From Chloroflexota bacterium (lineage in GTDB: Bacteria; Chloroflexota; Anaerolineae; Promineifilales; Promineifilaceae), in contig JAGNBF010000019.1 in assembly GCA_018004935.1 (NCBI GenBank), positions 1,634 to 58,165 of the forward strand: DNA of 56,532 nt, given 5' to 3'. Both the position numbers and the translations under genes were made by a program. Below the pieces are notes generated by a model. That model saw only the letters and a list, made by a program, of their open reading frames with translations, ran no database searches and was not told where the DNA came from. Numbering within the stretch: position 1 is the stretch's first letter; every line of letters begins with the position of its first letter. This document shows positions 1 to 56,532 of the stretch, piece by piece.

Positions 1-500
1 CCCCACCCCTAACCCCGCCCCCAGGGGCGGGGAACTTTTCTAAAGGGCAATTTTCGGGGTCTTCGCCCCGAAAATTGCCCTGCATGGTTTTTCCCCCTTC
101 CCCCGGGGAAGGGGGCAGGGGGATGGGGATGCAGGGCAAACCCACCTTTCCCAGACGGAAACGTATATCCCCAATAGATACGAGTCCTTATTTTGCTCCC
201 ACCCCAGGGGCGGGGAACTTTCCTAAAGGGCAATTTTCGGGGTCTTCGCCCCGAAAATTGCCCTGCATGGTTTTTCCCCCTTCCCGGGGGAAGGGGGCAG
301 GGGGATGGGGATGCAGGGCAAACCCACCTTTCCCGGACGGGAACGTATATCCCCAATAGATACGAGTCCTTATTTTGCTCCCACCCCAGGGGCGGGGAAC
401 TTTCCTAAAGGGCAATTTTCGGGGTCTTCGCCCCGAAAATTGCCCTGCATGGTTTTTCCCCCTTCCCCCGGGGAAGGGGGCAGGGGGATGGGCGCATTTT
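1..500. repeat. Tandem array of hairpin elements, period about 183 bp
   Basis: About 2.7 copies of a 182-183 bp unit; the CCAGGGGCGGGG motif recurs at 21, 204 and 386. Each unit carries three dyads: a GGGGCGGGG/CCCCGCCCC hairpin, a hairpin with 15-nt arms (45-80, 228-263, 410-445) and a CCCCCTTCCC/GGGAAGGGGG hairpin, followed by a linker of about 70 bp. The open frames crossing it simply translate the repeat and I do not regard them as genes. The array belongs to the family seen at 7898, 9467, 14281, 16060, 19268, 31775 and 48890. Confidence 0.85.
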
Positions 501-612
501 CTCGAATAAACGATTACCTTAACAACCATTGCTTTCCCGTCCTTATCCGAGTAAATTGATAGCAGGTCAACATCCTTACCCAATCACAAATATACCAATA
601 ACGTTTCTCGCC

Positions 613-2820
613 ATGTCTAAATATCTTTACCTTCTCCTTTTTTTTCTACTCCTCACCGCCTGCGATCTGGTACCCCCAGTCGAAAATACCTACGATCTAT
701 CCACCCTCACCCCATTACCCACCGAACCGGGTGCAGGTACACCCACAGCCGTACCCGGGGGTGCCGAGGGCATTGCCCTTACCTTCTTCCACGCCTGGCA
801 AAATGAGGACTATCTGGGTATGTATAGCCTGCTTTCTCCTGGTAGCCAGGCCCTGATTGACAGCAACGCCTTCATTAACCGCTACACCGAAGCACTGGAT
901 ACAGCCCAGGTGACAGCAATGCAGAGTCAGCCGCTCGCCGCCTATCAAGAAGGGGAACGGGCGGAATTCCAGGTGCGGGTGACGTGGCAAACGAGCATCG
1001 TCGGGGATATTGTGCGGGATCACACAGTTGAACTGGTGTATAGCCAGGCGCGTTGGGGTATTTCCTGGAACGAAGGGCTGATTTTGCCGGAATTGGCCGG
1101 GGGAAACCGGCTGGCAATGCAACTGCGTAACCCGGCTCGCGCCAATGTGTATGACCGCAACGGCACCGCTTTAGCATTTCAGGGGTCGGCCTTCACATTA
1201 GGGGTTGTACCCGAACGCATCACCGATGAGGTGGGATTGCTTGCGGTGTTGACCCCTTTATTGGGCCAAACAGCTGAGGAGATAAAGGCCGAGTACGCGG
1301 CCGCGGCCCCTGATTGGCTCTGGCCAGTCGGTGATGTTACCACCGAAGCCTATCAAACTGCCTACCCCTCCCTGGAACCCTACCTACAATCTGGGGCGCT
1401 CCAGGCTACCGAACGCCTCACGCGCGTCTACCCTGAAGGCGTTGCCCCCCACATCGTCGGGTATACTGGCTACATCCCTGTCGAAATAGCCTCTGACTAC
1501 CTGAGCCAGGGATACCAGGGGGATGAAGTTGTGGGTTTAAGTGGCATTGAAGCCTGGGGGGAAGATTATCTTAACGGCGAACGCGGTGGCACGCTTACCG
1601 TCGTTGGCCCTAGTGGGGAATATGTCGCCACCCTGGCCGAACAGGAATCTCAACAGGCCCGCAGTGTCTACACCACACTGGACATGACCTTCCAACAAGC
1701 AGTACAGCAGGCGCTCACCGATGCCCTGAACACCTATCCTCAAGGTTCTTCAGGTGCCATTGTGGTCCTGGAAGTCAACACGGGCAAAGTTCTGGCCATG
1801 GCGAGCTATCCCACCTACGATCCCTCTATCTTCGATCCCCTCAACCCGAACGCTAACCTTGGTGCCATCCTTAATGATCCCAGCCAACCCCTACTTAATC
1901 GTGCCACCCAGGTCAACTTTCCGCCGGGTTCTATCTTCAAAATTGTGACCTTTTCTGCCGGGATGGCCAGCGGTTTATACACCCCGGATAGTGCCTATAC
2001 ATCTACTGGAACCTGGAATCGGTTGGGAGATGCCTATATTAAACGAGATTGGCGTCAGGGTGGGCACGGCACAATATCGCTACGCGAAGCGCTGGTCGTC
2101 TCCTGTAACTCGTGCTTTTATGACGTGGGTTACAATATTGATGGGGTAGATCAATGGCTCTTACCCAACACGGCCAATGCCTTTGGTTTTGGTCAGCCAA
2201 CCCAGATTCTGGGCATTAACGAAGTCCCGGGTTTTATCGGCAACCCCGATTGGAAAATGGAGACTTATGGTGAAGGTTGGTCTACGGGTGACACGGTGAA
2301 TATGTCTATCGGGCAGGGGTTTGTGGATGTGACGCCCCTGCAATTGGCCAATATGTTTGCCGCTCTGGCGAATGGGGGAACCCTGTACCGCCCCACGGTA
2401 ATTGATCGCATCGGCGCGGCCGCGAGTGCCCCTGAAGAGACCATCCCCCCCCAAATACTCGGCTCGTTGCCTATCAGTGCCGACATCCTGACCGCCATTC
2501 AACAAAGCCTGTTCCGCGTCACCACCGCCAATTCGGGTACGGCCACCGATAAATTCCTGGGGCTGGTCGTTCCCGTAGCCGGTAAAACTGGTACTGCCGA
2601 AGCGGCCAACTTCGGCCCACCCCATGCCTGGTTTGGCGGTTATGCCCCGGCTGGCCCCTATGTGCAGGCCGATGGTTCGGTTATTGACACCCCCCAGATT
2701 GCCGTTCTGGTCTTTGCCGAAAATGCCGGTGAAGGGTCTGCGGTATCTGCCCCCATCTTCCGCCGGGTCATTGAACTGTTTTACCAGATTACACCCTTAA
2801 CACCGTATCCCTGGTCGTGA
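613..2820 (+). CDS. Class B penicillin-binding protein (peptidoglycan D,D-transpeptidase), lipoprotein-like
   Basis: A 735-aa protein that should cross-link peptidoglycan stem peptides outside the membrane. The N-terminus is a hydrophobic segment ending in LLLTAC, a lipobox-like signal. It is followed by an NTF2-like MecA_N-type region (about 50-170), a dimerisation region, and a transpeptidase domain with all three catalytic motifs: SxxK at S440-K443, SCN at 497-499 and KTG at 658-660. I chose ATG 613 because the signal sequence starts there; the frame is open upstream from 529 into repeat DNA. The neighbours are not cell-wall genes, so this seems to be a single-gene unit. Family assignment is firm; the PBP2-like subtype is inference. 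Confidence 0.93.
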   Translation: MSKYLYLLLFFLLLTACDLVPPVENTYDLSTLTPLPTEPGAGTPTAVPGGAEGIALTFFHAWQNEDYLGMYSLLSPGSQALIDSNAFINRYTEALDTAQVTAMQSQPLAAYQEGERAEFQVRVTWQTSIVGDIVRDHTVELVYSQARWGISWNEGLILPELAGGNRLAMQLRNPARANVYDRNGTALAFQGSAFTLGVVPERITDEVGLLAVLTPLLGQTAEEIKAEYAAAAPDWLWPVGDVTTEAYQTAYPSLEPYLQSGALQATERLTRVYPEGVAPHIVGYTGYIPVEIASDYLSQGYQGDEVVGLSGIEAWGEDYLNGERGGTLTVVGPSGEYVATLAEQESQQARSVYTTLDMTFQQAVQQALTDALNTYPQGSSGAIVVLEVNTGKVLAMASYPTYDPSIFDPLNPNANLGAILNDPSQPLLNRATQVNFPPGSIFKIVTFSAGMASGLYTPDSAYTSTGTWNRLGDAYIKRDWRQGGHGTISLREALVVSCNSCFYDVGYNIDGVDQWLLPNTANAFGFGQPTQILGINEVPGFIGNPDWKMETYGEGWSTGDTVNMSIGQGFVDVTPLQLANMFAALANGGTLYRPTVIDRIGAAASAPEETIPPQILGSLPISADILTAIQQSLFRVTTANSGTATDKFLGLVVPVAGKTGTAEAANFGPPHAWFGGYAPAGPYVQADGSVIDTPQIAVLVFAENAGEGSAVSAPIFRRVIELFYQITPLTPYPWS

Positions 2821-3027
2821 ACCCTATGGATGAACAGGTTATTTATACGGTCAATATAACCGTTCAGTTGTGTAAATTCATTCACCAGCCCGCCTCGTCG
2901 CAAAACGACCGGGCTATCATGACAAAAGCCGTTGGCCTGGCGTTTTAGCCCGTAGGGTTTCGTCTATTTAGCCCGGCGTTTGACCGCCAGGCGGGTAACG
3001 AAACGCTTACCATTCCAAGGAGACTAT

Positions 3028-3690
3028 ATGCACCTTTATCTCATCCGCCACGGGCAAAGTTATGTCAATCTACCTGATTGGGAAGCCCCCTCACGCGCCG
3101 ATTTGGATGCCGGATTAACCGATTTGGGCCAGTTACAAGCGGCCGCGGTTGCTCAATGGCTCGTTGATCATCATTTACAGATAGATGCCCTTTATGCCAG
3201 TACGATGCGGCGGGCCAGAGAGACGGCGGGAGCTATCGCGGCCGCGACGCAAAAAGAGATCACCTGGCACGATTATCTACGTGAAATTGGCAACAACCGC
3301 AATAATCACACCCCCTATCCCAATGACGCCCTGCCTACCCTTTACCGCCCCTTTGCCACCCCGTTTACATCTCTAGTAGAAAATGAAAGTGACGGTGAAA
3401 CGTGGTATCACGCCCGCGGCCGCGCCGGGTTATTCTTACAGCATCTCCTCGACCAGCACGTGGGGCAAACGATCATCGCCATCGGTCATGGGGGCATCAT
3501 TAGCGCCATCTTCGACAACATCTGCAATGTGCCTTTGTGGCGGCAATGTAATCTCTGGTTAGCCAACACCAGTATCACCTACTTTGAATACGTAGACCGC
3601 CCCCATCCCCAAGAAACCTGGCGTCTCCACTTCCTGGGCCGCACCGAGCATTTGCAAAGTGTGTATGAAGCGGTGGGGGGAAGTGAATAG
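3028..3690 (+). CDS. Histidine phosphatase (phosphoglycerate mutase-like)
   Basis: A 220-aa member of the histidine phosphatase superfamily, which forms a phosphohistidine intermediate. The RHG motif lies at residues 8-10 (LIRHGQS) and the second catalytic histidine is in AIGHGG near residue 155. ATG 3028 is preceded by AAGGAG (3017-3022) at 5-nt spacing, so the longer frame from 2980 is rejected. The substrate cannot be read from sequence; a phosphosugar, nucleotide or cofactor phosphatase role is as likely as glycolytic mutase. A second, different member lies at 13522. Confidence 0.88.
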   Translation: MHLYLIRHGQSYVNLPDWEAPSRADLDAGLTDLGQLQAAAVAQWLVDHHLQIDALYASTMRRARETAGAIAAATQKEITWHDYLREIGNNRNNHTPYPNDALPTLYRPFATPFTSLVENESDGETWYHARGRAGLFLQHLLDQHVGQTIIAIGHGGIISAIFDNICNVPLWRQCNLWLANTSITYFEYVDRPHPQETWRLHFLGRTEHLQSVYEAVGGSE

Positions 3691-3780
3691 GAGTATACCC
3701 ACGTTTTGTGGGAGACCTGACAGGTTTCTAAAACCTGTCAGGTCTGTGCCCCACGATTTATGGGTATACTCAGTGGACAG
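3691..3780. repeat. Hairpin repeat (GACCTGACAGGTT type), copy 1
   Basis: It starts directly after the stop codon of the phosphatase. GACCTGACAGGTTT pairs with AAACCTGTCAGGTC, and outer arms GAGTATACCC/GGGTATACTC enclose the whole unit. A second copy with the same outer arms is at 47489-47574. The position suggests it could end transcription, but there is no T tract. Confidence 0.8.
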
Positions 3781-3824
3781 GGGATAGTGGGCAGTGGGGC
3801 AGTTATTGGTTATTGTGTAGCGTT

Positions 3825-3880
3825 CCCCACTCCCCACTCCCCATTCCCCATTCCCCATTCACCATTCCCCACTCCCCATT
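3825..3880 (+). repeat. Heptamer tandem repeat CCCCA(C/T)T, 8 units
   Basis: Eight consecutive 7-bp units: CCCCACT twice, CCCCATT three times, then CACCATT, CCCCACT and CCCCATT. The array ends 3 nt before the ATG of the crotonase gene. It occupies the place where a Shine-Dalgarno site would be, and no purine-rich site is visible. Confidence 0.9.
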
Positions 3881-3883
3881 CCC

Positions 3884-4672
3884 ATGAACGCCTACACCCC
3901 CCTCTCTCCTCTCACCCTTGAAAAGAACGGCCCCATTACCACGATCACCCTCAGCCGCCCGGAAGTGAAAAATGCGGTAGATGGCCCAACCGCGGCCGCG
4001 CTCGCTACGGCTTTCCGGGCTTTCGATGCCGACGACTCGGCTCTGGTAGGGGTTTTGCACGGGGCCAATGGCACATTTTGCGCCGGAGCCGACCTCAAAG
4101 CAATGGCCGACGACTCCCGCCGCAATCATCTGCAACCCGACGGGGATGGCCCGATGGGGCCAACCCGGCTGATTCTGTCCAAGCCGGTCATTGCCGCCAT
4201 TTCCGGTTATGCTGTGGCCGGGGGGTTAGAGATGGCTCTCTGGTGCGATTTGCGTGTCATGGAAGAAGATGCAGTACTGGGCGTGTTCTGCCGTCGTTGG
4301 GGTGTGCCGCTCATTGATGGCGGCACTGTCCGCCTGCCCCGGCTCATCGGCCTGAGCCGTGCCCTGGATTTGATCCTCACCGGTCGTCCCGTTCACGCCG
4401 ACGAAGCGTTGCTGATGGGGTTGGTGAATCGGGTTGTGCCATCCGGCCAGGCGCGACAGGCGGCAGAAGCATTGGCCCGACAATTGGCCCAGTTCCCCCA
4501 GGCCTGTTTACGCTCAGATCGGTTGTCGGCGTATGAACAAGAGGGGATGCGCGTCGCGGCCGCGCTCGCCAACGAATTTCAGCATGGGTTACAAACTATC
4601 CGGGCCAGTGGGTTAACCGGGGTACAACGGTTTGTCCAGGGGGACGGACGGCATGGGGTCTTTAACGATTAA
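3884..4672 (+). CDS. Enoyl-CoA hydratase/isomerase (crotonase) family protein
   Basis: A 262-aa crotonase-fold protein. The CoA-binding and oxyanion-hole segments are present: CAGADLKAM near residue 66 and GYAVAGGLEMAL near 108. Where hydratases carry the two catalytic glutamates, this protein reads VFCRRWGVPLIDGG, so both glutamates appear replaced. Dehydratase, hydrolase or isomerase activity is therefore as likely as hydration. It overlaps the convergent permease gene by 11 bp. The start codon follows a CCCCATT heptamer array with no visible Shine-Dalgarno site. Confidence 0.85.
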   Translation: MNAYTPLSPLTLEKNGPITTITLSRPEVKNAVDGPTAAALATAFRAFDADDSALVGVLHGANGTFCAGADLKAMADDSRRNHLQPDGDGPMGPTRLILSKPVIAAISGYAVAGGLEMALWCDLRVMEEDAVLGVFCRRWGVPLIDGGTVRLPRLIGLSRALDLILTGRPVHADEALLMGLVNRVVPSGQARQAAEALARQLAQFPQACLRSDRLSAYEQEGMRVAAALANEFQHGLQTIRASGLTGVQRFVQGDGRHGVFND

Positions 4673-5318
4673 CCGTTTTCGTGCGTTCGGCGCGGCGAAT
4701 GCGGCCGCGGACATCAAAATATCGCTCTGTCCCCAGTAATACCCCATTCAGCCCCAACGCCAACACCGCCACCACCACCGACCCAGCCACAATTTTGTCG
4801 TACCGGTTCTGGGCAATCCCATCAAAGAGCAACGTCCCTAACCCCCCGGCGGCAAACTTCGCCCCCACCGTGGCAATCGCCACCGCCACCACCGCCGCAA
4901 TCCGCAACCCCGCCAAAATGACTGGCAGAGCTAACGGTAACTGCACCCGCCACCACCTCTGCCAGCCACTCATGCCTAACCCCGTTGCCGCTTCCAACAC
5001 CTCGGCGGGAATACCCTGCAATCCTACCACCGTATTCCGCACCAGGATAATCTGGGTGTACAGGATTAAAGCCACCACCACCGTCGTCCGGTTCAGGCCA
5101 AACAGGGGCAGGAGCAAAATAAGCAGAGCGATGCTAGGCACAGTGTACAAGATGCCCAACACCCCCATCACCGGCGTGGCCCAGCGGGGATACCGCACCA
5201 ACACCACCCCCAAGGGCACCGCCAACAAGGTGGCAATGACCAACGCCGTGACCGTCATGCTCAAATGCTGACCGATGAGGCGAAGAATGATGGTGGGATT
5301 GGTGAGGATGTAGGTCAT
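4662..5318 (-). CDS. Osmoprotectant (glycine betaine/choline) ABC transporter permease, OpuCB-like
   Basis: A 218-aa integral membrane permease of the BPD_transp_1 type with about five hydrophobic segments. The cytoplasmic coupling motif region reads EAATGLGMSGWQRW, followed by VQLPLALPVILAGLR. Small paired permeases with this motif belong to the OpuC/OpuB/YehWY group importing glycine betaine, choline or related compounds. It is the last gene of a minus-strand cluster, separated from the ATPase gene by 533 bp of repeats, so it may need its own promoter. The C-terminus ends with basic residues. Confidence 0.88.
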   Translation of the reverse strand: MTYILTNPTIILRLIGQHLSMTVTALVIATLLAVPLGVVLVRYPRWATPVMGVLGILYTVPSIALLILLLPLFGLNRTTVVVALILYTQIILVRNTVVGLQGIPAEVLEAATGLGMSGWQRWWRVQLPLALPVILAGLRIAAVVAVAIATVGAKFAAGGLGTLLFDGIAQNRYDKIVAGSVVVAVLALGLNGVLLGTERYFDVRGRIRRAERTKTVNR

Positions 5319-5851
5319 TGCGAAAGGGTTATTGCTGGGGATATAGGATGTGTTGCAATAATTAACGGTTGGTAACTATTCAGACCCTAAAGGTTTTGAC
5401 CTCTGGTGATTCTGGCCTCATGTTAATCAAAACCTTTAGGGTCTCTCTGGCAAAAGTGCCACCTGAATAGTTACAACGGTTGAATTGTTGGGCGTGGTTC
5501 AAAAGTCGGCAAACGGTGCTTAACAATTTGTAGGGCGATTTTGTAATTCGCCCACTGGACGATTTACAAAATCGTCCTACAGATTTGTAAAGCTAACCTG
5601 AACCATGCCAATTGTTGTATCTATACAGCCCCTCACCCTAACCCGCTCCCCAGGGAGAGGGAACTAACTCCCCTCTCCTTCTGCGGGAGAGGGGTCGGGG
5701 GTGAGGGTCAGCGGTTTCACCTTCTCATTCCCCGCCGAGTGTGGGAGTATGTTGTGACACCTGAATCGTTACCACCCATTAATTATTTTCTCCTCGGTGT
5801 GGCTCGGTGGGGACACCGGCCACAGCGCGTAAGTCCTAAATTATTATCTCC
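5319..5851. repeat. Gene-free stretch with three palindromic repeats
   Basis: It holds (a) a perfect 17-bp inverted repeat, GACCCTAAAGGTTTTGA at 5383-5399 and its complement at 5427-5443, framed by outer arms TAACTATTCAG/CTGAATAGTTA; (b) 5497-5607, a GTAGG...CCTAC cruciform unit whose reverse complement, including flanks, recurs at 52562-52676; and (c) a REP-like CCCTCACC...GGTGAGGG element at 5632-5708, also found at 54732-54812. No gene is evident. Confidence 0.8.
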
Positions 5852-6802
5852 TCACCCAGCAGTTAGTTGAATGCCGCGTAGCGTCAGCAGGCCAATCGGT
5901 TTGTCCTGTTCCAGGACGATGAGGGCATGTTGGTCGGTGCGTAGGAGCAGGGAAAGGGCCTGGCGCAGATTTTCATCGCAGGAGACGGTGGGGTGGCCGT
6001 CGGGTTGGAAATGGGGGGGGATGGGTTCCATCGCGGCCGCGACCCTGAGCATACTCAACTGCCGCACAATATCATCCGCCCCGATCAGCGCGTGAACAAA
6101 CTCATCTGCCGGGCGGCGGAGCAGGTCAAACGGCGCATCATACTGCACCACCTTACCCGCCCGCATCACCACAATCCTATCTGCCAGCCGCAACGCCTCT
6201 TCCACATCATGCGTCACAAACAAAATCGTCTTCTTCAGTTTACGTTGCAAATCCAACAGAGCATTTTGTAAACCGGTACGCGTAATCGCATCCACCGCCC
6301 CAAACGGCTCATCCATCAAAATCAGCCCCGGATCACCCGCCAGGGCACGTGCCACCCCCACCCGTTGCCGTTGCCCCCCCGACATCTGCGCCGGATAACG
6401 TTCCCGGTATTCATCCGGGGGCAAATCCACCAATTCCAGCAACGCATCCACCCGTTGCCGAATACGCTCCGGCTCCCAACCAAGCAGTGAGGGCACAACC
6501 GCCACATTTTGCGCCACGGACATATGGGGAAACAGCCCAATCTGCTGAATCACATAGCCGATTTGCCGTCGTAATTGCACTGGCTCAACCTGGCGAATAT
6601 CCTGCCCCCCCAGCCAGATCGTGCCGCTGGTAGGTTCAATCAACCGGTTGACCATCTTCAGCAGGGTCGTTTTACCACACCCTGATGGCCCTAACAACAC
6701 CACAAAACTCCCTTCAGCCACCTCAAAATCAACCCCATCCACCGCCGGGCGCGGGGCATTGCTGTATTGTTTGTATACGTTGGCGAAATGGATGGTGGTC
6801 AT
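5852..6802 (-). CDS. Osmoprotectant ABC transporter ATP-binding protein with C-terminal CBS region, OpuCA/ProV family
   Basis: A 316-aa ATPase that powers the importer encoded around it. Walker A is GPSGCGKT (about 36-43), the signature is MSGGQRQRVGVARAL, Walker B is LILMDEPFGAVD and the H-loop is FVTHD. After residue 240 comes a region ending in QHALIVLEQDKPIGLLTLRG, resembling one CBS motif; OpuCA uses CBS pairs as ionic-strength sensors, so a single or degenerate CBS would be unusual. ATG 6802 starts the conserved MTTIHFANV; an upstream in-frame Met at 6838 adds 12 poorly conserved-looking residues. The binding-protein gene lies 75 bp upstream. Confidence 0.92.
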   Translation of the reverse strand: MTTIHFANVYKQYSNAPRPAVDGVDFEVAEGSFVVLLGPSGCGKTTLLKMVNRLIEPTSGTIWLGGQDIRQVEPVQLRRQIGYVIQQIGLFPHMSVAQNVAVVPSLLGWEPERIRQRVDALLELVDLPPDEYRERYPAQMSGGQRQRVGVARALAGDPGLILMDEPFGAVDAITRTGLQNALLDLQRKLKKTILFVTHDVEEALRLADRIVVMRAGKVVQYDAPFDLLRRPADEFVHALIGADDIVRQLSMLRVAAAMEPIPPHFQPDGHPTVSCDENLRQALSLLLRTDQHALIVLEQDKPIGLLTLRGIQLTAG

Positions 6803-6877
6803 AAATACCGATGGAAAGAGTGAGAGACTGGTTTTCACGTTCCAATCTCTCAGTCTCTTAATCTTTCACTCTTTTAA

Positions 6878-7786
6878 CTACTCTTCAATCAACCCTTCTT
6901 GCACTAAGAACTCCCGAGCCACATCCGCCGGTTCGCGGCCATTGCCAGAGACTTCATTATTTAACCGTTGCATCGTAGCGTCTGTCAACAAGGAAGCCAG
7001 GGCGTTGAGCACATCGGCCACATCGGGATTTTCATCCAACACAGCCTGACGAATCACCGGGGCGATCTGATAAGGGGGGTATAACCCTTTGTCATCTACC
7101 AATGAGACCAGATCATAGGCGGCCAATTCGCCATCCGTACCAAAAGCCACAACCACATCCGCTTCCCCATTGAGCAGAGCCTGGTAGCGCAGACCGGGAT
7201 CAACGGTCAGGAAGTTGGCAAACTCGAACTCGCCATAAACACTTTTCAGGCCGGGAATACCATCTTCCCGTTCAGCAAATTCGGGGGGGCCAATGAGAAC
7301 CAGTTCATCAGCGTGGGCCACCATATCCGAGAAGGTGGTGATGCCCAGTTCGGCGGCGCGGCCGCGGGTCATCGCCAAGGCCTGCGTGTTGTTCATCGGG
7401 GCCGGGTCCAGCCAGGTCAGGTCAAACTGTTCGGCATAAGCTTCCTTTACTGCCTCAAACACCGCCGCCGGATCACTCATCACGTCCATTTTTAGCACAG
7501 TCAACAGCCCCGTACCTGTATATTCAGGGTACACATCAATTTCTTCATTGAGCAACGCTTCATGAGCAATGGGCGTACCACCAAGGTTGATTTTACGCTC
7601 GACCGTATATCCGGCATCTTCTAACAACAAAGCATACATCTCACCAATAATGAATTGCTCGGTGAAGTCTTTAGACGCCACAACGATTGTCCCTTTATTG
7701 CCGCCGCCGCAACTGGTCAGGGCCAGTGTGAGCAACAACAACAAAGGCATGAGTAACCATTTCATTGTCTGATTTCTACCTTTCAT
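6878..7786 (-). CDS. Osmoprotectant ABC transporter substrate-binding lipoprotein, OpuCC/OsmX-like
   Basis: A 302-aa extracellular binding protein that should deliver glycine betaine, choline or carnitine to the permeases. The signal ends in LALTSCGGG, a lipobox with the lipidated Cys near residue 26. The start of the mature domain (VASKDFTEQFIIGEMYALLLED) and YPEYTGTGL are hallmarks of the OpuAC/ProX family. ATG 7786 is preceded by AAGGAAGG; a second ATG at 7765 with AAAGG upstream would give a tidier signal peptide. The next gene in the transcription direction is the ATPase. Confidence 0.92.
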   Translation of the reverse strand: MKGRNQTMKWLLMPLLLLLTLALTSCGGGNKGTIVVASKDFTEQFIIGEMYALLLEDAGYTVERKINLGGTPIAHEALLNEEIDVYPEYTGTGLLTVLKMDVMSDPAAVFEAVKEAYAEQFDLTWLDPAPMNNTQALAMTRGRAAELGITTFSDMVAHADELVLIGPPEFAEREDGIPGLKSVYGEFEFANFLTVDPGLRYQALLNGEADVVVAFGTDGELAAYDLVSLVDDKGLYPPYQIAPVIRQAVLDENPDVADVLNALASLLTDATMQRLNNEVSGNGREPADVAREFLVQEGLIEE

Positions 7787-7897
7787 AGGGTTTCCTTCCT
7801 TAAGAATCTAGTGAAACAAAGAAAAACCTCTCCGCAATTCTCCTGCGGGGAGAGGGAAAACGAGGGAGGTATTTATACGGGTACTCGTTCCACGCTC

Positions 7898-8098
7898 TTG
7901 TCGTTTAAAAAATTAATCAGGTAATGGAATCTCCCCCACCCCTAACCCCGCCCCCAGGGGCGGGGAACTTTTCTAAGGGGCATTTTTCGGGGCGAATGCC
8001 CCGAAAAATGCCCCATGGGAATTCCCCCCTGCCCTCGGGAATCGGCAGGGGGGATGGGGTCAATGAAGGCGTTACCCGATTAAAAATTTAATGAACAA
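7898..8098. mobile_element. TTGT...ACAA miniature element E1 (201 bp), complete
   Basis: The ends are imperfect inverted repeats of about 29 bp (TTGTCGTTTAAAAAATTAAT against TTGTTCATTAAATTTTTAAT). Inside are the GGGGCGGGG hairpin, a variable-stem hairpin (7977-8014) and the CCCC/GGGG hairpin. The flanks CCACGCTC and CTGCGTGG form an inverted repeat that is uninterrupted at about 44889-44912, an apparent empty site. The same base (C) borders both ends. It sits between two genes of the osmoprotectant operon and encodes nothing. Confidence 0.85.
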
Positions 8099-8099
8099 C

Positions 8100-8326
8100 T
8101 GCGTGGAATGCTCTCTGCGACGCTCTGCGTCGTGTAGGAGGCAGAGCGTGGGAATAAGTTCGGACACCTGTATCAATACCGAGGGAGAACGTGGACATGC
8201 GAATAGTGAATGGTGAATGGTGAATGGTGAATGGTAAATGGGAAACGCCAAACAACAACCAATAACTGCCCACTACTCACTACTCCCTACTCCCTACTCG
8301 CTGTTTACTGTTTACTGTCCCCTGTC
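8100..8326. repeat. Short repeats between binding-protein and permease genes
   Basis: Contains an inverted CTCTGCG/CGCAGAG region (about 8105-8150), ATGGTGAATGGTGA short tandem repeats (8206-8238) and a heptamer tract of ACTACTC/CCTACTC units (8274-8300) just beyond the stop codon of the neighbouring permease gene. No gene seen. Confidence 0.7.
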
Positions 8327-8965
8327 CTACACTGGTGGCTGGAGTCGCTTCTGCACCCGCCCCAGTCCCACATCCGCCAGCAGGGTGAGCAAAGCCACGG
8401 GCACGGCTCCGACCAAAAGGATGGCGATGTCGTACAGAGCGAAGCCGCGCACGACAAAGAGGCCCAGGCCGCCAATGCCGATGAAGGCGGCTAAGGTGGC
8501 ACTGGCGATGACTTCGGTGGTGGCGGTGCGGATTCCGGCAATGATGACGGGCAGAGCCAACGGCGTTTCGATGTAGCGCAAAATCTGCCAGGATGTCATG
8601 CCCATCCCCAAAGCGGCTTCTTTGATGGCCGGGCTGATGGTGCGATAGGCGGCATCGGTATTGATAAGGATGGGTGGTAAAGCCAGAATAGTCAGGGCGA
8701 GGGAAGCCGAGGTAAAGGACAGGCCAAAGTAGGGAATTGCCAGGAAAAGAACAGCCAGACTGGGCACGACGCGCAAGGCGTTGCTGGTGTTTAAGAACAG
8801 GACCGCGGCCGCGTCCGAGCGGCTCGTCCACACCCCCAGGGGTACACACAGGGCCACCGCCACCCCCAACGCTAACCCAACCAGGGCCAGGTGCTGACGG
8901 ATGGCCAGGGCTAACTCAGTGGTGTGCGCGGCCGCATAACGGAGAGCTTCCATGATTAATTCCAT
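8327..8965 (-). CDS. Osmoprotectant ABC transporter permease, OpuCD-like
   Basis: A 212-aa membrane permease and the likely first gene of the importer cluster. Several hydrophobic segments are visible, with the coupling region EAALGMGMTSWQILRY followed by IETPLALPVIIAGIRT, matching the companion permease at 4662. OpuC-type importers use two different permeases, and here they bracket the ATPase and binding-protein genes. A 540-bp repeat block, including element E1, separates it from the binding-protein gene. Two GCGGCCGC octamers lie in its N-terminal half. Confidence 0.88.
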   Translation of the reverse strand: MELIMEALRYAAAHTTELALAIRQHLALVGLALGVAVALCVPLGVWTSRSDAAAVLFLNTSNALRVVPSLAVLFLAIPYFGLSFTSASLALTILALPPILINTDAAYRTISPAIKEAALGMGMTSWQILRYIETPLALPVIIAGIRTATTEVIASATLAAFIGIGGLGLFVVRGFALYDIAILLVGAVPVALLTLLADVGLGRVQKRLQPPV

Positions 8966-9705
8966 ACATCAATCCTGGCACTCTGGGCAAGAATCGGTTC
9001 GCCAGACCATTGACGGTAAACGATGGGGTTGTCTTACGTTGGCAGGATAAAAACGGCGAAGAAGAGAAAAAGGGGGCGATAACAGAGGGGGAAAAGAAGA
9101 TGCAGACAGAGACGAGATGAAACCATTCGCGGCCGCGTCCCTCTGAATTAATTTGTTATACGTCTTAAAATTTGTACCCAAAAGAGCCATAATCTGATAT
9201 TTTTTCGCCCTATCGCCGTGTCACATTATCACCGCGTCGGATATAGTCGGGAAATAGGCTCTTTGGGAATTCAGGGGATTGACGCCCTATGTAGGGGCAA
9301 TCCTGTAGTTACCCTCATTGGAGCAGGCACAAGGCCAGTCCCTATACGATCCCCCCGCGAAATCCCAAAGACCCGGGAAATACACATGAGCCGAAAAGAT
9401 AGTAGCACATTTGAGCTTGAAAGGTAAGGGCAATTTTCAGCTTCCCCTCACCCTAACCCTCTCCCTTTGTTCATTAAATTTTCAATCGGGTAACGCCTTC
9501 ATTGACCCCATCCCCCCTGCCGATTCCCGAGGGAAGGGGGGAATTCCCATGGGGCATTTTTCGGGGCATTCGCCCCGAAAAATGCCCCTTAGAAAAGTTC
9601 CCCGCCCCTGGGGGCGGGGTTAGGGGTGGGGGGTCCATTACCTGATTAATTTTTTAAACGACAATGGGGAGAGGGTTAGGGTGAGGGGTTGTAACCCATA
9701 ACGCC
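8966..9705. repeat. Gene-free stretch with nested repeats
   Basis: From left to right: 8966-9230, no recognisable feature except one GCGGCCGC at 9129; 9241-9373, a GTAGGGGC...CCC cargo-type repeat related to 28090-28195, 31560-31670 and 47235-47345; 9444-9688, a REP-like inverted repeat with element E2 in its centre. The 60-90 codon frames here look like chance. Confidence 0.75.
9467..9664. mobile_element. TTGT...ACAA miniature element E2 (198 bp), complete, inside a REP hairpin
   Basis: Complete element with TTGTTCATTAAA and TTTAAACGACAA ends and a variable-stem hairpin at 9551-9588. It lies exactly between the arms of a perfect 22-bp inverted repeat: CCCCTCACCCTAACCCTCTC begins the left arm (9444-9465) and its complement occupies 9667-9688. 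A T borders both ends. REP copies of the same type without an insert are at 5632-5708 and 54732-54812. Confidence 0.88.
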
Positions 9706-10944
9706 CTATCCCTGGGCCAATAAACATTTCAAATATGCCCCTTCAGGGAAGCTGATGGGGTGATCGAGGGGGTGGCCGGTGCGGGCCAGTTCGCGCAGGG
9801 GGCGACCTTCCTGCCGGGCTGTCTGATGCACCAGGTCAAAAAATTGGTCTGTTGTAACCCGGCTCGAACAGGAAGAGAAAACCAGCATACCACCAGGGGC
9901 AAGAACCGCTAATCCCAACGTTCCCAGGCGGCTGTAAGCGTTCAATGCTCGGGCGATTTCGCTCTGGTTTTTGGCAAATGAAGGGGGGTCAATATTAACC
10001 AGATCGAACTGTTGCCCGGCCAACGCCATATCGGCCAGAGTGGTGAAGGCGTCGCCCAGGAGAAGGTGGTGCTGAGCGGCCGCAACTTCCCTTACATCCC
10101 GGTTTAGGGCAAAATGATACCGGGCCATCTGCAAAGCCGGTTCGCTCACATCCAGGCTGGTCACGGCCCTGGCTCCACCCCGGGCCGCATAGAGAGAAAA
10201 CCCCCCATTATAGGCAAAAACATCTAATACCGTGCGGCCCTGAGCCATCTCCCCCACCCTGGCCCGATTATCCCGTTGGTCAAGGAAAAAACCGGTTTTG
10301 TGTCCTAGCACCACATCGGCCGTAAACAGTAAGCCATTTTCGCGAAAGACCACTGGCCCCTCTACCGGTGGCCCCCATACCACCTGCCCATCCGTCAGGC
10401 CCAGCCGCCGTGCCTGCGCTTGCATCGTCCGGCTCAGACGAAGCACCAACCGTTCCAAAGGCGCGGCCGCGGCAATCCCCCGCACCACCTCGGCCAGATG
10501 GGGCAACCAGGCCAGTGTGTACAACTTCAACACCCCCGTCTGTGCATACCGGTCCAGAATCAGCCCTGGTAGACCATCATTTTCACCATGAATCAGACGG
10601 CAGGCCGTTGTCTGCATCGTTAGCACCGGATCACGGCGACGCACCGCCAGGGCAATTTTTTCAGCCAGCCAGCCGCCGTCAATCGTGACCGGCTGACCCT
10701 GATGGAGCACCTTCACCCGGATGGGCGAACCGGGATCATATAGGCCGATGGCGATAAAACGGCGTTCGGCATCAAACAAAACCGCCAGATCACCAGCCTG
10801 TCCTTCATGGCTTTGCCGCTGGATGCCCTGATCGAATAGCCAGGGATGGCCAAACCGTAGGGCACGTGCGGCCGCGGGTGTAACATGCACGGCCAATCGT
10901 TTGTTGGCCGGGGCTGGTAGTGATGGGAGATTGAATAACATCAA
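9706..10944 (-). CDS. rlmI: Class I rRNA (cytosine-C5) methyltransferase, RlmI family
   Basis: A 412-aa SAM-dependent methyltransferase. The family acts on 23S rRNA C1962 (E. coli numbering). An N-terminal PUA-like domain (about 10-90, including FGHPWLFDQGI) precedes an EEHEE linker region and a Rossmann domain with VLDVFAYNGGFSLYAARGGA near 245 (SAM motif I). The catalytic motif NIDPPSFAKNQSEI is near 320, and a later SCSS motif carries a cysteine. Length fits the family. The gene stands alone. A poorly characterised paralogue within the YccW/RlmI group is possible. Confidence 0.85.
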   Translation of the reverse strand: MMLFNLPSLPAPANKRLAVHVTPAAARALRFGHPWLFDQGIQRQSHEGQAGDLAVLFDAERRFIAIGLYDPGSPIRVKVLHQGQPVTIDGGWLAEKIALAVRRRDPVLTMQTTACRLIHGENDGLPGLILDRYAQTGVLKLYTLAWLPHLAEVVRGIAAAAPLERLVLRLSRTMQAQARRLGLTDGQVVWGPPVEGPVVFRENGLLFTADVVLGHKTGFFLDQRDNRARVGEMAQGRTVLDVFAYNGGFSLYAARGGARAVTSLDVSEPALQMARYHFALNRDVREVAAAQHHLLLGDAFTTLADMALAGQQFDLVNIDPPSFAKNQSEIARALNAYSRLGTLGLAVLAPGGMLVFSSCSSRVTTDQFFDLVHQTARQEGRPLRELARTGHPLDHPISFPEGAYLKCLLAQG

Positions 10945-11267
10945 CTAAATCCTTGTGTGGCGTACAGCGCCGCGGCCGCGAGTAATACCATCGCCCCTTC
11001 CAGACACACCAACAATCTGGGTTACCTCCACTTCTCCGTCAGGTTTAAATTTAGATGCCCATTGAGTGAACGTCTAAAAATGAGTTGGGCGACACGGTCA
11101 GGAGACCGGCCACAGCAAATCGCTATGTTAAAAACGACGATGGTTGACTCCACTGAAAAAGGTCAAAGCAGTTAAAAGCCCGGTTTCTTTCTCTCGGGAA
11201 GCGACGATTAGGTTAGTCAGAAACCGGGCTTTTTGTAGTAGACTCATGGTTTAGCTATAGTTGGCAA
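10945..11267. repeat. Gene-free stretch with two repeats
   Basis: Holds an intergenic GCGGCCGC (10972), a short 'caggagaccggccacagcaaat' family repeat (11098-11119; relatives near 19580 and 36330), and a 102-bp repeat with TGACTCCACTG/TAGACTCA ends (11145-11246). No convincing gene. Confidence 0.7.
11145..11246. repeat. 102-bp AAAGCCCGGTTTCT hairpin repeat, copy 1
   Basis: Ends are TGACTC and GAGTCA-like. The inner arms AAAGCCCGGTTTCT and AGAAACCGGGCTTT enclose about 30 nt and are followed by a short T run, so it could also act as a terminator. Other copies: 16729-16831, 29966-30067, 31432-31533 (inverted) and 42337-42439 (inverted, decayed). Confidence 0.85.
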
Positions 11268-11864
11268 CTATGCAGACAACTCATGACGCCCCATCATTGC
11301 CACCAGCCGTTCTTCCAATAAGCCAAACCCAGTGAAGCGAATCTCCAGAGGTAATTCCAAATAATGGGCGATAGTTTCCGCTTGGGCCAGCAGAACCTCA
11401 TCTGGCTGTTGCATCAAATAAATCAGGCGTCGGTAATGTTGGAAATAATCGGCTTTCAACTGAGGATACCGATCCAACCCTAACCCCCGCACCACTGTTC
11501 CCTTAAACCCCCGCACCAAAAAATCGGTCAGAAAAAACGTCCCTGGTTCCTCTTCCATCAAATCATGAAATGTCTGTCCGCCATACATTTCATAACAATG
11601 TGGCCCATCCACCCGTTCCAGGCCATATTTCTCCAGAAAACTATTTAGCGCCCCCCGTGAGCCACAATCTCCATAAACCACAATCACCCGTTCATATTGT
11701 GCACGAATTTCTAGAAAACGACGTTCCACATCCGGGGCGATTCGTTCCGGGTGCATATGATCAATCGCCGGGATACCCAACACATCCACCGACCAGCCAT
11801 GTTGGCTGATAATGGCGAGTACTTCTCGCGCTAACGCGCCGCAAATGATAAAGGCAGTTTTCAT
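11268..11864 (-). CDS. DUF1638 domain-containing protein
   Basis: A 198-aa soluble protein. It begins MKTAFIICGALAREV and carries conserved-looking Cys motifs: ICGAL, VVYGDCGSRG near 80 and GPHCYEMYGG near 98. This matches the DUF1638 family, whose role is unknown; some members lie near corrinoid methyltransferase systems, but no such gene is here. The frame is open to a TTG at 11870; ATG 11864 is preferred. It contains no GCGGCCGC octamer and is followed upstream by a 1.3-kb repeat desert. Confidence 0.75.
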   Translation of the reverse strand: MKTAFIICGALAREVLAIISQHGWSVDVLGIPAIDHMHPERIAPDVERRFLEIRAQYERVIVVYGDCGSRGALNSFLEKYGLERVDGPHCYEMYGGQTFHDLMEEEPGTFFLTDFLVRGFKGTVVRGLGLDRYPQLKADYFQHYRRLIYLMQQPDEVLLAQAETIAHYLELPLEIRFTGFGLLEERLVAMMGRHELSA

Positions 11865-13179
11865 AATCAATCAATAACGATACACGTTCTCGAGGGCTGA
11901 ATTTATCGAAGCCCGGCTCCGCCTTCGACAAGCTCAGTCAGAGCCGTACACCACCTGTATATACAAGACCACCCCCTACAATACGATCACCCCGCCAAAT
12001 CCCAAAGATCCAATATCATTTTATGACCGTAGTAAATACTGGAGTTTAGAGCGAGAGGAGAGAGCGAGAGGAATTTACTCTGGAAGACCCTCTAGCTCTG
12101 GCTCTGAACTCTAAACTCAAGTAAATATCTTCTCCATGTTTTGGGTGAAACGGGGCCTGAGCTTGTCGCAGGCCGTTGGTTTCGCCAGGCTCAACCACCG
12201 TCACCCAGCAATTCTCAATTTAACCAACGGTTAAAACCGTTGCCCGCCAAATGCACACCCGAAAAATGGCCCAACCCGTAGAACAGCCTTTCAGGCTGTT
12301 CGCCCTACACATCCTCGGGGGCTGAGCTTGCCGAAGCCCGGTTCTGCTTGTATAGAGAGCGCACAACCTGGAAAGGCTGTGCTACACCCAGTTGACCATC
12401 GGGTTATCAATACCAGGCCCTACGGGCTAAAACAGCAGGCCAACGGCCTTCGTAACCATAGCCAGGCCCGTTTTACGGCCGGGCGGCCACACCATTTTTA
12501 GACGTTCAGACCAAATTGAGAATTGCTGACCGTCACCGTGCTTTATTGTGAAGATACCGTGATAAGTATAGTTGCACTAATCATACGAAAAAACTATCAC
12601 TAACACAAAATCGCCCACTGATTACCTCAGGGCGATTACCTACTCCTGCGAAAATGTAGGGCGATTTTGTAAATCGCCCGGTGGACGATTTACAAAATCA
12701 TCCTACAGATTTTCATCCATCTTGGTGTGCCAAAGGCACATGGGGAACTCCTGCGAAAATAAGTTGCGAGTGGCGAGTATGCGAGTGAACGCTTACTCGC
12801 CCACTCGCTACTCGCCTACTCACTATTTTCATTCCATTTGGTGAGCACTCGTTCATGGGGAACTCCGTCGAAAATGTAGGGCGATTTGGTCAAGGGTGTA
12901 TTTCATTTCAGTTGAGAGGAAGAAAATAATTAATCGGTGAATTCGTGAATTGTTGAATGATTAACCAGGGGAACCCACTCGGTGGGCAAAATCGGGGGCT
13001 TCAGCCCCCGATTTTGCCCACCTTAAAAACTCCCCGCCCCTGGGGGCGGGGTTGGGGGTGGGGGAAATCCGAGTATGCAATCGCCCCATTGATTACATCC
13101 CCCTGCATACCCGCTCCCCTCAAGCTGTGTTATACTGACACCCTTGTCAGCCATCACCCTAAACAAAAGGATTAACCCT
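11865..13179. repeat. 1.3-kb repeat-rich gene desert
   Basis: Contents in order: 11883-11945, an AGCTTGTCGAAGCC...GCTTCGACAAGCT type repeat (relative at 21730); 12041-12121, a GAGTTTAGAGCGAGAGGA inverted repeat (copy at 16637-16722); 12127-12560, a host repeat split by the MITE at 12206-12528; 12649-12893, cruciform GTAGGGCGATTT repeats; 12957-13070, a partial hairpin element with 20-bp arms at 12981-13022. No gene seen. Confidence 0.75.
12206..12528. mobile_element. CAGCAATTCTC miniature element (323 bp) with 9-bp target duplication
   Basis: Terminal inverted repeats CAGCAATTCTCAATTT and AAATTGAGAATTGCTG are perfect over 16 bp. The flanks are identical 9-bp direct repeats, ACCGTCACC at 12197-12205 and 12529-12537. 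A related uninserted site (ACGTCACC) lies near 16607 in another copy of the host repeat. It carries only nested hairpins and no transposase, so it would be mobilised in trans. The 9-bp duplication suggests a DDE enzyme. Confidence 0.93.
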
Positions 13180-13416
13180 ATGATTACCCTATATGACAAT
13201 GAAAGTGGTGAAAAATTTGGCACCATCAGCGAAACCGACCTAACGTTTTTGCATGATCATCTAGAAGAAGAATGGCTCGAAGACCAGGATTATTATATCA
13301 ATGTGGATACCCTGGATATGTTTAGCGAACAAGGCGTCCCCGAAACACTTTTGAACCTGTTGCGCGAAGGTTTACGCGGCCGCGATGAAATGGAAATCCG
13401 CTGGTCACGTCAATAA
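13180..13416 (+). CDS. Small acidic conserved-type hypothetical protein
   Basis: A 78-aa protein rich in Asp and Glu (for example LHDHLEEEWLEDQDYY), with no signal or membrane segment. ATG 13180 follows AAAAGG (13165-13170) at a usable distance; an upstream in-frame start at 13144 has no such site. A GCGGCCGC octamer encodes part of GLRGRDE. I do not recognise the family; short acidic proteins of this build are common next to unrelated genes in Chloroflexota. The histidine phosphatase gene begins 105 bp downstream, so co-transcription is possible. Confidence 0.7.
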   Translation: MITLYDNESGEKFGTISETDLTFLHDHLEEEWLEDQDYYINVDTLDMFSEQGVPETLLNLLREGLRGRDEMEIRWSRQ

Positions 13417-13521
13417 TGATAGGAGTTACGCGATTACTCGATCTGGTCTCCTGACCGTGTTTGTTATGGCTCGGTGAAACACCCGTCATAGCATATAACC
13501 CTAAACCAATCATATAGCCGT

Positions 13522-14163
13522 ATGACAACCACATTACTCTTAATTCGCCATGGCCAGACGGACTGGAACGCGGCGGGTCGTTGGCAAGGGCACACCGACA
13601 TCCCCCTCAACGAAATCGGCCTTGCTCAGGCACAGGCTCTGGCAAATCGTTTACGTCATTGGCCTATTCAAGCTATTTACAGTAGCGATTTACAACGGGC
13701 GGCCCTTACTGCCCAAATCATTGGTAAAGCCACTGGCTCCCCGGTCATTCTGGATGAACAATGGCGCGAACGGTACATGGGAACCCTGGAAGGGTTCACC
13801 CGGGATCAGATTCAGGCGGAATTACCGGAACTTTGGGCGGCCATGTCTCAGGGGCCAGCCGATGCTGAAGTTGGGGAAACACATGCGGCCTTGAGGGAAC
13901 GGGTCGCGGCCGCGTACCAACATCTACTCCACCAACATACCAACAGCACCATCGCCATCGTCAGTCATGGGGGAACACTACACAGCCTCGTCACCTATAT
14001 CCTCGGGGCCACCCCTTACCAACCCATCCGCCTGAGTTTGCGCGGCAACACTGGCCTCACCATCGTCCAGGCCAATGAGAACCACGCCTACCTGCTCGTC
14101 CTCAACGACACCAGCCATCTAGAGCATGATGAACGATTGGGCAGTGTAAAGTTTCATTTGTAG
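13522..14163 (+). CDS. Histidine phosphatase (phosphoglycerate mutase-like)
   Basis: A 213-aa cytosolic phosphatase of the phosphoglycerate mutase superfamily. The motif LIRHGQTDWN (residues 7-16) carries the nucleophilic His, and IVSHGGTLHSL near 150 the second His. WRERYMGTLEGFTRDQI matches the acid-base Glu region of the CobC/GpmB-like branch. Which phosphate ester it uses is unknown; alpha-ribazole phosphatase, phosphoserine phosphatase and nonspecific phosphatase are all compatible. Confidence 0.88.
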   Translation: MTTTLLLIRHGQTDWNAAGRWQGHTDIPLNEIGLAQAQALANRLRHWPIQAIYSSDLQRAALTAQIIGKATGSPVILDEQWRERYMGTLEGFTRDQIQAELPELWAAMSQGPADAEVGETHAALRERVAAAYQHLLHQHTNSTIAIVSHGGTLHSLVTYILGATPYQPIRLSLRGNTGLTIVQANENHAYLLVLNDTSHLEHDERLGSVKFHL

Positions 14164-14553
14164 CCCCACTGACGAAGCTTAGGATCAAGGATGAAATATA
14201 CTTACCACGGTCATAAAATGACATTTTGTTGGCGGCAACAGCTTGGGTGCGCTTAGGCTGAAGACCCATCCCCTTCCCAGTTGTTCATTAAATTTTTAAT
14301 CGGGTAACGCCTTCATTGACCCCATCCCCCCCTGCCGATTCTCGAGGGAAGGGGGGAATTCCCATGGGGCATTTTTCGGGGCATTCGCCCCGAAAAATGC
14401 CCCTTAGAAAAGTTCCCCGCCCCTGGGGGCGGGGTTAGGGGTGGGGGTTTCCAGCGACAAACCGAAGGTGATAGTTGCCATCAAAACACCAGTCTGACTT
14501 TCGTCATAAGGTGCTCGTCTTCAGACCCCCGTAAGTTATTTAATTCTCATTCC
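14164..14553. repeat. Repeat-filled intergenic stretch with truncated element E3
   Basis: 14195-14280 is a repeat (TTACCACGG...GACATTTTGTTGGCGGCAAC...GAAGACCCATCC) also found near 19475-19560, 31680-31765 and 49010-49075. TTGTTCATTAAA at 14281 starts a hairpin element that keeps its variable stem (14366-14403) and GC hairpin but lacks the ACAA end. No gene seen. Confidence 0.78.
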
Positions 14554-16038
14554 TTAGCGACGACGACCGGTGCGGCGGTTAGGCCTCTTTTCACTGGTTG
14601 AGGCCGAAACAGGAGCTGGCGGCGGTGGTGGAGCCAACGGCGCATGGAGCAACTTTTGATATTCATCATCTAAGAGCATGGCTAATAAGGGCAGGCCATC
14701 CTCTTGTGCGGCCAGCGCTTGGGCCAAAGGGACAAAGCGTTGCATCCGTTCTGTTTGCAAACGGTCGCGGCCGCGTAGATTCGCATTCATCAACACCTGC
14801 AACCGCCGACCCACCACCTCAGCCACATCTTCATCTGTGGGCAAGGGGCGTTCTTCCAGGGTAATACTGTATTGACGCTCTACCTTTTGCAGACGCAACA
14901 ACTCTGTAATGTTTTCCACCAGAGAAATAGCCGTGCCACTGGCTCCAGCTCGCCCCGTCCGACCAGCCCGATGAATATACGACTCCACATCTTCCGGTGG
15001 TTCGTACAAAATTACATGCGAAAGTTCCTCAATATCAATCCCCCGAGCCGCCACATCCGTCGTCACCAAAAAACGGAGCGACCCCTGCCGTACCCGGGCC
15101 ATCACCCGATCCCGGTCAGCCTGGGCGAGATCGGCACTTAACTCATCCGCATCATACCCAAACCGTTGCAACACCACCGAAAGGTAATGAACCTTGGCTT
15201 TGGTGTTGCAAAAAATAAACGCCGAAGCCGGGTTCTCTATCTCAATAAGCCGCACCAACGCCCGATCCTTTTCCATCGGTGGCACCTGGAAATATTGATG
15301 TTTTACATCGGCCACATGCACATTATCCCGGCTCAGGCTGAGGAAATCTGGCTCATGCATGAACTCCCGCGCCAGCCGCAAAACATACGGCGGAAAGGTG
15401 GCGGAAAACATAGCCACATTAACAGGACGATTGGGCAAATACCGTTGGACCTGGCGCATATCTGGGTAAAAACCCATATCCAACATGCGGTCGGCTTCGT
15501 CAAAAATGAGGATTTTCAGGGTATCCAGGCTCAGCGTGCCGCGCAGGAGATGGTCTAACACCCGTCCCGGTGTGCCTACAACCAGATGTGCTCCCTGACG
15601 AATGGCATCAGCCTGTGTTCCAAAGCGGGTTCCCCCATACATAGCCACCGTCTTCATCCCGGTAACTGTTCCCATGATTTCGGCTTCGCGGGCTACCTGT
15701 TGCGCCAGTTCGCGGGTGGGAACCAGTACGAGTGCCTGACAGGCGGGTTGGCGAGTATTTACTCGCTCAAGAATAGGGATGAGGAAGGCTCCAGTTTTGC
15801 CACTACCGGTACGAGATTGCACCATAAGGTCACGCACGGCCACCAGATAGGGGATGGTTTTGGCCTGTACGGGCATGAGTTCGGTCCAGCCCGCGGCCGC
15901 GACAGCTTTTTGCAGGGTGTCGGGTAAATCAGTTACCGCCGCTTCGGGCAATTTCAGTTCCGGTTCCAACAGATAGGATTTATCAATTTGTGCTTTTTCC
16001 GGCACAAGATCCGTAGATGTCAAGGTTTCGTTATTCAA
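14554..16038 (-). CDS. DEAD-box RNA helicase
   Basis: A 494-aa ATP-dependent RNA helicase, expected to remodel RNA in ribosome assembly or decay. Motifs in order: Q-motif (LMPVQAKTIP), Walker A SRTGSGKTG, PTREL, TPGRVLDHLL, DEAD in FDEADRMLDMG, SAT, then in domain 2 VTTDVAARGIDIEE and HRAGRTGRAG. A Pro-rich, basic tail ends RPNRRTGRRR. The frame is open into a hairpin element up to 16173; TTG 16038, preceded by GAAGGA at 7-nt spacing, is the best start. A cold-shock type helicase (CsdA/CshA-like) is likely but unproven. Confidence 0.92.
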   Translation of the reverse strand: MNNETLTSTDLVPEKAQIDKSYLLEPELKLPEAAVTDLPDTLQKAVAAAGWTELMPVQAKTIPYLVAVRDLMVQSRTGSGKTGAFLIPILERVNTRQPACQALVLVPTRELAQQVAREAEIMGTVTGMKTVAMYGGTRFGTQADAIRQGAHLVVGTPGRVLDHLLRGTLSLDTLKILIFDEADRMLDMGFYPDMRQVQRYLPNRPVNVAMFSATFPPYVLRLAREFMHEPDFLSLSRDNVHVADVKHQYFQVPPMEKDRALVRLIEIENPASAFIFCNTKAKVHYLSVVLQRFGYDADELSADLAQADRDRVMARVRQGSLRFLVTTDVAARGIDIEELSHVILYEPPEDVESYIHRAGRTGRAGASGTAISLVENITELLRLQKVERQYSITLEERPLPTDEDVAEVVGRRLQVLMNANLRGRDRLQTERMQRFVPLAQALAAQEDGLPLLAMLLDDEYQKLLHAPLAPPPPPAPVSASTSEKRPNRRTGRRR

Positions 16039-16914
16039 GCTAATATCCTTCGTTATTCCATAGAGTTTACGGGTAACGCATTCATTGACCCCATCCCCCC
16101 TGCCAATTCCCACGGGAAGGGGGGAATTCCAATGGGGCATTTTTCGGGGCGAATGCCCCGAAAAATGCCCCATAGAAAAGTTCCCCGCCCCTGGGGCGGG
16201 GTTAGGGGTGGGGGGGATTCCATTACCTGATTAATTTTTTAAAACGACAAAAACGACCGGGCGATTGTTACGAAGGCCGCTGGCCTGGGGTTTTAGCCCG
16301 TAGGGCTTCGTATGTTTCGCCCGGGGGTTTGGTCACCGGGCGAAATAACTGAACACTTACCTTTGTTAAAGCCATATGATGTAATTTACCAGGAATACAA
16401 TACCATGACCAACCAATTGTCTGAAATATCAGGGTATCCTCTCAATCTTTCGGGGGAAACATGACCTGAGCTTGTCGAAGGCTGTTGGTTTCCACAAGCT
16501 CCACCAACGGTAAGCGTTCAGTTCCCTGAGAAAAAGAGCCTTCCGAAGGTTTCCGCAAAGGTGTTGACCAGTGGTACAAACCTTCGGAAGGCTGAACGGT
16601 TACAACCAACGTCACCGCACTTTATTGAGAAGATACCTATGACTGGAGTTTAGAGCGAGAGGAGAGAACGAGAGGAATTTACTCTGGAAAACCCTCTAGC
16701 TCTGGCTCTGAACTCTAAACTCAAGCTATGACTCCACTGAAAAAAGGTCAAAACAGTTAAAAGCCCGGTTTCTTTCTCTCTGGAAGCGACGGTTAGATTA
16801 GTCAGAAACCGGGCTTTTTGCAGTAGACTCACCTATCAGACAATAAAAAAGGGCGGTTGTTAAACAACCGCCCTCTTATAGAGCAAGAAACAGGGCTAAA
16901 TTAGCTGTTACGTC
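16039..16914. repeat. Repeat cluster between helicase and secreted-protein genes
   Basis: Contents: 16060-16250, left-truncated hairpin element E4 with its ACGACAA end at 16250 and variable stem at 16134-16171; 16251-16345, AACGACCGGGCG...CCCGGGGG short repeat; 16432-16640, a repeat with GGTATCCTCTCAAT/ATTGAGAAGATACC ends; 16637-16722, a GAGTTTAGAGCGAGAGGA hairpin; 16729-16831, 102-bp repeat copy 2. No gene is apparent. Confidence 0.75.
16845..16873 (-). terminator. Rho-independent terminator for the secreted-protein gene
   Basis: On the minus strand the sequence is GGGCGGTTGT-TTA-ACAACCGCCC followed by TTTTTT, a perfect 10-bp stem with a U tract, 42 nt beyond the stop codon of the gene at 16915-17754. 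Confidence 0.9.
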
Positions 16915-17754
16915 CTATGGATGAAAAGCGGGTACTTCGCTTTGCGGAATCGCATTGGCAAAAGATGTATGGTATGAAGGAACAACGGTGGTATCACATG
17001 AAACACCGTATTCACTGCGAGAAGTACCATCCCCAAGCCAATATTGAGAAGGTAGCAGATACCAGGTATTTTCGCCATCAGGTTGCCACCAGAGGCGTGC
17101 CCATTGCGGTGCAGGTACAATGACATAATCATTGTTAATCTGCTGTCCAGCAGAGATATCCCACACTCTCAAAGTACTACCCTCTTCACGGCTATCTTCA
17201 CCAAATTGGACATTAAACTTCAATGTACCATTTGAAGGTGCTTTATCCGTGGTAAATACAGGCACAAACCGGTCACATATTCCCGCAACACCCTGTCCCG
17301 CAAAGTCCACACCACAAAATGCACCCAAGTATGCGGACAATTCACCAGGGTCGGATGATGTGACGAAGAAATAAGTAGCAGGATGTACGGGAGCGTTACT
17401 GGTACTTGTTAAAAGCCCTGTATTGGTCCCGGCCGAGGCTGATGCACTGCCTATATAAGCATACTCCAGGTTATTCTGGAAGTAGTTATAGGCAACAATG
17501 TTTCCGCCATATTCCATCGTAAAAGTATCATCATTAGGTACACTGCCATTATCACATACGCCAAAATAGACAGTACTTGACGTGGCACAGTTAAAACTAA
17601 ACGGAGTACTAGTCAAGTCGTCAATGGCATCAGACCCATAATTGAAACAGTTTCCCCCGCCCCCCCCTGTGGGGATTGCTTGAACAGATGGCGAAGCCCA
17701 AAAAAGAGCAACGCCTAAGACGATAAATAGAAAAAGAAATCCTAGTTTTTTCAT
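16915..17754 (-). CDS. Secreted protein of unknown function
   Basis: A 279-aa protein with a clear Sec signal (MKKLGFLFLFIVLGVALFW, cleavage likely after SVQA). The mature part begins with a Gly run (PTGGGGGNC), has several Cys residues that could form disulfides, and is rich in Tyr, Asn, Ser and Thr; a Trp-rich stretch (WARLWWQPDGENTWYLL) lies near 215. I recognise no domain. ATG 17754 follows GGAGA at 9 nt; two earlier in-frame ATGs are too close to that site. It lacks GCGGCCGC, has its own terminator and is flanked by repeats, so recent acquisition is possible. Confidence 0.78.
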   Translation of the reverse strand: MKKLGFLFLFIVLGVALFWASPSVQAIPTGGGGGNCFNYGSDAIDDLTSTPFSFNCATSSTVYFGVCDNGSVPNDDTFTMEYGGNIVAYNYFQNNLEYAYIGSASASAGTNTGLLTSTSNAPVHPATYFFVTSSDPGELSAYLGAFCGVDFAGQGVAGICDRFVPVFTTDKAPSNGTLKFNVQFGEDSREEGSTLRVWDISAGQQINNDYVIVPAPQWARLWWQPDGENTWYLLPSQYWLGDGTSRSEYGVSCDTTVVPSYHTSFANAIPQSEVPAFHP

Positions 17755-18004
17755 CACCATTATCTCCATTTGTTAATATGAGACTATATTTACCCTGGTA
17801 GATTTGGATTTCAGAAATAACAAATGATACTGTTCACAAACACCGATTGCGTAGTGCCTGGTCCCCTGACCAAATTACCAATCTGTGCCTGTGTTAGGTA
17901 TAGTAGACAATAAACATATGCTCTCTCTGAATTCCAAACTCTTTGGGATTCCCTGTTGCTACTCTATATATGTTTATTCCCTTTTTACCTAAAATCTTAC
18001 AACT

Positions 18005-19066
18005 ATGAGACACGAGTTTCCGATTTTCTTTCTACCCGACCAACATCTACACAATCCTCAAACTCAGGTTAGTTTTGGTCAATCCCAACTTAACCCGGAA
18101 CAGCCGTACCGTGCGGCCGCGACCCTCGCCGCTCTTCGCTCTTTGCCCCACATCAGAACCATTCCCCACACCCGTCAGGCCACCGACGCTGAACTCCTCA
18201 CCATCCACAGCCCAGAACTGGTTCATTTTTTGGCTGAAGCGTATCCTGAATGGGCCAGGGAGTTCCCAGGCGTAGAGTTACTCCCAGAAGCGTTTACCCC
18301 AGTGGCGGCAACTACGCGCCTACCGCGCTGGTTACCGGTTCATGCAGGGCACTATTGCCTGGATACAGCCACCCCCATCGGGCCGCACACCAATGCCATT
18401 GCCCGGCAAGCGGCCGCACTCGCCCTGGATGCGGCAGAGACGTTTTTAACCGGAGAGAACCGGCTGGCCTATGCTTTGTGCCGCCCCCCAGGGCACCATG
18501 CCATGCGCGGCCGCTACGGTGGCTATTGTTACTTTAATAATGCGGCCCTGGCCGGGAAAAAACTGGCGCAACGCGGCCGCGTTGCTATCCTCGACGTAGA
18601 CTATCATCACGGTAACGGCACCCAGGAAATCTTCTATGCCAGCGATGAGGTACTGTTCCTCTCTATCCACGCAGACCCAGACGAAGAGTACCCCTATTTT
18701 TCAGGTTATGCGGATGAGATTGGCGCGGCCGCGGGCACAGGCTATAACCGCAACTACCCCCTACCCTTGCACACAACCGACTGGTCTGTATATCGTCCCC
18801 CCCTGGAAGCGGCCCTTAACCAGATAGTGGCCCAAAATTGTTGGTGTATCGTCGTCTCGTTTGGCCTGGACGCGGCCGCGACGGATGCTCTGGGCAAGTT
18901 CAAACTCACCCCATCTGACTTTCAGCAAATGGGACAGCTCATTACCCGCACGGGCCTGCCGGTATTAGCCATTCAGGAAGGCGGTTACTCCGAAGGGAAA
19001 GCATTAGGAGAAGTTGCGGCCGCGTTTGTCTCAGGCTTAGCAACGATTAACGTTATCGAGACCTGA
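18005..19066 (+). CDS. Histone deacetylase-superfamily amidohydrolase (acetylpolyamine deacetylase-like)
   Basis: A 353-aa zinc amidohydrolase of the arginase/deacetylase fold. The charge-relay histidines are H164-H165 (RPPGHHA), the zinc ligands are D199 and H201 (ILDVDYHHGNGTQ) plus the Asp in VVSFGLDAAATD, and the late tyrosine is in QEGGY. In bacteria such proteins remove acetyl groups from polyamines, acetoin-related substrates or proteins; the Gly-rich QEGGYSEG end resembles acetylpolyamine amidohydrolases. An arginine decarboxylase gene at 54833 hints at polyamine metabolism but is distant. It carries seven GCGGCCGC octamers, the densest gene in the window. Confidence 0.9.
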   Translation: MRHEFPIFFLPDQHLHNPQTQVSFGQSQLNPEQPYRAAATLAALRSLPHIRTIPHTRQATDAELLTIHSPELVHFLAEAYPEWAREFPGVELLPEAFTPVAATTRLPRWLPVHAGHYCLDTATPIGPHTNAIARQAAALALDAAETFLTGENRLAYALCRPPGHHAMRGRYGGYCYFNNAALAGKKLAQRGRVAILDVDYHHGNGTQEIFYASDEVLFLSIHADPDEEYPYFSGYADEIGAAAGTGYNRNYPLPLHTTDWSVYRPPLEAALNQIVAQNCWCIVVSFGLDAAATDALGKFKLTPSDFQQMGQLITRTGLPVLAIQEGGYSEGKALGEVAAAFVSGLATINVIET

Positions 19067-19935
19067 GTTTGTCGAAGCCTGTCCGTTACCTTTGGCGAGA
19101 TCAACTATACGGCCAAAAAGCATAATCTGACATTTTCCCACCGTGTTGCTTTATCGCCGCGTTGGGTTTATCCGGGGCCACCCCCGCCCCCAGAGGCGGG
19201 AACTTTTCTCGGCGCGGTTTGGGGCAGACGCCCCCATACCGCGCCGGTGGGTTTCTCTCTTTCCCAATTGTTGATTAAATGATTAATCGGGTAATGAGTT
19301 GATTCGCCCATCCCCCTGCGATTTCCGATGGGAAGGGGTAACACAGGAGTGCCGGTTATCGAGCGCGGCCGCGCTCGATAACCGGCACAAGAGAAAGTTC
19401 CCCACATCTGGGGGCGGGGTTAGGGGTGAAGGAAACCCTATTACCTGACTGTTTTTTTAAACAACAAAAGGGACGGGGATGGGTCTTCAGTCTAAACCTG
19501 CTCAAGCTGTGGCCGCTAACAAAATGTCACTTTATGATCGTGGTAAGTAATCGTTCGGAAATAAGATAGGTGGCACAGTCAGGAGACCGGCCACAGCAAA
19601 TGGTTAAGTTAATAATGAAAATAACGCTACCATTTTCATCATCATCCGTGTTTCTTCCTATCCATGTTTCCACTATCCGTGGCTATTTTCGTAGGAGTTC
19701 CCCATGTGCCTTTGGCACACCAAGAGGGATGAAAATCTGTAGGGCGATTTGCCAAATCGCCCTACATTTTCGCAGGAGTTCATCACTACCGGATTGTGCC
19801 TGCCCCATCATCCTTTATACTATACTCAGCGCGGCACAGATTGGTGGCCTGGTCAAGAGGTCAGCCACAGGATGCAAGCGCAACAACTGATCGCCAACAG
19901 TTGTCTATTCCCTATTCTCTCCCAGGAGACCTACC
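19067..19935. repeat. Gene-free stretch of repeats with complete element E5
   Basis: 19185-19260 is the decayed part of one hairpin element (GGCGCGGT arms), into which E5 (19268-19467) is inserted. 19468-19560 is the TGGGTCTTCAG...TTACCACG-type repeat in inverse orientation, 19568-19603 the GGAGACCGGCCACAG repeat, and 19632-19782 an inverted cruciform repeat with GTAGGGCGATTTGCC. 19783-19935 precedes the acyl-CoA dehydrogenase gene and should hold its promoter. Confidence 0.75.
19268..19467. mobile_element. TTGT...ACAA miniature element E5 (200 bp) with a 40-bp perfect palindrome
   Basis: Ends TTGTTGATTAAATGATTAAT and TTTTTAAACAACAA. Positions 19349-19388 form a 40-bp palindrome with no loop and no mismatch, centred on GCGGCCGC (19365-19372), replacing the usual stem sequence of the family. 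The flanking bases are A on both sides. The target was the CTTTCCC/GGGACGGG loop of another copy. Confidence 0.88.
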
Positions 19936-21624
19936 ATGAAACTGTTCAACCAAACACCCCCCGAACTTGGGAATCAATACGTAGAAGACCGTGTGTTACG
20001 TTCATATTTGCGGCGGCATTTACCCGCCGACATGCTTAAACAGATAGAAACGGATTTATTCACAATGGGTGAGATGGCCGGGGGCGAGTTATACCGCCTG
20101 CAATTGGCTGATCGGCTCAACGAGCCAGTGTTAAACCAGTGGGATGCCTGGGGCAACCGGCTAGATGAGATTGAATTGACACCCCTATGGCAACGGGCGG
20201 AGAAGATTGCGGCAGAAATGGGGGTGGTCGCGGCCGCGTACGAACCCACCTTCGGCCATTACGCCCGTGCCCATCAGTTCGCCCTCGTTTACCTCTTCCA
20301 CCCTTCTACAGACGTATACACCTGCCCCCTGGCCATGACCGATGGTGCGGCTCGCACCCTGCTCCTCTCCGGCAACCAAAAACTCATCAGCCGGGCAGTT
20401 TCTCACCTCACCAGTCGCAATCCGGGCTTCTTCTGGACCAGCGGTCAATGGATGACCGAATTTACCGGTGGTTCTGATGTGGGCTTGTCAGAGACGGTCG
20501 CCAAAAAAGACGAACAAGGCATCTGGCGGCTCGCGGGGCGTAAATGGTTTACCTCAGCGGCTACATCACAGATCGCGCTGACGCTGGCGCGGCCAGAAGG
20601 CAACGGCCCTGGGGGCAAAGGATTAGCCCTCTTCTATCTAGAAACGAAAGATGACCGCGGCCGCTTACTCAACATCACTGTCAACCGTCTCAAAGACAAA
20701 TTGGGGACGCGCAAAGTACCCACAGCCGAACTGATGCTGGCAGGAACCCCAGCCGAGCCGGTCATGGGCCTTGATCATGGGGTACGCAATATCGTTCCCA
20801 TGTTACACCTGACCCGCACCTGGAACGCCGTGACCGCGGCCGCGTTCATGCGCCGAGGTATGGCCTTAGCCCGTGACTATGCCCGCCGCCGTTTCGCCTT
20901 CGGCAGTAACCTGGCAGAAAAACCGCTCCATCTCGACACCCTCGCCACTCTCCAGGCCGAAAGCGAAGCGGCTTTCCACCTCAGCTTCTTCCTGGTAGAC
21001 CTCATTGGCCGCCACGAAACCAAAGAACTCCAGGGAGATCAGACTGACTTGCTCCGCATTCTCACCTCCATCACCAAGCTAACCACCGGCAAACAAGGAG
21101 TAGCCGTCGCCAGTGAAGTGTTGGAAGCGTTTGGGGGGGCAGGCTATGTTGAAGACACCGGGCTACCCATGCTTCTGCGCGACAGCCAGGTTTTACCAAT
21201 CTGGGAAGGCACAACCAACGTATTAGCACTGGACACACTCCGAGGACTGCATGAGGGCCAGGGGCTAAACGCCCTAAAAGCCAAAATTGACCATTGTGTG
21301 CAGGCGGCACGAGATACACGGCTGGCAAATGCCGGACGCACCGCCCAACGGGCTTTGTTTAATGCACAGGCCTGGTTACAAGCGGCCGCACAACAGGGTC
21401 AACCAGCATTAGAAGCCGGAGCCAGACGCTTCGCCATGACATTGGGCCGGGCCTTGTCATTGGCCTTACTGGTGGAGCAGGGGCAATGGTCACTGGATTA
21501 TGAGCAGGATGGGCGGGCACGCGCGGCCGCGCTCCGTTTCGCCGCCACCCCCATTGACCTCATCACCGAGCTAGACGCCACCCATGCCCGTGCCCTCGCC
21601 AACGACGAAGCCTTACCCATCTGA
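19936..21624 (+). CDS. AidB-family acyl-CoA dehydrogenase
   Basis: A 562-aa flavoprotein-type acyl-CoA dehydrogenase of the large AidB group. FAD-contact motifs are visible (FWTSGQWMTEFTGGSDVG near 170; KWFTSA), and the C-terminal helical domain contains DTGLPMLLRDSQVLPIWEGTTNVLALD, where the glutamate of WEGTTN is the usual catalytic base position. Length (about 550 residues) fits AidB rather than standard acyl-CoA dehydrogenases of 380 residues. AidB protects DNA from alkylation in E. coli, but many homologues may act in fatty or branched-chain acid oxidation. ATG 19936 follows CAGGAG. It has five octamers. Confidence 0.88.
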   Translation: MKLFNQTPPELGNQYVEDRVLRSYLRRHLPADMLKQIETDLFTMGEMAGGELYRLQLADRLNEPVLNQWDAWGNRLDEIELTPLWQRAEKIAAEMGVVAAAYEPTFGHYARAHQFALVYLFHPSTDVYTCPLAMTDGAARTLLLSGNQKLISRAVSHLTSRNPGFFWTSGQWMTEFTGGSDVGLSETVAKKDEQGIWRLAGRKWFTSAATSQIALTLARPEGNGPGGKGLALFYLETKDDRGRLLNITVNRLKDKLGTRKVPTAELMLAGTPAEPVMGLDHGVRNIVPMLHLTRTWNAVTAAAFMRRGMALARDYARRRFAFGSNLAEKPLHLDTLATLQAESEAAFHLSFFLVDLIGRHETKELQGDQTDLLRILTSITKLTTGKQGVAVASEVLEAFGGAGYVEDTGLPMLLRDSQVLPIWEGTTNVLALDTLRGLHEGQGLNALKAKIDHCVQAARDTRLANAGRTAQRALFNAQAWLQAAAQQGQPALEAGARRFAMTLGRALSLALLVEQGQWSLDYEQDGRARAAALRFAATPIDLITELDATHARALANDEALPI

Positions 21625-21869
21625 GCCAGACTCAGCCCCAATCTAAAAGAGTTCACTGTAGATTGATGTGATGCAGGCGAAGAACTTGTACAATAGGTGA
21701 GGCAAATATACATTTCCAGTAACTATACACATCCTCGAGGGCCGAGCTTGTCGAAGCCTCGCTCCGCCTTCGCTAAGCTCAGGTAGAGCCGTACCCCACC
21801 TGTATAGATACCAGTTCCATTTATTTGTTCTGGCAACGTTTCTCCATAGCCATTTTGAAGAGGACATTC
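21625..21869. repeat. Intergenic repeat with GAGCTTGTCGAAGCC arms
   Basis: 21728-21805 contains the imperfect inverted repeat ATCCTCGAGGGCCGAGCTTG...CTAAGCTCAGG, related to 11883-11945, 12315-12350 and 50588-50640. The rest is ordinary spacer leading to GAAGAGG (21857-21863) before the amidase gene. Confidence 0.65.
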
Positions 21870-23249
21870 ATGAACTATCTGACCCTACCCGATGCCACCG
21901 AGTTGCTCAAGCAGATTCAGAGTGGCGAACGCAGTGCTGAGGGTGTGGTAAGTGAGTATCTCCAACGCCTGGAGACGCAACACCCCCGTATCAACGCCGC
22001 CGTTCAGGTATTCCGTGATCAGGCCCTGACCGAAGCACGATCCCCTCGGCCTGGCCCGCTGTCTGGTTTACCCATCAGTGTGAAAGAAACATTTGGCCTG
22101 GCAGGCGAAACAGTCACGGCTGGCTCTTTGCGGATGCCCCCCATCCCTCACAAGCAAGACGCCACGATTGTGCGCCGCCTTCGCGAGGCGGGAGCAATTA
22201 TTATAGCCCGCAGTAATTTGCCCGAGTTCGCAATGACCTACGAATCGGATAATCTGCGCTATGGTCGCACAAATAATCCGCTCAACCCGGAATACTCCCC
22301 AGGTGGCTCTAGTGGTGGAGAAGCGGCTCTGGTCGCTTCTGGTTCTACGGCGTTGGGTATCGGCTCAGATATTGGTGGCTCAATCCGTTACCCGGCCCAT
22401 TGTTGTGGCGTGGTAGGTTTTAAACCGCATGCCCGAGCTATTCCCAAAGAGGGGACATGGCCGCAACTGCCCGGCCTCATTGATACGATGTTGGCGTTGG
22501 GATCCCTCACTCGTTCGGTGCGGGATGCACGGCTGGTGTATAACGTTATCGCCGATGAGCCAGTAGCTGAGAACGGGGACGCGGCCGCGCTTCGGCTTAT
22601 TACCGCCCCCAATTTCCGTATGAACTTACAGGATAATGCTGTGGCGTCTGCCCTCAAACGAGGCATTAGCGAACTCAAAGAGGCTGGTCTCACCGCTGAG
22701 GAATGGGACATCCCCGAAGTCGGCTCCCTGGTACAAGATTACATCAGTTATATAGCCTATAACCTGGCTGATCCTTTTTTTGATTTGCTCACCACAGCCG
22801 AGGGGGACAAACTTTCTCTGGCAACTGAAGGACAGCGGCAACTGATGCGCCGCCCCACAGTGCACAAATATGTCTTCAACATGCTCCTGGCCGCCCCACT
22901 CATTAAACCCAATGCACGAAAAGCCCTGGAAATTGAACAACGTATCCTCATCGCCAGAGAAAAATATTATGAGAAACTGGGTACAGATGGAATTTTGCTT
23001 CTGCCCACAAGTGGGGCATTGGCGATGAAACATGGCAAAGCGGCCGCGACGGTACTTCGTCCTGGTGTACCCGGTGTTTTTACGCCTACCTTGTTGATCA
23101 ATATTCTGAACTTATCGGCCATCAGCCTGCCGTCCTGGTTTGATATTGATGGCAAGACAGGGCTGGTGCCAGGCCTTATGCTGGCCACACGGCCAGGGAA
23201 TGAGGCGGCGCTCCTAGACGCGGCCGCGCTCCTGGAAACCGCTCTATAA
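21870..23249 (+). CDS. Amidase signature-family hydrolase
   Basis: A 459-aa amidase. The Ser-cisSer-Lys triad is present: K72 (PISVKETFG), the serines of GGSSGG (147-148) and S171 in GSDIGGSIRYPAH. The family includes acetamidase, fatty amide hydrolase and GatA; no gatB or gatC lies nearby and the C-terminal half is unlike GatA, so a stand-alone amide hydrolase is most likely. ATG 21870 has GAAGAGG upstream; an earlier in-frame Met at 21825 does not. Its stop codon is followed by a strong inverted repeat shared with the convergent gene. Confidence 0.9.
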   Translation: MNYLTLPDATELLKQIQSGERSAEGVVSEYLQRLETQHPRINAAVQVFRDQALTEARSPRPGPLSGLPISVKETFGLAGETVTAGSLRMPPIPHKQDATIVRRLREAGAIIIARSNLPEFAMTYESDNLRYGRTNNPLNPEYSPGGSSGGEAALVASGSTALGIGSDIGGSIRYPAHCCGVVGFKPHARAIPKEGTWPQLPGLIDTMLALGSLTRSVRDARLVYNVIADEPVAENGDAAALRLITAPNFRMNLQDNAVASALKRGISELKEAGLTAEEWDIPEVGSLVQDYISYIAYNLADPFFDLLTTAEGDKLSLATEGQRQLMRRPTVHKYVFNMLLAAPLIKPNARKALEIEQRILIAREKYYEKLGTDGILLLPTSGALAMKHGKAAATVLRPGVPGVFTPTLLINILNLSAISLPSWFDIDGKTGLVPGLMLATRPGNEAALLDAAALLETAL

Positions 23250-23262
23250 AACTCCCCACTCA

Positions 23263-23295
23263 AGATTGGTTCAATCTCAAAGATTGAACCAATCT
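23263..23295. terminator. Bidirectional stem-loop between convergent genes
   Basis: AGATTGGTTCAATCT and AGATTGAACCAATCT form a perfect 15-bp stem with a CAA loop, 14 nt after the amidase stop and 7 nt after the end of the convergent propeller gene. No U tract follows, so the termination role is inferred from position. Confidence 0.7.
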
Positions 23296-23301
23296 CTCCC
23301 C

Positions 23302-24690
23302 TCACGGCAACCAGCCCGGCGCAAACGCCTTTTCTTGCACCAATTGGTGTGTCCCCCTCTCCCTGTCATAAAGCCAGATAGACGACGGAGCCGAGCCATC
23401 AATGGGTGAACGTTGATAAGCCAGGGTGCGGCCGCACGGGCACCAAACCAGGCTACTATGATTTACCAGGGGCAAAGCCGTGATCGCCTCATCCGCTGTG
23501 CCATCCGGGGCCATCAGCCAGATTTGTGCCCCTTCTCCGGCTAACGAACGCGGCACAGCCAGTAACTCCCCTGTGGGTAGCCAGGTCGCCAGGCCATCGT
23601 TGTATTCTGTGCCCTGCACCACATCCACCGCCTCTTGGCGCACCATATTGGCAATAATCGTATGGCTATACAATTCTGCACCAGTGTGGTTTATGACTGT
23701 GCCATCGGCCAGGGTGTGGGTATGGGGCTGAGAAATGCTCCGGGCATACTCGGTATACGCCAACAAGGGGGCGACGGGCGACCATTGGCCTAAGGTATCG
23801 AGCGTGGCCGGTAACAAAATCGGGGTATCGAGGTCTGTGGCATCCAGGATAACAATGACCTGAGCCTCGGCGGCGAAATAGGCCAGATAACGCCCATCAG
23901 CCGACCAACGGGGAAATTGACCGGTGGTAAGGGGCAACCCCAGGTCGGCAAAAGCCGCTGACGGTTGAGCGGACCAGGTTTCGCCGCTGGTAGGGTCTAA
24001 CAACCACACTTGGGGTGATGGGCCTTGTTGCGGCCGCAGTTCATATGCTACTAATTTTCCCCAGGGTTGTTGCCGCGCATTTTCACAGTGGGCCGTACAA
24101 TCCAGCCATATCGTTCTGTCGCCATTGTCCAGGTCATAACCGGCCAGGTCTAGTGAACCATCTTCATCTTCACTGACGACGAGAAGCGAACGCCAGCCCG
24201 CGGCCGCGTCATACTCCCAGGCCGTTAACGGCTCATCGGTCAGGCGGCGCGGGAGCGCCGCACCAGAGAGGTTTTGTTGCCACACATTCAGACGGCCATC
24301 ATTCTCCGCCCGCAGATAAAGCAAGGTCGGTGAATCAACCTGGAATGTCCAGGCGGTTGTTCTGAGTAAAGGCAACCCGTTTACCCCCGGCAGACCAGCT
24401 TTGACGGTCACGGTATAGGTTTGACCATAAATGAGGGGAACGGTAGGGAAAAAATTGAGGTGGGGACCAGCGGTTTGCCAGTGGCCCTGAGCTGTGGGGG
24501 AAATATCAACCCATGGAGTAGGATCGGCGGTGGTAAGTAGGCGAGAAAAAGGGATGGTTAGCGGCCGCGTGGCGGAAGGTAACGCGGCCGCTAATTGATC
24601 TTTTTGTAACCGGGGTGATAACCAGAAGAGCATCCCCGCCGCACCCATCACCAAACCGAACAAGGCTATAATCACTTTCTGTCGTGCCAT
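23302..24690 (-). CDS. Membrane-anchored Ig-like and beta-propeller protein
   Basis: A 462-aa protein with one N-terminal membrane segment (KVIIALFGLVMGAAGMLFWL), so the rest should face outward. Residues about 35-125 look like a bacterial Ig-like (Big_5) domain (PLIYGQTYTVTVKAGL...WTFQV). After that come TolB/WD40-like propeller blades with repeated W-S-x-DGRYLAYF, DGTADEAITALP and PCGRTLAYQRSPIDG units. Such proteins bind or display ligands rather than catalyse; partner unknown. Six octamers occur in the gene. Confidence 0.78.
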   Translation of the reverse strand: MARQKVIIALFGLVMGAAGMLFWLSPRLQKDQLAAALPSATRPLTIPFSRLLTTADPTPWVDISPTAQGHWQTAGPHLNFFPTVPLIYGQTYTVTVKAGLPGVNGLPLLRTTAWTFQVDSPTLLYLRAENDGRLNVWQQNLSGAALPRRLTDEPLTAWEYDAAAGWRSLLVVSEDEDGSLDLAGYDLDNGDRTIWLDCTAHCENARQQPWGKLVAYELRPQQGPSPQVWLLDPTSGETWSAQPSAAFADLGLPLTTGQFPRWSADGRYLAYFAAEAQVIVILDATDLDTPILLPATLDTLGQWSPVAPLLAYTEYARSISQPHTHTLADGTVINHTGAELYSHTIIANMVRQEAVDVVQGTEYNDGLATWLPTGELLAVPRSLAGEGAQIWLMAPDGTADEAITALPLVNHSSLVWCPCGRTLAYQRSPIDGSAPSSIWLYDRERGTHQLVQEKAFAPGWLP

Positions 24691-24740
24691 AGCCCCGACT
24701 ATAACAGGAACGTGTGCGGGGGAAAACTCTGAACAAACAA

Positions 24741-24968
24741 TTACGCCATACGATGGCCCAGCCAGAAATGATGTAACAAGACATTCGCTACCGGTCGTAC
24801 CTGAATACCCCCGATCTTCTTTTCCTCGCCCAACATCTTCTTATTAACCAGACAAAGATTAGGCACGCGGCCATACTTGTTGCGGTAATAATCAGCCGCC
24901 CGGAGTAATTTTTCTTCAAAAGAACGGTTCTTACTATCATCTAGCCAGAGCATGCCTACATCTAACAT
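24741..24968 (-). CDS. Small hypothetical protein (75 aa)
   Basis: A basic-acidic soluble protein starting MLDVGMLWLDDSK, with an AADYYRNKYGRVPNLCLVN core and a QVRPVANVLLHHFWLG end. I do not recognise a named family. ATG 24968 is preceded by AGGAGATTACC, and this Shine-Dalgarno site is the terminal part of the cruciform repeat that starts at once upstream. The FtsK-like gene lies upstream on the same strand, beyond about 750 bp of tandem repeats, so co-transcription through the array is possible. Composition and plausible folding make it a likely real gene. Confidence 0.72.
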   Translation of the reverse strand: MLDVGMLWLDDSKNRSFEEKLLRAADYYRNKYGRVPNLCLVNKKMLGEEKKIGGIQVRPVANVLLHHFWLGHRMA

Positions 24969-24973
24969 GGTAA

Positions 24974-25716
24974 TCTCCTGCGAAAATGTAGGGCGATTTG
25001 GCAAATCGCCCGGACGATTTATCAAATCGTCCTACAGATTTTCATTCCACCTGGTGAGCACCCCGCTCATGGGAAACTCCTGCGGAAATAGCCACGGATA
25101 ATGGAAACACGGATAGGAAGAAACACGGATGGGGATGAAAAATGGTGGCGTTATTTTCATTCCTCTTGGTGTGCGTTCCGTCCATGGGGAACTCCTACGA
25201 AAATGTAGGGCGATTTGGCAAATCGCCCGGACGATTTATCAAATCGTCCTACAGATTTTCATTCCACCTGGTGAGCACCCCGCTCATGGGAAACTCCTGC
25301 GGAAATGTAGGGCGATTTGGCAAATCGCCCGGACGATTTATCAAATCGTCCTACAGATTTTCATTCCACCTGGTGAGCACCCCGCTCATGGGAAACTCCT
25401 GCGGAAATAGCCACGGATAATGGAAACACGGATAGGAAGAAACACGGATGGGGATGAAAAATGGTGGCGTTATTTTCATTCCTCTTGGTGTGCGTTCCGT
25501 CCATGGGGAACTCCTACGAAAATGTAGGGCGATTTTTTAAATCGCCCGGACGATTTATCAAATCGTCCTACAGATTTTCATTCCACCTGGTGAGCACCCC
25601 GCTCATGGGGAACTCCTACGAAAATGTAGGGCGATTTTTTAAATCGCCCGGACGATTTATCAAATCGTCCTACAGATTTTCATCCCTCTTGGTGCGCTCA
25701 AAGCCCATGGGAAACT
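24974..25716. repeat. Tandem array of cruciform repeats
   Basis: At least five cruciform cores of the form GTAGG-[GCGATTT..AAATCGC]-[ACGATTT..AAATCGT]-CCTAC, joined by near-identical linkers (ATTTTCATTCCACCTGGTG... CTCATGGGAAACTCCTGCG; CACGGATAGGAAGAAACACG). Basic spacing is about 107 bp, with larger composite units of about 330 bp. Linkers repeat too, so this is not a CRISPR. The long frames through it translate only the repeat. Dispersed copies: 12649-12893, 19632-19782, 42473-42705, 49646-49696, 56300-56532. Confidence 0.9.
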
Positions 25717-25721
25717 CCATT

Positions 25722-26951
25722 TCACAAAATATCATCCAAAAAGGAGATTTCATCATCCATATCCGCTACAAAATCACGTACTGGGGGTTTGGGGGGGTTG
25801 ATGGGTTCGGTTGTTGGTTTAGGTTCTAGCACCGGACGAATGGTCGTTGGCTGGGCCAATAGTACCGGCAACCGGCGGCGGTGCAACGGTTCTAACGTCT
25901 GCAACAAATCAGTTCCCCCAATAAAGGCCGCCTGGAAATGACTGTTCGTTCCCCCGGCAAGGGCCATAAAATCACCTTCGCCCAGCAAATATTCGGCTTG
26001 TGAATCGGTGATACTACTAGCGGCCCGTGCGGTTGCCTGATCACTTACTTTGCCCACAATACGGGCCGGAAAGTTTGCCTTAAACAAGTTATCCAGGTAG
26101 GCCGCCCCCGGCTCATTAGTGCTAAGAATGAGGTGAATGCCCGCGGCCGCACCCGTTTGCACCAGTTTACGCACCCCTTCCTGCATCTCCTTTCCCCCTG
26201 CCGTCATTAAATGGGCCGCCCCATCCAAAAAAACAGCAATAACTGGTAATGTTGTGCCCTGTTCCTGGCGGTAATTGATTTCATTTACCAGAAAGTTTAT
26301 GACCTCTTTGGCGGGTGTTATTTCTGTAATAATGGGGGTTAAGATGTGGGGCAGGTAGTTGAGCGGGGCAAGTTCTTGATCTTTGTCGGGGTTCGCGGCC
26401 GCGTCGCCATCCACAACCACCAGTTGCAGGCGGGATGGTTTATTGTGCAAAGCCAATGACAGCGCCATGGTGCGGAGGAGTACTGTTTTACCAGCCCCTT
26501 CATTTCCCGTCACCAACACATGCGCGGCCTCTTTTGTCGTCAGGTCAATCACCACGGGTCTTTCATCTTCTGACCAACCGAGCGCGGCTGTTACCGGGGG
26601 CAATGGAGGAATCACCGCCAGCAAGTCCAGTAGATTTACCGGCTCACTGGCAGGTTGGGCCACCTGGAGGTGTAATCGGTCTTGTGCCTGGGTAACGGTA
26701 ATATCTTTCGCCGCTAATACCCGGAGCAGATCAGCCTTTATGTCGCGCATTCGCTCCATCGCGGCCGCGAGCGAGGTTTGCAAATCAAAGCGTATCCAAC
26801 CTGGCCCTACCTGCCCCCCGGCCACCCGTGAGGGTACTTGATGCCGTTCAAACACGCCCTCAATCTGCATGGATTGAATTTCTAACTGATGGCGTAGCCG
26901 TTGTTCCCGTTGCTGTTCCATATCTTGAAGGTTGGCCGCATAAAAGCGCAT
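25722..26951 (-). CDS. FtsK/SpoIIIE-like P-loop ATPase without membrane domain
   Basis: A 409-aa ATPase resembling the motor of FtsK-type DNA translocases. Residues 1-30 are a charged coiled-coil-like stretch, about 40-110 resemble the alpha domain, Walker A is GNEGAGKTVLL near 150 and Walker B is LPVIAVFLDGAAHL. Then follow LILSTNEPGA and FPARIVGKVSD, FtsK-typical segments, and GEGDFMAL. It lacks the FtsK membrane helices and a recognisable gamma domain; the acidic tail (DDEISFLDDIL) may dock a partner. ATG 26951 follows GGAGAG at 5 nt. It could be a chromosome-handling or conjugation-type motor; substrate unknown. Confidence 0.85.
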   Translation of the reverse strand: MRFYAANLQDMEQQREQRLRHQLEIQSMQIEGVFERHQVPSRVAGGQVGPGWIRFDLQTSLAAAMERMRDIKADLLRVLAAKDITVTQAQDRLHLQVAQPASEPVNLLDLLAVIPPLPPVTAALGWSEDERPVVIDLTTKEAAHVLVTGNEGAGKTVLLRTMALSLALHNKPSRLQLVVVDGDAAANPDKDQELAPLNYLPHILTPIITEITPAKEVINFLVNEINYRQEQGTTLPVIAVFLDGAAHLMTAGGKEMQEGVRKLVQTGAAAGIHLILSTNEPGAAYLDNLFKANFPARIVGKVSDQATARAASSITDSQAEYLLGEGDFMALAGGTNSHFQAAFIGGTDLLQTLEPLHRRRLPVLLAQPTTIRPVLEPKPTTEPINPPKPPVRDFVADMDDEISFLDDIL

Positions 26952-27116
26952 AAGCACTCTCCAGTATAAAGCATGAGGGTTGCCTCAAGCCGGTCGCCTG
27001 ACCGCGCTCGTTGTGGTTTGGTGAGAGGATTGGGCGTGGCGCGTCAGGTATCATTTATACTGGAGAGTTCTTTTCTTGTCTCATCTACCGATCAACACAT
27101 TTGTTCTAATTTGCAT

Positions 27117-27146
27117 TTAAAAAAAAGACGGCGCTGGTGCCGTCTT
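27117..27146 (-). terminator. Rho-independent terminator of lexA
   Basis: On the minus strand AAGACGGC-ACCAGC-GCCGTCTT is followed by TTTTTT; it lies about 27 nt past the lexA stop codon. Confidence 0.9.
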
Positions 27147-27172
27147 AGCTATTTTATGGGTCAGCCAGCGAG

Positions 27173-27880
27173 TCACACTGTCTGCCGCATCACCATCACA
27201 ACTTTACCCTGAATCTGAACTTGAGCCGGATTCACATAGATGGGTTCCATGGTGGGATTAGCCGGTTGCAGACGAATCCGCTCCCCTTCATGATAAAAAT
27301 ACTTCAGGGTTGTAGACTCTTCATCGCTAAGCCAGACGGCTACCATTTCTCCATTACGCGCCAACTTCTGCGATTTCATGATGACAATATCGCCATCATT
27401 TACCATCGCATCAATCATCGAATCCCCTTTTACCCGCAGGGCAAACAGGTCTTTGGTTTCCTGGAGCATGGCGCTACTAACTTCAATGCCGTCATCATAG
27501 GTGTAGGCATCGGGGTTGGTGTTGATCGGAATACCAGCCGCAATGCTCCCAGCAAAGGGAATAGAGATGAGGCGAGAAACGACTTCGTGCGCGGCCGCGG
27601 TCACCGGAGCCACCACTTCCTCTACCATCTCCGTCACACCATCAAGCAAATACCGGGCACGATCCGTCAACCGCAACCCCCGCGACACCTCAGCATCACG
27701 GACAATATAACCCCCTTCTTTCAAGCGATCCAGGTTATAATTTGCTACCGATGTGGAAGAAATTTTGGCCGCTTTACATACTTCTCGAATCGTTGGCGGG
27801 CGGCCAGTTTCGCTCACAGAGGTATAAATATAGTTCAAAATATTCCTCTGCTTTTCTGATAAATTCTTTTCTTTAGCCAT
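27173..27880 (-). CDS. lexA: LexA repressor
   Basis: A 235-aa SOS repressor. A winged-helix DNA-binding domain (about 1-70, with RPPTIREVCKAAKISSTSVANYNL) is joined to an S24 self-cleavage domain. The cleavage pair A115-G116 (SIAAG), nucleophile S154 (GDSM) and general base K193 are all present, so it should cleave on RecA activation. The linker (about 75-105) is longer than in E. coli LexA. It starts at ATG 27880 after AAGGAG. It probably represses itself through the operator at 27929-27942; no other SOS gene is recognised in the window, though the FtsK-like gene lies just downstream. Confidence 0.95.
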   Translation of the reverse strand: MAKEKNLSEKQRNILNYIYTSVSETGRPPTIREVCKAAKISSTSVANYNLDRLKEGGYIVRDAEVSRGLRLTDRARYLLDGVTEMVEEVVAPVTAAAHEVVSRLISIPFAGSIAAGIPINTNPDAYTYDDGIEVSSAMLQETKDLFALRVKGDSMIDAMVNDGDIVIMKSQKLARNGEMVAVWLSDEESTTLKYFYHEGERIRLQPANPTMEPIYVNPAQVQIQGKVVMVMRQTV

Positions 27881-27920
27881 AGCTCTGCTCCTTAAACCAA
27901 CAATCGCTCATTTGTTCGCC

Positions 27921-27949
27921 AGTATACACGAACAGCCGTTCGGTGTCAA
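27921..27949 (-). promoter_or_regulatory. lexA promoter with SOS box in the spacer
   Basis: Minus strand: -35 TTGACA (27949-27944), 17-bp spacer, -10 TATACT (27926-27921). The spacer contains CGAAC-GGCT-GTTCG (27929-27942), a perfect match to the GAAC-N4-GTTC operator type known from Gram-positive LexA proteins. Bound LexA would block RNA polymerase directly. Confidence 0.9.
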
Positions 27950-28032
27950 ATGATTCTCGTCTAAAATTTAGAACAGACGTAATGATACCCAGGGACCACA
28001 CATCATTCAAATTAAGAATTACTGACATCACT

Positions 28033-28401
28033 CAACAATTCTCCATTTAACCAATTGTTCATTAAATTTTGGTTCTTTCGGAATTCGTGGGGTGCGGCTA
28101 CATGTAGGGGCTGGCCTTGTGCCTGCCCCGCCGAGGGCAACCACAAGGGTTGCCCCTACAGATGGTGTCAACCCCCTGAAATCCCAAAGATACTTAATTT
28201 TTTAAACTACAAACGGTTAAAATCGTTGCACGCCAAAATCACGCTCGAAAATTGGCCCACGCCGTAGAACAGCCTTTCAGGCTGTTCGCCCTCTCGTGAA
28301 AACAAACTGTATAGAGAGCGCACAGCCTGGAAAGGTTGTGCTACCCCAGTTGACCGCCGGGCGGATTACGGAACGTTTATCGTTCAAATTGAGAATTGCT
28401 G
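28033..28401. mobile_element. CAGCAATTCTC-type miniature element, split by a TTGT element
   Basis: Left end CAACAATTCTCCATTTAACC, right end AAATTGAGAATTGCTG, internal hairpins as in 12206-12528. It is interrupted after TTTAACCAA at 28054. The flanks (GACATCACT and GGCACCATT) may be a decayed 9-bp duplication, matching at six positions. Confidence 0.82.
28055..28212. mobile_element. TTGT...ACAA miniature element with different cargo (158 bp)
   Basis: Ends TTGTTCATTAAATTTT and AATTTTTTAAACTACAA match the family, but the interior is a GTAGGGGC...GCCCCTAC inverted repeat instead of the three GC hairpins. It sits between TTTAACC and GGTTAAA arms; the uninterrupted form TTTAACCAACGGTTAAA occurs at about 12220-12236. 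A borders both ends. Confidence 0.85.
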
Positions 28402-28633
28402 GGCACCATTGAGAGAAAATGACGGTTCGGGCAGAGGCTGGTAAACTTAGGGGGATGTATAAATGGTGTCGGTCGGAGCCAACCGCTTATCTCTATACCG
28501 ATAGACTACTGTTTATCCATTATCATTAATGAGTCTTTGGACATGTAGCAAGGCAAAATGTTCGGCCCTGATAATGTTCTCCCCGGATAAAATCTGGCCC
28601 TACAGTTCATTATGCCCGCTCACGATTAACTGA

Positions 28634-29962
<1,329 letters not shown>

Positions 29963-29965
29963 GGA

Positions 29966-30067
29966 TGACTCTACTGAAAAAAGGTCAAAACAGTTAAAAG
30001 CCCGGTTTCTTTCTCTCTGGAAGCGACGGTTAAATTAGTTAGAAACCGGGCTTTTTGCCGTAGACTC
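29966..30067. repeat. 102-bp hairpin repeat, copy 3, likely eno terminator
   Basis: AAAGCCCGGTTTCT (29997-30010) pairs with AGAAACCGGGCTTT, followed by TTTTGCC on the plus strand. It starts 4 nt beyond the enolase stop codon, so a dispersed repeat appears to double as terminator. Confidence 0.82.
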
Positions 30068-30215
30068 AAGGATTGACGATTAAATAACTGGAGCATTTGC
30101 TGTGGCGGTCTCCTGACCGTGTCACAGCGTGTAAGTCCTAAACCAAGACGAGAGAGTCGCAAGCCCCATCCCCCTGGCGATTCCCGGGGGGATGGGGGGA
30201 ACTTTCTCATCCCCC

Positions 30216-31418
30216 TCACACCCGCTCTAACAACGTGGCCACACCTACCCCGGCGGCACCACTGACGGCCACTACCCCAATCTGTTTGTCCTGCCGCTCT
30301 AACTCATCCAATAACGTCGTCAGCAAAATGGCCCCTGTAGCCCCAAAGGCGTGCCCCATTGCAATTGTGCCCCCATTGGCATTGAATCGTTCTGGCTCCA
30401 CCGCCAGATCGCGCTGAAACTTGAGACACAAGGCGGCAAAAGCTTCGGCAAATTCAAAGAGATCAACATCTTTTGGCGTCAGCCCGGCTTGTTTAATGGC
30501 CCGTTCGGCGGCGATTTGCCCGGCGGTGAGCATGGTAATGGGGTCTACACTATAACTCGACATCGCACGAATTCTGGCCCGCGGCCGCAAACCCACCGCC
30601 TCTAGTTTCTCCTGCCCTCCTACCAGTATCAACCCTGCCCCATCTGCCAGTGCCGGAGAGTTTCCCCGGTGATGTAGATGCCGAATCTCCGGCAAATGGG
30701 GATAACGGGCCAACGCCTGAGCATCCATACCTTGTGCCCCTATCTCGGCAAAGGCAGGTTCCATCGCCCCTAATTGGGCGGCGCTTGTATGAGGACGGAT
30801 ATGTTCATCATAATCTAACGCAACCTGCCCCTCCGCATTCGTCACGGGAACAAGCGAGCGGGCAAAGTGCCCCTGGGCTTGCGCGTAAGCGGCTCGCTGA
30901 TGGGTCTGCACCGCATAAGCATCTAGTTCCTCCCGGGAAAACCCTTCCAATGTGGCAATAAGATCGGCGGCAATACCCATGTGGACAAAGCCTGCTTTTT
31001 GGATAACCACGGGATCGGTGTAGAGGGGGCCATTATCGGCAAACATGGGCACTCGGGAAACAGACTCTACCCCCCCGGCGACGATGAGTTCAGCCACCCC
31101 AGCCTGAATTTTCGCGGCCGCGAGGTTTACCGCCTCTAACCCAGACGCACAAAAGCGGTTAACCGTCATACCAGGAATATGATCCGCCCAACCGGCCAGA
31201 AGGGCGGCCACTTTGGCAATATTACCCCCCTGCTCACCCGTTTGGGTCACACATCCCAAAATTACATCATCTACCTGGGTTGTATCCCACGCCTGGCGCA
31301 TGGCCAAGGCCCGAAAAAGTGTTGTCAGCAAGGCCAAAGGGCTGATCTGACCTAATCCACCAGTGGCTTTGGCTTTACCCCGTGGCGTACGAACCGTATG
31401 AGCGATATAAGCTTTCAT
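30216..31418 (-). CDS. Thiolase-family acyltransferase with altered active site
   Basis: A 400-aa thiolase fold protein. The nucleophile C90 (NRFCASGLEA) and H356 (AMGHAFGATGA) are kept. The second catalytic cysteine is replaced by serine: the FadI-like C-terminal motif reads VSGAAGVG, with S386 at the Cys position. The usual Asn/His of the (N/H)EAF loop is alanine (A324 in FEFAEAFAAL). Classical thiolysis or Claisen condensation may be weakened, or chemistry may differ. It stands alone, convergent to eno, with repeats on both sides, and should act on acyl-CoA in the cytosol. Confidence 0.85.
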   Translation of the reverse strand: MKAYIAHTVRTPRGKAKATGGLGQISPLALLTTLFRALAMRQAWDTTQVDDVILGCVTQTGEQGGNIAKVAALLAGWADHIPGMTVNRFCASGLEAVNLAAAKIQAGVAELIVAGGVESVSRVPMFADNGPLYTDPVVIQKAGFVHMGIAADLIATLEGFSREELDAYAVQTHQRAAYAQAQGHFARSLVPVTNAEGQVALDYDEHIRPHTSAAQLGAMEPAFAEIGAQGMDAQALARYPHLPEIRHLHHRGNSPALADGAGLILVGGQEKLEAVGLRPRARIRAMSSYSVDPITMLTAGQIAAERAIKQAGLTPKDVDLFEFAEAFAALCLKFQRDLAVEPERFNANGGTIAMGHAFGATGAILLTTLLDELERQDKQIGVVAVSGAAGVGVATLLERV

Positions 31419-31431
31419 CTGTTTGCACCTC

Positions 31432-31533
31432 TGAGTCTACGGCAAAAAGCCTGGTTTCTGACTAATCTAACCGTCGCTTCCAGAGAGAAAGAAACCGGGC
31501 GTTTAACTGCTTTGACCTTTTTCAATGGAGTCA
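31432..31533. repeat. 102-bp hairpin repeat, copy 4 (inverted)
   Basis: Lies 13 bp upstream of the thiolase start, in opposite orientation to copy 3 that follows enolase. The arms are GCCTGGTTTCT and AGAAACCGGGC, so one base pair has been lost. Confidence 0.8.
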
Positions 31534-32341
31534 CCTCTGGTAGAGTAGGCGTTTGTATAGCAGGTTCCTCGGGGTTTCGTGGGGTATGGGCAACCCGTGT
31601 GGTTTGCCCCGCACGGGGGCAGGCACAAGGCCCGCCCTTATATCTGGTGTCAACTCCCTGGAATTCTAACGACCCCTTCATTTTATACTTACCACGGTTA
31701 TAAAGTGACATTTTGTTGGCGGCAACAGATTGGGTAGGTTTGGGCTGAAGACCCATCCCCCGTCCCCTTCCCAGTTGTTCATTAAATTTTTAATCGGGTA
31801 ACGCATTCATTGACCCCCTCCCCCCTGCTGATTCCCGTAGGAAGGGGGGAATTCCAATAGGGCATTTTTCGGGGCGAATGCCCCGAAAAATGCCCCTTAG
31901 AAAAGTTCCCCGCCCCTGGGGGCGGGGTTAGGGGTGGGGGGGATTCCATTACCTGATTAATTTTTTAAACGACAAGAGGGAAGGGGAGAAACCCACCGGC
32001 GCGGTTGGGGGCGTCTGCCTCCCAACCGCGCCGAAAAAAGTTCCCCGCCCCTGGGGGCGGGGTTAGGGGTGGGGAGGATTCCATTACCTGATTAATTTTT
32101 TTAAACGACAAGTGGGAAGGGGAGAAACCCACCGGCGCGGTTGGGGGGCGTCTGCCCCCCAACCGCGCCGAAAAAAGTTCCCCGCCCCTGGGGGCGGGGT
32201 TAGGGGTGGGGGTGGTCTCGGATGTTCCTAACGTGGGGATAAAGCGGCACGGCAACACGGCAGGAAAATGTCAGATTATGCCCTTTGGCAGTATATAAGA
32301 CAGTTCCCGTTCAGCAATGCGGCCGCTAACGAGAATCTTAT
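31534..32341. repeat. Nested and tandem hairpin elements upstream of hrcA
   Basis: 31560-31670 is the GGGTATGGGCAACC...GGTGTCAACTCCC cargo-type repeat; 31682-31774 the TTACCACGG...GAAGACCCATCC repeat; 31775-31975 element E6 (complete, G on both flanks, stem 31860-31895). 31976-32111 and 32112-32215 are two right-hand parts of further copies with GGCGCGGTTGGGGG stems (31998-32032, 32134-32169). An intergenic GCGGCCGC is at 32319. No gene. Confidence 0.82.
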
Positions 32342-32370
32342 TTGACGGGTAATTTCTGGCATGTTATGAT
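32342..32370 (+). promoter_or_regulatory. Sigma-70-type promoter of the hrcA operon
   Basis: TTGACG (32342-32347), 17-bp spacer, TATGAT (32365-32370). The start point would fall about 32377, just before the CIRCE operator. Confidence 0.85.
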
Positions 32371-32384
32371 CTTTTCCGGTGTAT

Positions 32385-32411
32385 TTAGCACTCACATTGT
32401 CAGAGTGCTAA
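32385..32411 (+). promoter_or_regulatory. CIRCE operator (HrcA binding site)
   Basis: A perfect TTAGCACTC-N9-GAGTGCTAA, the consensus operator of HrcA-controlled heat-shock genes. It lies between the promoter and hrcA, so the repressor controls its own operon. Confidence 0.97.
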
Positions 32412-32431
32412 CCGAAGGAACTGACAGCGTG

Positions 32432-33475
32432 ATGGAACCTTTATCGGAGCGGCAAAAATACATATTAGGGTTGGTGGTCAGATATTACATCGAGACCGGC
32501 ATGCCCATAGGCTCCAAAACCCTGGTCACTGATTTTGACCTGGATGTCAGTTCGGCCACTGTACGCCATGAGTTGGCCGCCCTGGATGAGATGGGCTACC
32601 TGGCACAATTGCACACCTCGGCCGGGCGTATTCCCAGTGAATCAGGATACCGCTACTTTGTCCAGCGGCTTCTGGGAGATTTTGCCCTACCCCTCAACAT
32701 GCAACAGACCATCCGCCACCAATTTCACCAGGCGCGGTTAGATCTGGAACAATGGATGCGGCTCGCGGCCGCGATTTTGGCCCGTACATCCAATATGGCC
32801 AGTGTCGTAACCGCCCCCCGCCCCCGGTTAAGCCGTTTCAAACACATCGAACTCATTTCTACCCAGGGGCGGCTGGTGTTAATGATTTTGGTGCTGTATG
32901 GGGGACAGGTCAAACAACAGATGCTCACCCTGGCCGAACCTTTGCCCCAATCACGCCTGAGCGCGGCCGCGAACCGGCTCAACACCCTCATCGAAGGGCG
33001 AAACCTGGATGAGATTGGCGCCCGCCTTAGCCAGCTAGATGGGGCACTTGAGCAAGATGTCGCCAACCTGATTCGCGATACCCTGCGCCGTGCCGATGTC
33101 CGCAGTATCAGCGAAATCTACCGGGATGGCCTGTCCAACCTGATGGAGTTTGAAGGTGCACGGCAAGCGGTGCGCTTGTTAGAAGAACGCACCGTCCTGG
33201 CAGACATTCTGGAAGAGATCCTCAACGAAGATGATCTTTCTGGGGTACAAGTGGTCATTGGCGGTGAAGGCAAATGGGAAGAACTACGCGATTGTAGCAT
33301 CATCATTGGGCGCTACGGAGTAGAAACCGATCTGGCGGGGGAAATTGCCGTACTCGGTCCTACACGGATGCCCTACGGCCACAATATCTCCGCCGTGCGT
33401 TATATCGCTGACCTGATGAGTGGTTTTGTGAATGAATATTACGTAGAAAAACCCACCATCACAGAACTGGAGTAA
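32432..33475 (+). CDS. hrcA: Heat-inducible transcription repressor HrcA
   Basis: A 347-aa repressor that binds CIRCE and is held active by chaperonins in other bacteria. An N-terminal winged helix (LSERQKYILGLVVRYYIETGMPIGSKTL, then SSATVRHELAALDEMGYL) precedes a GAF-like and dimerisation region; IIIGRYG near 290 and LGPTRMPYGHNISAVRYI near 315 are family hallmarks. ATG 32432 or the adjacent GTG 32429 (9 nt after GAAGGA) is the start; the open frame from 32342 includes the operator and is rejected. grpE begins 75 bp downstream. Confidence 0.95.
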   Translation: MEPLSERQKYILGLVVRYYIETGMPIGSKTLVTDFDLDVSSATVRHELAALDEMGYLAQLHTSAGRIPSESGYRYFVQRLLGDFALPLNMQQTIRHQFHQARLDLEQWMRLAAAILARTSNMASVVTAPRPRLSRFKHIELISTQGRLVLMILVLYGGQVKQQMLTLAEPLPQSRLSAAANRLNTLIEGRNLDEIGARLSQLDGALEQDVANLIRDTLRRADVRSISEIYRDGLSNLMEFEGARQAVRLLEERTVLADILEEILNEDDLSGVQVVIGGEGKWEELRDCSIIIGRYGVETDLAGEIAVLGPTRMPYGHNISAVRYIADLMSGFVNEYYVEKPTITELE

Positions 33476-33550
33476 AGGATTAGCCCATCAATATCTTGGT
33501 TATTCGTTATTAGCGTGAGTACCCTCAATAATCAATAACCATCACCTACC

Positions 33551-34066
33551 ATGAGTATGAGCGACGAAACAGAAATCATAGAAGAATCCACGCCCGTCAC
33601 ACAAATGCCTACCCTGGAAGAACAACTGGCAGAAGCTAAAGCGAGCGCGGCCGCGAACCTGGAAGGCTGGCAACGAACCCTGGCCGAATTTGCCAACGCC
33701 CGCAAGCGTATGGAAAAACAGCGTACCGAAGCCTACACCAACGCCACCACCGACACCCTCAGCAAACTTCTGCCCATCATAGATGATTTCGACCGGGCGA
33801 TTGCTAACGTTCCTTCAGGCATTGCTGGAGATGGCTGGTTTGAAGGGATACGCCTGGTACAGAAAAAACTAAACGGCCTTCTGGAAAATGCCAACATCGA
33901 ACGCATCACCACCGTGGGCCAACCCTTTGACCCCAACATCCACGAAGCCATCTTACAAGAACCATCCGATACCCACGAAAGTGGCAACATCATCCGCGAA
34001 TTACAGAGCGGCTACAAAATAGGCGACCGGATTATTCGTCCTGCGCTTGTCGTCGTGGCCGCCTGA
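33551..34066 (+). CDS. grpE: Nucleotide exchange factor GrpE
   Basis: A 171-aa co-chaperone that releases ADP from DnaK. The N-terminal acidic part and the long helix ([31 protein letters not shown]) match the coiled-coil dimer region, and the beta domain ends with [12 protein letters not shown] and [15 protein letters not shown], the family signature. No clear Shine-Dalgarno site precedes ATG 33551; a second ATG lies at 33557. Second gene of the hrcA operon. Confidence 0.96.
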
Positions 34067-34151
34067 GCAATCATCAAACAAAAACATCAACCGTAATTGT
34101 TGTGGTTTACCATTACCAAATACTGTTCATCAGTCAACAGGAGAACTCATC

Positions 34152-36038
34152 ATGGGCAAAATCATCGGTATAGACCTGGGTACGACCAACTCTGTCGTCG
34201 CCGTTATGGAAGGGGGTGAACCAACCGTCATCCCCAGTGCAGAAGGCAATCGTCTCTTTCCTTCCATCGTTGCCATCAACCCTAAAACAGGCGAACGTCT
34301 TGTCGGCCAGGTTGCCAAACGGCAGGCCGTCGTCAACTCGGAAAATACCGTATTTTCCGTAAAGCGGTTCATGGGGCGTAAATATGACGACCCCGTTGTC
34401 AAACGGGCACGAGAATATGTGCCCTATGAAGTTCGCAAAGCTCCCAATGGCGATATTCGCGTTGTCATGGGCGGCCGCGACTACTCCCCCCCAGAAATCT
34501 CGGCCATGATCCTGCAAAAAATGAAGACCGACGCCGAAGCCTATTTGGGTGAACCGGTCACACAGGCCGTCATCACCGTCCCCGCCTACTTCAACGACAG
34601 CCAACGCCAGGCCACCAAAGACGCCGGGCGTATCGCTGGCCTGGAAGTTTTACGCATCGTCAATGAACCCACTGCTTCCTCACTGGCCTATGGGCTGGGT
34701 AGCACCAAAGACGAAATCATCGCCGTCTATGACCTGGGTGGGGGAACCTTCGACATCTCCATCCTGGAAGTAGGTGATGGTGTGTTTGAAGTGAAGGCCA
34801 CCAATGGCGACACCTTCCTCGGGGGTGATGATTTTGACCTGCGTATTGTGGACTGGGCGGCCCAAGAGTTCAAAATGGAAACAGGCATTGATTTACGTCA
34901 GGACCGTCAGGCCCTCCAACGCCTGCGTGAAGCATCAGAAAAGGCCAAGATTGAACTATCTACGACCATGCAGTCGGAACTCAATCTCCCCTACATCACC
35001 GCCGATGCCACCGGGCCTAAACACATGAACCTGAACCTGAGCCGGGCCAAACTAGAACAGCTAACCGCTGATCTCATTGACCGCTCCATTGAACCCTGTC
35101 GGCAAGCGCTCAAAGATTCCGGTCTTAACCCCGCCGAAATCACCCAGATTGTGCTGGTTGGTGGTATGACCCGGATGCCTGCCATTCAGGAGCGGGTACG
35201 CAAATTCTTTGGCAAAGAGCCACACCGTGGTGTCAACCCGGATGAGGTCGTCGGGGTGGGAGCGGCGATTCAGGCAGGTGTGTTAGGGGGTGAAGTAAAG
35301 GATGTGTTGTTACTAGATGTAACACCCCTTACCCTCAGCATTGAAACGCTGGGTGGTGTGGCTACGTCACTCATCGAACGGAATACCACTATTCCAACCA
35401 AGAAAAGCCAGGTATTTTCCACCGCCGCTGATATGCAAACCCAGGTGGAAATTCATGTTACTCAGGGGGAGCGCCCCATGGCCACTGATAACAAAAGCCT
35501 GGGTAAATTCATTTTAGATGGTATTCCGGCCGCGCCGCGTGGCGTGCCACAAATCGAAGTAGCCTTCGATATTGATGCGAATGGTATTCTCCACGTCAGC
35601 GCCACCGACAAAGCAACCGGCAAAAGTCAGGCCATGCAAATTATCCCCTCCAGTGGGTTAAACGATACCGAAATCGAGCGTATGGTCAAAGATGCGGAAA
35701 AATTTGCCGGTGAGGATGCGAAACGGAAATCTTTGGTAGAAGCGGCCAATCTGGCGGATAATGCCGTATACAGCGCAGACAAGATGGTAAAGGAAAACGG
35801 CGACAAGATTCCTGAAGCCCTCAAGGGTCGTATTAACCATGAGATTGAAGCGGTGAAGAGTGCTCGTGGGGCCAACGATGCAGACGCTATCAATGCGGCG
35901 GTTGAGCGGTTACAAACTGTATTGCAAGAAGCGGGGGCGGCCATGTACCAGGGTGGCGGCGACCCCACGCCAGGCAATCCTGGCAATGCCAGTGGCAAAC
36001 CAGGCGAAGAAGATGTGATCGAAGGGGAATTTAGTTAG
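34152..36038 (+). CDS. dnaK: Chaperone DnaK (Hsp70)
   Basis: A 628-aa Hsp70. The ATPase domain starts [20 protein letters not shown]; phosphate-binding motifs [12 protein letters not shown] and [11 protein letters not shown] are intact. The substrate domain begins near [17 protein letters not shown], and the C-terminus is an alpha lid with a Gly-rich tail ending [13 protein letters not shown] 34152 has AGGAG (34138-34142); the frame is open from 34047 but overlaps grpE. It carries only one GCGGCCGC, and the next octamer is 2.25 kb away, perhaps because the protein is strongly constrained. Confidence 0.98.
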
Positions 36039-36412
36039 GCCGGGTGCATCTTCTCAATATTTCGGGGAAAGCGTAGCCTAAGCTCGTCGAAGACAGTTGG
36101 TTGCGACTGTCGTAACCAACGTTATCACCCTTTATTGAGAAGATGCGGTAGAGTGATGATGGGTTATTGCCAGTAGGCAATCAATCTTCGTCAGCTTTGC
36201 ATGACGAACCAATAAGTTTTTTTAGACCTCTGGCGTGGAAAAGCGCCAGAGGTCTATTGTCAATGTAAGGATTTGATGGTGGGTAGACGATTCTAAGTAA
36301 TTGTTCGGCAATAAGATGGGTGGCTCGGTCAAGAAACCGGCCACAGTAAATCGCCCGGTTAAAAACGAACGCTTGCTAAGGAATACGCTTTACACATTAC
36401 GGTACACGTTCT
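36039..36412. repeat. dnaK-dnaJ spacer with two stem-loops
   Basis: 36044-36149 is a repeat with GCATCTTCTCAAT/ATTGAGAAGATGC ends, related to 16432-16640. 36224-36255 is a strong hairpin (AGACCTCTGGCG / CGCCAGAGGTCT, 8-nt loop) without a U tract on either strand. 36313-36350 is the GGCCACAG repeat. No CIRCE is seen before dnaJ, which may rely on read-through. Confidence 0.75.
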
Positions 36413-37558
36413 ATGGCAGGAACAAAACGAGATTACTACGATGTTTTAGGCGTGACCCAAAGCGCCTCAAAAGATGATCTGAAGAAGGCGTATCGGCGGC
36501 TGGCTCGACAATTGCATCCGGATGTGAACAAAGAGGATGGAGCATCTGACCGCTTTAAGGAGGTCAATGAGGCCTATGAAGTGCTTTCTGATGATGAGAA
36601 GCGGGCGGCGTATGATCGGTTTGGTCATGCGGGGCTCTCCGGCGCGGGAGGGTTTCAGGATTTCAGTGGCGGCTTTGGCGGCTTTGGAATGGCTGATATT
36701 TTTGAAGAGTTTTTTGGTGGGGGGAATAGAGGCGGCCGCAGACGGCGAGGGCCTCGTCCTGGCGCTGATTTACGGTATACCCTGACGCTTGAATTTGAAG
36801 AAGCGGTTTTTGGCGTCGAAAAGGATGTGGAGATTCGTCGGCCAGGCCTTTGTCCTACCTGTGTAGGGAGTGGGGCCGAACCGGGAACCAGTCCTGTTCG
36901 TTGTGCCACATGTAGTGGTACGGGAGAGGTGCGCCGGGTACAACAATCCATTTTGGGCCAGTTTGTGAATGTAACTACTTGCCCCACCTGTCAGGGAACG
37001 GGGGAAACGATTCCACACCTGTGCAAAACCTGTGGCGGCCGCAAACAGATCGAAGAAAATAAAACTATCAATATCAAAATTCCTGCCGGTGTAGATGCGG
37101 ATACTCAGATTCGTCTGACGGGTGAAGGTTCACCGGGAGCGTTTGGGGGGCCAGCGGGCAATCTGTTTATCACCCTTAACATCCGCAAACATCCCTTTTT
37201 CCAGCGGCGTGGCGATGATGTTATGTTGGATCTGGAAATCAATGTGGCACAGGCGGCTTTGGGTGATGATATTACTATTCCTACGGTGGACGGTGAAGCC
37301 AGGCTCACGATTCCTGCCGGGACCCAATCTGGGGCTGTGTTCCGCCTGACAGGGCGGGGCGTGCCTCATCTGCGCCGGAGCGGACGAGGGGACCATCTGA
37401 CGATTGTGCAGGTCGCCATTCCTAAGAAGTTGACCAAAGAGCAAAAAGAGTTGTTTAACCAATTGGGGCAGACGCTGGGCAAAGAAGTTGTGCCCCAACG
37501 GGAGCGAGGATTCCTGGATTCCCTGAAGGATGCGTTGGGGGATGTGTTTGGGTTGTAG
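36413..37558 (+). CDS. dnaJ: Chaperone DnaJ (Hsp40)
   Basis: A 381-aa type I J-protein stimulating DnaK ATPase. The J domain carries HPD at 35-37, followed by a Gly/Phe-rich region (78-110). Four zinc-finger motifs are intact: C147/C150, C164/C167, C190/C193 and C204/C207. The C-terminal substrate domain ends in [11 protein letters not shown]. No good Shine-Dalgarno site is visible. It lies 374 bp after dnaK. Confidence 0.97.
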
Positions 37559-37571
37559 GAAGAGGGTTATT

Positions 37572-37619
37572 GGTATATTGGTATATTGGCATATTGGTAT
37601 ATTGGTGTATTGGTATATT
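37572..37619 (+). repeat. 8-bp tandem repeat GGTATATT, 6 units
   Basis: Six units with single changes in the third and fifth (GGCATATT, GGTGTATT), filling most of the dnaJ-prmA spacer and ending 15 nt before the prmA start. Slippage would change the spacing or a promoter-like AT region. Confidence 0.9.
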
Positions 37620-37634
37620 GGTTAAGGGAAAGCT

Positions 37635-38831
37635 ATGTACTGGTTAGAAGTGGCGATTGTGACGGGGGAACAGGTGGCGGAGGGGGTCGCGGCCGCGGTT
37701 GAACCTTTTGCTTATCAAGAAACAGTTGTGCTGGAGCAATTGGGGGATCCGGATGATCTGAACCCTAACGCCATGTTACCTTATGTGACGGTCAAATTTT
37801 ATGTGGCCGAAACGGATGACACACCGGCTTTGCGCCAGGCGATCATTGACAAAATAGCCGCCATTCAGCCCGACTTTCCCGCCGAGTTTCCCACCTTTCG
37901 CCCCTTGCAAGAAGAGGATTGGGCCAATGCCTGGAAAGTGCATTACAAGCCATTTAAGCTAGGCCAGCGGTTGTGGATTCAACCGAGTTGGGAGCCAGCG
38001 ATCAACGCTGAAGCGGATGATATTGTGCTAACGCTTGATCCGGGGATGGCCTTTGGCACAGGGTTGCACGCTACTACCCAACTGTGTCTGGCTCTGTTGG
38101 AAGAGGTGGTACAACCGGGGGGCCGGGTGTTGGACGTGGGCACGGGGTCGGGGATATTGGCGATTGCGGCCGCGAAGCTGGGGGCGTCCTCTGTGGTTGC
38201 CATTGACAACGACCCCCTGGCCGTTGCCGCCACCCAGGGCAACCGGGCCATGAATGGGGTGGAAAATCAGGTACAGGTCTGGCAAGGGGAGCTGGCAACT
38301 GTGCCGGTTGAGCCATATGATGTGGTGGTGGTCAATATTCTGGCACCTATTATCATTTTGTTGTTACGTGAGGGCGGTTTGTTAAACTATGTCGCCCCGG
38401 ATGGTCATCTCATTTTGAGTGGCCTGATTAACGTGCAGAAGGAAGAAGTAGAGGCGGCGGTCGCGGCCGCGGGTGGTATTGTCCGCTCCGTTCGTCAAGA
38501 TGGCGACTGGCTTGCCCTTCGTGTATCTCGTAAAACATATAAAGACCGTGCCGAATTCTTGATCAACTATTTTGAGTGGGTGAACCGGGAATATCCTCAA
38601 AACCAATGGCAAACAGGAACAGAAATTGCCAGACGATGGTTAAAATTGCTTAATACTGATACTAAACTGTCGGTGGAAGAAGTCACAGCGTTTATTGACA
38701 TTGTTGATCAAAATAAAGATAGAGGAAGTGGCTGGTTTGATCTGGCTTTAGGAGTAGGTTCTTGGGCCAGAGCTAATGGATTTCCACTTCCTTACATTTA
38801 TTGGCCTGTGGGTATCGCCGAACAAAACTAA
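37635..38831 (+). CDS. prmA: Ribosomal protein L11 methyltransferase with a C-terminal extension
   Basis: A 398-aa protein. Residues 1-300 are PrmA: substrate-recognition N-terminal domain, DPGMAFGTGLHATT near 135, SAM motif VLDVGTGSGILAIAAA (165-180) and VVVNILAPII near 232. It trimethylates L11 in other bacteria. Residues 301-398, after LRVSRK, have no PrmA counterpart; they look like a separate small helical domain (AEFLINYFEWVNREYP; ARRWLKLLNT; WFDLALGVGSWARANG), are encoded by visibly lower-GC DNA and lack octamers. PrmA next to dnaJ is a common gene order. ATG 37635 follows AAGGGAAAG. Confidence 0.9.
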   Translation: MYWLEVAIVTGEQVAEGVAAAVEPFAYQETVVLEQLGDPDDLNPNAMLPYVTVKFYVAETDDTPALRQAIIDKIAAIQPDFPAEFPTFRPLQEEDWANAWKVHYKPFKLGQRLWIQPSWEPAINAEADDIVLTLDPGMAFGTGLHATTQLCLALLEEVVQPGGRVLDVGTGSGILAIAAAKLGASSVVAIDNDPLAVAATQGNRAMNGVENQVQVWQGELATVPVEPYDVVVVNILAPIIILLLREGGLLNYVAPDGHLILSGLINVQKEEVEAAVAAAGGIVRSVRQDGDWLALRVSRKTYKDRAEFLINYFEWVNREYPQNQWQTGTEIARRWLKLLNTDTKLSVEEVTAFIDIVDQNKDRGSGWFDLALGVGSWARANGFPLPYIYWPVGIAEQN

Positions 38832-38878
38832 AGTAGTGCTATAATCAAATAGACGTTCCAAATCAATGGAGGTAAACC

Positions 38879-39115
38879 ATGAGCGTTAGAGAATATGTCA
38901 CCCGTACTCTAACTGAGTTTAATGACCAAGAGTTGGAATTGATTGCCGAGTACCTGGCTTTTCTAAAATTTCGCGCTCGCGGCCGCACCAAACCTCAATT
39001 CGACGCCCAGAAACTAGAAAGCCTCTATGCTGAATTTGCCGCAGAAGATTATTTCTTAGCTGAAGCTGGTATAGAGGATTACCAATTGAGTCTCGAAGCT
39101 GAGGACGCAATATGA
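38879..39115 (+). CDS. Antitoxin of a MazF-type toxin-antitoxin pair
   Basis: A 78-aa acidic protein (MSVREYVTRTLTEFNDQELELIAEYL; tail LSLEAEDAI). The strong Shine-Dalgarno GGAGG lies 8 nt before the ATG. Its stop overlaps the start of a mazF-like frame by ATGA, the classic arrangement of a toxin-antitoxin operon, which is the main reason for the call. The toxin is broken, so this antitoxin may now be orphaned. One octamer lies in the middle (RARGRT). Confidence 0.78.
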   Translation: MSVREYVTRTLTEFNDQELELIAEYLAFLKFRARGRTKPQFDAQKLESLYAEFAAEDYFLAEAGIEDYQLSLEAEDAI

Positions 39116-39313
39116 ATATTAAACGAGGCGAAATTTGGTTAGCAGATTTGAATCCCATTCCAGGTTCAGAACAAGCAGGAACTCGACCCGTCTTGATTTT
39201 AAGGTGAAGGTGGAGTCAGTAACGACTCCGTTATCTTGTGCCATCAACTTCGCACCCTTGATAAAAGCAGGCTCCAACACAAAAATTTGGCGCTGTTTCC
39301 CCAACAACACTGA
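39112..39313 (+). pseudogene. mazF/pemK-type toxin remnant with internal deletion
   Basis: The first 31 codons encode a normal MazF start (KRGEIWLADLNPIPGSEQAG then TRPVLIL), and a stop follows at 39205-39207. A frame one base later from 39206 reads GVSNDSVILCHQLRTLDKSR, the C-terminal third of the same family. The middle section that should hold the conserved PITS/T region is gone. So a deletion of roughly 30 codons with a frame change inactivated an mRNA endonuclease. The intact antitoxin gene lies upstream. Confidence 0.88.
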
Positions 39314-39374
39314 ATAAAGTAGAGAATTGCATTCTCTTCACAATAGGAATAGAGATATAGAATTACAGAGAAGG

Positions 39375-39710
39375 ATGACCAAAACAAACATTTACCGCGA
39401 AATAGTTGTGCAACTTCTCGAAGAATACGCCAGCTACCCCCCATCAGTGGGTGACGTTGACATGCAGACAATTTTTGATGACAAACAGAATCGCTATCAA
39501 CTCATGGCCATCGGCTGGCAAGGCAAAAAACGGGTACATGGATGTGTCATCCATATTGACATCATCAGCAACAAAGTATGGTTGCAACACGACAGCACCG
39601 ACGCCGAAATAGCCCGCCAACTCGTTGAACATGGTATTCCAGCAGATCATATCGTTTTAGGGTTTCAGCCTGAACATTATCGTCAATACAGTGAGTTTGC
39701 CGTTCACTAA
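39375..39710 (+). CDS. XisI-family protein (fdxN element excision controlling factor)
   Basis: A 111-aa protein matching the XisI family: start NIYREIVVQLLEEYASYPPS, YQLMAIGWQGKKRVHGCVIHIDI, IARQLVEHGIPADHIVLGFQPEHYR. XisI works with XisH in cyanobacterial DNA element excision, and xisHI pairs are widespread and poorly understood elsewhere. No xisH precedes it; upstream is the mazF remnant. ATG 39375 follows GAGAAGG closely. Only 3 nt separate it from the downstream deacylase gene, whose GC is higher. Confidence 0.88.
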   Translation: MTKTNIYREIVVQLLEEYASYPPSVGDVDMQTIFDDKQNRYQLMAIGWQGKKRVHGCVIHIDIISNKVWLQHDSTDAEIARQLVEHGIPADHIVLGFQPEHYRQYSEFAVH

Positions 39711-39713
39711 CCT

Positions 39714-40196
39714 ATGAGTTCACAACCTCTTTCCCCCAGTGCTCAAAAAGTCCAAGATGCCCTGAGCCAGTTTGGTTTGGAATTACAGGTGGTCGAGTTG
39801 GCGGCGTCCACCCGCACCTCGCAGGAAGCGGCGGATGCAGTCGGCTGTAGCGTAGGGCAAATTGTGAAGTCGTTACTGTTTCGCGGCCGCACCACCCACA
39901 CCCCCATCTTCATCGTCGCCAGTGGCAGTAACCGGGTCAACGAGAAAACCATCAAAAACCTGGTCGGCGAGGCCATCGAAAAACCGGATGCTGATTATGT
40001 CCGCCAGCGCACCGGCTTTGTCATTGGCGGTGTGCCCCCCGTAGGCCACGCGGAAAAACTCCGTACCTTCATTGACGAAGATTTGTTACAGTACGAGGAA
40101 ATTTGGGCGGCCGCGGGCACACCCAATGCCGTCTTCCGCCTCACCCCGGCTGACCTGAAGACCATTACCGACGGCGAAATTATCTCCGTGCGTTAG
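39714..40196 (+). CDS. YbaK/ProX-type aminoacyl-tRNA deacylase
   Basis: A 160-aa editing-domain protein, which in this family removes mischarged amino acids (often Ala or Cys) from tRNA. Typical features are VGQIVKSLLFRG (the conserved Lys), VASGSNRVNEKTIKNLVG and GFVIGGVPPVGH near 105. Length fits a free-standing domain. It starts 3 nt after the xisI stop but shows normal GC and two octamers, so the end of the foreign patch probably lies here. Confidence 0.9.
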   Translation: MSSQPLSPSAQKVQDALSQFGLELQVVELAASTRTSQEAADAVGCSVGQIVKSLLFRGRTTHTPIFIVASGSNRVNEKTIKNLVGEAIEKPDADYVRQRTGFVIGGVPPVGHAEKLRTFIDEDLLQYEEIWAAAGTPNAVFRLTPADLKTITDGEIISVR

Positions 40197-40324
40197 TTTT
40201 CAGGGGAACTCAAAAAATGGTCAATGGTTAATCGCCAATTGTCAATAGCCAACGAAAAACAACTCACCCCCTACTCCCAACTGTTCACTGTCCACTGTCC
40301 ACTCCCTCACCTCTGGAGAATCCT

Positions 40325-41575
40325 ATGTCCATCATCCGCCCTTTGCACGAATCCGAATTTGATGCCCTGGTTGACATCATGGCAACGGCTTACCCCAGCA
40401 TGAAACTCGTTACCCCGGAAGACAAACAAAGAACAAAGGAACGGTTTCTCACCACCAATCAGGAGAGTACCATCAATTTTTATGGTCTCTTCCGAGATGA
40501 AACCTTAGTCGGAGCGATGCGTTTGCATGATTTCACCATGCAACTATTTGAGACACGCACACTGGCGGGGGGAGTGGGCATGGTAGGAACCCATTTTCTG
40601 CACAAAAAAGAGAAGGTAGCCAAGGAGATGATCAGCTACTTCCACCAACATTACCGGGAACGCGGCGCGGCGATTACCACCCTTTACCCATTCCGCCCCG
40701 ATTTTTATAACCAGATGGGGTACGGCTACGGGGGCAAAATGTGGCAATATCGTTTTTCACCTGCCAGCCTACCCGGTGGCACAGAGAAGAGCCACATTGA
40801 TTACCTGAGTGTACGTGATAAAGAAGCGGTTCTGGCCTGTTTTGACCGGTACATGAGTCGCACGCATGGTGTCATGGCCAAAGCCACTTATGAAGTACGC
40901 CGCCTGCTAGAAAACCCCGCCATGCGAATAGTAGGCTACCGGGAGGGGGAACAGGTTTTGGGGTATGTCGCCTTTACCTTTCAACCCGTACCTGGGGGCA
41001 ACTTCCTGCAAAATGAGTTGCAGATTGAGGAGTTGGTTTATGATTCGCCCCAGGTGTTGTGGGAGTTATGCGCCTTTCTACGTTCACAGGCGGATCAGAT
41101 CGGGACGATTGTATATACCAGCCCGGATCCGAACTGGCATTTTTTGTTAAGTGATCCGCGCAATGGTAGCGGCCGCATTCTCCCCTCTGTGTGTCATGAA
41201 AACGCCGCCCAGGGGCTGGGGGCAATGGTGCGTGTCATTCATGCCCGGCGTTTGTTCACCCTTTTGCCCGACCATGACTTTGGGGGGCAAACGGTACGGC
41301 TGACCCTTTCTCTACGCGACACCTTTCTACCCGAAAATGATGGCGCTTTTGTGGTACATTTTGACCGCGGCCGCGCCCAAATCAGCCCCGATGACCGCAC
41401 CGATGTTACCGTTCGTCTGGATGTCGCCAATTTTTCTTCCCTGGTTCTGGGAGCCATCACCTTCCAGGAATTGATGCACTACGGTCTGGCCGAAATTTCC
41501 CACACCCAATATGTGCCTACAGTTCACCGCCTGTTCTTCAGCGACAGCCAGCCTGTCTGCCTGAGCCTGTTCTAG
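40325..41575 (+). CDS. Eis-like GNAT N-acetyltransferase with SCP2-like C-terminal domain
   Basis: A 416-aa protein with tandem GNAT domains and a sterol-carrier-like end, the Eis architecture. The first GNAT has GGVGMVGTHFLHKKEKVAKEM (acetyl-CoA loop) and LYPFRPDFYNQMGYGYGG, where the tyrosine near the end is the usual proton donor. The chain ends in the hydrophobic LFFSDSQPVCLSLF, and in Eis the C-terminal carboxylate is the catalytic base. Mycobacterial Eis acetylates aminoglycosides and proteins; the natural substrate here is unknown. RBS-like GGAG precedes ATG 40325. Confidence 0.88.
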   Translation: MSIIRPLHESEFDALVDIMATAYPSMKLVTPEDKQRTKERFLTTNQESTINFYGLFRDETLVGAMRLHDFTMQLFETRTLAGGVGMVGTHFLHKKEKVAKEMISYFHQHYRERGAAITTLYPFRPDFYNQMGYGYGGKMWQYRFSPASLPGGTEKSHIDYLSVRDKEAVLACFDRYMSRTHGVMAKATYEVRRLLENPAMRIVGYREGEQVLGYVAFTFQPVPGGNFLQNELQIEELVYDSPQVLWELCAFLRSQADQIGTIVYTSPDPNWHFLLSDPRNGSGRILPSVCHENAAQGLGAMVRVIHARRLFTLLPDHDFGGQTVRLTLSLRDTFLPENDGAFVVHFDRGRAQISPDDRTDVTVRLDVANFSSLVLGAITFQELMHYGLAEISHTQYVPTVHRLFFSDSQPVCLSLF

Positions 41576-41618
41576 CTTTTGTGTTACAATCCCGCCATCC
41601 TCGACAAACTGGTGGTAC

Positions 41619-42317
41619 ATGGCACAAATTCGTTTGTTATACCGTTTGCAAGAGATGGACAACGACATCCGGGTAAAGAAACAACGCCTGGGTGAAGTGT
41701 TGCGGTTACAAAAAGAAGATGAAACGGTGAAAAAGGCGCGGGCGGAAGCGGCCGCGGCCGCTTCCCAGCGTGAACATTGGCAAAAACAGCGTCGCAAGCT
41801 AGAAACAGAAATCGCTGACCTGGAGAATAAAACGAAACAGGCCAGCGACCGGCTTTATTCTGGTGTTGTGAAGAATCCTAAAGAGTTGGCCGATTTACAA
41901 CATCAGATCGAAGCCATGAGTCGGCATCATGCGACATTAGAAGATACACTGCTGGAAACGATGTTAGAAGTGGAAGAGGCAGAAAAGGAGTATGCGGCCG
42001 CGGCCGCAACCCAACAACAGGTGGAAACAACCTGGGAAAAAAACAATACCGGTCTACGCCACGAGCAAGAACAATTGGCCCTCCATTTGCATGATCTGCT
42101 GGGCCGTCGCCAAGAGATGTCCAAACTCATCAAACCGGGCGATCTTACCCTGTATGACCAACTCGCCAAAAAGCAAGGCGGGGTAGCCGTCGCTCAGGTG
42201 CAATACAATATGTGTGGCGTTTGCCGGGTGACTGTCTCGGCCCAAAAGATAAAATCTGCCCAAGAAGGTGAATTGGTCTATTGCGGCAGTTGCGGCCGCA
42301 TTCTTTACGCTCCCTAA
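41619..42317 (+). CDS. Coiled-coil protein with C-terminal zinc ribbon (DUF164/CT398 type)
   Basis: A 232-aa protein, mostly coiled coil from about 10 to 170 (EMDNDIRVKKQRLGEVLRLQ, then long Glu/Lys/Gln heptads), ending in a zinc ribbon with CGVC near 200 and YCGSCGRILY. The family is widespread, interacts with nucleic acid or sigma factors in Chlamydia (CT398), and its role elsewhere is unclear. Two overlapping pairs of GCGGCCGC (41748/41754 and 41994/42000) encode Ala runs inside the coiled coil. Confidence 0.88.
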   Translation: MAQIRLLYRLQEMDNDIRVKKQRLGEVLRLQKEDETVKKARAEAAAAASQREHWQKQRRKLETEIADLENKTKQASDRLYSGVVKNPKELADLQHQIEAMSRHHATLEDTLLETMLEVEEAEKEYAAAAATQQQVETTWEKNNTGLRHEQEQLALHLHDLLGRRQEMSKLIKPGDLTLYDQLAKKQGGVAVAQVQYNMCGVCRVTVSAQKIKSAQEGELVYCGSCGRILYAP

Positions 42318-42742
42318 CCGTTGAACGACAAACCTTTGAGTCTACTGCAAAAAAACCAGGTTCTGACTAATCTAACCGTCGCTTCCCAAAAGAAAGAAAC
42401 CGGGTTTTTAACTGCTTTGACCTTTTTTCAGTGGAATCAGCCTTTGCTTACATCCGTTGATACCCCATTTTTAAAGGAGTTCCCCATGGACGGAACACAC
42501 ACCAAGATGAATGAAAATAACGCCACCATTTTTCATCCCCATCCGTGTTTCTTCCTATCCATGTTTCCACTATCCGTGGCTATTTTCGTAGGAGTTCCCC
42601 ATGGACCTACGGCACACCAAGATGGATGAAAACCTGTAGGACGATTTTGTAAATCGTCCACCGGGCGATTTACCAAATCGCCCTACATTTTCGTAGGAGT
42701 ACGGAAACAACACTGCCCTCAATTTGTCCTTCCCATCACCCC
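42318..42742. repeat. Repeat-filled spacer
   Basis: 42337-42439 is a decayed, inverted 102-bp hairpin repeat; 42473-42705 is an inverted cruciform repeat with the TCCGTGTTTCTTCCTATCC linker. The remaining 35 bp lead to ATG 42743 without a good ribosome-binding site. Confidence 0.8.
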
Positions 42743-43258
42743 ATGAGCAATCAGTCAGAATCGCCCACGCCATCATCTAATTCCCACCCTGAAACCAAAG
42801 GGCTACACCGCCATAAAAAACACCGTGCTCACCGCCAGCAAGAGCAAAACTTTTTCGTTCGTTATCGTCTGGAATTGGCGATTGTCGGTTGTCTTATTTT
42901 TGGTCTACTCCTGCTGAGTAATCCGTTTGGCTTGATTAGCGCCACAGCGGTTGAAGCCAATACAACCACCACCAATTTCCTGCGGTGGTTGATTTTTCAG
43001 GGGGGCAGTGAATTAATAGGGGGCATCCTACTCATTTTGGGTTTTCCTCTGACACTCTTGTATTTGCGCCGACGAGTCATCCTTAACCAGCAGTATTGGC
43101 GACGCAATGGTTGTCCGCGTTGCGGCCGCGCCGACCTCCGCCGTACCAGTCGCACCCGATTCGACCACCTGCTCAATCAGGTGGGTATTCCCATCCGCCG
43201 CTACCTCTGCGCCGACTGCCACTGGGAAGGGGCACGCATTGACGAAAGCCACGTTTGA
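42743..43258 (+). CDS. Small membrane protein with cytosolic zinc ribbon
   Basis: A 171-aa protein. A His/Lys-rich polar N-terminus (GLHRHKKHRAHRQQEQN) is followed by two membrane segments (LAIVGCLIFGLLLLSNPFGLI; LIGGILLILGFPLTLLYL) and a C-terminal part with CPRCGRADLRR and YLCADCHWEG, a four-Cys zinc ribbon. I do not recognise a named family. Membrane topology places both ends on the same side, probably inside. One octamer encodes part of CGRA. Confidence 0.75.
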   Translation: MSNQSESPTPSSNSHPETKGLHRHKKHRAHRQQEQNFFVRYRLELAIVGCLIFGLLLLSNPFGLISATAVEANTTTTNFLRWLIFQGGSELIGGILLILGFPLTLLYLRRRVILNQQYWRRNGCPRCGRADLRRTSRTRFDHLLNQVGIPIRRYLCADCHWEGARIDESHV

Positions 43259-43310
43259 AGTGGCAAGTAGGCGAGTTTGCGAGTGCCGGAGCCATTTACT
43301 CACCCCCTCG

Positions 43311-43362
43311 CCACTCCCTACTCCCTACTCCCTACTCCCTACTTACCCACTCCCTACTCCCT
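43311..43362 (+). repeat. Heptamer tandem repeat CTACTCC, about 6-7 units
   Basis: CCACTCC, three CTACTCC, then CTACTTA and CCACTCC/CTACTCC-like units, ending 10 nt before ATG 43373. It parallels the CCCCA(C/T)T array at 3825, and a third tract is at 8274-8300. The preceding 43262-43310 contains GCGAGT/ACTCGC short inverted repeats. Confidence 0.82.
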
Positions 43363-43372
43363 GGACCCACCC

Positions 43373-44809
43373 ATGAACCCTGATGAATTCCGCCAACACG
43401 GCCACGACATGGTCAATTGGATTGCCGATTATCTGAGCCACCCGGAACAATATCCGGTGCTGGCCCAAACCGAACCAGGGGCGATCAAAGCCCAACTTCC
43501 GTCAATCCCCCCGGATCAACCAGAAGCCATGGCGGCGATATGGCAAGATTTTCAGAAAATTATCCTGCCCGGCATCACCCATTGGAACCATCCCGGCTTC
43601 ATGGCCTACTTTGCTAATACCGGCTCCCCGCCGGGCATCCTGGCCGAACTACTCACCGCCGCCCTCAATGTCAACGCCATGCTCTGGCGCACATCCCCCT
43701 CGGCTACGGAGTTGGAAGAGGTGACGCTAGACTGGTTGCGCCAACTGTTGGGGCTGTCCGACGAGTGGCAGGGCGTCATTACCGATACGGCTTCGATGTC
43801 GAGTCTGCTGGCCATCGCGGCCGCACGCGAGGCCACTAACCTGGACATTCGCAGTAAAGGGATGAGCGGCCGCGACGACCTGCCCCGTTTGCGCCTCTAC
43901 ATCTCCGACCAGACCCACTCCTCAGTCGAAAAAGGGGCCATCACCCTGGGGCTGGGGCAGGAAAATGTGGTCAAAATCCCTGGCAACGATGCCTTCCAGA
44001 TGCCGGTAGATGAATTGGAAAGTGCGATTCAGACCGATATTGCCGCCGGGTATCGCCCCTTTTTTGTTTGTGCCACGGTGGGCACAACCTCAACCACCAG
44101 CGTGGACCCGGTTCCGGCGATTGCCGAGGTAACGGCCCGGTATGGGTTGTGGTTGCATGTGGATGGAGCGTATGGTGGCGCGGCCGCGATCCTGCCTGAT
44201 AAACGTCACCTTCTGGCCGGAACCGACCAGGCCGATTCCTTCGTCGTCAACCCCCACAAATGGCTTCTCACCCCCATGGACTGTAGCACCCTGTACGTCC
44301 GTCGCGCCGCCATCCTCAAAAACGCCTTCAGCATCCTGCCCGAATATCTCCGCAGTGCCGAAACCGATGCCAATGCGGTCATTAACTACATGGATTACGG
44401 CGTGCAATTAGGTCGCCGTTTCCGTGCCCTGAAATTGTGGTTTGTTTTGCGCAGTTATGGCAGTGAGGGGTTACAACAAGTTTTACGCGAACATATTCGG
44501 CTGGCGCAGGAATTTGCCGGTTGGATTGACGCTTCCCCAAATTTTGAGCGTCTGGCCCCTACCCCTTTCAGCACCGTCTGTTTCCGCGCCCACCCCATTG
44601 GCCTGGATGATGACGAGGCCCTGAACCGTCTCAATGAAACGTTGATGAACGGGGTGAACAATCGCGGGCAGGTGTTTTTGTCGCACACAAAACTACGCGG
44701 CCGCTACACCATCCGCCTGGCGATTGGCAACCTGTACACTGGAGCGGAACAGATCGCGGCCGCGTGGGAGCAGTTACAAAACGAGTTAGCCGTCATCAGT
44801 AAACAGTAG
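43373..44809 (+). CDS. Aromatic-L-amino-acid decarboxylase family (PLP-dependent)
   Basis: A 478-aa group II decarboxylase. Motifs: HPGFMAYFANTGSPPGIL near 62, TDTASMSSLLAI (PLP phosphate binding), LHVDGAYGGAAAI (the Asp bonding the pyridine nitrogen) and NPHKWLLTPMDCS, whose Lys forms the PLP Schiff base. Substrates of close families are dopa, 5-HTP, tryptophan and phenylalanine; which one fits cannot be read. ATG 43373 is the family-like start (MNPDEFRQHGHDMVNWIADY); the frame is open upstream through a heptamer array. Five octamers lie in the gene. Confidence 0.92.
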   Translation: MNPDEFRQHGHDMVNWIADYLSHPEQYPVLAQTEPGAIKAQLPSIPPDQPEAMAAIWQDFQKIILPGITHWNHPGFMAYFANTGSPPGILAELLTAALNVNAMLWRTSPSATELEEVTLDWLRQLLGLSDEWQGVITDTASMSSLLAIAAAREATNLDIRSKGMSGRDDLPRLRLYISDQTHSSVEKGAITLGLGQENVVKIPGNDAFQMPVDELESAIQTDIAAGYRPFFVCATVGTTSTTSVDPVPAIAEVTARYGLWLHVDGAYGGAAAILPDKRHLLAGTDQADSFVVNPHKWLLTPMDCSTLYVRRAAILKNAFSILPEYLRSAETDANAVINYMDYGVQLGRRFRALKLWFVLRSYGSEGLQQVLREHIRLAQEFAGWIDASPNFERLAPTPFSTVCFRAHPIGLDDDEALNRLNETLMNGVNNRGQVFLSHTKLRGRYTIRLAIGNLYTGAEQIAAAWEQLQNELAVISKQ

Positions 44810-44949
44810 GGGCGGGGCAGGTGGGATTGACCTCGTTATTGCACCCAAACATCATCTCCCACCTGCCTCGCCCCTTGCTCATTCTACGCTCTGCGTGGAA
44901 TGAACGGCTGTGGCGCTCTGCGCCCCGGACGCGGAGCGTCCCAAACCCC

Positions 44950-44972
44950 GTGCCAACGGAGACCGTTGGCAC
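44950..44972. terminator. Stem-loop between convergent genes
   Basis: GTGCCAACGG-AGA-CCGTTGGCAC, a perfect 10-bp stem 14 nt past the end of the WD40 gene. There is no U tract, so a termination role is only positional. Confidence 0.5.
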
Positions 44973-44986
44973 GAGTCATTTGTTAT

Positions 44987-47212
44987 TCAAGGAATCCCCC
45001 ACAGCCGGATCACACCATCCAACGCCCCACTGATAACTACCTGACCATCCGGCGTGAAAGCAATCGCCATCACCGTATCTGTATGAGGGGTTAACGTCTT
45101 GAGAGGGTCTGGTGAAGGGACAACGCCTAACAGGTTTGCAGATGGAACAACCCGCAATTGCACCGCCCCTTCCATACCATCTTCCGGCGTCCATCCAGAA
45201 AACCCTTCAACTAATAAATTTGAATCTGGCGAAAAGGCCGCATTTTCTGCCTCAGTGATCAAAAAGGTGATTGAACTATCCCATGAATAAGGCTCATACC
45301 CATCAGGCACAACGGCAAAACGACTGTTTGGAGCAACTGCTAAAATGTATGTGTAATATTCTGTGCTGGGCGTTCGTATTAAATGTCCATCGGATATTGA
45401 CCAGATAGCAAAATCTCCCCCAAAAAACAGTCCCATTATCGCAAACCCGTCTGGCATAACCAAAAATTTCCGCACACGAACGGGTACTTGCTCACCAGTA
45501 AACACACCTTCAACCATAAAATTTTCCAGCGAACCAACCTGGGTCAAGGCAGGGACATCCCATAAGCGCAAATTGCAATCAAAACCGGCCGATAGCAGTT
45601 CACCTGTCAACAAAAACGTCAAAGCCGTAACCCGATCCTGGTGGCCTGTCACCTGGCGGATCAACGTGCCATCGGTCCTTGATCGTAGTTCGATGCGCCC
45701 ATCAGCATGACCTAGAGCAAACCATACCTCTTCTGGCGCAAAACTGATTGCCACCGCTGGATACCGGTAAAGAACCGCCCCATCTTCACGCCGGTACACT
45801 TTTACTTCATCCACATACACAACTCCCACCTGCTGACCATCTGGCGAGATAGTCAAATCAAGAATGGGTGAATCATAGCCATCCACACTATCCAAGATTG
45901 TTCCATCATGCAGTTGACGCACTTGCAAACGCCCGTCCTGGAATCCGGCTATCCACGTTTGCCCATCCGGGGCAAGCTCGAAATCAACAACGCCTTCTTC
46001 AAGGGAATACAATTCTTCCCCAGTTGTCATTTCGTAAAACCGCATACTGCTGTATTCACCATAATCACCCGAATAACCAGGACTTTTGTAATACAAAGCG
46101 GCAACCTGTGCATCGCTTGACATTTCCATTTGATTAGGCGTAGGTGGTTCCGGTGGATCAGGGTAAATAATGGGTTCGTTGCATACATATTTGGTTGCTC
46201 CCGTCAAAGGATTAATCCTGCTCACAGAATAAAGAACGTCGCCATCAGTTTGCTGAATCTCAATTCTTCCCGTCATAGATACGTAACCCATATTTTCAAG
46301 AACAAGTAGCCGCAAATCTTCCTCTGTCGCAAATAAGACATCACCTAAGGCAGGGTGATACTCATATTGCGTATCTAATGAGTGAATTGTGGCTTCCGTT
46401 TGACTTACCCATTTATCTGCCTGCCAATCATAAACATTTACTGTAACCCCATGATTGGACCAAATTGCTATCTTTGATCCATCAGGTGAAAAGGTGAAAT
46501 CAGGTGAGAATTCGATGTTATGGTATGAAAGAACTGAGCCGGTATTGGTGTCCAATATTTCTACGCCTGACGATCTAATAACTCCTAACACAGCCCCATT
46601 AGGTGAAAACTGGGGCTGTTCAGCTCTGTCAAGAAGCATAAAAAGTTGTCGTAAAGGTTCTACTTGCCAGACCTGTAACTCACTCTGTTGAATGACAAGA
46701 GCAACTTTGTCGCCGGTGGGGGAAATGGAAACAGCGGATACGTTGCCGTGGGTGGGAATGAGGCGGGTCGCGGCCGCGAGATCATGCGCATCATGGATCG
46801 TCACCCCCACCCCACTGGCAACCGCCACCCAGTTCCCGTCCGCCGATAGGTCAATATCGGTGATCGTGCCCCGTCCCCAATGGGCCAGTTCCGCTACCTG
46901 AGCCGCATTTTCCACCGTAATTTTGTCGCCAGAACCCGGTACCGGCGTGCCCCCTTCCACCCAGGAAATGGCTGTAGGCAACGGCGTAGGGGTGATCGTC
47001 GGGGTCGTTGTGTTCGTCGGTGTGGGCGTTACGGTTGGGGTAAGGGTTGCCGTAGCCGTTGGGGTGGACGAGGGTATCAGCGTGGCTGTGGGGCTGACCG
47101 TAATTTTTGTGGCTACCTGAGCTACTTCAGTGGGGGTGATAGTCGGTTGAGTCTTGGCGCAAGCCGTCAAGAAAATGAGCAAGAGAACGAGGGCAGGTGC
47201 TGTTTTCATCAT
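44987..47212 (-). CDS. WD40-repeat lipoprotein with Thr/Pro linker
   Basis: A 741-aa secreted protein. The signal (MKTAPALVLLLIFLTACAK) ends in a lipobox, so it should be anchored outside. Next is a Thr/Pro/Ser-rich linker of about 70 residues (TPTPTNTTTPTITPTPLPT), then a propeller of many WD40-like blades, for example GHQDRVTALTFLLTGELLSA...NLRLWDV and the last HTDTVMAIAFTPDGQVVISG. Likely a cell-surface scaffold or sensor; no catalytic motif. Two adjacent ATGs (47212, 47209) are possible starts. It has just one octamer. Confidence 0.85.
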   Translation of the reverse strand: MMKTAPALVLLLIFLTACAKTQPTITPTEVAQVATKITVSPTATLIPSSTPTATATLTPTVTPTPTNTTTPTITPTPLPTAISWVEGGTPVPGSGDKITVENAAQVAELAHWGRGTITDIDLSADGNWVAVASGVGVTIHDAHDLAAATRLIPTHGNVSAVSISPTGDKVALVIQQSELQVWQVEPLRQLFMLLDRAEQPQFSPNGAVLGVIRSSGVEILDTNTGSVLSYHNIEFSPDFTFSPDGSKIAIWSNHGVTVNVYDWQADKWVSQTEATIHSLDTQYEYHPALGDVLFATEEDLRLLVLENMGYVSMTGRIEIQQTDGDVLYSVSRINPLTGATKYVCNEPIIYPDPPEPPTPNQMEMSSDAQVAALYYKSPGYSGDYGEYSSMRFYEMTTGEELYSLEEGVVDFELAPDGQTWIAGFQDGRLQVRQLHDGTILDSVDGYDSPILDLTISPDGQQVGVVYVDEVKVYRREDGAVLYRYPAVAISFAPEEVWFALGHADGRIELRSRTDGTLIRQVTGHQDRVTALTFLLTGELLSAGFDCNLRLWDVPALTQVGSLENFMVEGVFTGEQVPVRVRKFLVMPDGFAIMGLFFGGDFAIWSISDGHLIRTPSTEYYTYILAVAPNSRFAVVPDGYEPYSWDSSITFLITEAENAAFSPDSNLLVEGFSGWTPEDGMEGAVQLRVVPSANLLGVVPSPDPLKTLTPHTDTVMAIAFTPDGQVVISGALDGVIRLWGIP

Positions 47213-47703
47213 GTTATCGCTTTTAAGAAAAAGTGTTTGGCTCTTATGGTTTCGGGTCTTGGGGATTTCGCCGGGTACGGGCAAACCATGTGGTTGCCCC
47301 ACACTGGGCAGGTACAAGGCCAGCCCCTACATTTGGTGTCAACTACCTGAATTCCCCAAGAGCCACGGCCACAATCGTCAATCGAAAATCTTTAATCGTA
47401 AATGCTATAGAATCATATTCTACCTCTGGAGACTTTTCAGCACATTCACCCTACGGCAGAGAAACGATTCCGTTATGCCACCTCCAACAAGCGTATATCC
47501 ACGTTTTGGGGGAGACCTGACAGGTTTTAGAAACCTGTCAGGTCTGTGCCCCACAATTTATGGGTATACTCCTCCAACAATCCAAAATTGACCCAAGTCC
47601 GCTTAGATGTTACGATTTCCCTACAACTCGCCTCTGGGTCGTGTTTTTCTCCCTTTTCCTGGCTATAATGAAGAACAAATCAATCGCTGGAGTTTCACGT
47701 TTT
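47213..47703. repeat. Divergent spacer with two repeats
   Basis: 47235-47360 is the cargo-type repeat (GGCAAACCATGTGGTTGCC inverted repeat, ending CAACTACCTGAATTCCC); 47489-47574 is copy 2 of the GACCTGACAGG hairpin repeat. TATAAT at 47664-47669 may be a -10 box of the downstream gene, though no -35 match is visible. Confidence 0.72.
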
Positions 47704-48843
47704 ATGATGCGTCAACGTTACCTGCTGTTTATTCCGGTTGTTCTCTTCCTGGCCTTGCTCCTGACGGCTCGCCCCGCGGCCGCAGACCAATGCCTCTTCT
47801 ACTCCAACACCATCGGCTACATCTGCCCCACCGGTGTCAGTTCCAACGTCTTCCAAACCCTACAAAAACGAGACGATAGCCTGCTCGACAGCACGATGTA
47901 TGCTTTCCTGTACGATGATGCCAATGTCTACTCGTCCCCCAGTCTGGCCGCCTCCGTCGTGCGTAACGTCGGTCAGGGCTATTTTTACGTCACCATTCGG
48001 GATCGTCTGAACATTGACGATGTTCTTTGGTACGAAATCAACCCTGGCGAATTCGTCCACCAGGATAATATTCGCGAAGTAGATATTTCTGAGTTTACCG
48101 GGTTAGAAATCACCTCCCAACCAGAACGCCCCTTTGGTTGGTTTGTCGCTAATGGCTACCCCAGTCGCTCCGCCGGGGGTGCACCGGATGAAACATTGCC
48201 CCGCCTGCTCAGGTATACTTTTTTTCAGGTGTTTGAAGCGGTCAACGCTGATGATGGCTGGATTTGGTACAACATTGGCGGGGGGTTGTGGATTCCCCAA
48301 ACGTTGGTGAGCCTGGTGGATGTCAGCCCCCGTCCCGAAGGGGTGGGGCCGGATGAGTTATGGGTGGAAGTGGATTTGTATGAACAGACCGCGGCCGCGT
48401 ATGAAGGTGATCGCATGGTTTATGCCACGCTCATCTCCAGCGGGTTAAACCGTTGGCCCACCCACGAAGGGCTATTCCAGGTATGGGACCGCTGGGAAAA
48501 GACCAAGATGTCTGGGGCTGAAGGTAAAGTGGATTACTACTTCATCGAAGATGTCCCCCACACCATGTTCTTTGACAATGACATCGCCTTACACGGTGCG
48601 TTCTGGCATGATCGTTTCGGTTATAAACATAGCCATGGTTGTGTCAACATGCCCCCCCGTGCCTCTGAATGGGTTTTCTACTGGTCAGAAGATGCCAGCA
48701 ACGACCTGTGGGTTTGGGTACACACGTCAGATCCAGCCCACATTTTTGCCAATGCCACCGCCAATCCCACCGAATCTGGGGCTAAAGCCCCCAATTGGAT
48801 GTTTGGTGTAAATGTAACCCCTAGCCGGTTCCTCACAGGGTAA
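47704..48843 (+). CDS. L,D-transpeptidase (YkuD domain), secreted
   Basis: A 379-aa exported enzyme that should form 3-3 peptidoglycan cross-links or attach proteins to the wall. Signal segment RYLLFIPVVLFLALLLTARPAAA; a middle part with SH3-like features (NVYSSPSLAASVVRNVGQGYF; WYEINPGEFVHQDN); and the catalytic YkuD domain with IALHGAFWHDRFGYKHSHGC, where the last Cys is the nucleophile. Starts at 47668 or 47560 are also open; 47704 is preferred because a TATAAT overlaps 47668. Together with the PBP at 613 it indicates a peptidoglycan wall. Confidence 0.88.
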   Translation: MMRQRYLLFIPVVLFLALLLTARPAAADQCLFYSNTIGYICPTGVSSNVFQTLQKRDDSLLDSTMYAFLYDDANVYSSPSLAASVVRNVGQGYFYVTIRDRLNIDDVLWYEINPGEFVHQDNIREVDISEFTGLEITSQPERPFGWFVANGYPSRSAGGAPDETLPRLLRYTFFQVFEAVNADDGWIWYNIGGGLWIPQTLVSLVDVSPRPEGVGPDELWVEVDLYEQTAAAYEGDRMVYATLISSGLNRWPTHEGLFQVWDRWEKTKMSGAEGKVDYYFIEDVPHTMFFDNDIALHGAFWHDRFGYKHSHGCVNMPPRASEWVFYWSEDASNDLWVWVHTSDPAHIFANATANPTESGAKAPNWMFGVNVTPSRFLTG

Positions 48844-49136
48844 CGTGTGGCGTAGAGTGTATTTCGTACACTTCGTTTGTCCCCAGAAGCCCCCACCCCT
48901 AACCCCGCCCCCAGGGGCGGGGAACTATTTGCGGTGCGGTTTGGCGGGCGTCTGCCCGCCAAACCGCACCATTGGTTTTCCCCCCTTCCCTTTGGGAAAG
49001 GGTAGGAGGATGGGTCTTCAGCCCAAATCTACCCAATCCGTGGCCGCCAACAACATGTCATAACCGTGGTAAATATAGATACGTTACAAAATCGAAACAA
49101 AAAAAGAGGGCAGATTAACTGCACTCTTTTTTTGTT
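48844..49136. repeat. Partial hairpin element and terminator
   Basis: 48888-49015 holds the GGGGCGGGG hairpin, a variable stem GGTGCGGTTTGGCGGGC (48933-48970) and the CCCTTCCC hairpin; 49010-49075 is the linked GGGTCTTCAG...CCGTGGTAAAT repeat. 49098-49133 (AAAAGAG.GCAG / CTGC.CTCTTTT with flanking A and T tracts) is a bidirectional terminator. Confidence 0.8.
49098..49133 (-). terminator. Terminator of the UPF0114 gene
   Basis: Minus strand: AAAAAGAGTGCAG-TTAAT-CTGCCCTCTTTTTTT; one mismatched pair in the stem, U tract present, directly after the stop codon. Confidence 0.8.
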
Positions 49137-49631
49137 TCATTCATCCTGAACCGTGCTCTCTTTGCCTTTGCCTTTCTTTTGACTGAGAAAGTAAGTCAAA
49201 GCCGCAATAACCAGGGCAATCGCTCCGCCCAGGTTGAGCAAGTTGCGTTCACCATCCCAGGTTACTACCTGCCCCAAAAACAGCACCCCCATCACCACAA
49301 TGATGACGCCGATGAGTTTATCCTTCAAATCATCGAGAGTGCGGATCACCAACCATTTGGGCAAAGTGGGCAAATCGTCAATAAACAACTCGTACAGGCC
49401 CAGAGCGATGATGTAGAAAACGGTTCCCAGGAGAAACAAGTCAACCGTTTCGATAAAAGCTAACGCCAGGGTTTTGGCCCCCTTGCTACTGACATCAGCG
49501 GTCTGAAGGGTGTCTACAATCAGGGTAATGATTTCCACACCACCATAAAGCAATATTGTGGTCGCGGCCGCGAACGACCCCACCACCGCAATCAAAATCA
49601 AATACCGGCTGGCCGTTAGAACACGTTGCAT
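49137..49631 (-). CDS. UPF0114 (YqhA) family membrane protein
   Basis: A 164-aa integral membrane protein with four hydrophobic segments (YLILIAVVGSFAAATTILLYGG; ETVDLFLLGTVFYIIALGLYELFI; LIGVIIVVMGVLFLGQVV; GGAIALVIAALTYFL). FLLGTVFYIIALGLYELF followed by the (L/I)DDLK motif is characteristic of the YqhA family, whose function is unknown. ATG 49631 follows GGGAGTATTG; this site is at the end of a cruciform repeat (49646-49696) that abuts the gene. Confidence 0.85.
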   Translation of the reverse strand: MQRVLTASRYLILIAVVGSFAAATTILLYGGVEIITLIVDTLQTADVSSKGAKTLALAFIETVDLFLLGTVFYIIALGLYELFIDDLPTLPKWLVIRTLDDLKDKLIGVIIVVMGVLFLGQVVTWDGERNLLNLGGAIALVIAALTYFLSQKKGKGKESTVQDE

Positions 49632-49719
49632 CAATACTCCCAAGATGTAGGGCGATTTTGTAAATCGCCCGGACGATTTACAAAATCGTCCCACAAAATT
49701 TTATCCCTGTCAGCAAACC

Positions 49720-50340
49720 TTACATTTCCCACGTGGCATCACCAAAAAAGTTGCCATGATCCTTATGGGCAAAGGCGGTCATCGCCGCCCGTTTGTCCCC
49801 CAGGCGGAACGATGGGCCGTGTCCGGGGTAACAAACCGTGTCATCCGGCCAGGTGAGGATGATGTTACGCAGATTGGCTAACGTCATCTGAAACCCCTCA
49901 CGGCTCCAGGTGCGCCCTGGCCCACCCTCAAAAATCGTGTCGCCCACGATAACCCGATGATCATTCTCCAAAATGAAACAAATCTGATCGGGGATGTGGC
50001 CGGGGGTGTGTTGCACGCGCAAGGTGTAGTTGCCCACCTGCACCGTGTCGCCAGTGTCGAGCAGACGATCCGCTTGGGGGTCAAAGTTGTTGAAATGCGG
50101 CCCGGGATGGCTCATCACCGGCACACCCAACCGCTGGCGCATTGTCGCCAACTCCATCACATGGTCGGGGTGGGTATGGGTGAGCAGAATGGCGATGGGC
50201 GTTGTGTTCGCCACCATCTCGGCCAGGGTGTCGGGATCGGCTCCGGGGTCAAACAGGACGCTCTGCCGGGTTTCCGGGCAGAGCAGGGCATAGGTGTTCA
50301 TCGGCCAGGGGCCAACGGTGCGGGGGATGAGGGTGAGCAT
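49720..50340 (-). CDS. Metallo-beta-lactamase-fold hydrolase (glyoxalase II-like)
   Basis: A 206-aa hydrolase. The metal-binding motif HTHPDH near 75, the later H in HTPGHIPDQ, D in IVGDTIFEGGPGR and H in CYPGHGPS give the full dinuclear site. Small proteins like this hydrolyse thioesters or act on persulfides; glyoxalase II is the common label but GSH is probably absent in this phylum. ATG 50340 follows AAGGAG; a longer frame to 50421 has no such site. Confidence 0.88.
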   Translation of the reverse strand: MLTLIPRTVGPWPMNTYALLCPETRQSVLFDPGADPDTLAEMVANTTPIAILLTHTHPDHVMELATMRQRLGVPVMSHPGPHFNNFDPQADRLLDTGDTVQVGNYTLRVQHTPGHIPDQICFILENDHRVIVGDTIFEGGPGRTWSREGFQMTLANLRNIILTWPDDTVCYPGHGPSFRLGDKRAAMTAFAHKDHGNFFGDATWEM

Positions 50341-50751
50341 GAGGGGTAACTCCTTGTAAAAATGGGGACTCTGGGAACTCAGCGAATAGTCAATGGTTAA
50401 TAGCCAACTGTCAAGTGCCAATGACTGTCCACAGCAATTCTCAATTTGGCCTGAACGTCTAAAAATGGTGCGGCCGCCCGGCCGTAAAACGGACCGGGCT
50501 ATGTTTACAAAGGTCGTTGGCCTGTGGTTTTAGCCCGTAGGGCTTGTATTGATAGCCCGACGGTCAACTGTGCGCTCTCTATACAGGTGAAGCCGGGCTT
50601 CGGCAAGCTCAGCCCTCGAGAATGTGTAGGGTGAACAGCCTGAAAGGCTGTTCTACGGCTGGGCCATTTTTCGAGCGTGCTTTTGGCGGGCAACGGTTTT
50701 AACCATTGGTTAAATTGAGAATTGCTGGACTGTCCACTGTCCACTGAGTTC
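50341..50751. mobile_element. CAGCAATTCTC miniature element in intergenic DNA
   Basis: The element itself spans 50432-50727 (296 bp), inverse orientation to 12206-12528, with CAGCAATTCTCAATTT / AAATTGAGAATTGCTG ends and perfect 9-bp direct repeats GACTGTCCA at 50423-50431 and 50728-50736. It contains one GCGGCCGC (50469). The rest of the interval is short spacer with a GTCCACTGTCCACTG tandem. Confidence 0.92.
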
Positions 50752-52434
50752 CTATCTTCCTACACCAACCGTGCCGCCAAAGACGGCAGACATTTCTTCG
50801 TAGATAGCGGCGATGCTGGCGACATCGCCCTGGTAAAAGTTGCCGTTGCCCGCGGCCGCGAACTGTTGCAACACACTTTCATCGGCATCCGAACCATAGG
50901 CAATGACAAAAACGGTGGTATCGTTCGCGGCCGCGAGGCCCAGCAGTTGATCACCAAAACTGTAATTAAAGCTGTACGTATCCACCCCATCACTGAGCAC
51001 CACCATCGCATTCGTGGTCTGGGGGGTTGTCGTTTCGGTGATCACCTGCGATCCCAGACCGATGGCATCATACAGCGTGGTATCCCCATCGGCGACCAGG
51101 CCACGAATGGTGTTCAATAGAATTTCGCGGGCTTCACCCACCTTTTCATATCGGGCGACCAGTACCGGTTGCTGGGCAAAGGCGATGATGGTCAGGTAAT
51201 CGTTTTCGCCCATCTGCTCTACAAATTCCAGCGCGGCCGCACGCATCCCTTCCATCTTGCTCCCCGCCATACTGCCCGATACGTCCAACAGCATAACCAG
51301 ATTCACCGGTTTGCGGGCCGCTTGCCACAGCGATTGCACCGCATAAACCGTTTCCACAGTAGGTGCGGCAAAAACCACCTTCGGCTCAGACAAATCCACC
51401 CCATTCACCCCATCCAACGGTGCGCCCACCGTAACAGCCTCATTGACCGGGCGCAGACCGGCGGCCAACGCCAGTTGTTGCGCTGGTTCACTCAACAGGT
51501 AATCCCGGAACAGTTCAGCCACTTCCTGGTCTACCTCACTGGCGGAGCTATTCAGGCAGGCAGGGAAATCGGCCATGAATGTGCCTTCAAATGGGTAGAT
51601 GGGCACGATCTGGCTGTTACCGTACTGGATGACGGTGCTTTCATAGACAATAGCCGCACTCAGATAGCTCGTACCCCGCTCGCCCATCGTCTGCCCCAGC
51701 ACCGCCGTCGCCGGGCTGAACGTCGCCACCGCACTCTCAAAGGCGGTCACAGACGCCTGCACCGAGGGTTGTTGGATGTCGTCGGTGCTGATGGCCTCGG
51801 TTTGGGATTCGGCGGCCTGGACTATCGCCAGCAGGGTGCTGGCTCCTGAAGCGGACAGGCCAGGATGGGTATGCCCCAGCCGCAGAGTTTCACCGTATTG
51901 CCCGCCACTGTAATATTCCCAGGCCACCGGGTCGGCGGCCAAGCCGCTGACATCCAACCAGCCCAACGACCGGTTAGGCCAGCCGAACAGTTCGGCCACC
52001 TCGCGCCACATGGCGATAACCAACGGGCTTTGCGCCGTGCTGACACAATCACTCTGGTAGTTATTCATGCCCTGGTCGGCCAGAATGCTTGTCCAGACGG
52101 CACTATCAGGCAACCAGAGAACGGGCAGTTCGGCTCCGCCGGTCATGTCGGCAATGGCTTGCCCCGGTTCGACGCTGTTGAGGGTGACAAAGGCGGTTTG
52201 TTCGTCGCCAACGGGATTTTGGGCGTTGTTGAACTGGGCGATGGCGTTTTCTAACCAGGGTTGCAGGCTGGTAGTGGCGACGATGGTAATCGCGGCCGCG
52301 TTCCTCGGCATCTCTACCGTTGTCTCATCTGTTTCGTTGGTCACATTATTGGAGCCGGTGCAAAGGCACGCGGCCGCGAATAACGACAAAAACGTGAGTA
52401 GATAAACCAGACCACGTGAAGTTTGTTTGTGCAT
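50752..52434 (-). CDS. Substrate-binding and VWA domain lipoprotein
   Basis: A 560-aa surface protein. The signal ends FAAACLC with a lipobox-like Cys at 23. Residues 45-335 are a type II periplasmic-binding-protein domain (ITIVATTSLQPWLENAIAQF; ELPVLWLPDSAVWT; FFAGTF-like end VPIYPFEGTF, SEPAQQLALAAGLRPVN). Residues about 375-560 are a von Willebrand A domain with complete MIDAS DVSGSM (384-389) and VVLSDGVDTYS. No permease or ATPase is nearby, so import is unlikely; metal- and ligand-dependent surface binding is more plausible. The next gene upstream is a second substrate-binding fusion. Confidence 0.86.
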   Translation of the reverse strand: MHKQTSRGLVYLLTFLSLFAAACLCTGSNNVTNETDETTVEMPRNAAAITIVATTSLQPWLENAIAQFNNAQNPVGDEQTAFVTLNSVEPGQAIADMTGGAELPVLWLPDSAVWTSILADQGMNNYQSDCVSTAQSPLVIAMWREVAELFGWPNRSLGWLDVSGLAADPVAWEYYSGGQYGETLRLGHTHPGLSASGASTLLAIVQAAESQTEAISTDDIQQPSVQASVTAFESAVATFSPATAVLGQTMGERGTSYLSAAIVYESTVIQYGNSQIVPIYPFEGTFMADFPACLNSSASEVDQEVAELFRDYLLSEPAQQLALAAGLRPVNEAVTVGAPLDGVNGVDLSEPKVVFAAPTVETVYAVQSLWQAARKPVNLVMLLDVSGSMAGSKMEGMRAAALEFVEQMGENDYLTIIAFAQQPVLVARYEKVGEAREILLNTIRGLVADGDTTLYDAIGLGSQVITETTTPQTTNAMVVLSDGVDTYSFNYSFGDQLLGLAAANDTTVFVIAYGSDADESVLQQFAAAGNGNFYQGDVASIAAIYEEMSAVFGGTVGVGR

Positions 52435-52723
52435 GGTTATTCCCCTGAAGGGTTATGGGTAAACTAAAATAAAAAGATTTTCACCGCCAAGACGCAAAGG
52501 ACGCAAAGGTTTACTCTGGGCTTCTTTTCTTCTTAGCGATCATGGCGTCTTAGCGGTTCGGCATGGTTCAGGTCAGCTTTACAAATTTGTAGGACGATTT
52601 GGTAAATCGTCTCGTGGGCGATTTACCAAATCGCCCTACAAAGTGTTAAGCACCGTTTGCCGACTTTTGAACCACGCCAGCGGTTCTATTTATTGACAAG
52701 ACTTACCCATAACATTCCCTTGT
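52435..52723. repeat. Spacer with cruciform repeat
   Basis: 52480-52555 is a CCGCCAAGACGCAAAGGACG...AGCGGT repeat; 52562-52676 is the reverse complement of 5497-5607, including the flanks CATGGTTCAGGT and TTTGAACCACGCC, so both copies share boundaries. Confidence 0.75.
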
Positions 52724-54394
52724 TTACCGCCCTGCCGTAATCAGACGCATCTCCACATACCGGTCTTCTGCCTGGAGCGTGGCATCAGCCGTGCCCCGGT
52801 GATCTTCCGGTGGAAGCGTGGCCGTCACGATGAAGCGGGCCGGGTCCACCCCTTGCGACACGAGGTAATCTACGACTGATTGCGCCCGTGCTTCGGCAAA
52901 CTCCAGAATTTCGGCTTCGGTATACGTTGCGCCCGTAAAGGGATCCACATCCGGCCAGGCGGACGAACCTTTCACTTCCAAAAACAGGCCGATACTTTGT
53001 TGGAGCGTGGGGATGACGCATTCATCCAATTGGCGACGGGCTTCCAGCGTCAGTTCGGTGGAGTTGGGCAGGAAGTCGAATTTGCGGCAGGGCAAAACCG
53101 CCAGGGTAATGGCGTCGGCGGTGTCTACATCCACACCGGAAAGGTCGAGTTGGGCCGAGATGGAGAAAGTGTCGTTGATCGGTTTACCGTTGGCTTGCAG
53201 GTTGGCCTGTTGCGCCGCCCGCTCCACAAAGCGGGTATCTACCAGATCGGCCGTGTTGTATTCAGGGATGGTCAGGCCAGAAACGGAGATGGCCCACACC
53301 CGTTTGGCGATCTCCAGCCGGTTGACGAGGGGGGTGGGATCGCGCATGACGAAGGCGTTGTCGCCCAGGTCGGCCTGGGCGACGTTGGTGAGCCAGGCCC
53401 GGAAGTCGTCGCCAGCAGATTCGGGATAGACGAAGGACCAGTCGTTATGACCCCAACTGGCAATCTGCGCGGCCGCAGAGTCAAACCCTTCTACCTGTGC
53501 CTTCAAGGTGGCAAACCAGGCATTGTGGAACGATTGCACCAGATCGGCCTCATTGGCCACCGATTGGCGTGAAGTCACGATCACGTCTACTACAATCCGC
53601 ATCTGCGCCGAACTAAGAATAGGCTGACCCCCACTACTTTCGGCGTCAAAAATATCCGGCTCCCAGCCGGAAACCGCATCCGCCTGATTGGCGTTGAAAG
53701 CGGCCACCGCATCGGCTACGCTGTCTTGGGGAACCAGGGTCACGTCAAAACGGGGATTGAGCCGGGCAATGGAGAGGGAGTAGTAGAGGAAATATTCCCC
53801 CACACTGTTACGGGCAAAGGCGATCCGTTTGCCTGCCAGATCATTGATGGTAGTGACATCTCGCCCCCACAACTGGTCAGCACCCGCACTTTCATCCACG
53901 ATGGCGGTGATGACGCCCGGACTGGTCAGGGCCACCGAGTCCAGCGTCGTCAGCAGGCAATCCCATTGCCCATTGTTCAGCAAGGCCGTGCGTTGTTCCT
54001 CGGAGACATCATAAGCCGGGTCTTCATCCAGGAAGAAGGGCACAATGCCCAGGTGGAAGCCATTAGCGACATCCTGACCGGCCATTTGCATCTGTTGCAG
54101 GGTGAAGTAACTGCCAAAGGCATCGGCCCCACAGATGTAGGTGGGCAAACCATCACTCAGATCGGCACCGGGTGCATAAACGGGTTCAGGTGAATCCAGT
54201 TGTTCACTGGTATCTCCGCCATTACTGGTTGTGCGGGTTGGGGTCGCTATGTCGCCGACCTCGGCGACAGGTGTTGCGGTGGCATCCTGATCACGGTTAT
54301 TGATGAGAACAACCCCGGCGATGATGCAAATGACCACCACCGCCAGACCAACGATGCCGATAAAGATGAGTCGGGTGCGATCCATGTTGTTCAT
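52724..54394 (-). CDS. Substrate-binding and OmpA-like domain fusion protein
   Basis: A 556-aa protein with one N-terminal membrane helix (LIFIGIVGLAVVVICIIAGVVLI) and a short Thr/Ser linker. Residues about 75-400 form a type II periplasmic-binding domain (LPTYICGADAFGSYFTL; LTSPGVITAIVDESAGADQL; AGKRIAFARNSVGEYFLYYS; ADAVSGWEPDIF). Residues about 430-556 are OmpA-like (FDFLPNSTELTLEARRQLDE; ARAQSVVDYLVSQGVDPARF), a peptidoglycan-binding fold. The fusion would tether a binding domain to the cell wall. ATG 54394 has AGGAG at 8 nt. The VWA fusion gene lies 289 bp downstream, same strand. Confidence 0.86.
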   Translation of the reverse strand: MNNMDRTRLIFIGIVGLAVVVICIIAGVVLINNRDQDATATPVAEVGDIATPTRTTSNGGDTSEQLDSPEPVYAPGADLSDGLPTYICGADAFGSYFTLQQMQMAGQDVANGFHLGIVPFFLDEDPAYDVSEEQRTALLNNGQWDCLLTTLDSVALTSPGVITAIVDESAGADQLWGRDVTTINDLAGKRIAFARNSVGEYFLYYSLSIARLNPRFDVTLVPQDSVADAVAAFNANQADAVSGWEPDIFDAESSGGQPILSSAQMRIVVDVIVTSRQSVANEADLVQSFHNAWFATLKAQVEGFDSAAAQIASWGHNDWSFVYPESAGDDFRAWLTNVAQADLGDNAFVMRDPTPLVNRLEIAKRVWAISVSGLTIPEYNTADLVDTRFVERAAQQANLQANGKPINDTFSISAQLDLSGVDVDTADAITLAVLPCRKFDFLPNSTELTLEARRQLDECVIPTLQQSIGLFLEVKGSSAWPDVDPFTGATYTEAEILEFAEARAQSVVDYLVSQGVDPARFIVTATLPPEDHRGTADATLQAEDRYVEMRLITAGR

Positions 54395-54832
54395 GTTCTT
54401 CTCCTGAAAGGTAGCGGGTCAGCGGGTTAGCATTTCAGCTTCTTAGCTGACAGGCTGACTATAGCTTTCAAGAAAAAGATTTTGGGTTTGTAGTAACCGC
54501 TTTAGCGGTCCCACGCTGGACGACTAAAGTCGTTACTACAAACTAACTCAAAATGATTTTCTGAACATCTATAGCTTCTTAGCTGACTAGCTGACTGGCT
54601 GACATGCTGAAATTTACGTTCTACCAGGCTATTGGTTGCGTCACGTAAGGGGATTGTAACGCAAAGTCAGGAGGTATGACATAAAAAAGCCTCTGGATGG
54701 GCCAGAGGCTTTTTTCTTGTAACAATACGACCCCTCACCCTCACCCTCTCCCACAGGGAGAGGGAACTTGCCCCCTCTCCCGTTGCGGGAGAGGGTTGGG
54801 GGTGAGGGTCCACACGCAACACGTTTCCTGCC
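54395..54832. repeat. Spacer with cruciform, terminator and REP element
   Basis: 54487-54542: outer arms TTTGTAGTAAC/GTTACTACAAA enclose two small hairpins (CGCTTTAGCG; CGACTAAAGTCG). AGCTGAC/GTCAGCT short repeats lie around 54441-54600. 54682-54715 is a terminator and 54732-54812 a REP-like CCCTCACC element. Confidence 0.8.
54682..54715 (-). terminator. Terminator of the arginine decarboxylase gene
   Basis: AAGCCTCTGG-CCAT-CCAGAGGCTT with A and T tracts on both sides; works in either direction. It lies about 115 nt beyond the stop codon of the gene at 54833, past the REP element. Confidence 0.9.
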
Positions 54833-56293
54833 TTACGCCCGCCGATAACCCAGGTTGAACATCACCTCATCTTCGGTCTGGCCGTGTACCAGTTCAAAGC
54901 GGTAGTTGCCCTGAGCATCTTTGTCAATGATGAGTTCCATCGCTTCGGGCAGGACACAATGTTTACTGCCGCGCACGCCGCCCAGCATCTCCTGGTACGC
55001 GCCAATGCTGAAAAAGCCAATGTACAAATCGTCCGTTTCGGTGGGCAGGTAGAGGGGAGATTCGCTCTTTTTGGGCGGATATACGTCGTCGCTGTCGCAG
55101 GTGATGCCACCCAATTGCACCCGCTGGAATGGTTTGTCCAGGTGGTTGAGGGGTAAGAGCATAAAATGTTCACCCAACGCCCAGCTATCGGGGAAGGATG
55201 ACATGATGGAGCTGTCTATGATGTACCAGGGGGTGTCGGATTGGTTGTCTTTGGCGGTGATGATTTTGAACAGGTGTGCCCCGTGTTCGCTGGTGGTGTA
55301 GCGGCCAAATTCGCCCATGATGTCGGGGACGGGGACATGGTAGCGGCCGCAGACTTCTTGCGCCGTGGTGAGGAGTAAGCGGATAAAGGCCCGGTAATCG
55401 AAATTGAAATCCAGGGTCATACGCACGGGCATCCCGCCACCAAAATTGAAGATACGCAGGCTGGGGTGACGCTGTTTGAGCCGGGCGTATAGCTCCAGCC
55501 CTGGTTTGAGGTAGCTGAGGAACTCATCCGGGTTGGTGATCTGGCTCCCCACCATGTAGTGATAGAGGGAGAAAGTGAGGTTGGGCGCGGCCGCGAGGTA
55601 ATCCGCCGCCTTCCACAAATCATCCAGGCATAGCCCAAAGCGAGAATTAGCCCCATTCATCTCCGCTTCCGTAGTGTTGTGCCCATAACTCTTCTGCCGT
55701 AACCCCACCTCAAACGGCTTCCCCGACGTCAACAACCAGCCAATCTCCGGCAAATCCTCAATCACTGGGATCACCTGCTCATGCTCCCCCTTCAGTTGCA
55801 CGATCTTGGTGGCATAACTGGAACCTGGCCCCTTGAAGCCATTACAAATGACCATGCGATCAGGGGTCAGCAGGCCCCGTTGCATCATCAGCCGGGCGAT
55901 GTCCACATCCACCCCGGACGACATCTCATGGTGCGCTCCGGCTTTGAGTGTAGTGCGGATGATCTCCTCGGCGGCGTTGGCTTTGGAGGCGTAGGTGTAA
56001 TGGAATTGGCCTTCGTAACCCAGTTCGGCGATCACCTCGGCAAACATCTGTTGCATCTCATGGATGCGCCGGGTGATGAGCGGCAAGTAAACCAGTTCCA
56101 GCGGTGAAGGGATAGCCCCGCCAACGGGTGGGAATACCGGCCCTTCTACGGCACTCTCTTGGGCCAGGAACAGTTGGGCCAGGTCTACACCACCCAGGTG
56201 TAAATGTCCGCCGTGGTTGACCAGATAATCGGTAAAAGCATGGCCATCAGGAACAGGCTCTTCCTGCTCCCAGCCGATAATGGAATGGGTCAT
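54833..56293 (-). CDS. Arginine decarboxylase (alanine-racemase fold, PLP-dependent)
   Basis: A 486-aa decarboxylase related to biosynthetic SpeA, which makes agmatine for polyamine synthesis. The Schiff-base lysine is K104 in YTYASKANAAEE; then come HEMSSGVDVDIARLM, NGFKGPG, SRFGLCLDDLW, FNFGGGMPVRM (PLP phosphate loop) and near the end CDSDDVYPPKK, the conserved Cys-Asp motif. It is shorter than E. coli SpeA (658 aa), so related carboxynorspermidine or diaminopimelate activities remain possible. ATG 56293 follows AGGAGAACCTT, a site lying at the end of a cruciform repeat. Confidence 0.85.
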   Translation of the reverse strand: MTHSIIGWEQEEPVPDGHAFTDYLVNHGGHLHLGGVDLAQLFLAQESAVEGPVFPPVGGAIPSPLELVYLPLITRRIHEMQQMFAEVIAELGYEGQFHYTYASKANAAEEIIRTTLKAGAHHEMSSGVDVDIARLMMQRGLLTPDRMVICNGFKGPGSSYATKIVQLKGEHEQVIPVIEDLPEIGWLLTSGKPFEVGLRQKSYGHNTTEAEMNGANSRFGLCLDDLWKAADYLAAAPNLTFSLYHYMVGSQITNPDEFLSYLKPGLELYARLKQRHPSLRIFNFGGGMPVRMTLDFNFDYRAFIRLLLTTAQEVCGRYHVPVPDIMGEFGRYTTSEHGAHLFKIITAKDNQSDTPWYIIDSSIMSSFPDSWALGEHFMLLPLNHLDKPFQRVQLGGITCDSDDVYPPKKSESPLYLPTETDDLYIGFFSIGAYQEMLGGVRGSKHCVLPEAMELIIDKDAQGNYRFELVHGQTEDEVMFNLGYRRA

Positions 56294-56532
56294 AAGGTTC
56301 TCCTGCGAAAATAATCACTGATTAAAAAAACACGGATGGGAAGGAACACGGATAGGAATGAAAAATGGTGGCGTTATTTTCATTCCTCTTAGTGTGCGTT
56401 CCGTCCATGGGGAACTCCTACGAAAATGTAGGGCGATTTGGCAAATCGCCCGGTGGACGATTTACAAAATCGTCCTACAAATTTTCATTCCTCTTGGTGT
56501 GCCGTAGGCTCATGGGGAACTCCTACGAAAAT
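56294..56532. repeat. Cruciform repeat unit running off the window end
   Basis: CTCCTGCGAAAATAA joins directly to the arginine decarboxylase start; then an ACACGGATGGGAAGGAACACGG linker, GTAGGGCGATTTGGC core (56428-56479) and the start of another unit at the last bases. Same family as 24974-25716. Confidence 0.85.

Follow-up and report, generated by a model that had tools for sequence, protein, structure and literature searches.

The exact 40-bp palindrome found in the analysed stretch of DNA (56,532 bp, hereafter the window) forms the tip of the hairpin in a miniature inverted-repeat element that lies in intergenic DNA and is often nested in other inverted repeats (Table 1). Its perfection is likely kept by template switching at the DNA level, and the octamer at its centre, GCGGCCGC, would be maintained separately. 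As the preliminary description had stated, the palindrome consists of GTGCCGGTTATCGAGCGCGG followed directly by its own exact reverse complement and is centred on the octamer. By a hand estimate, a perfect palindrome of this length would arise by chance anywhere in 56.5 kb with a probability of about 56,532 x 4^-20 = 5e-8. The single strand folds into an 18-bp stem with a 4-nt GGCC loop, in register with the tips of sister elements, and the term "loopless" formerly applied to it is a matter of register, because the GGCC loop is self-complementary. In the sister tips the same shell holds other 18-bp stems, with 4-nt loops that are not self-complementary, which confirms the earlier remark that sister elements carry a different hairpin at this place.

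Table 1. Features of the palindrome locus (positions in the window)
Feature	Position	Strand	Remarks
Upstream gene, histone-deacetylase domain protein (PF00850)	18005..19066	+	
E-type repeat, left half	19161..19267	-	Interrupted by the A-type element; own tip hairpin at ~19209-19247
Full-length A-type element, 200 bp	19268..19467	+	Imperfect terminal inverted repeats TTGTTGATTAAATGATTAATCGGGTAAT / ATTACCTGACTGTTTTTTTAAACAACAA; long hairpin on either strand
40-bp perfect palindrome, tip of the A-type element	19349..19388	.	18-bp stem, 4-nt GGCC loop
GCGGCCGC octamer at tip	19365..19372	.	1 of 12,040 genome copies
Conserved 3' shell AGAGAAAGTTCCCC...GGGGGCGGGGTTAGGGGTG	19389..19431	+	Common to sister elements
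E-type repeat, right half	19468..19541	-	Joined to the left half in L012, L020, L024, L010 and others
Downstream gene, acyl-CoA dehydrogenase / AidB-like	19936..21624	+	

Structure and distribution of the repeat family

The genome of origin (G000; 7.98 Mb in 229 contigs, 96.6% complete) was searched for further copies of the repeat. At least 40 were recovered by BLAST, and with a covariance model based on 40 of these about 90 distinct copies were identified; the model returned 147 matches, since many copies match on both strands. The search for the same stem elsewhere in the genome, proposed in the preliminary description, was thus positive, the tip being carried by about 90 copies. Among 38 relatives from the same family, order and class, a single weak match to the repeat (33 bits) was obtained. 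Also, scans for the palindrome pattern in contigs of the named genomes and in viral contigs gave no match, so that the tip is not known outside its own genome. The weak match, in another genus of the same family (L047, contig C31 of G011, positions ~1513-1555), corresponds to a hairpin, GGGCAATTTCGGGCGC-GTCT-GCGCCCGAAATTGCCC, resembling the H and F stems; its sequence suggests that the hairpin superfamily may be wider than this species.

Alignment of the copies, which were oriented by the conserved 3' shell, defines an element of 200 bp whose centre is strongly conserved and whose ends are imperfect inverted repeats. The whole element folds as one long hairpin on each strand (z -7.4 and -8.3). 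Full-length shells (n = 33) end in TTGTT...AACAA. The same shell holds at least 8 other types of stem, and the same tip sits in different outer shells. Resembling MITEs, the elements are short, non-coding and bounded by terminal inverted repeats, occur in many dispersed copies, and have target sites that are also found uninterrupted. They presumably spread by transposition; in the listed flanks of the full-length shells no consistent target-site duplication was seen, and one direct repeat of 12-13 bp occurs at L040.

Insertion into other palindromic sequences is frequent. In 18 of the 33 full-length shells, the abutting flanks are complementary over 7 bp or more, as compared to 3.8 when the flanks are re-paired at random, and abutting inverted repeats of that length occur at 0.6% of random genomic points. 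In the window, the A-type element splits a hairpin repeat of the E type whose two halves are contiguous at several other loci (Table 1). The proteins adjoining the palindrome have ~70% identity to those of uncultured Anaerolineae, Ardenticatenaceae and Promineifilum-like Chloroflexota, which places the host in the Chloroflexota. In the named relatives the histone-deacetylase and acyl-CoA dehydrogenase genes were not found in synteny, so that these genomes provide no orthologous empty locus.

Two further regions of the window (24936-25718 and 56376-56520) contain tandem arrays of another hairpin repeat with TGTAGGGCGATTT...AAATCGTCCTACA, with spacings of 102 and 217 bp. This repeat is the insertion site of A/F shells in L028, L084 and L103.

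The octamer as a highly iterated palindrome

The octamer GCGGCCGC is present in 89 copies in the window, where 1.35 would be expected, and in 12,040 copies in the whole genome (~1,500 per Mb), against 2 occurrences of the reversed control. In a 1.33 Mb sample of the genome its one-mismatch neighbours number 0-55 each, compared to 2,018 copies of the octamer itself. Open reading frames contain it at 1.83 per kb, mostly in phase 0; outside them its density is 0.94 per kb. Given this great genome-wide excess over both expectation and neighbours, GCGGCCGC is a genuine highly iterated palindrome in a non-cyanobacterial genome. Only one of the relatives, G016, is equally clean (1,462 octamers versus 2 of the control); in G005 the corresponding counts are 1,959 and 248. 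Cyanobacterial HIP1 occurs at 300-2,700 per Mb (PMC4390886). The present octamer shares with it the octameric palindromic form, a density within the same range and the depletion of one-mismatch neighbours, and differs from it in sequence and in its non-cyanobacterial host (PMC4390886).

In the tips of the A family the octamer is intact in 47 of 48 copies, with 1 of 384 octamer positions changed, as opposed to 106 of 1536 positions outside it and 19 of 384 in the eight positions next to it. The link between palindrome and octamer drawn in the preliminary description, where a shared binding protein was considered, therefore holds in the form of conservation. In control families, 40 of 380 loop positions and 6 of 380 tip stem positions were changed. 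This comparison, whose control loops come from a mixture of lineages, supports conservation of GGCC in the A tips; the constancy of the A loop could in part derive from the age of the family or from a general conservation of tips.

Covariation of the arms and inversion of the loops

Changes were read within one genome of the species. In 40 copies of the A-tip stem, 98.9% of cells are paired. Nine of the 18 pairs have changed on both sides (2.6 in shuffles) and 30 cells are compensated (3.3 in shuffles), a measure that overcounts events because the copies share ancestry. Among 56 sampled 40-mers, 17 distinct perfect palindromes were found. The stems of 8 families contain 85 matched double changes, compared with 0.3 expected for arms that mutate independently, and transversions made up 39% of the double changes compared to 14% of the one-sided ones. 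Since these are counts of cells in related copies, combined with weakly resolved trees from short flanks, the numbers show direction and not rates.

Inversion of the loop is invisible in the A tip, since GGCC reads the same on both strands, but it is visible in the sister elements. When loop orientation was counted with an oriented anchor, both orientations were present in shell F (ATTC 18, GAAT 8), in shell D (GGAC 7 and GTCC 5; GTCT 6 and AGAC 1) and in shell E2 (GTCC 9, GGAC 7). Two sisters of the F type, L018_9012 and L038_13118, have flanks that are ~98% alike and loops in opposite orientation.

Maintenance of the perfect palindromes

Template switching between inverted repeats is the most likely cause of these patterns, as arm homogenisation together with spacer inversion is its described signature (PMC8604942). 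During replication, the nascent strand would fold back or would change its template from one arm to the other, carrying any alteration of one arm over into its partner; switching across the loop would leave the loop inverted. The central octamer would additionally be held fixed by whatever maintains its numerous copies in the genome, presumably a separate force. In bacteria, template switching has been reported to favour transversions (PMC8604942), and according to published work it can both generate perfect hairpins and preserve them (PMC8794818). The present case resembles quasipalindrome correction (Abraham and Hazkani-Covo 2021, PMC8604942; Monttinen and Loytynoja 2022, PMC8794818) in the arm identity produced by single events, the inverted spacers, including those of 4-5 nt, and the transversion-rich double changes. 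That process was observed at scattered loci across strains, whereas here it is deduced from a large repeat family in one genome. The loop flips themselves could instead have arisen by cruciform resolution or by recombination between copies.

It is unlikely that the tip is the binding site of a transposase or of an octamer-binding protein, such as a methyltransferase, and that selection for mobility or binding preserves its perfection. The near invariance of the octamer within the tip and its iteration throughout the genome agree with such a role, as do the short conserved shells on both sides. However, within one and the same shell this place is also taken by other stems of other sequences, so that no specific stem sequence is needed. 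Moreover, C5-methyltransferases do not track the octamer. Three such genes are encoded in the genome and, in a comparison of C5 enzymes over 8 genomes, none follows its occurrence: G000 and G016, the two genomes that are both clean and rich in the octamer, have no orthologue in common, and a 62% orthologue occurs in the octamer-poor G013 and none in G005. A C5-methyltransferase as driver of the octamer is thus unsupported by co-occurrence.

One of the loci encoding these enzymes (L196, contig C180, positions 39817-43887) comprises a 375-aa C5-methyltransferase overlapping a 421-aa protein with no assigned family and a cysteine motif, possibly a restriction partner. A NotI-like identity for this partner, considered from the cysteine motif, was dropped as it found no support in Pfam, NCBIfam or PDB. 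Extreme avoidance of certain sites was also observed in the 1.33 Mb genome sample, which includes the window: GCWGC occurs 50 times against ~1,700 expected (relatives are near 1.0) and GCCGGC 3 times against 589, and GAGCTC, GGGCCC, GTCGAC, CTGCAG and GCGCGC are nearly absent. GCCGGC and GGCGCC are likewise missing from G016.

Maintenance of the hairpin by selection on an RNA, be it a terminator, a stabiliser of mRNA ends or a small RNA structure in which only compensated changes survive, is quite improbable, even though the strong covariation of the stem and the very stable fold of the whole element speak for it. Selection on a transcribed hairpin should spare G.U pairs and remove A.C pairs, but one-sided G.T and A.C changes are similarly frequent (47 versus 39, p = 0.45), with no bias within any gene context. 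The orientation of the elements relative to genes is also random: between tandem genes 36 copies have the same and 35 the opposite direction, and 39 lie in divergent and 34 in convergent contexts, as delimited by simple open reading frames, among them short and probably spurious ones that overlap 27 elements. The features of an intrinsic terminator were absent, given that the stem is followed by AAGAGAAAGTTCCCC and not by a T-run, and that the elements are about as frequent between divergent as between convergent genes. Also, nothing at or above the gathering score was found in Rfam, and inversion of the loop is not predicted by selection on RNA.

An SbcCD-type background had been invoked in the preliminary description, and part of this suggestion stood: SbcD (TIGR00619) has no match in the genome, although 13 of 14 control genomes were positive, and the complete sbcC (L279, contig C49; 993 aa) has no adjoining metallophosphatase gene. 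The absence of SbcD is real in this assembly; it does not explain the palindrome. That palindromes persist because SbcCD is absent and hairpins remain uncleaved is very unlikely, notwithstanding that stems of at least 16 bp are several-fold denser in this genome than in the sampled relatives, as measured on regions chosen around the A copies and the window. Most relatives have SbcD, and its presence does not track hairpin abundance among them: G005 is also without SbcD yet has few such stems (12/Mb), and G001 and G016 have SbcD and nevertheless carry perfect palindromes of 42-44 bp. The incompleteness of the assembly (see above) also weighs against this explanation, and loss of SbcCD as the cause was rejected. 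In E. coli, palindromes cause trouble, and SbcCD matters, at lengths well above 40 bp. The instability in replication formerly attributed to the palindrome is accordingly not borne out, 40 bp being short and longer perfect palindromes being present in relatives.

Finally, an error of assembly and a single recent inverted duplication are both effectively refuted, and the recent formation proposed earlier is not supported. Apart from the look of the sequence nothing speaks for either, and the ~90 related copies are spread over many contigs, have differing flanks, include the 17 distinct perfect versions and have arms diverged by ~7%; the copy in the window occupies a defined site in a host repeat that is uninterrupted elsewhere.

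Relationship to other hairpin repeats

Like MITEs and REP/BIME elements, some of which are targeted by insertion sequences at their palindromes, the present elements are short, intergenic, non-coding hairpin repeats that insert into palindromes (PMC1525189, PMC2817692, PMC3116915). Unlike them, they carry exchangeable 40-nt hairpin tips in a shared shell, and a REP-type tyrosine transposase was not found. The only match in the genome to a REP-associated tyrosine (Y1) transposase is a weak one to PF01797, covering residues 288-368 of a 388-aa protein, and an association with RAYT was consequently rejected.

The small dispersed repeats SDR1-8 of cyanobacteria, which Elhai et al. reportedly described in 2008 (cited in PMC4390886), are said to be hairpins of 21-27 nt with compensatory changes and nested insertions, one of them, SDR5, being inserted into the HIP1 octamer. 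The resemblance extends to the hairpin form, the compensatory changes, the nesting and the tie of one member to an iterated octamer, and the difference is that in the present case the octamer forms the tip of a hairpin element of 200 bp and the host belongs to the Chloroflexota.

Implications

Drive of the octamer and correction of the palindromes may be two outputs of a single peculiarity of replication or mismatch repair, the force that raised one octamer to 12,040 copies also fixing it at the tips of nested hairpins corrected by template switching; this connection is doubtful and is put forward tentatively. The presence of a HIP-type octamer at cyanobacterial density in Chloroflexota provides an independent system for the study of how highly iterated palindromes arise. 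Also, compensation in stems is usually taken as proof of a selected RNA. In the ~200 hairpins sampled here, strong compensation and loop inversions occur without wobble or orientation bias, so that replication explains the perfection of the stems better than selection does, making this a clear bacterial case of replication rather than selection behind stem perfection.

Follow-up and report, generated by a model that had tools for sequence, protein, structure and literature searches.

Two adjacent minus-strand genes, referred to here as A and B, form a strict conserved gene pair, and judged from their predicted domains and from the genes recurring beside them, there is about an even chance that their products are the sensory input, outward-facing and non-transporting, of a PspA-linked envelope module of the Anaerolineae. 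The genes lie in a 56,532-nucleotide stretch (the window) of contig JAGNBF010000019.1 from a Chloroflexota bacterium. At E<1e-100, A and B have relatives in the identical 19 of the 249 genomes sampled from the class Anaerolineae, and in all 30 public contigs that extend past A, it is followed on the same strand by B, the gap between them having a median length of 40 bp (29 of the 30 contigs). Due to this co-occurrence (19/19) and adjacency (30/30), the pairing is not a matter of chance, and the conserved pairing proposed in a first-pass annotation of this DNA, for which a neighbourhood survey had been suggested, is borne out.

Architecture of the two fusion proteins

The features of the locus are listed below by their window coordinates.

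52724..54394, minus strand: gene A, a membrane-anchored fusion of a binding protein and an OmpA-like domain (SBP/OmpA), 556 aa (ORF, Pfam, AlphaFold model, structural match)
54299..54379, minus strand: predicted N-terminal anchor helix of A, residues 6-32 (AlphaFold helix; hydropathy peak at 12-30)
53225..54148, minus strand: type II binding-protein domain of A, residues 83-390, TauA/SsuA-like (VIA Z 24.6 to TauA; NMT1 Pfam match)
52739..53092, minus strand: OmpA-like domain of A, residues 435-552, with the canonical Asp replaced by Ala479 and Arg503 kept (Z 14.5 to A. baumannii Pal; column counts)
50752..52434, minus strand: gene B, a lipoprotein fusion of a binding protein and a VWA domain (SBP-VWA), 560 aa (ORF, Pfam, structural match)
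52366..52377, minus strand: permissive lipobox AAAC of B, Cys23 (motif in alignment)
51307..52302, minus strand: type II binding-protein domain of B, residues 45-376, sulfate/molybdate type (SBP_bac_11; Z 29)
50776..51312, minus strand: VWA domain of B, residues 375-553, with a complete MIDAS (Pfam, structural match, alignment)
52592..52636, no strand assigned: palindromic repeat in the gap between A and B, belonging to a repeat family of the window (29 matches in the window vs 0.01 expected)
54683..54715, minus strand: hairpin resembling an intrinsic terminator, separating A from the decarboxylase-like gene (14-bp stem, -20.3 kcal/mol)
54833..56293, minus strand: arginine/DAP-decarboxylase-like PLP protein, 486 aa, adjoining A in 22 of the 32 relative contigs with upstream sequence

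In protein A, the only strong hydrophobic segment indicated by hydropathy comprises residues 12-30. Its binding domain gives a Pfam match to the NMT1/THI5-like family (25.1 bits vs a cut-off of 20.5), and in the predicted fold residues 83-390 align with TauA (6ssy_A; VIA-align Z 24.6, rmsd 3.8 over 285). Binding proteins of the TauA/SsuA/NrtA type, which match this domain with Z values of 20-25 and have the same fold, belong to importers and work with their own ABC transporter, whereas A has none nearby. The OmpA match of A (26.2 bits) falls slightly below the Pfam cut-off of 27.2; residues 435-552 of the predicted fold match the A. baumannii Pal protein (4g4w) with Z 14.5 and rmsd 2.1 over 107. 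In PMC5974059, the diaminopimelate-binding residues of A. baumannii OmpA are given as Asp271 and Arg286. The position of this Asp is occupied in A by an alanine (Ala479), as it is in each of the 31 sequences that do not have a gap at that column, and the Asp is also absent when A is aligned ungapped; Arg503 is likewise kept in 31/31. The earlier claim that the OmpA domain fixes the complex to the wall thus finds little support: the fold and the Arg are common to A and the OmpA C-terminal/Pal peptidoglycan-binding domain, whereas the diaminopimelate-binding Asp has been lost in A.

Both modules of protein B score well above their Pfam cut-offs (SBP_bac_11, 52.7 bits vs 25; VWA, 58.4 bits vs 23.8). 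In the predicted fold, VIA-align matches residues 43-376 to 5um2, a sulfate-binding protein (Z 29.4, rmsd 3.0 over 294); the polyamine binders PotF, PotD and SpuD are also found among the matches (Z about 24). For the VWA half, the matches are 4fx5 (aligned range 230-554; Z 24.1, rmsd 2.2 over 179) and, with residues 375-553, 9c4f_I (Z 23.5, rmsd 2.2 over 178). The MIDAS residues D384, S386, S388, T452 and D482 are invariant in all 41 aligned sequences, and a lipobox-type motif is seen in 32 of these rows and absent from 9, B itself carrying AAAC up to Cys23. Foldseek matches for both proteins agree with VIA-align and add no further family. The domain identities of A and B are therefore settled by the fold models, the sub-cut-off OmpA score of A notwithstanding, and the first-pass description of two minus-strand fusions, one joining a binding protein to a VWA domain with a complete MIDAS behind a lipobox and the other joining one to an OmpA-like domain behind a membrane helix, is correct.

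Recurrent neighbours and the proposed sensory role

Across the class, an association of PspA, a binding protein, an SBP-VWA protein and a further protein, C, recurs. Protein C, consisting of a hydrophobic N-terminal hairpin followed by a long helical part (a membrane/coiled-coil protein), occurs in 139 of the 249 genomes sampled from the class and has no curated Pfam family, all of its Pfam matches being below the curated cut-offs. Of the 119 genomes in which both C and an SBP-VWA gene are among the matches listed, 78 have the two no more than 3 kb apart, and PspA is present on 17 of the 19 stretches retrieved around C. Protein C adjoins the A-B pair in 12/36 loci, and in one genome outside the class (L212) the gene order is decarboxylase-C-A-B. 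Also in favour, PMC11237479 describes PspA operons containing a PBPB-OmpA protein and ties PspA to polyamine genes. As the strict pair is often found beside PspA and not beside a transporter, A and B resemble the sensing end of an envelope stress system. However, several observations stand against a PspA-linked interpretation. PspA directly follows B in only 8 of the 30 relative contigs, and of 20 distant SBP-VWA loci, 9 have C as well as PspA but 11 have neither nearby. One genome (G194) contains the pair with no C and no PspA detected, and thus the link to these partners is not obligatory. In the source genome, PspA is encoded on three other contigs (C222, C161 and C112) and C on the first of these, but neither on the A-B contig; the pair would therefore act in trans. 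Further, the operons most similar to this locus, viz. the PBPB-OmpA/PspA operons in PMC11237479 and a Vibrio plasmid operon, include an ABC transporter, and in the window the terminator-like hairpin parts the decarboxylase-like gene from A.

By sequence and predicted fold, the clamshell binding domains of both proteins are held at the membrane, that of A by its helix and that of B by its lipid. Ligand sensing, as claimed earlier, is the best interpretation of the pair. A small charged ligand would close the clamshells, the MIDAS of B may then engage a partner, possibly A, and C would relay the signal through the membrane to PspA; PspA in turn would stabilise or remodel the membrane. This order of signalling is rather doubtful. 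The ligand hints differ, the domain of A being nearest to sulfonate/taurine binders and that of B to sulfate and also polyamine binders, while the decarboxylase-like neighbour would point to an amine. An identification of the ligand from the fold was considered and set aside, the values for B being Z 29 for sulfate vs Z 24 for polyamine, and because the fold matches fail to discriminate between ligands, none is claimed. In a more far-reaching and doubtful form of this proposal, the pair might form the outer, ligand-gated half of a PSP system of a new kind. Its two membrane-tethered binding proteins, of which one has a VWA clasp with a metal site, would signal via C to PspA, and a solute outside the cell, perhaps an amine produced by the adjacent decarboxylase-like enzyme, would thereby switch an ESCRT-III-like protein that remodels membranes.

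To our knowledge, little is established about the inputs to PspA outside the proteobacteria. Should VWA-clasped binding proteins feed PspA through a dedicated membrane adaptor, a phylum with hardly any genetics would gain a concrete and testable envelope-stress sensor. A function would also be gained for the labels "substrate-binding and VWA domain-containing protein" and "substrate-binding/OmpA family protein", which annotations use although no description exists. Protein C, in view of its wide occurrence and lack of a curated family, is a good target on its own merit.

Alternative explanations for the A-B pair

The binding folds of A and B are those of importer binding proteins, and the source genome has 68 matches to BPD_transp_1 permeases; hence A and B could be orphan binding proteins passing their ligands to an ABC permease and ATPase encoded elsewhere, with the OmpA and VWA domains merely positioning them. 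The distant Vibrio operon, which holds SBP/OmpA, VWA and TelA together with an ABC ATPase and permease, is in keeping with this. However, the type II fold is not accompanied by a permease or ATPase in the same operon. The closest permeases in the window, at about 4713-5219 and 8342-8845, are more than 40 kb away, and beside the pair in relatives an ABC_tran ATPase was found for just 2 of 122 scanned neighbours (122 of 219 neighbouring ORFs) and no permease family among the 25 most frequent. The earlier observation that no ABC permease or ATPase is nearby is thus confirmed in the window, and relatives seldom have such genes next to the pair; a permease paired with A- and B-like genes elsewhere, which had been named as evidence against the first-pass proposal, is partly seen outside the class, in the Vibrio operon. 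As the recurrent partners of the pair are PspA and C, and as we know of no part played by a MIDAS domain in import, this explanation is unlikely.

Two other explanations are less probable still. The pair may belong to a module for amine or polyamine sensing or homeostasis, where A and B monitor, outside the membrane, an amine that the decarboxylase-like enzyme produces or consumes, the link to PspA being secondary. The position of the decarboxylase-like gene upstream of A, in the window and in 22/32 contigs, the polyamine binders among the matches of B and the coupling of PspA to polyamine genes in PMC11237479 are consistent with it, but in 5 contigs a radical-SAM gene occupies this place and in 5 neither gene does. 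The protein is also below every NCBIfam cut-off, so its substrate is not assignable, the best matches of B are sulfate binders, and the hairpin lies between this gene and A; we regard the explanation as decidedly unlikely. The second is that of the first-pass annotation, viz. a wall-tethered adhesion or recruitment pair in which the OmpA domain of A fixes the complex to peptidoglycan and the VWA domain of B recruits an external partner. The OmpA fold (Z 14.5), the complete MIDAS and the strict pairing would all be compatible with it, but the Asp-to-Ala change is universal (31/31), the association with PspA and C is not predicted by an adhesion model, and the Pfam matches of A and B include no adhesin family except the general VWA domain. 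As nothing found points to adhesion, this is very improbable, and the PspA-linked sensory role remains our preferred interpretation.

Relationship to known systems

A search for TelA-like neighbours in relatives had also been suggested. TelA (PF05816) is absent from the source genome and has matches in 9 of the 249 genomes sampled from the class, 8 of them above the cut-off, and a TelA partner is rejected for this clade, where PspA and C are the recurrent partners instead, though TelA adjoins the SBP-VWA genes of Variovorax and Sphaerotilus. The "Substrate-binding and VWA domain-containing protein" of Streptomyces and Variovorax and a Sphaerotilus vWA protein have the architecture of B (B profile, 143 bits for Variovorax and 174 bits for Sphaerotilus). 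However, unlike the A-B pair, those of Variovorax and Sphaerotilus have a TelA neighbour, and no SBP/OmpA gene is annotated in the displayed flanks of any of the three. Plasmid searches gave 50 records for B, six of which were examined, and 3 for A, all of them from Vibrio, with 30% of the query aligned at 25.6% identity. In the operon of Vibrio plasmid NZ_AP019851.1 (ABC ATPase, SBP/OmpA, VWA, SBP/OmpA, coiled coil, TelA, urea-type SBP, permease), the combination of SBP/OmpA, VWA and a membrane/coiled-coil protein is shared, the A profile matching one SBP/OmpA at 70.7 bits, but the VWA domain is a separate protein, TelA is found in place of PspA, an ABC transporter is present and the C profile has no match. 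A kinship of C with the neighbour proteins in Vibrio and Miltoncostaea was likewise rejected, as the ORFs called on seven plasmid stretches gave no C-profile match at E<=1, the comparison being incomplete for the Miltoncostaea stretch, where an overlapping antisense ORF was called in place of an annotated 264-aa gene.

No paper describing the A-B arrangement was found in the literature searched (supplements being outside its reach), in which the phrase "substrate-binding and VWA domain-containing" occurs in 0 papers; Chloroflexi, VWA and OmpA do not occur in PMC9239133, nor does "vwa" in PMC11237479. The closest published counterparts are the PspA/Snf7 operons of the latter paper (2024), which comprise an AAA+ ATPase, an ABC ATPase, a permease and a PBPB-OmpA protein. 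Common features are a PspA neighbourhood, which the A-B pair has in some of its relatives, and a protein in which an OmpA domain is fused to a binding domain, and a coupling of PspA to polyamine genes is described elsewhere in the same paper. The A-B system differs from them in that it has no local ABC transporter, that VWA is joined to a second binding protein, and that protein C occurs as well.

Architecture of the two fusion proteins

Both fusion genes lie where the first-pass annotation had placed them, and they share the window with a family of GGACGATTT..AAATCGTC-like palindromic repeats, for which 29 matches were found versus 0.01 expected (at most 3 mismatches).

52724-54394 (-): gene A, solute-binding protein (SBP)/OmpA fusion
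50752-52434 (-): gene B, SBP-VWA fusion with a lipobox; SBP_bac_11 and VWA both well above Pfam cut-offs
24991-25670: palindromic repeat cluster (near 25.0-25.7 kb)
5557, 12659, 19743, 42639, 49650, 52592, 56431: scattered palindromic repeats

The NMT1/SsuA-type binding domain of A exceeds its Pfam cut-off and the OmpA domain falls slightly below, while the nearest NCBIfam models (urea/sulfonate binders and OmpA-type lipoproteins) are all below cut-off. AlphaFold models of both proteins, built with alignments of relatives, were of good quality. The model of A (pLDDT 84.1, pTM 0.79) contains an anchor helix (residues 6-32), a clamshell (residues 83-390; structural match TauA, Z 24.6) and an OmpA fold (residues 435-552; structural match Pal, Z 14.5); that of B (pLDDT 91.9, pTM 0.88) contains a clamshell (residues 43-376; structural match sulfate-binding protein, Z 29.4) and a VWA half (residues 375-553; structural match 9c4f_I, Z 23.5), and its five MIDAS residues are invariant in 41/41 aligned sequences. 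The W244-E245-P246 motif and D270 of A are likewise invariant (32/32), and since SsuA and TauA carry matching WDP/WAP and Asp, these residues probably line the pocket. In the SBP-VWA paralogue of the source genome (L105:6131-7912, -), the protein begins with a membrane helix like that of A, MSDLSRTRITFFVIIGI, in place of a lipobox; family members appear to have exchanged the two types of anchor.

The wall tether earlier proposed for A is at most weakly supported. In A. baumannii OmpA, diaminopimelate (DAP) is bound by Asp271 and Arg286 (PMC5974059). The fold of A agrees with such a role and Arg503 is kept at the DAP-Arg position in 31/31 sequences (strand register); however, Ala479 occupies the DAP-Asp position in 31/31, and Asp is also absent there under a separate ungapped alignment. 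The usual signature of peptidoglycan binding is therefore broken, and A is at most a putative peptidoglycan binder. A Vibrio homologue matching the A profile has GHTS in place of the motif GHTD, and a second OmpA-bearing Vibrio protein retains GHSD.

Pairing of A and B and the transporter question

Of 249 Anaerolineae genomes, 19 have a close relative (E<1e-100) of A and the same 19 have one of B, with both on one contig in 17. In the other two they are on separate contigs: A lies at base 12 of the G238 contig, while in G048 it has the same coordinates as on the public contig L069, where the sequence stops 88 bases past A. Among 36 public contigs with A, 30 extend past it, and in all 30 B comes next on the same strand, as expected of the conserved pair that had been suggested. 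The A-B gap has a median of 40 bp (29 contigs measured); in the window it is 289 bp and contains a member of the palindromic repeat family.

Of the 219 ORFs lying up to 4.5 kb from the pair, 122 were scanned; excluded were near-duplicate contigs, some ORFs of extreme length (very short or very long), and genes already recognised as decarboxylase, C (a membrane/coiled-coil protein), PspA or radical-SAM. An ABC ATPase was found in 2/122, and the 25 commonest of the 186 families included no ABC-importer permease family, which bears out the claim that a local ABC transporter is missing. As the source genome holds 68 permease matches, A and B may serve a distant transporter encoded elsewhere, although an ABC ATPase so rarely adjoins the pair in relatives. 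A plasmid operon of Vibrio, which is not a member of the class, brings together an ABC ATPase and permease, two OmpA-bearing proteins, VWA and TelA, and the A profile matches one of its SBP/OmpA proteins at 70.7 bits. The annotation had held that a permease paired elsewhere would speak against it; in Vibrio this is partly the case, for a distant SBP/OmpA homologue and a separate VWA protein, but it is not the pattern within the class. For the Vibrio relative at least, the operon speaks against a role in sensing alone.

Recurrent neighbours and the PspA-linked form

Upstream of A, the 36 contigs carry a decarboxylase-like gene (22), a radical-SAM gene (5) or neither (5), and 4 start too near A to be judged. 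PspA (PF04012) directly follows B in 8/36 (8/30 with sequence past A), and C adjoins the pair in 12/36. The recurring orders are decarboxylase-C-A-B, also seen in a genome from another class (L212), and decarboxylase-A-B-PspA-C. A YkuD (L,D-transpeptidase-like) protein (window 47560-48843, +) lies on the opposite strand, three genes past B. McrBC was found in 4/122 scanned neighbours, and in several relatives a cluster of related proteins, one an McrBC component (PF10117), lies just upstream of the decarboxylase-like gene.

L077:2627-3853, L085:5207-6418, L087:1677-2939, L100:5004-6305: cluster upstream of the decarboxylase-like gene

Protein C (~280 aa; e.g. L175:7325-8164) has a hydrophobic N-terminal part followed by a long remainder; at the threshold used, the L083 copy shows two hydrophobic segments and the source-genome copy one. 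No Pfam family exceeded its cut-off. It is present in 139/249 class genomes. Many genomes of the class carry a more distant SBP-VWA family (~31% identity to B). Among the matches listed, an SBP-VWA gene and C co-occur in 119 genomes, in 78 of which they lie within 3 kb of each other. Of 20 distant SBP-VWA loci, hand-picked from the hit list, 9 have both C and PspA and 11 neither. PspA is on 17/19 C-centred stretches; a twentieth, fetched for its SBP-VWA gene and left out of the 19, has neither partner. In the PspA-linked form, the gene next to SBP-VWA frequently encodes another binding protein, one that lacks VWA, and C is frequently followed by a type I binding protein (Peripla_BP_6). Binding proteins thus recur next to PspA in the class without a transporter, A being the version that bears an OmpA domain. 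In the wider cluster (L116:3443-10707 and loci syntenic with it), PspA has as a neighbour an AAA/STAND-like protein that carries an OmpR-type wHTH and is possibly a regulator; the Peripla_BP_6 protein is possibly a third binding protein.

A possible signalling role and its relation to known PspA operons

The pair has membrane anchoring signals, two binding folds, an intact MIDAS and strict pairing, and its locus has recurrent PspA/C neighbours in relatives and lacks a transporter. On this basis, A and B would signal across the membrane in a ligand-dependent manner, C would serve as the bridge from them, and PspA would be the effector. However, several observations go against this reading. In the source genome, PspA and C are not on the A-B contig, and a C-PspA locus on C222 (L175) also encodes a histidine-kinase/receiver protein and a TPR protein but neither A nor B; G194 carries the pair without PspA or C; PspA adjoins B in a minority of contigs; the 11 distant SBP-VWA loci without either partner include the source-genome paralogue L105; and in the window a terminator-like hairpin lies between the decarboxylase-like gene and A.

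PMC11237479 describes PspA operons that include a PBPB-OmpA protein, as well as the coupling of PspA to polyamine genes. The PBPB-OmpA protein is a theme shared with our pair, whereas VWA is not mentioned there; set in that frame, the pair is best read as a variant that carries a VWA domain.
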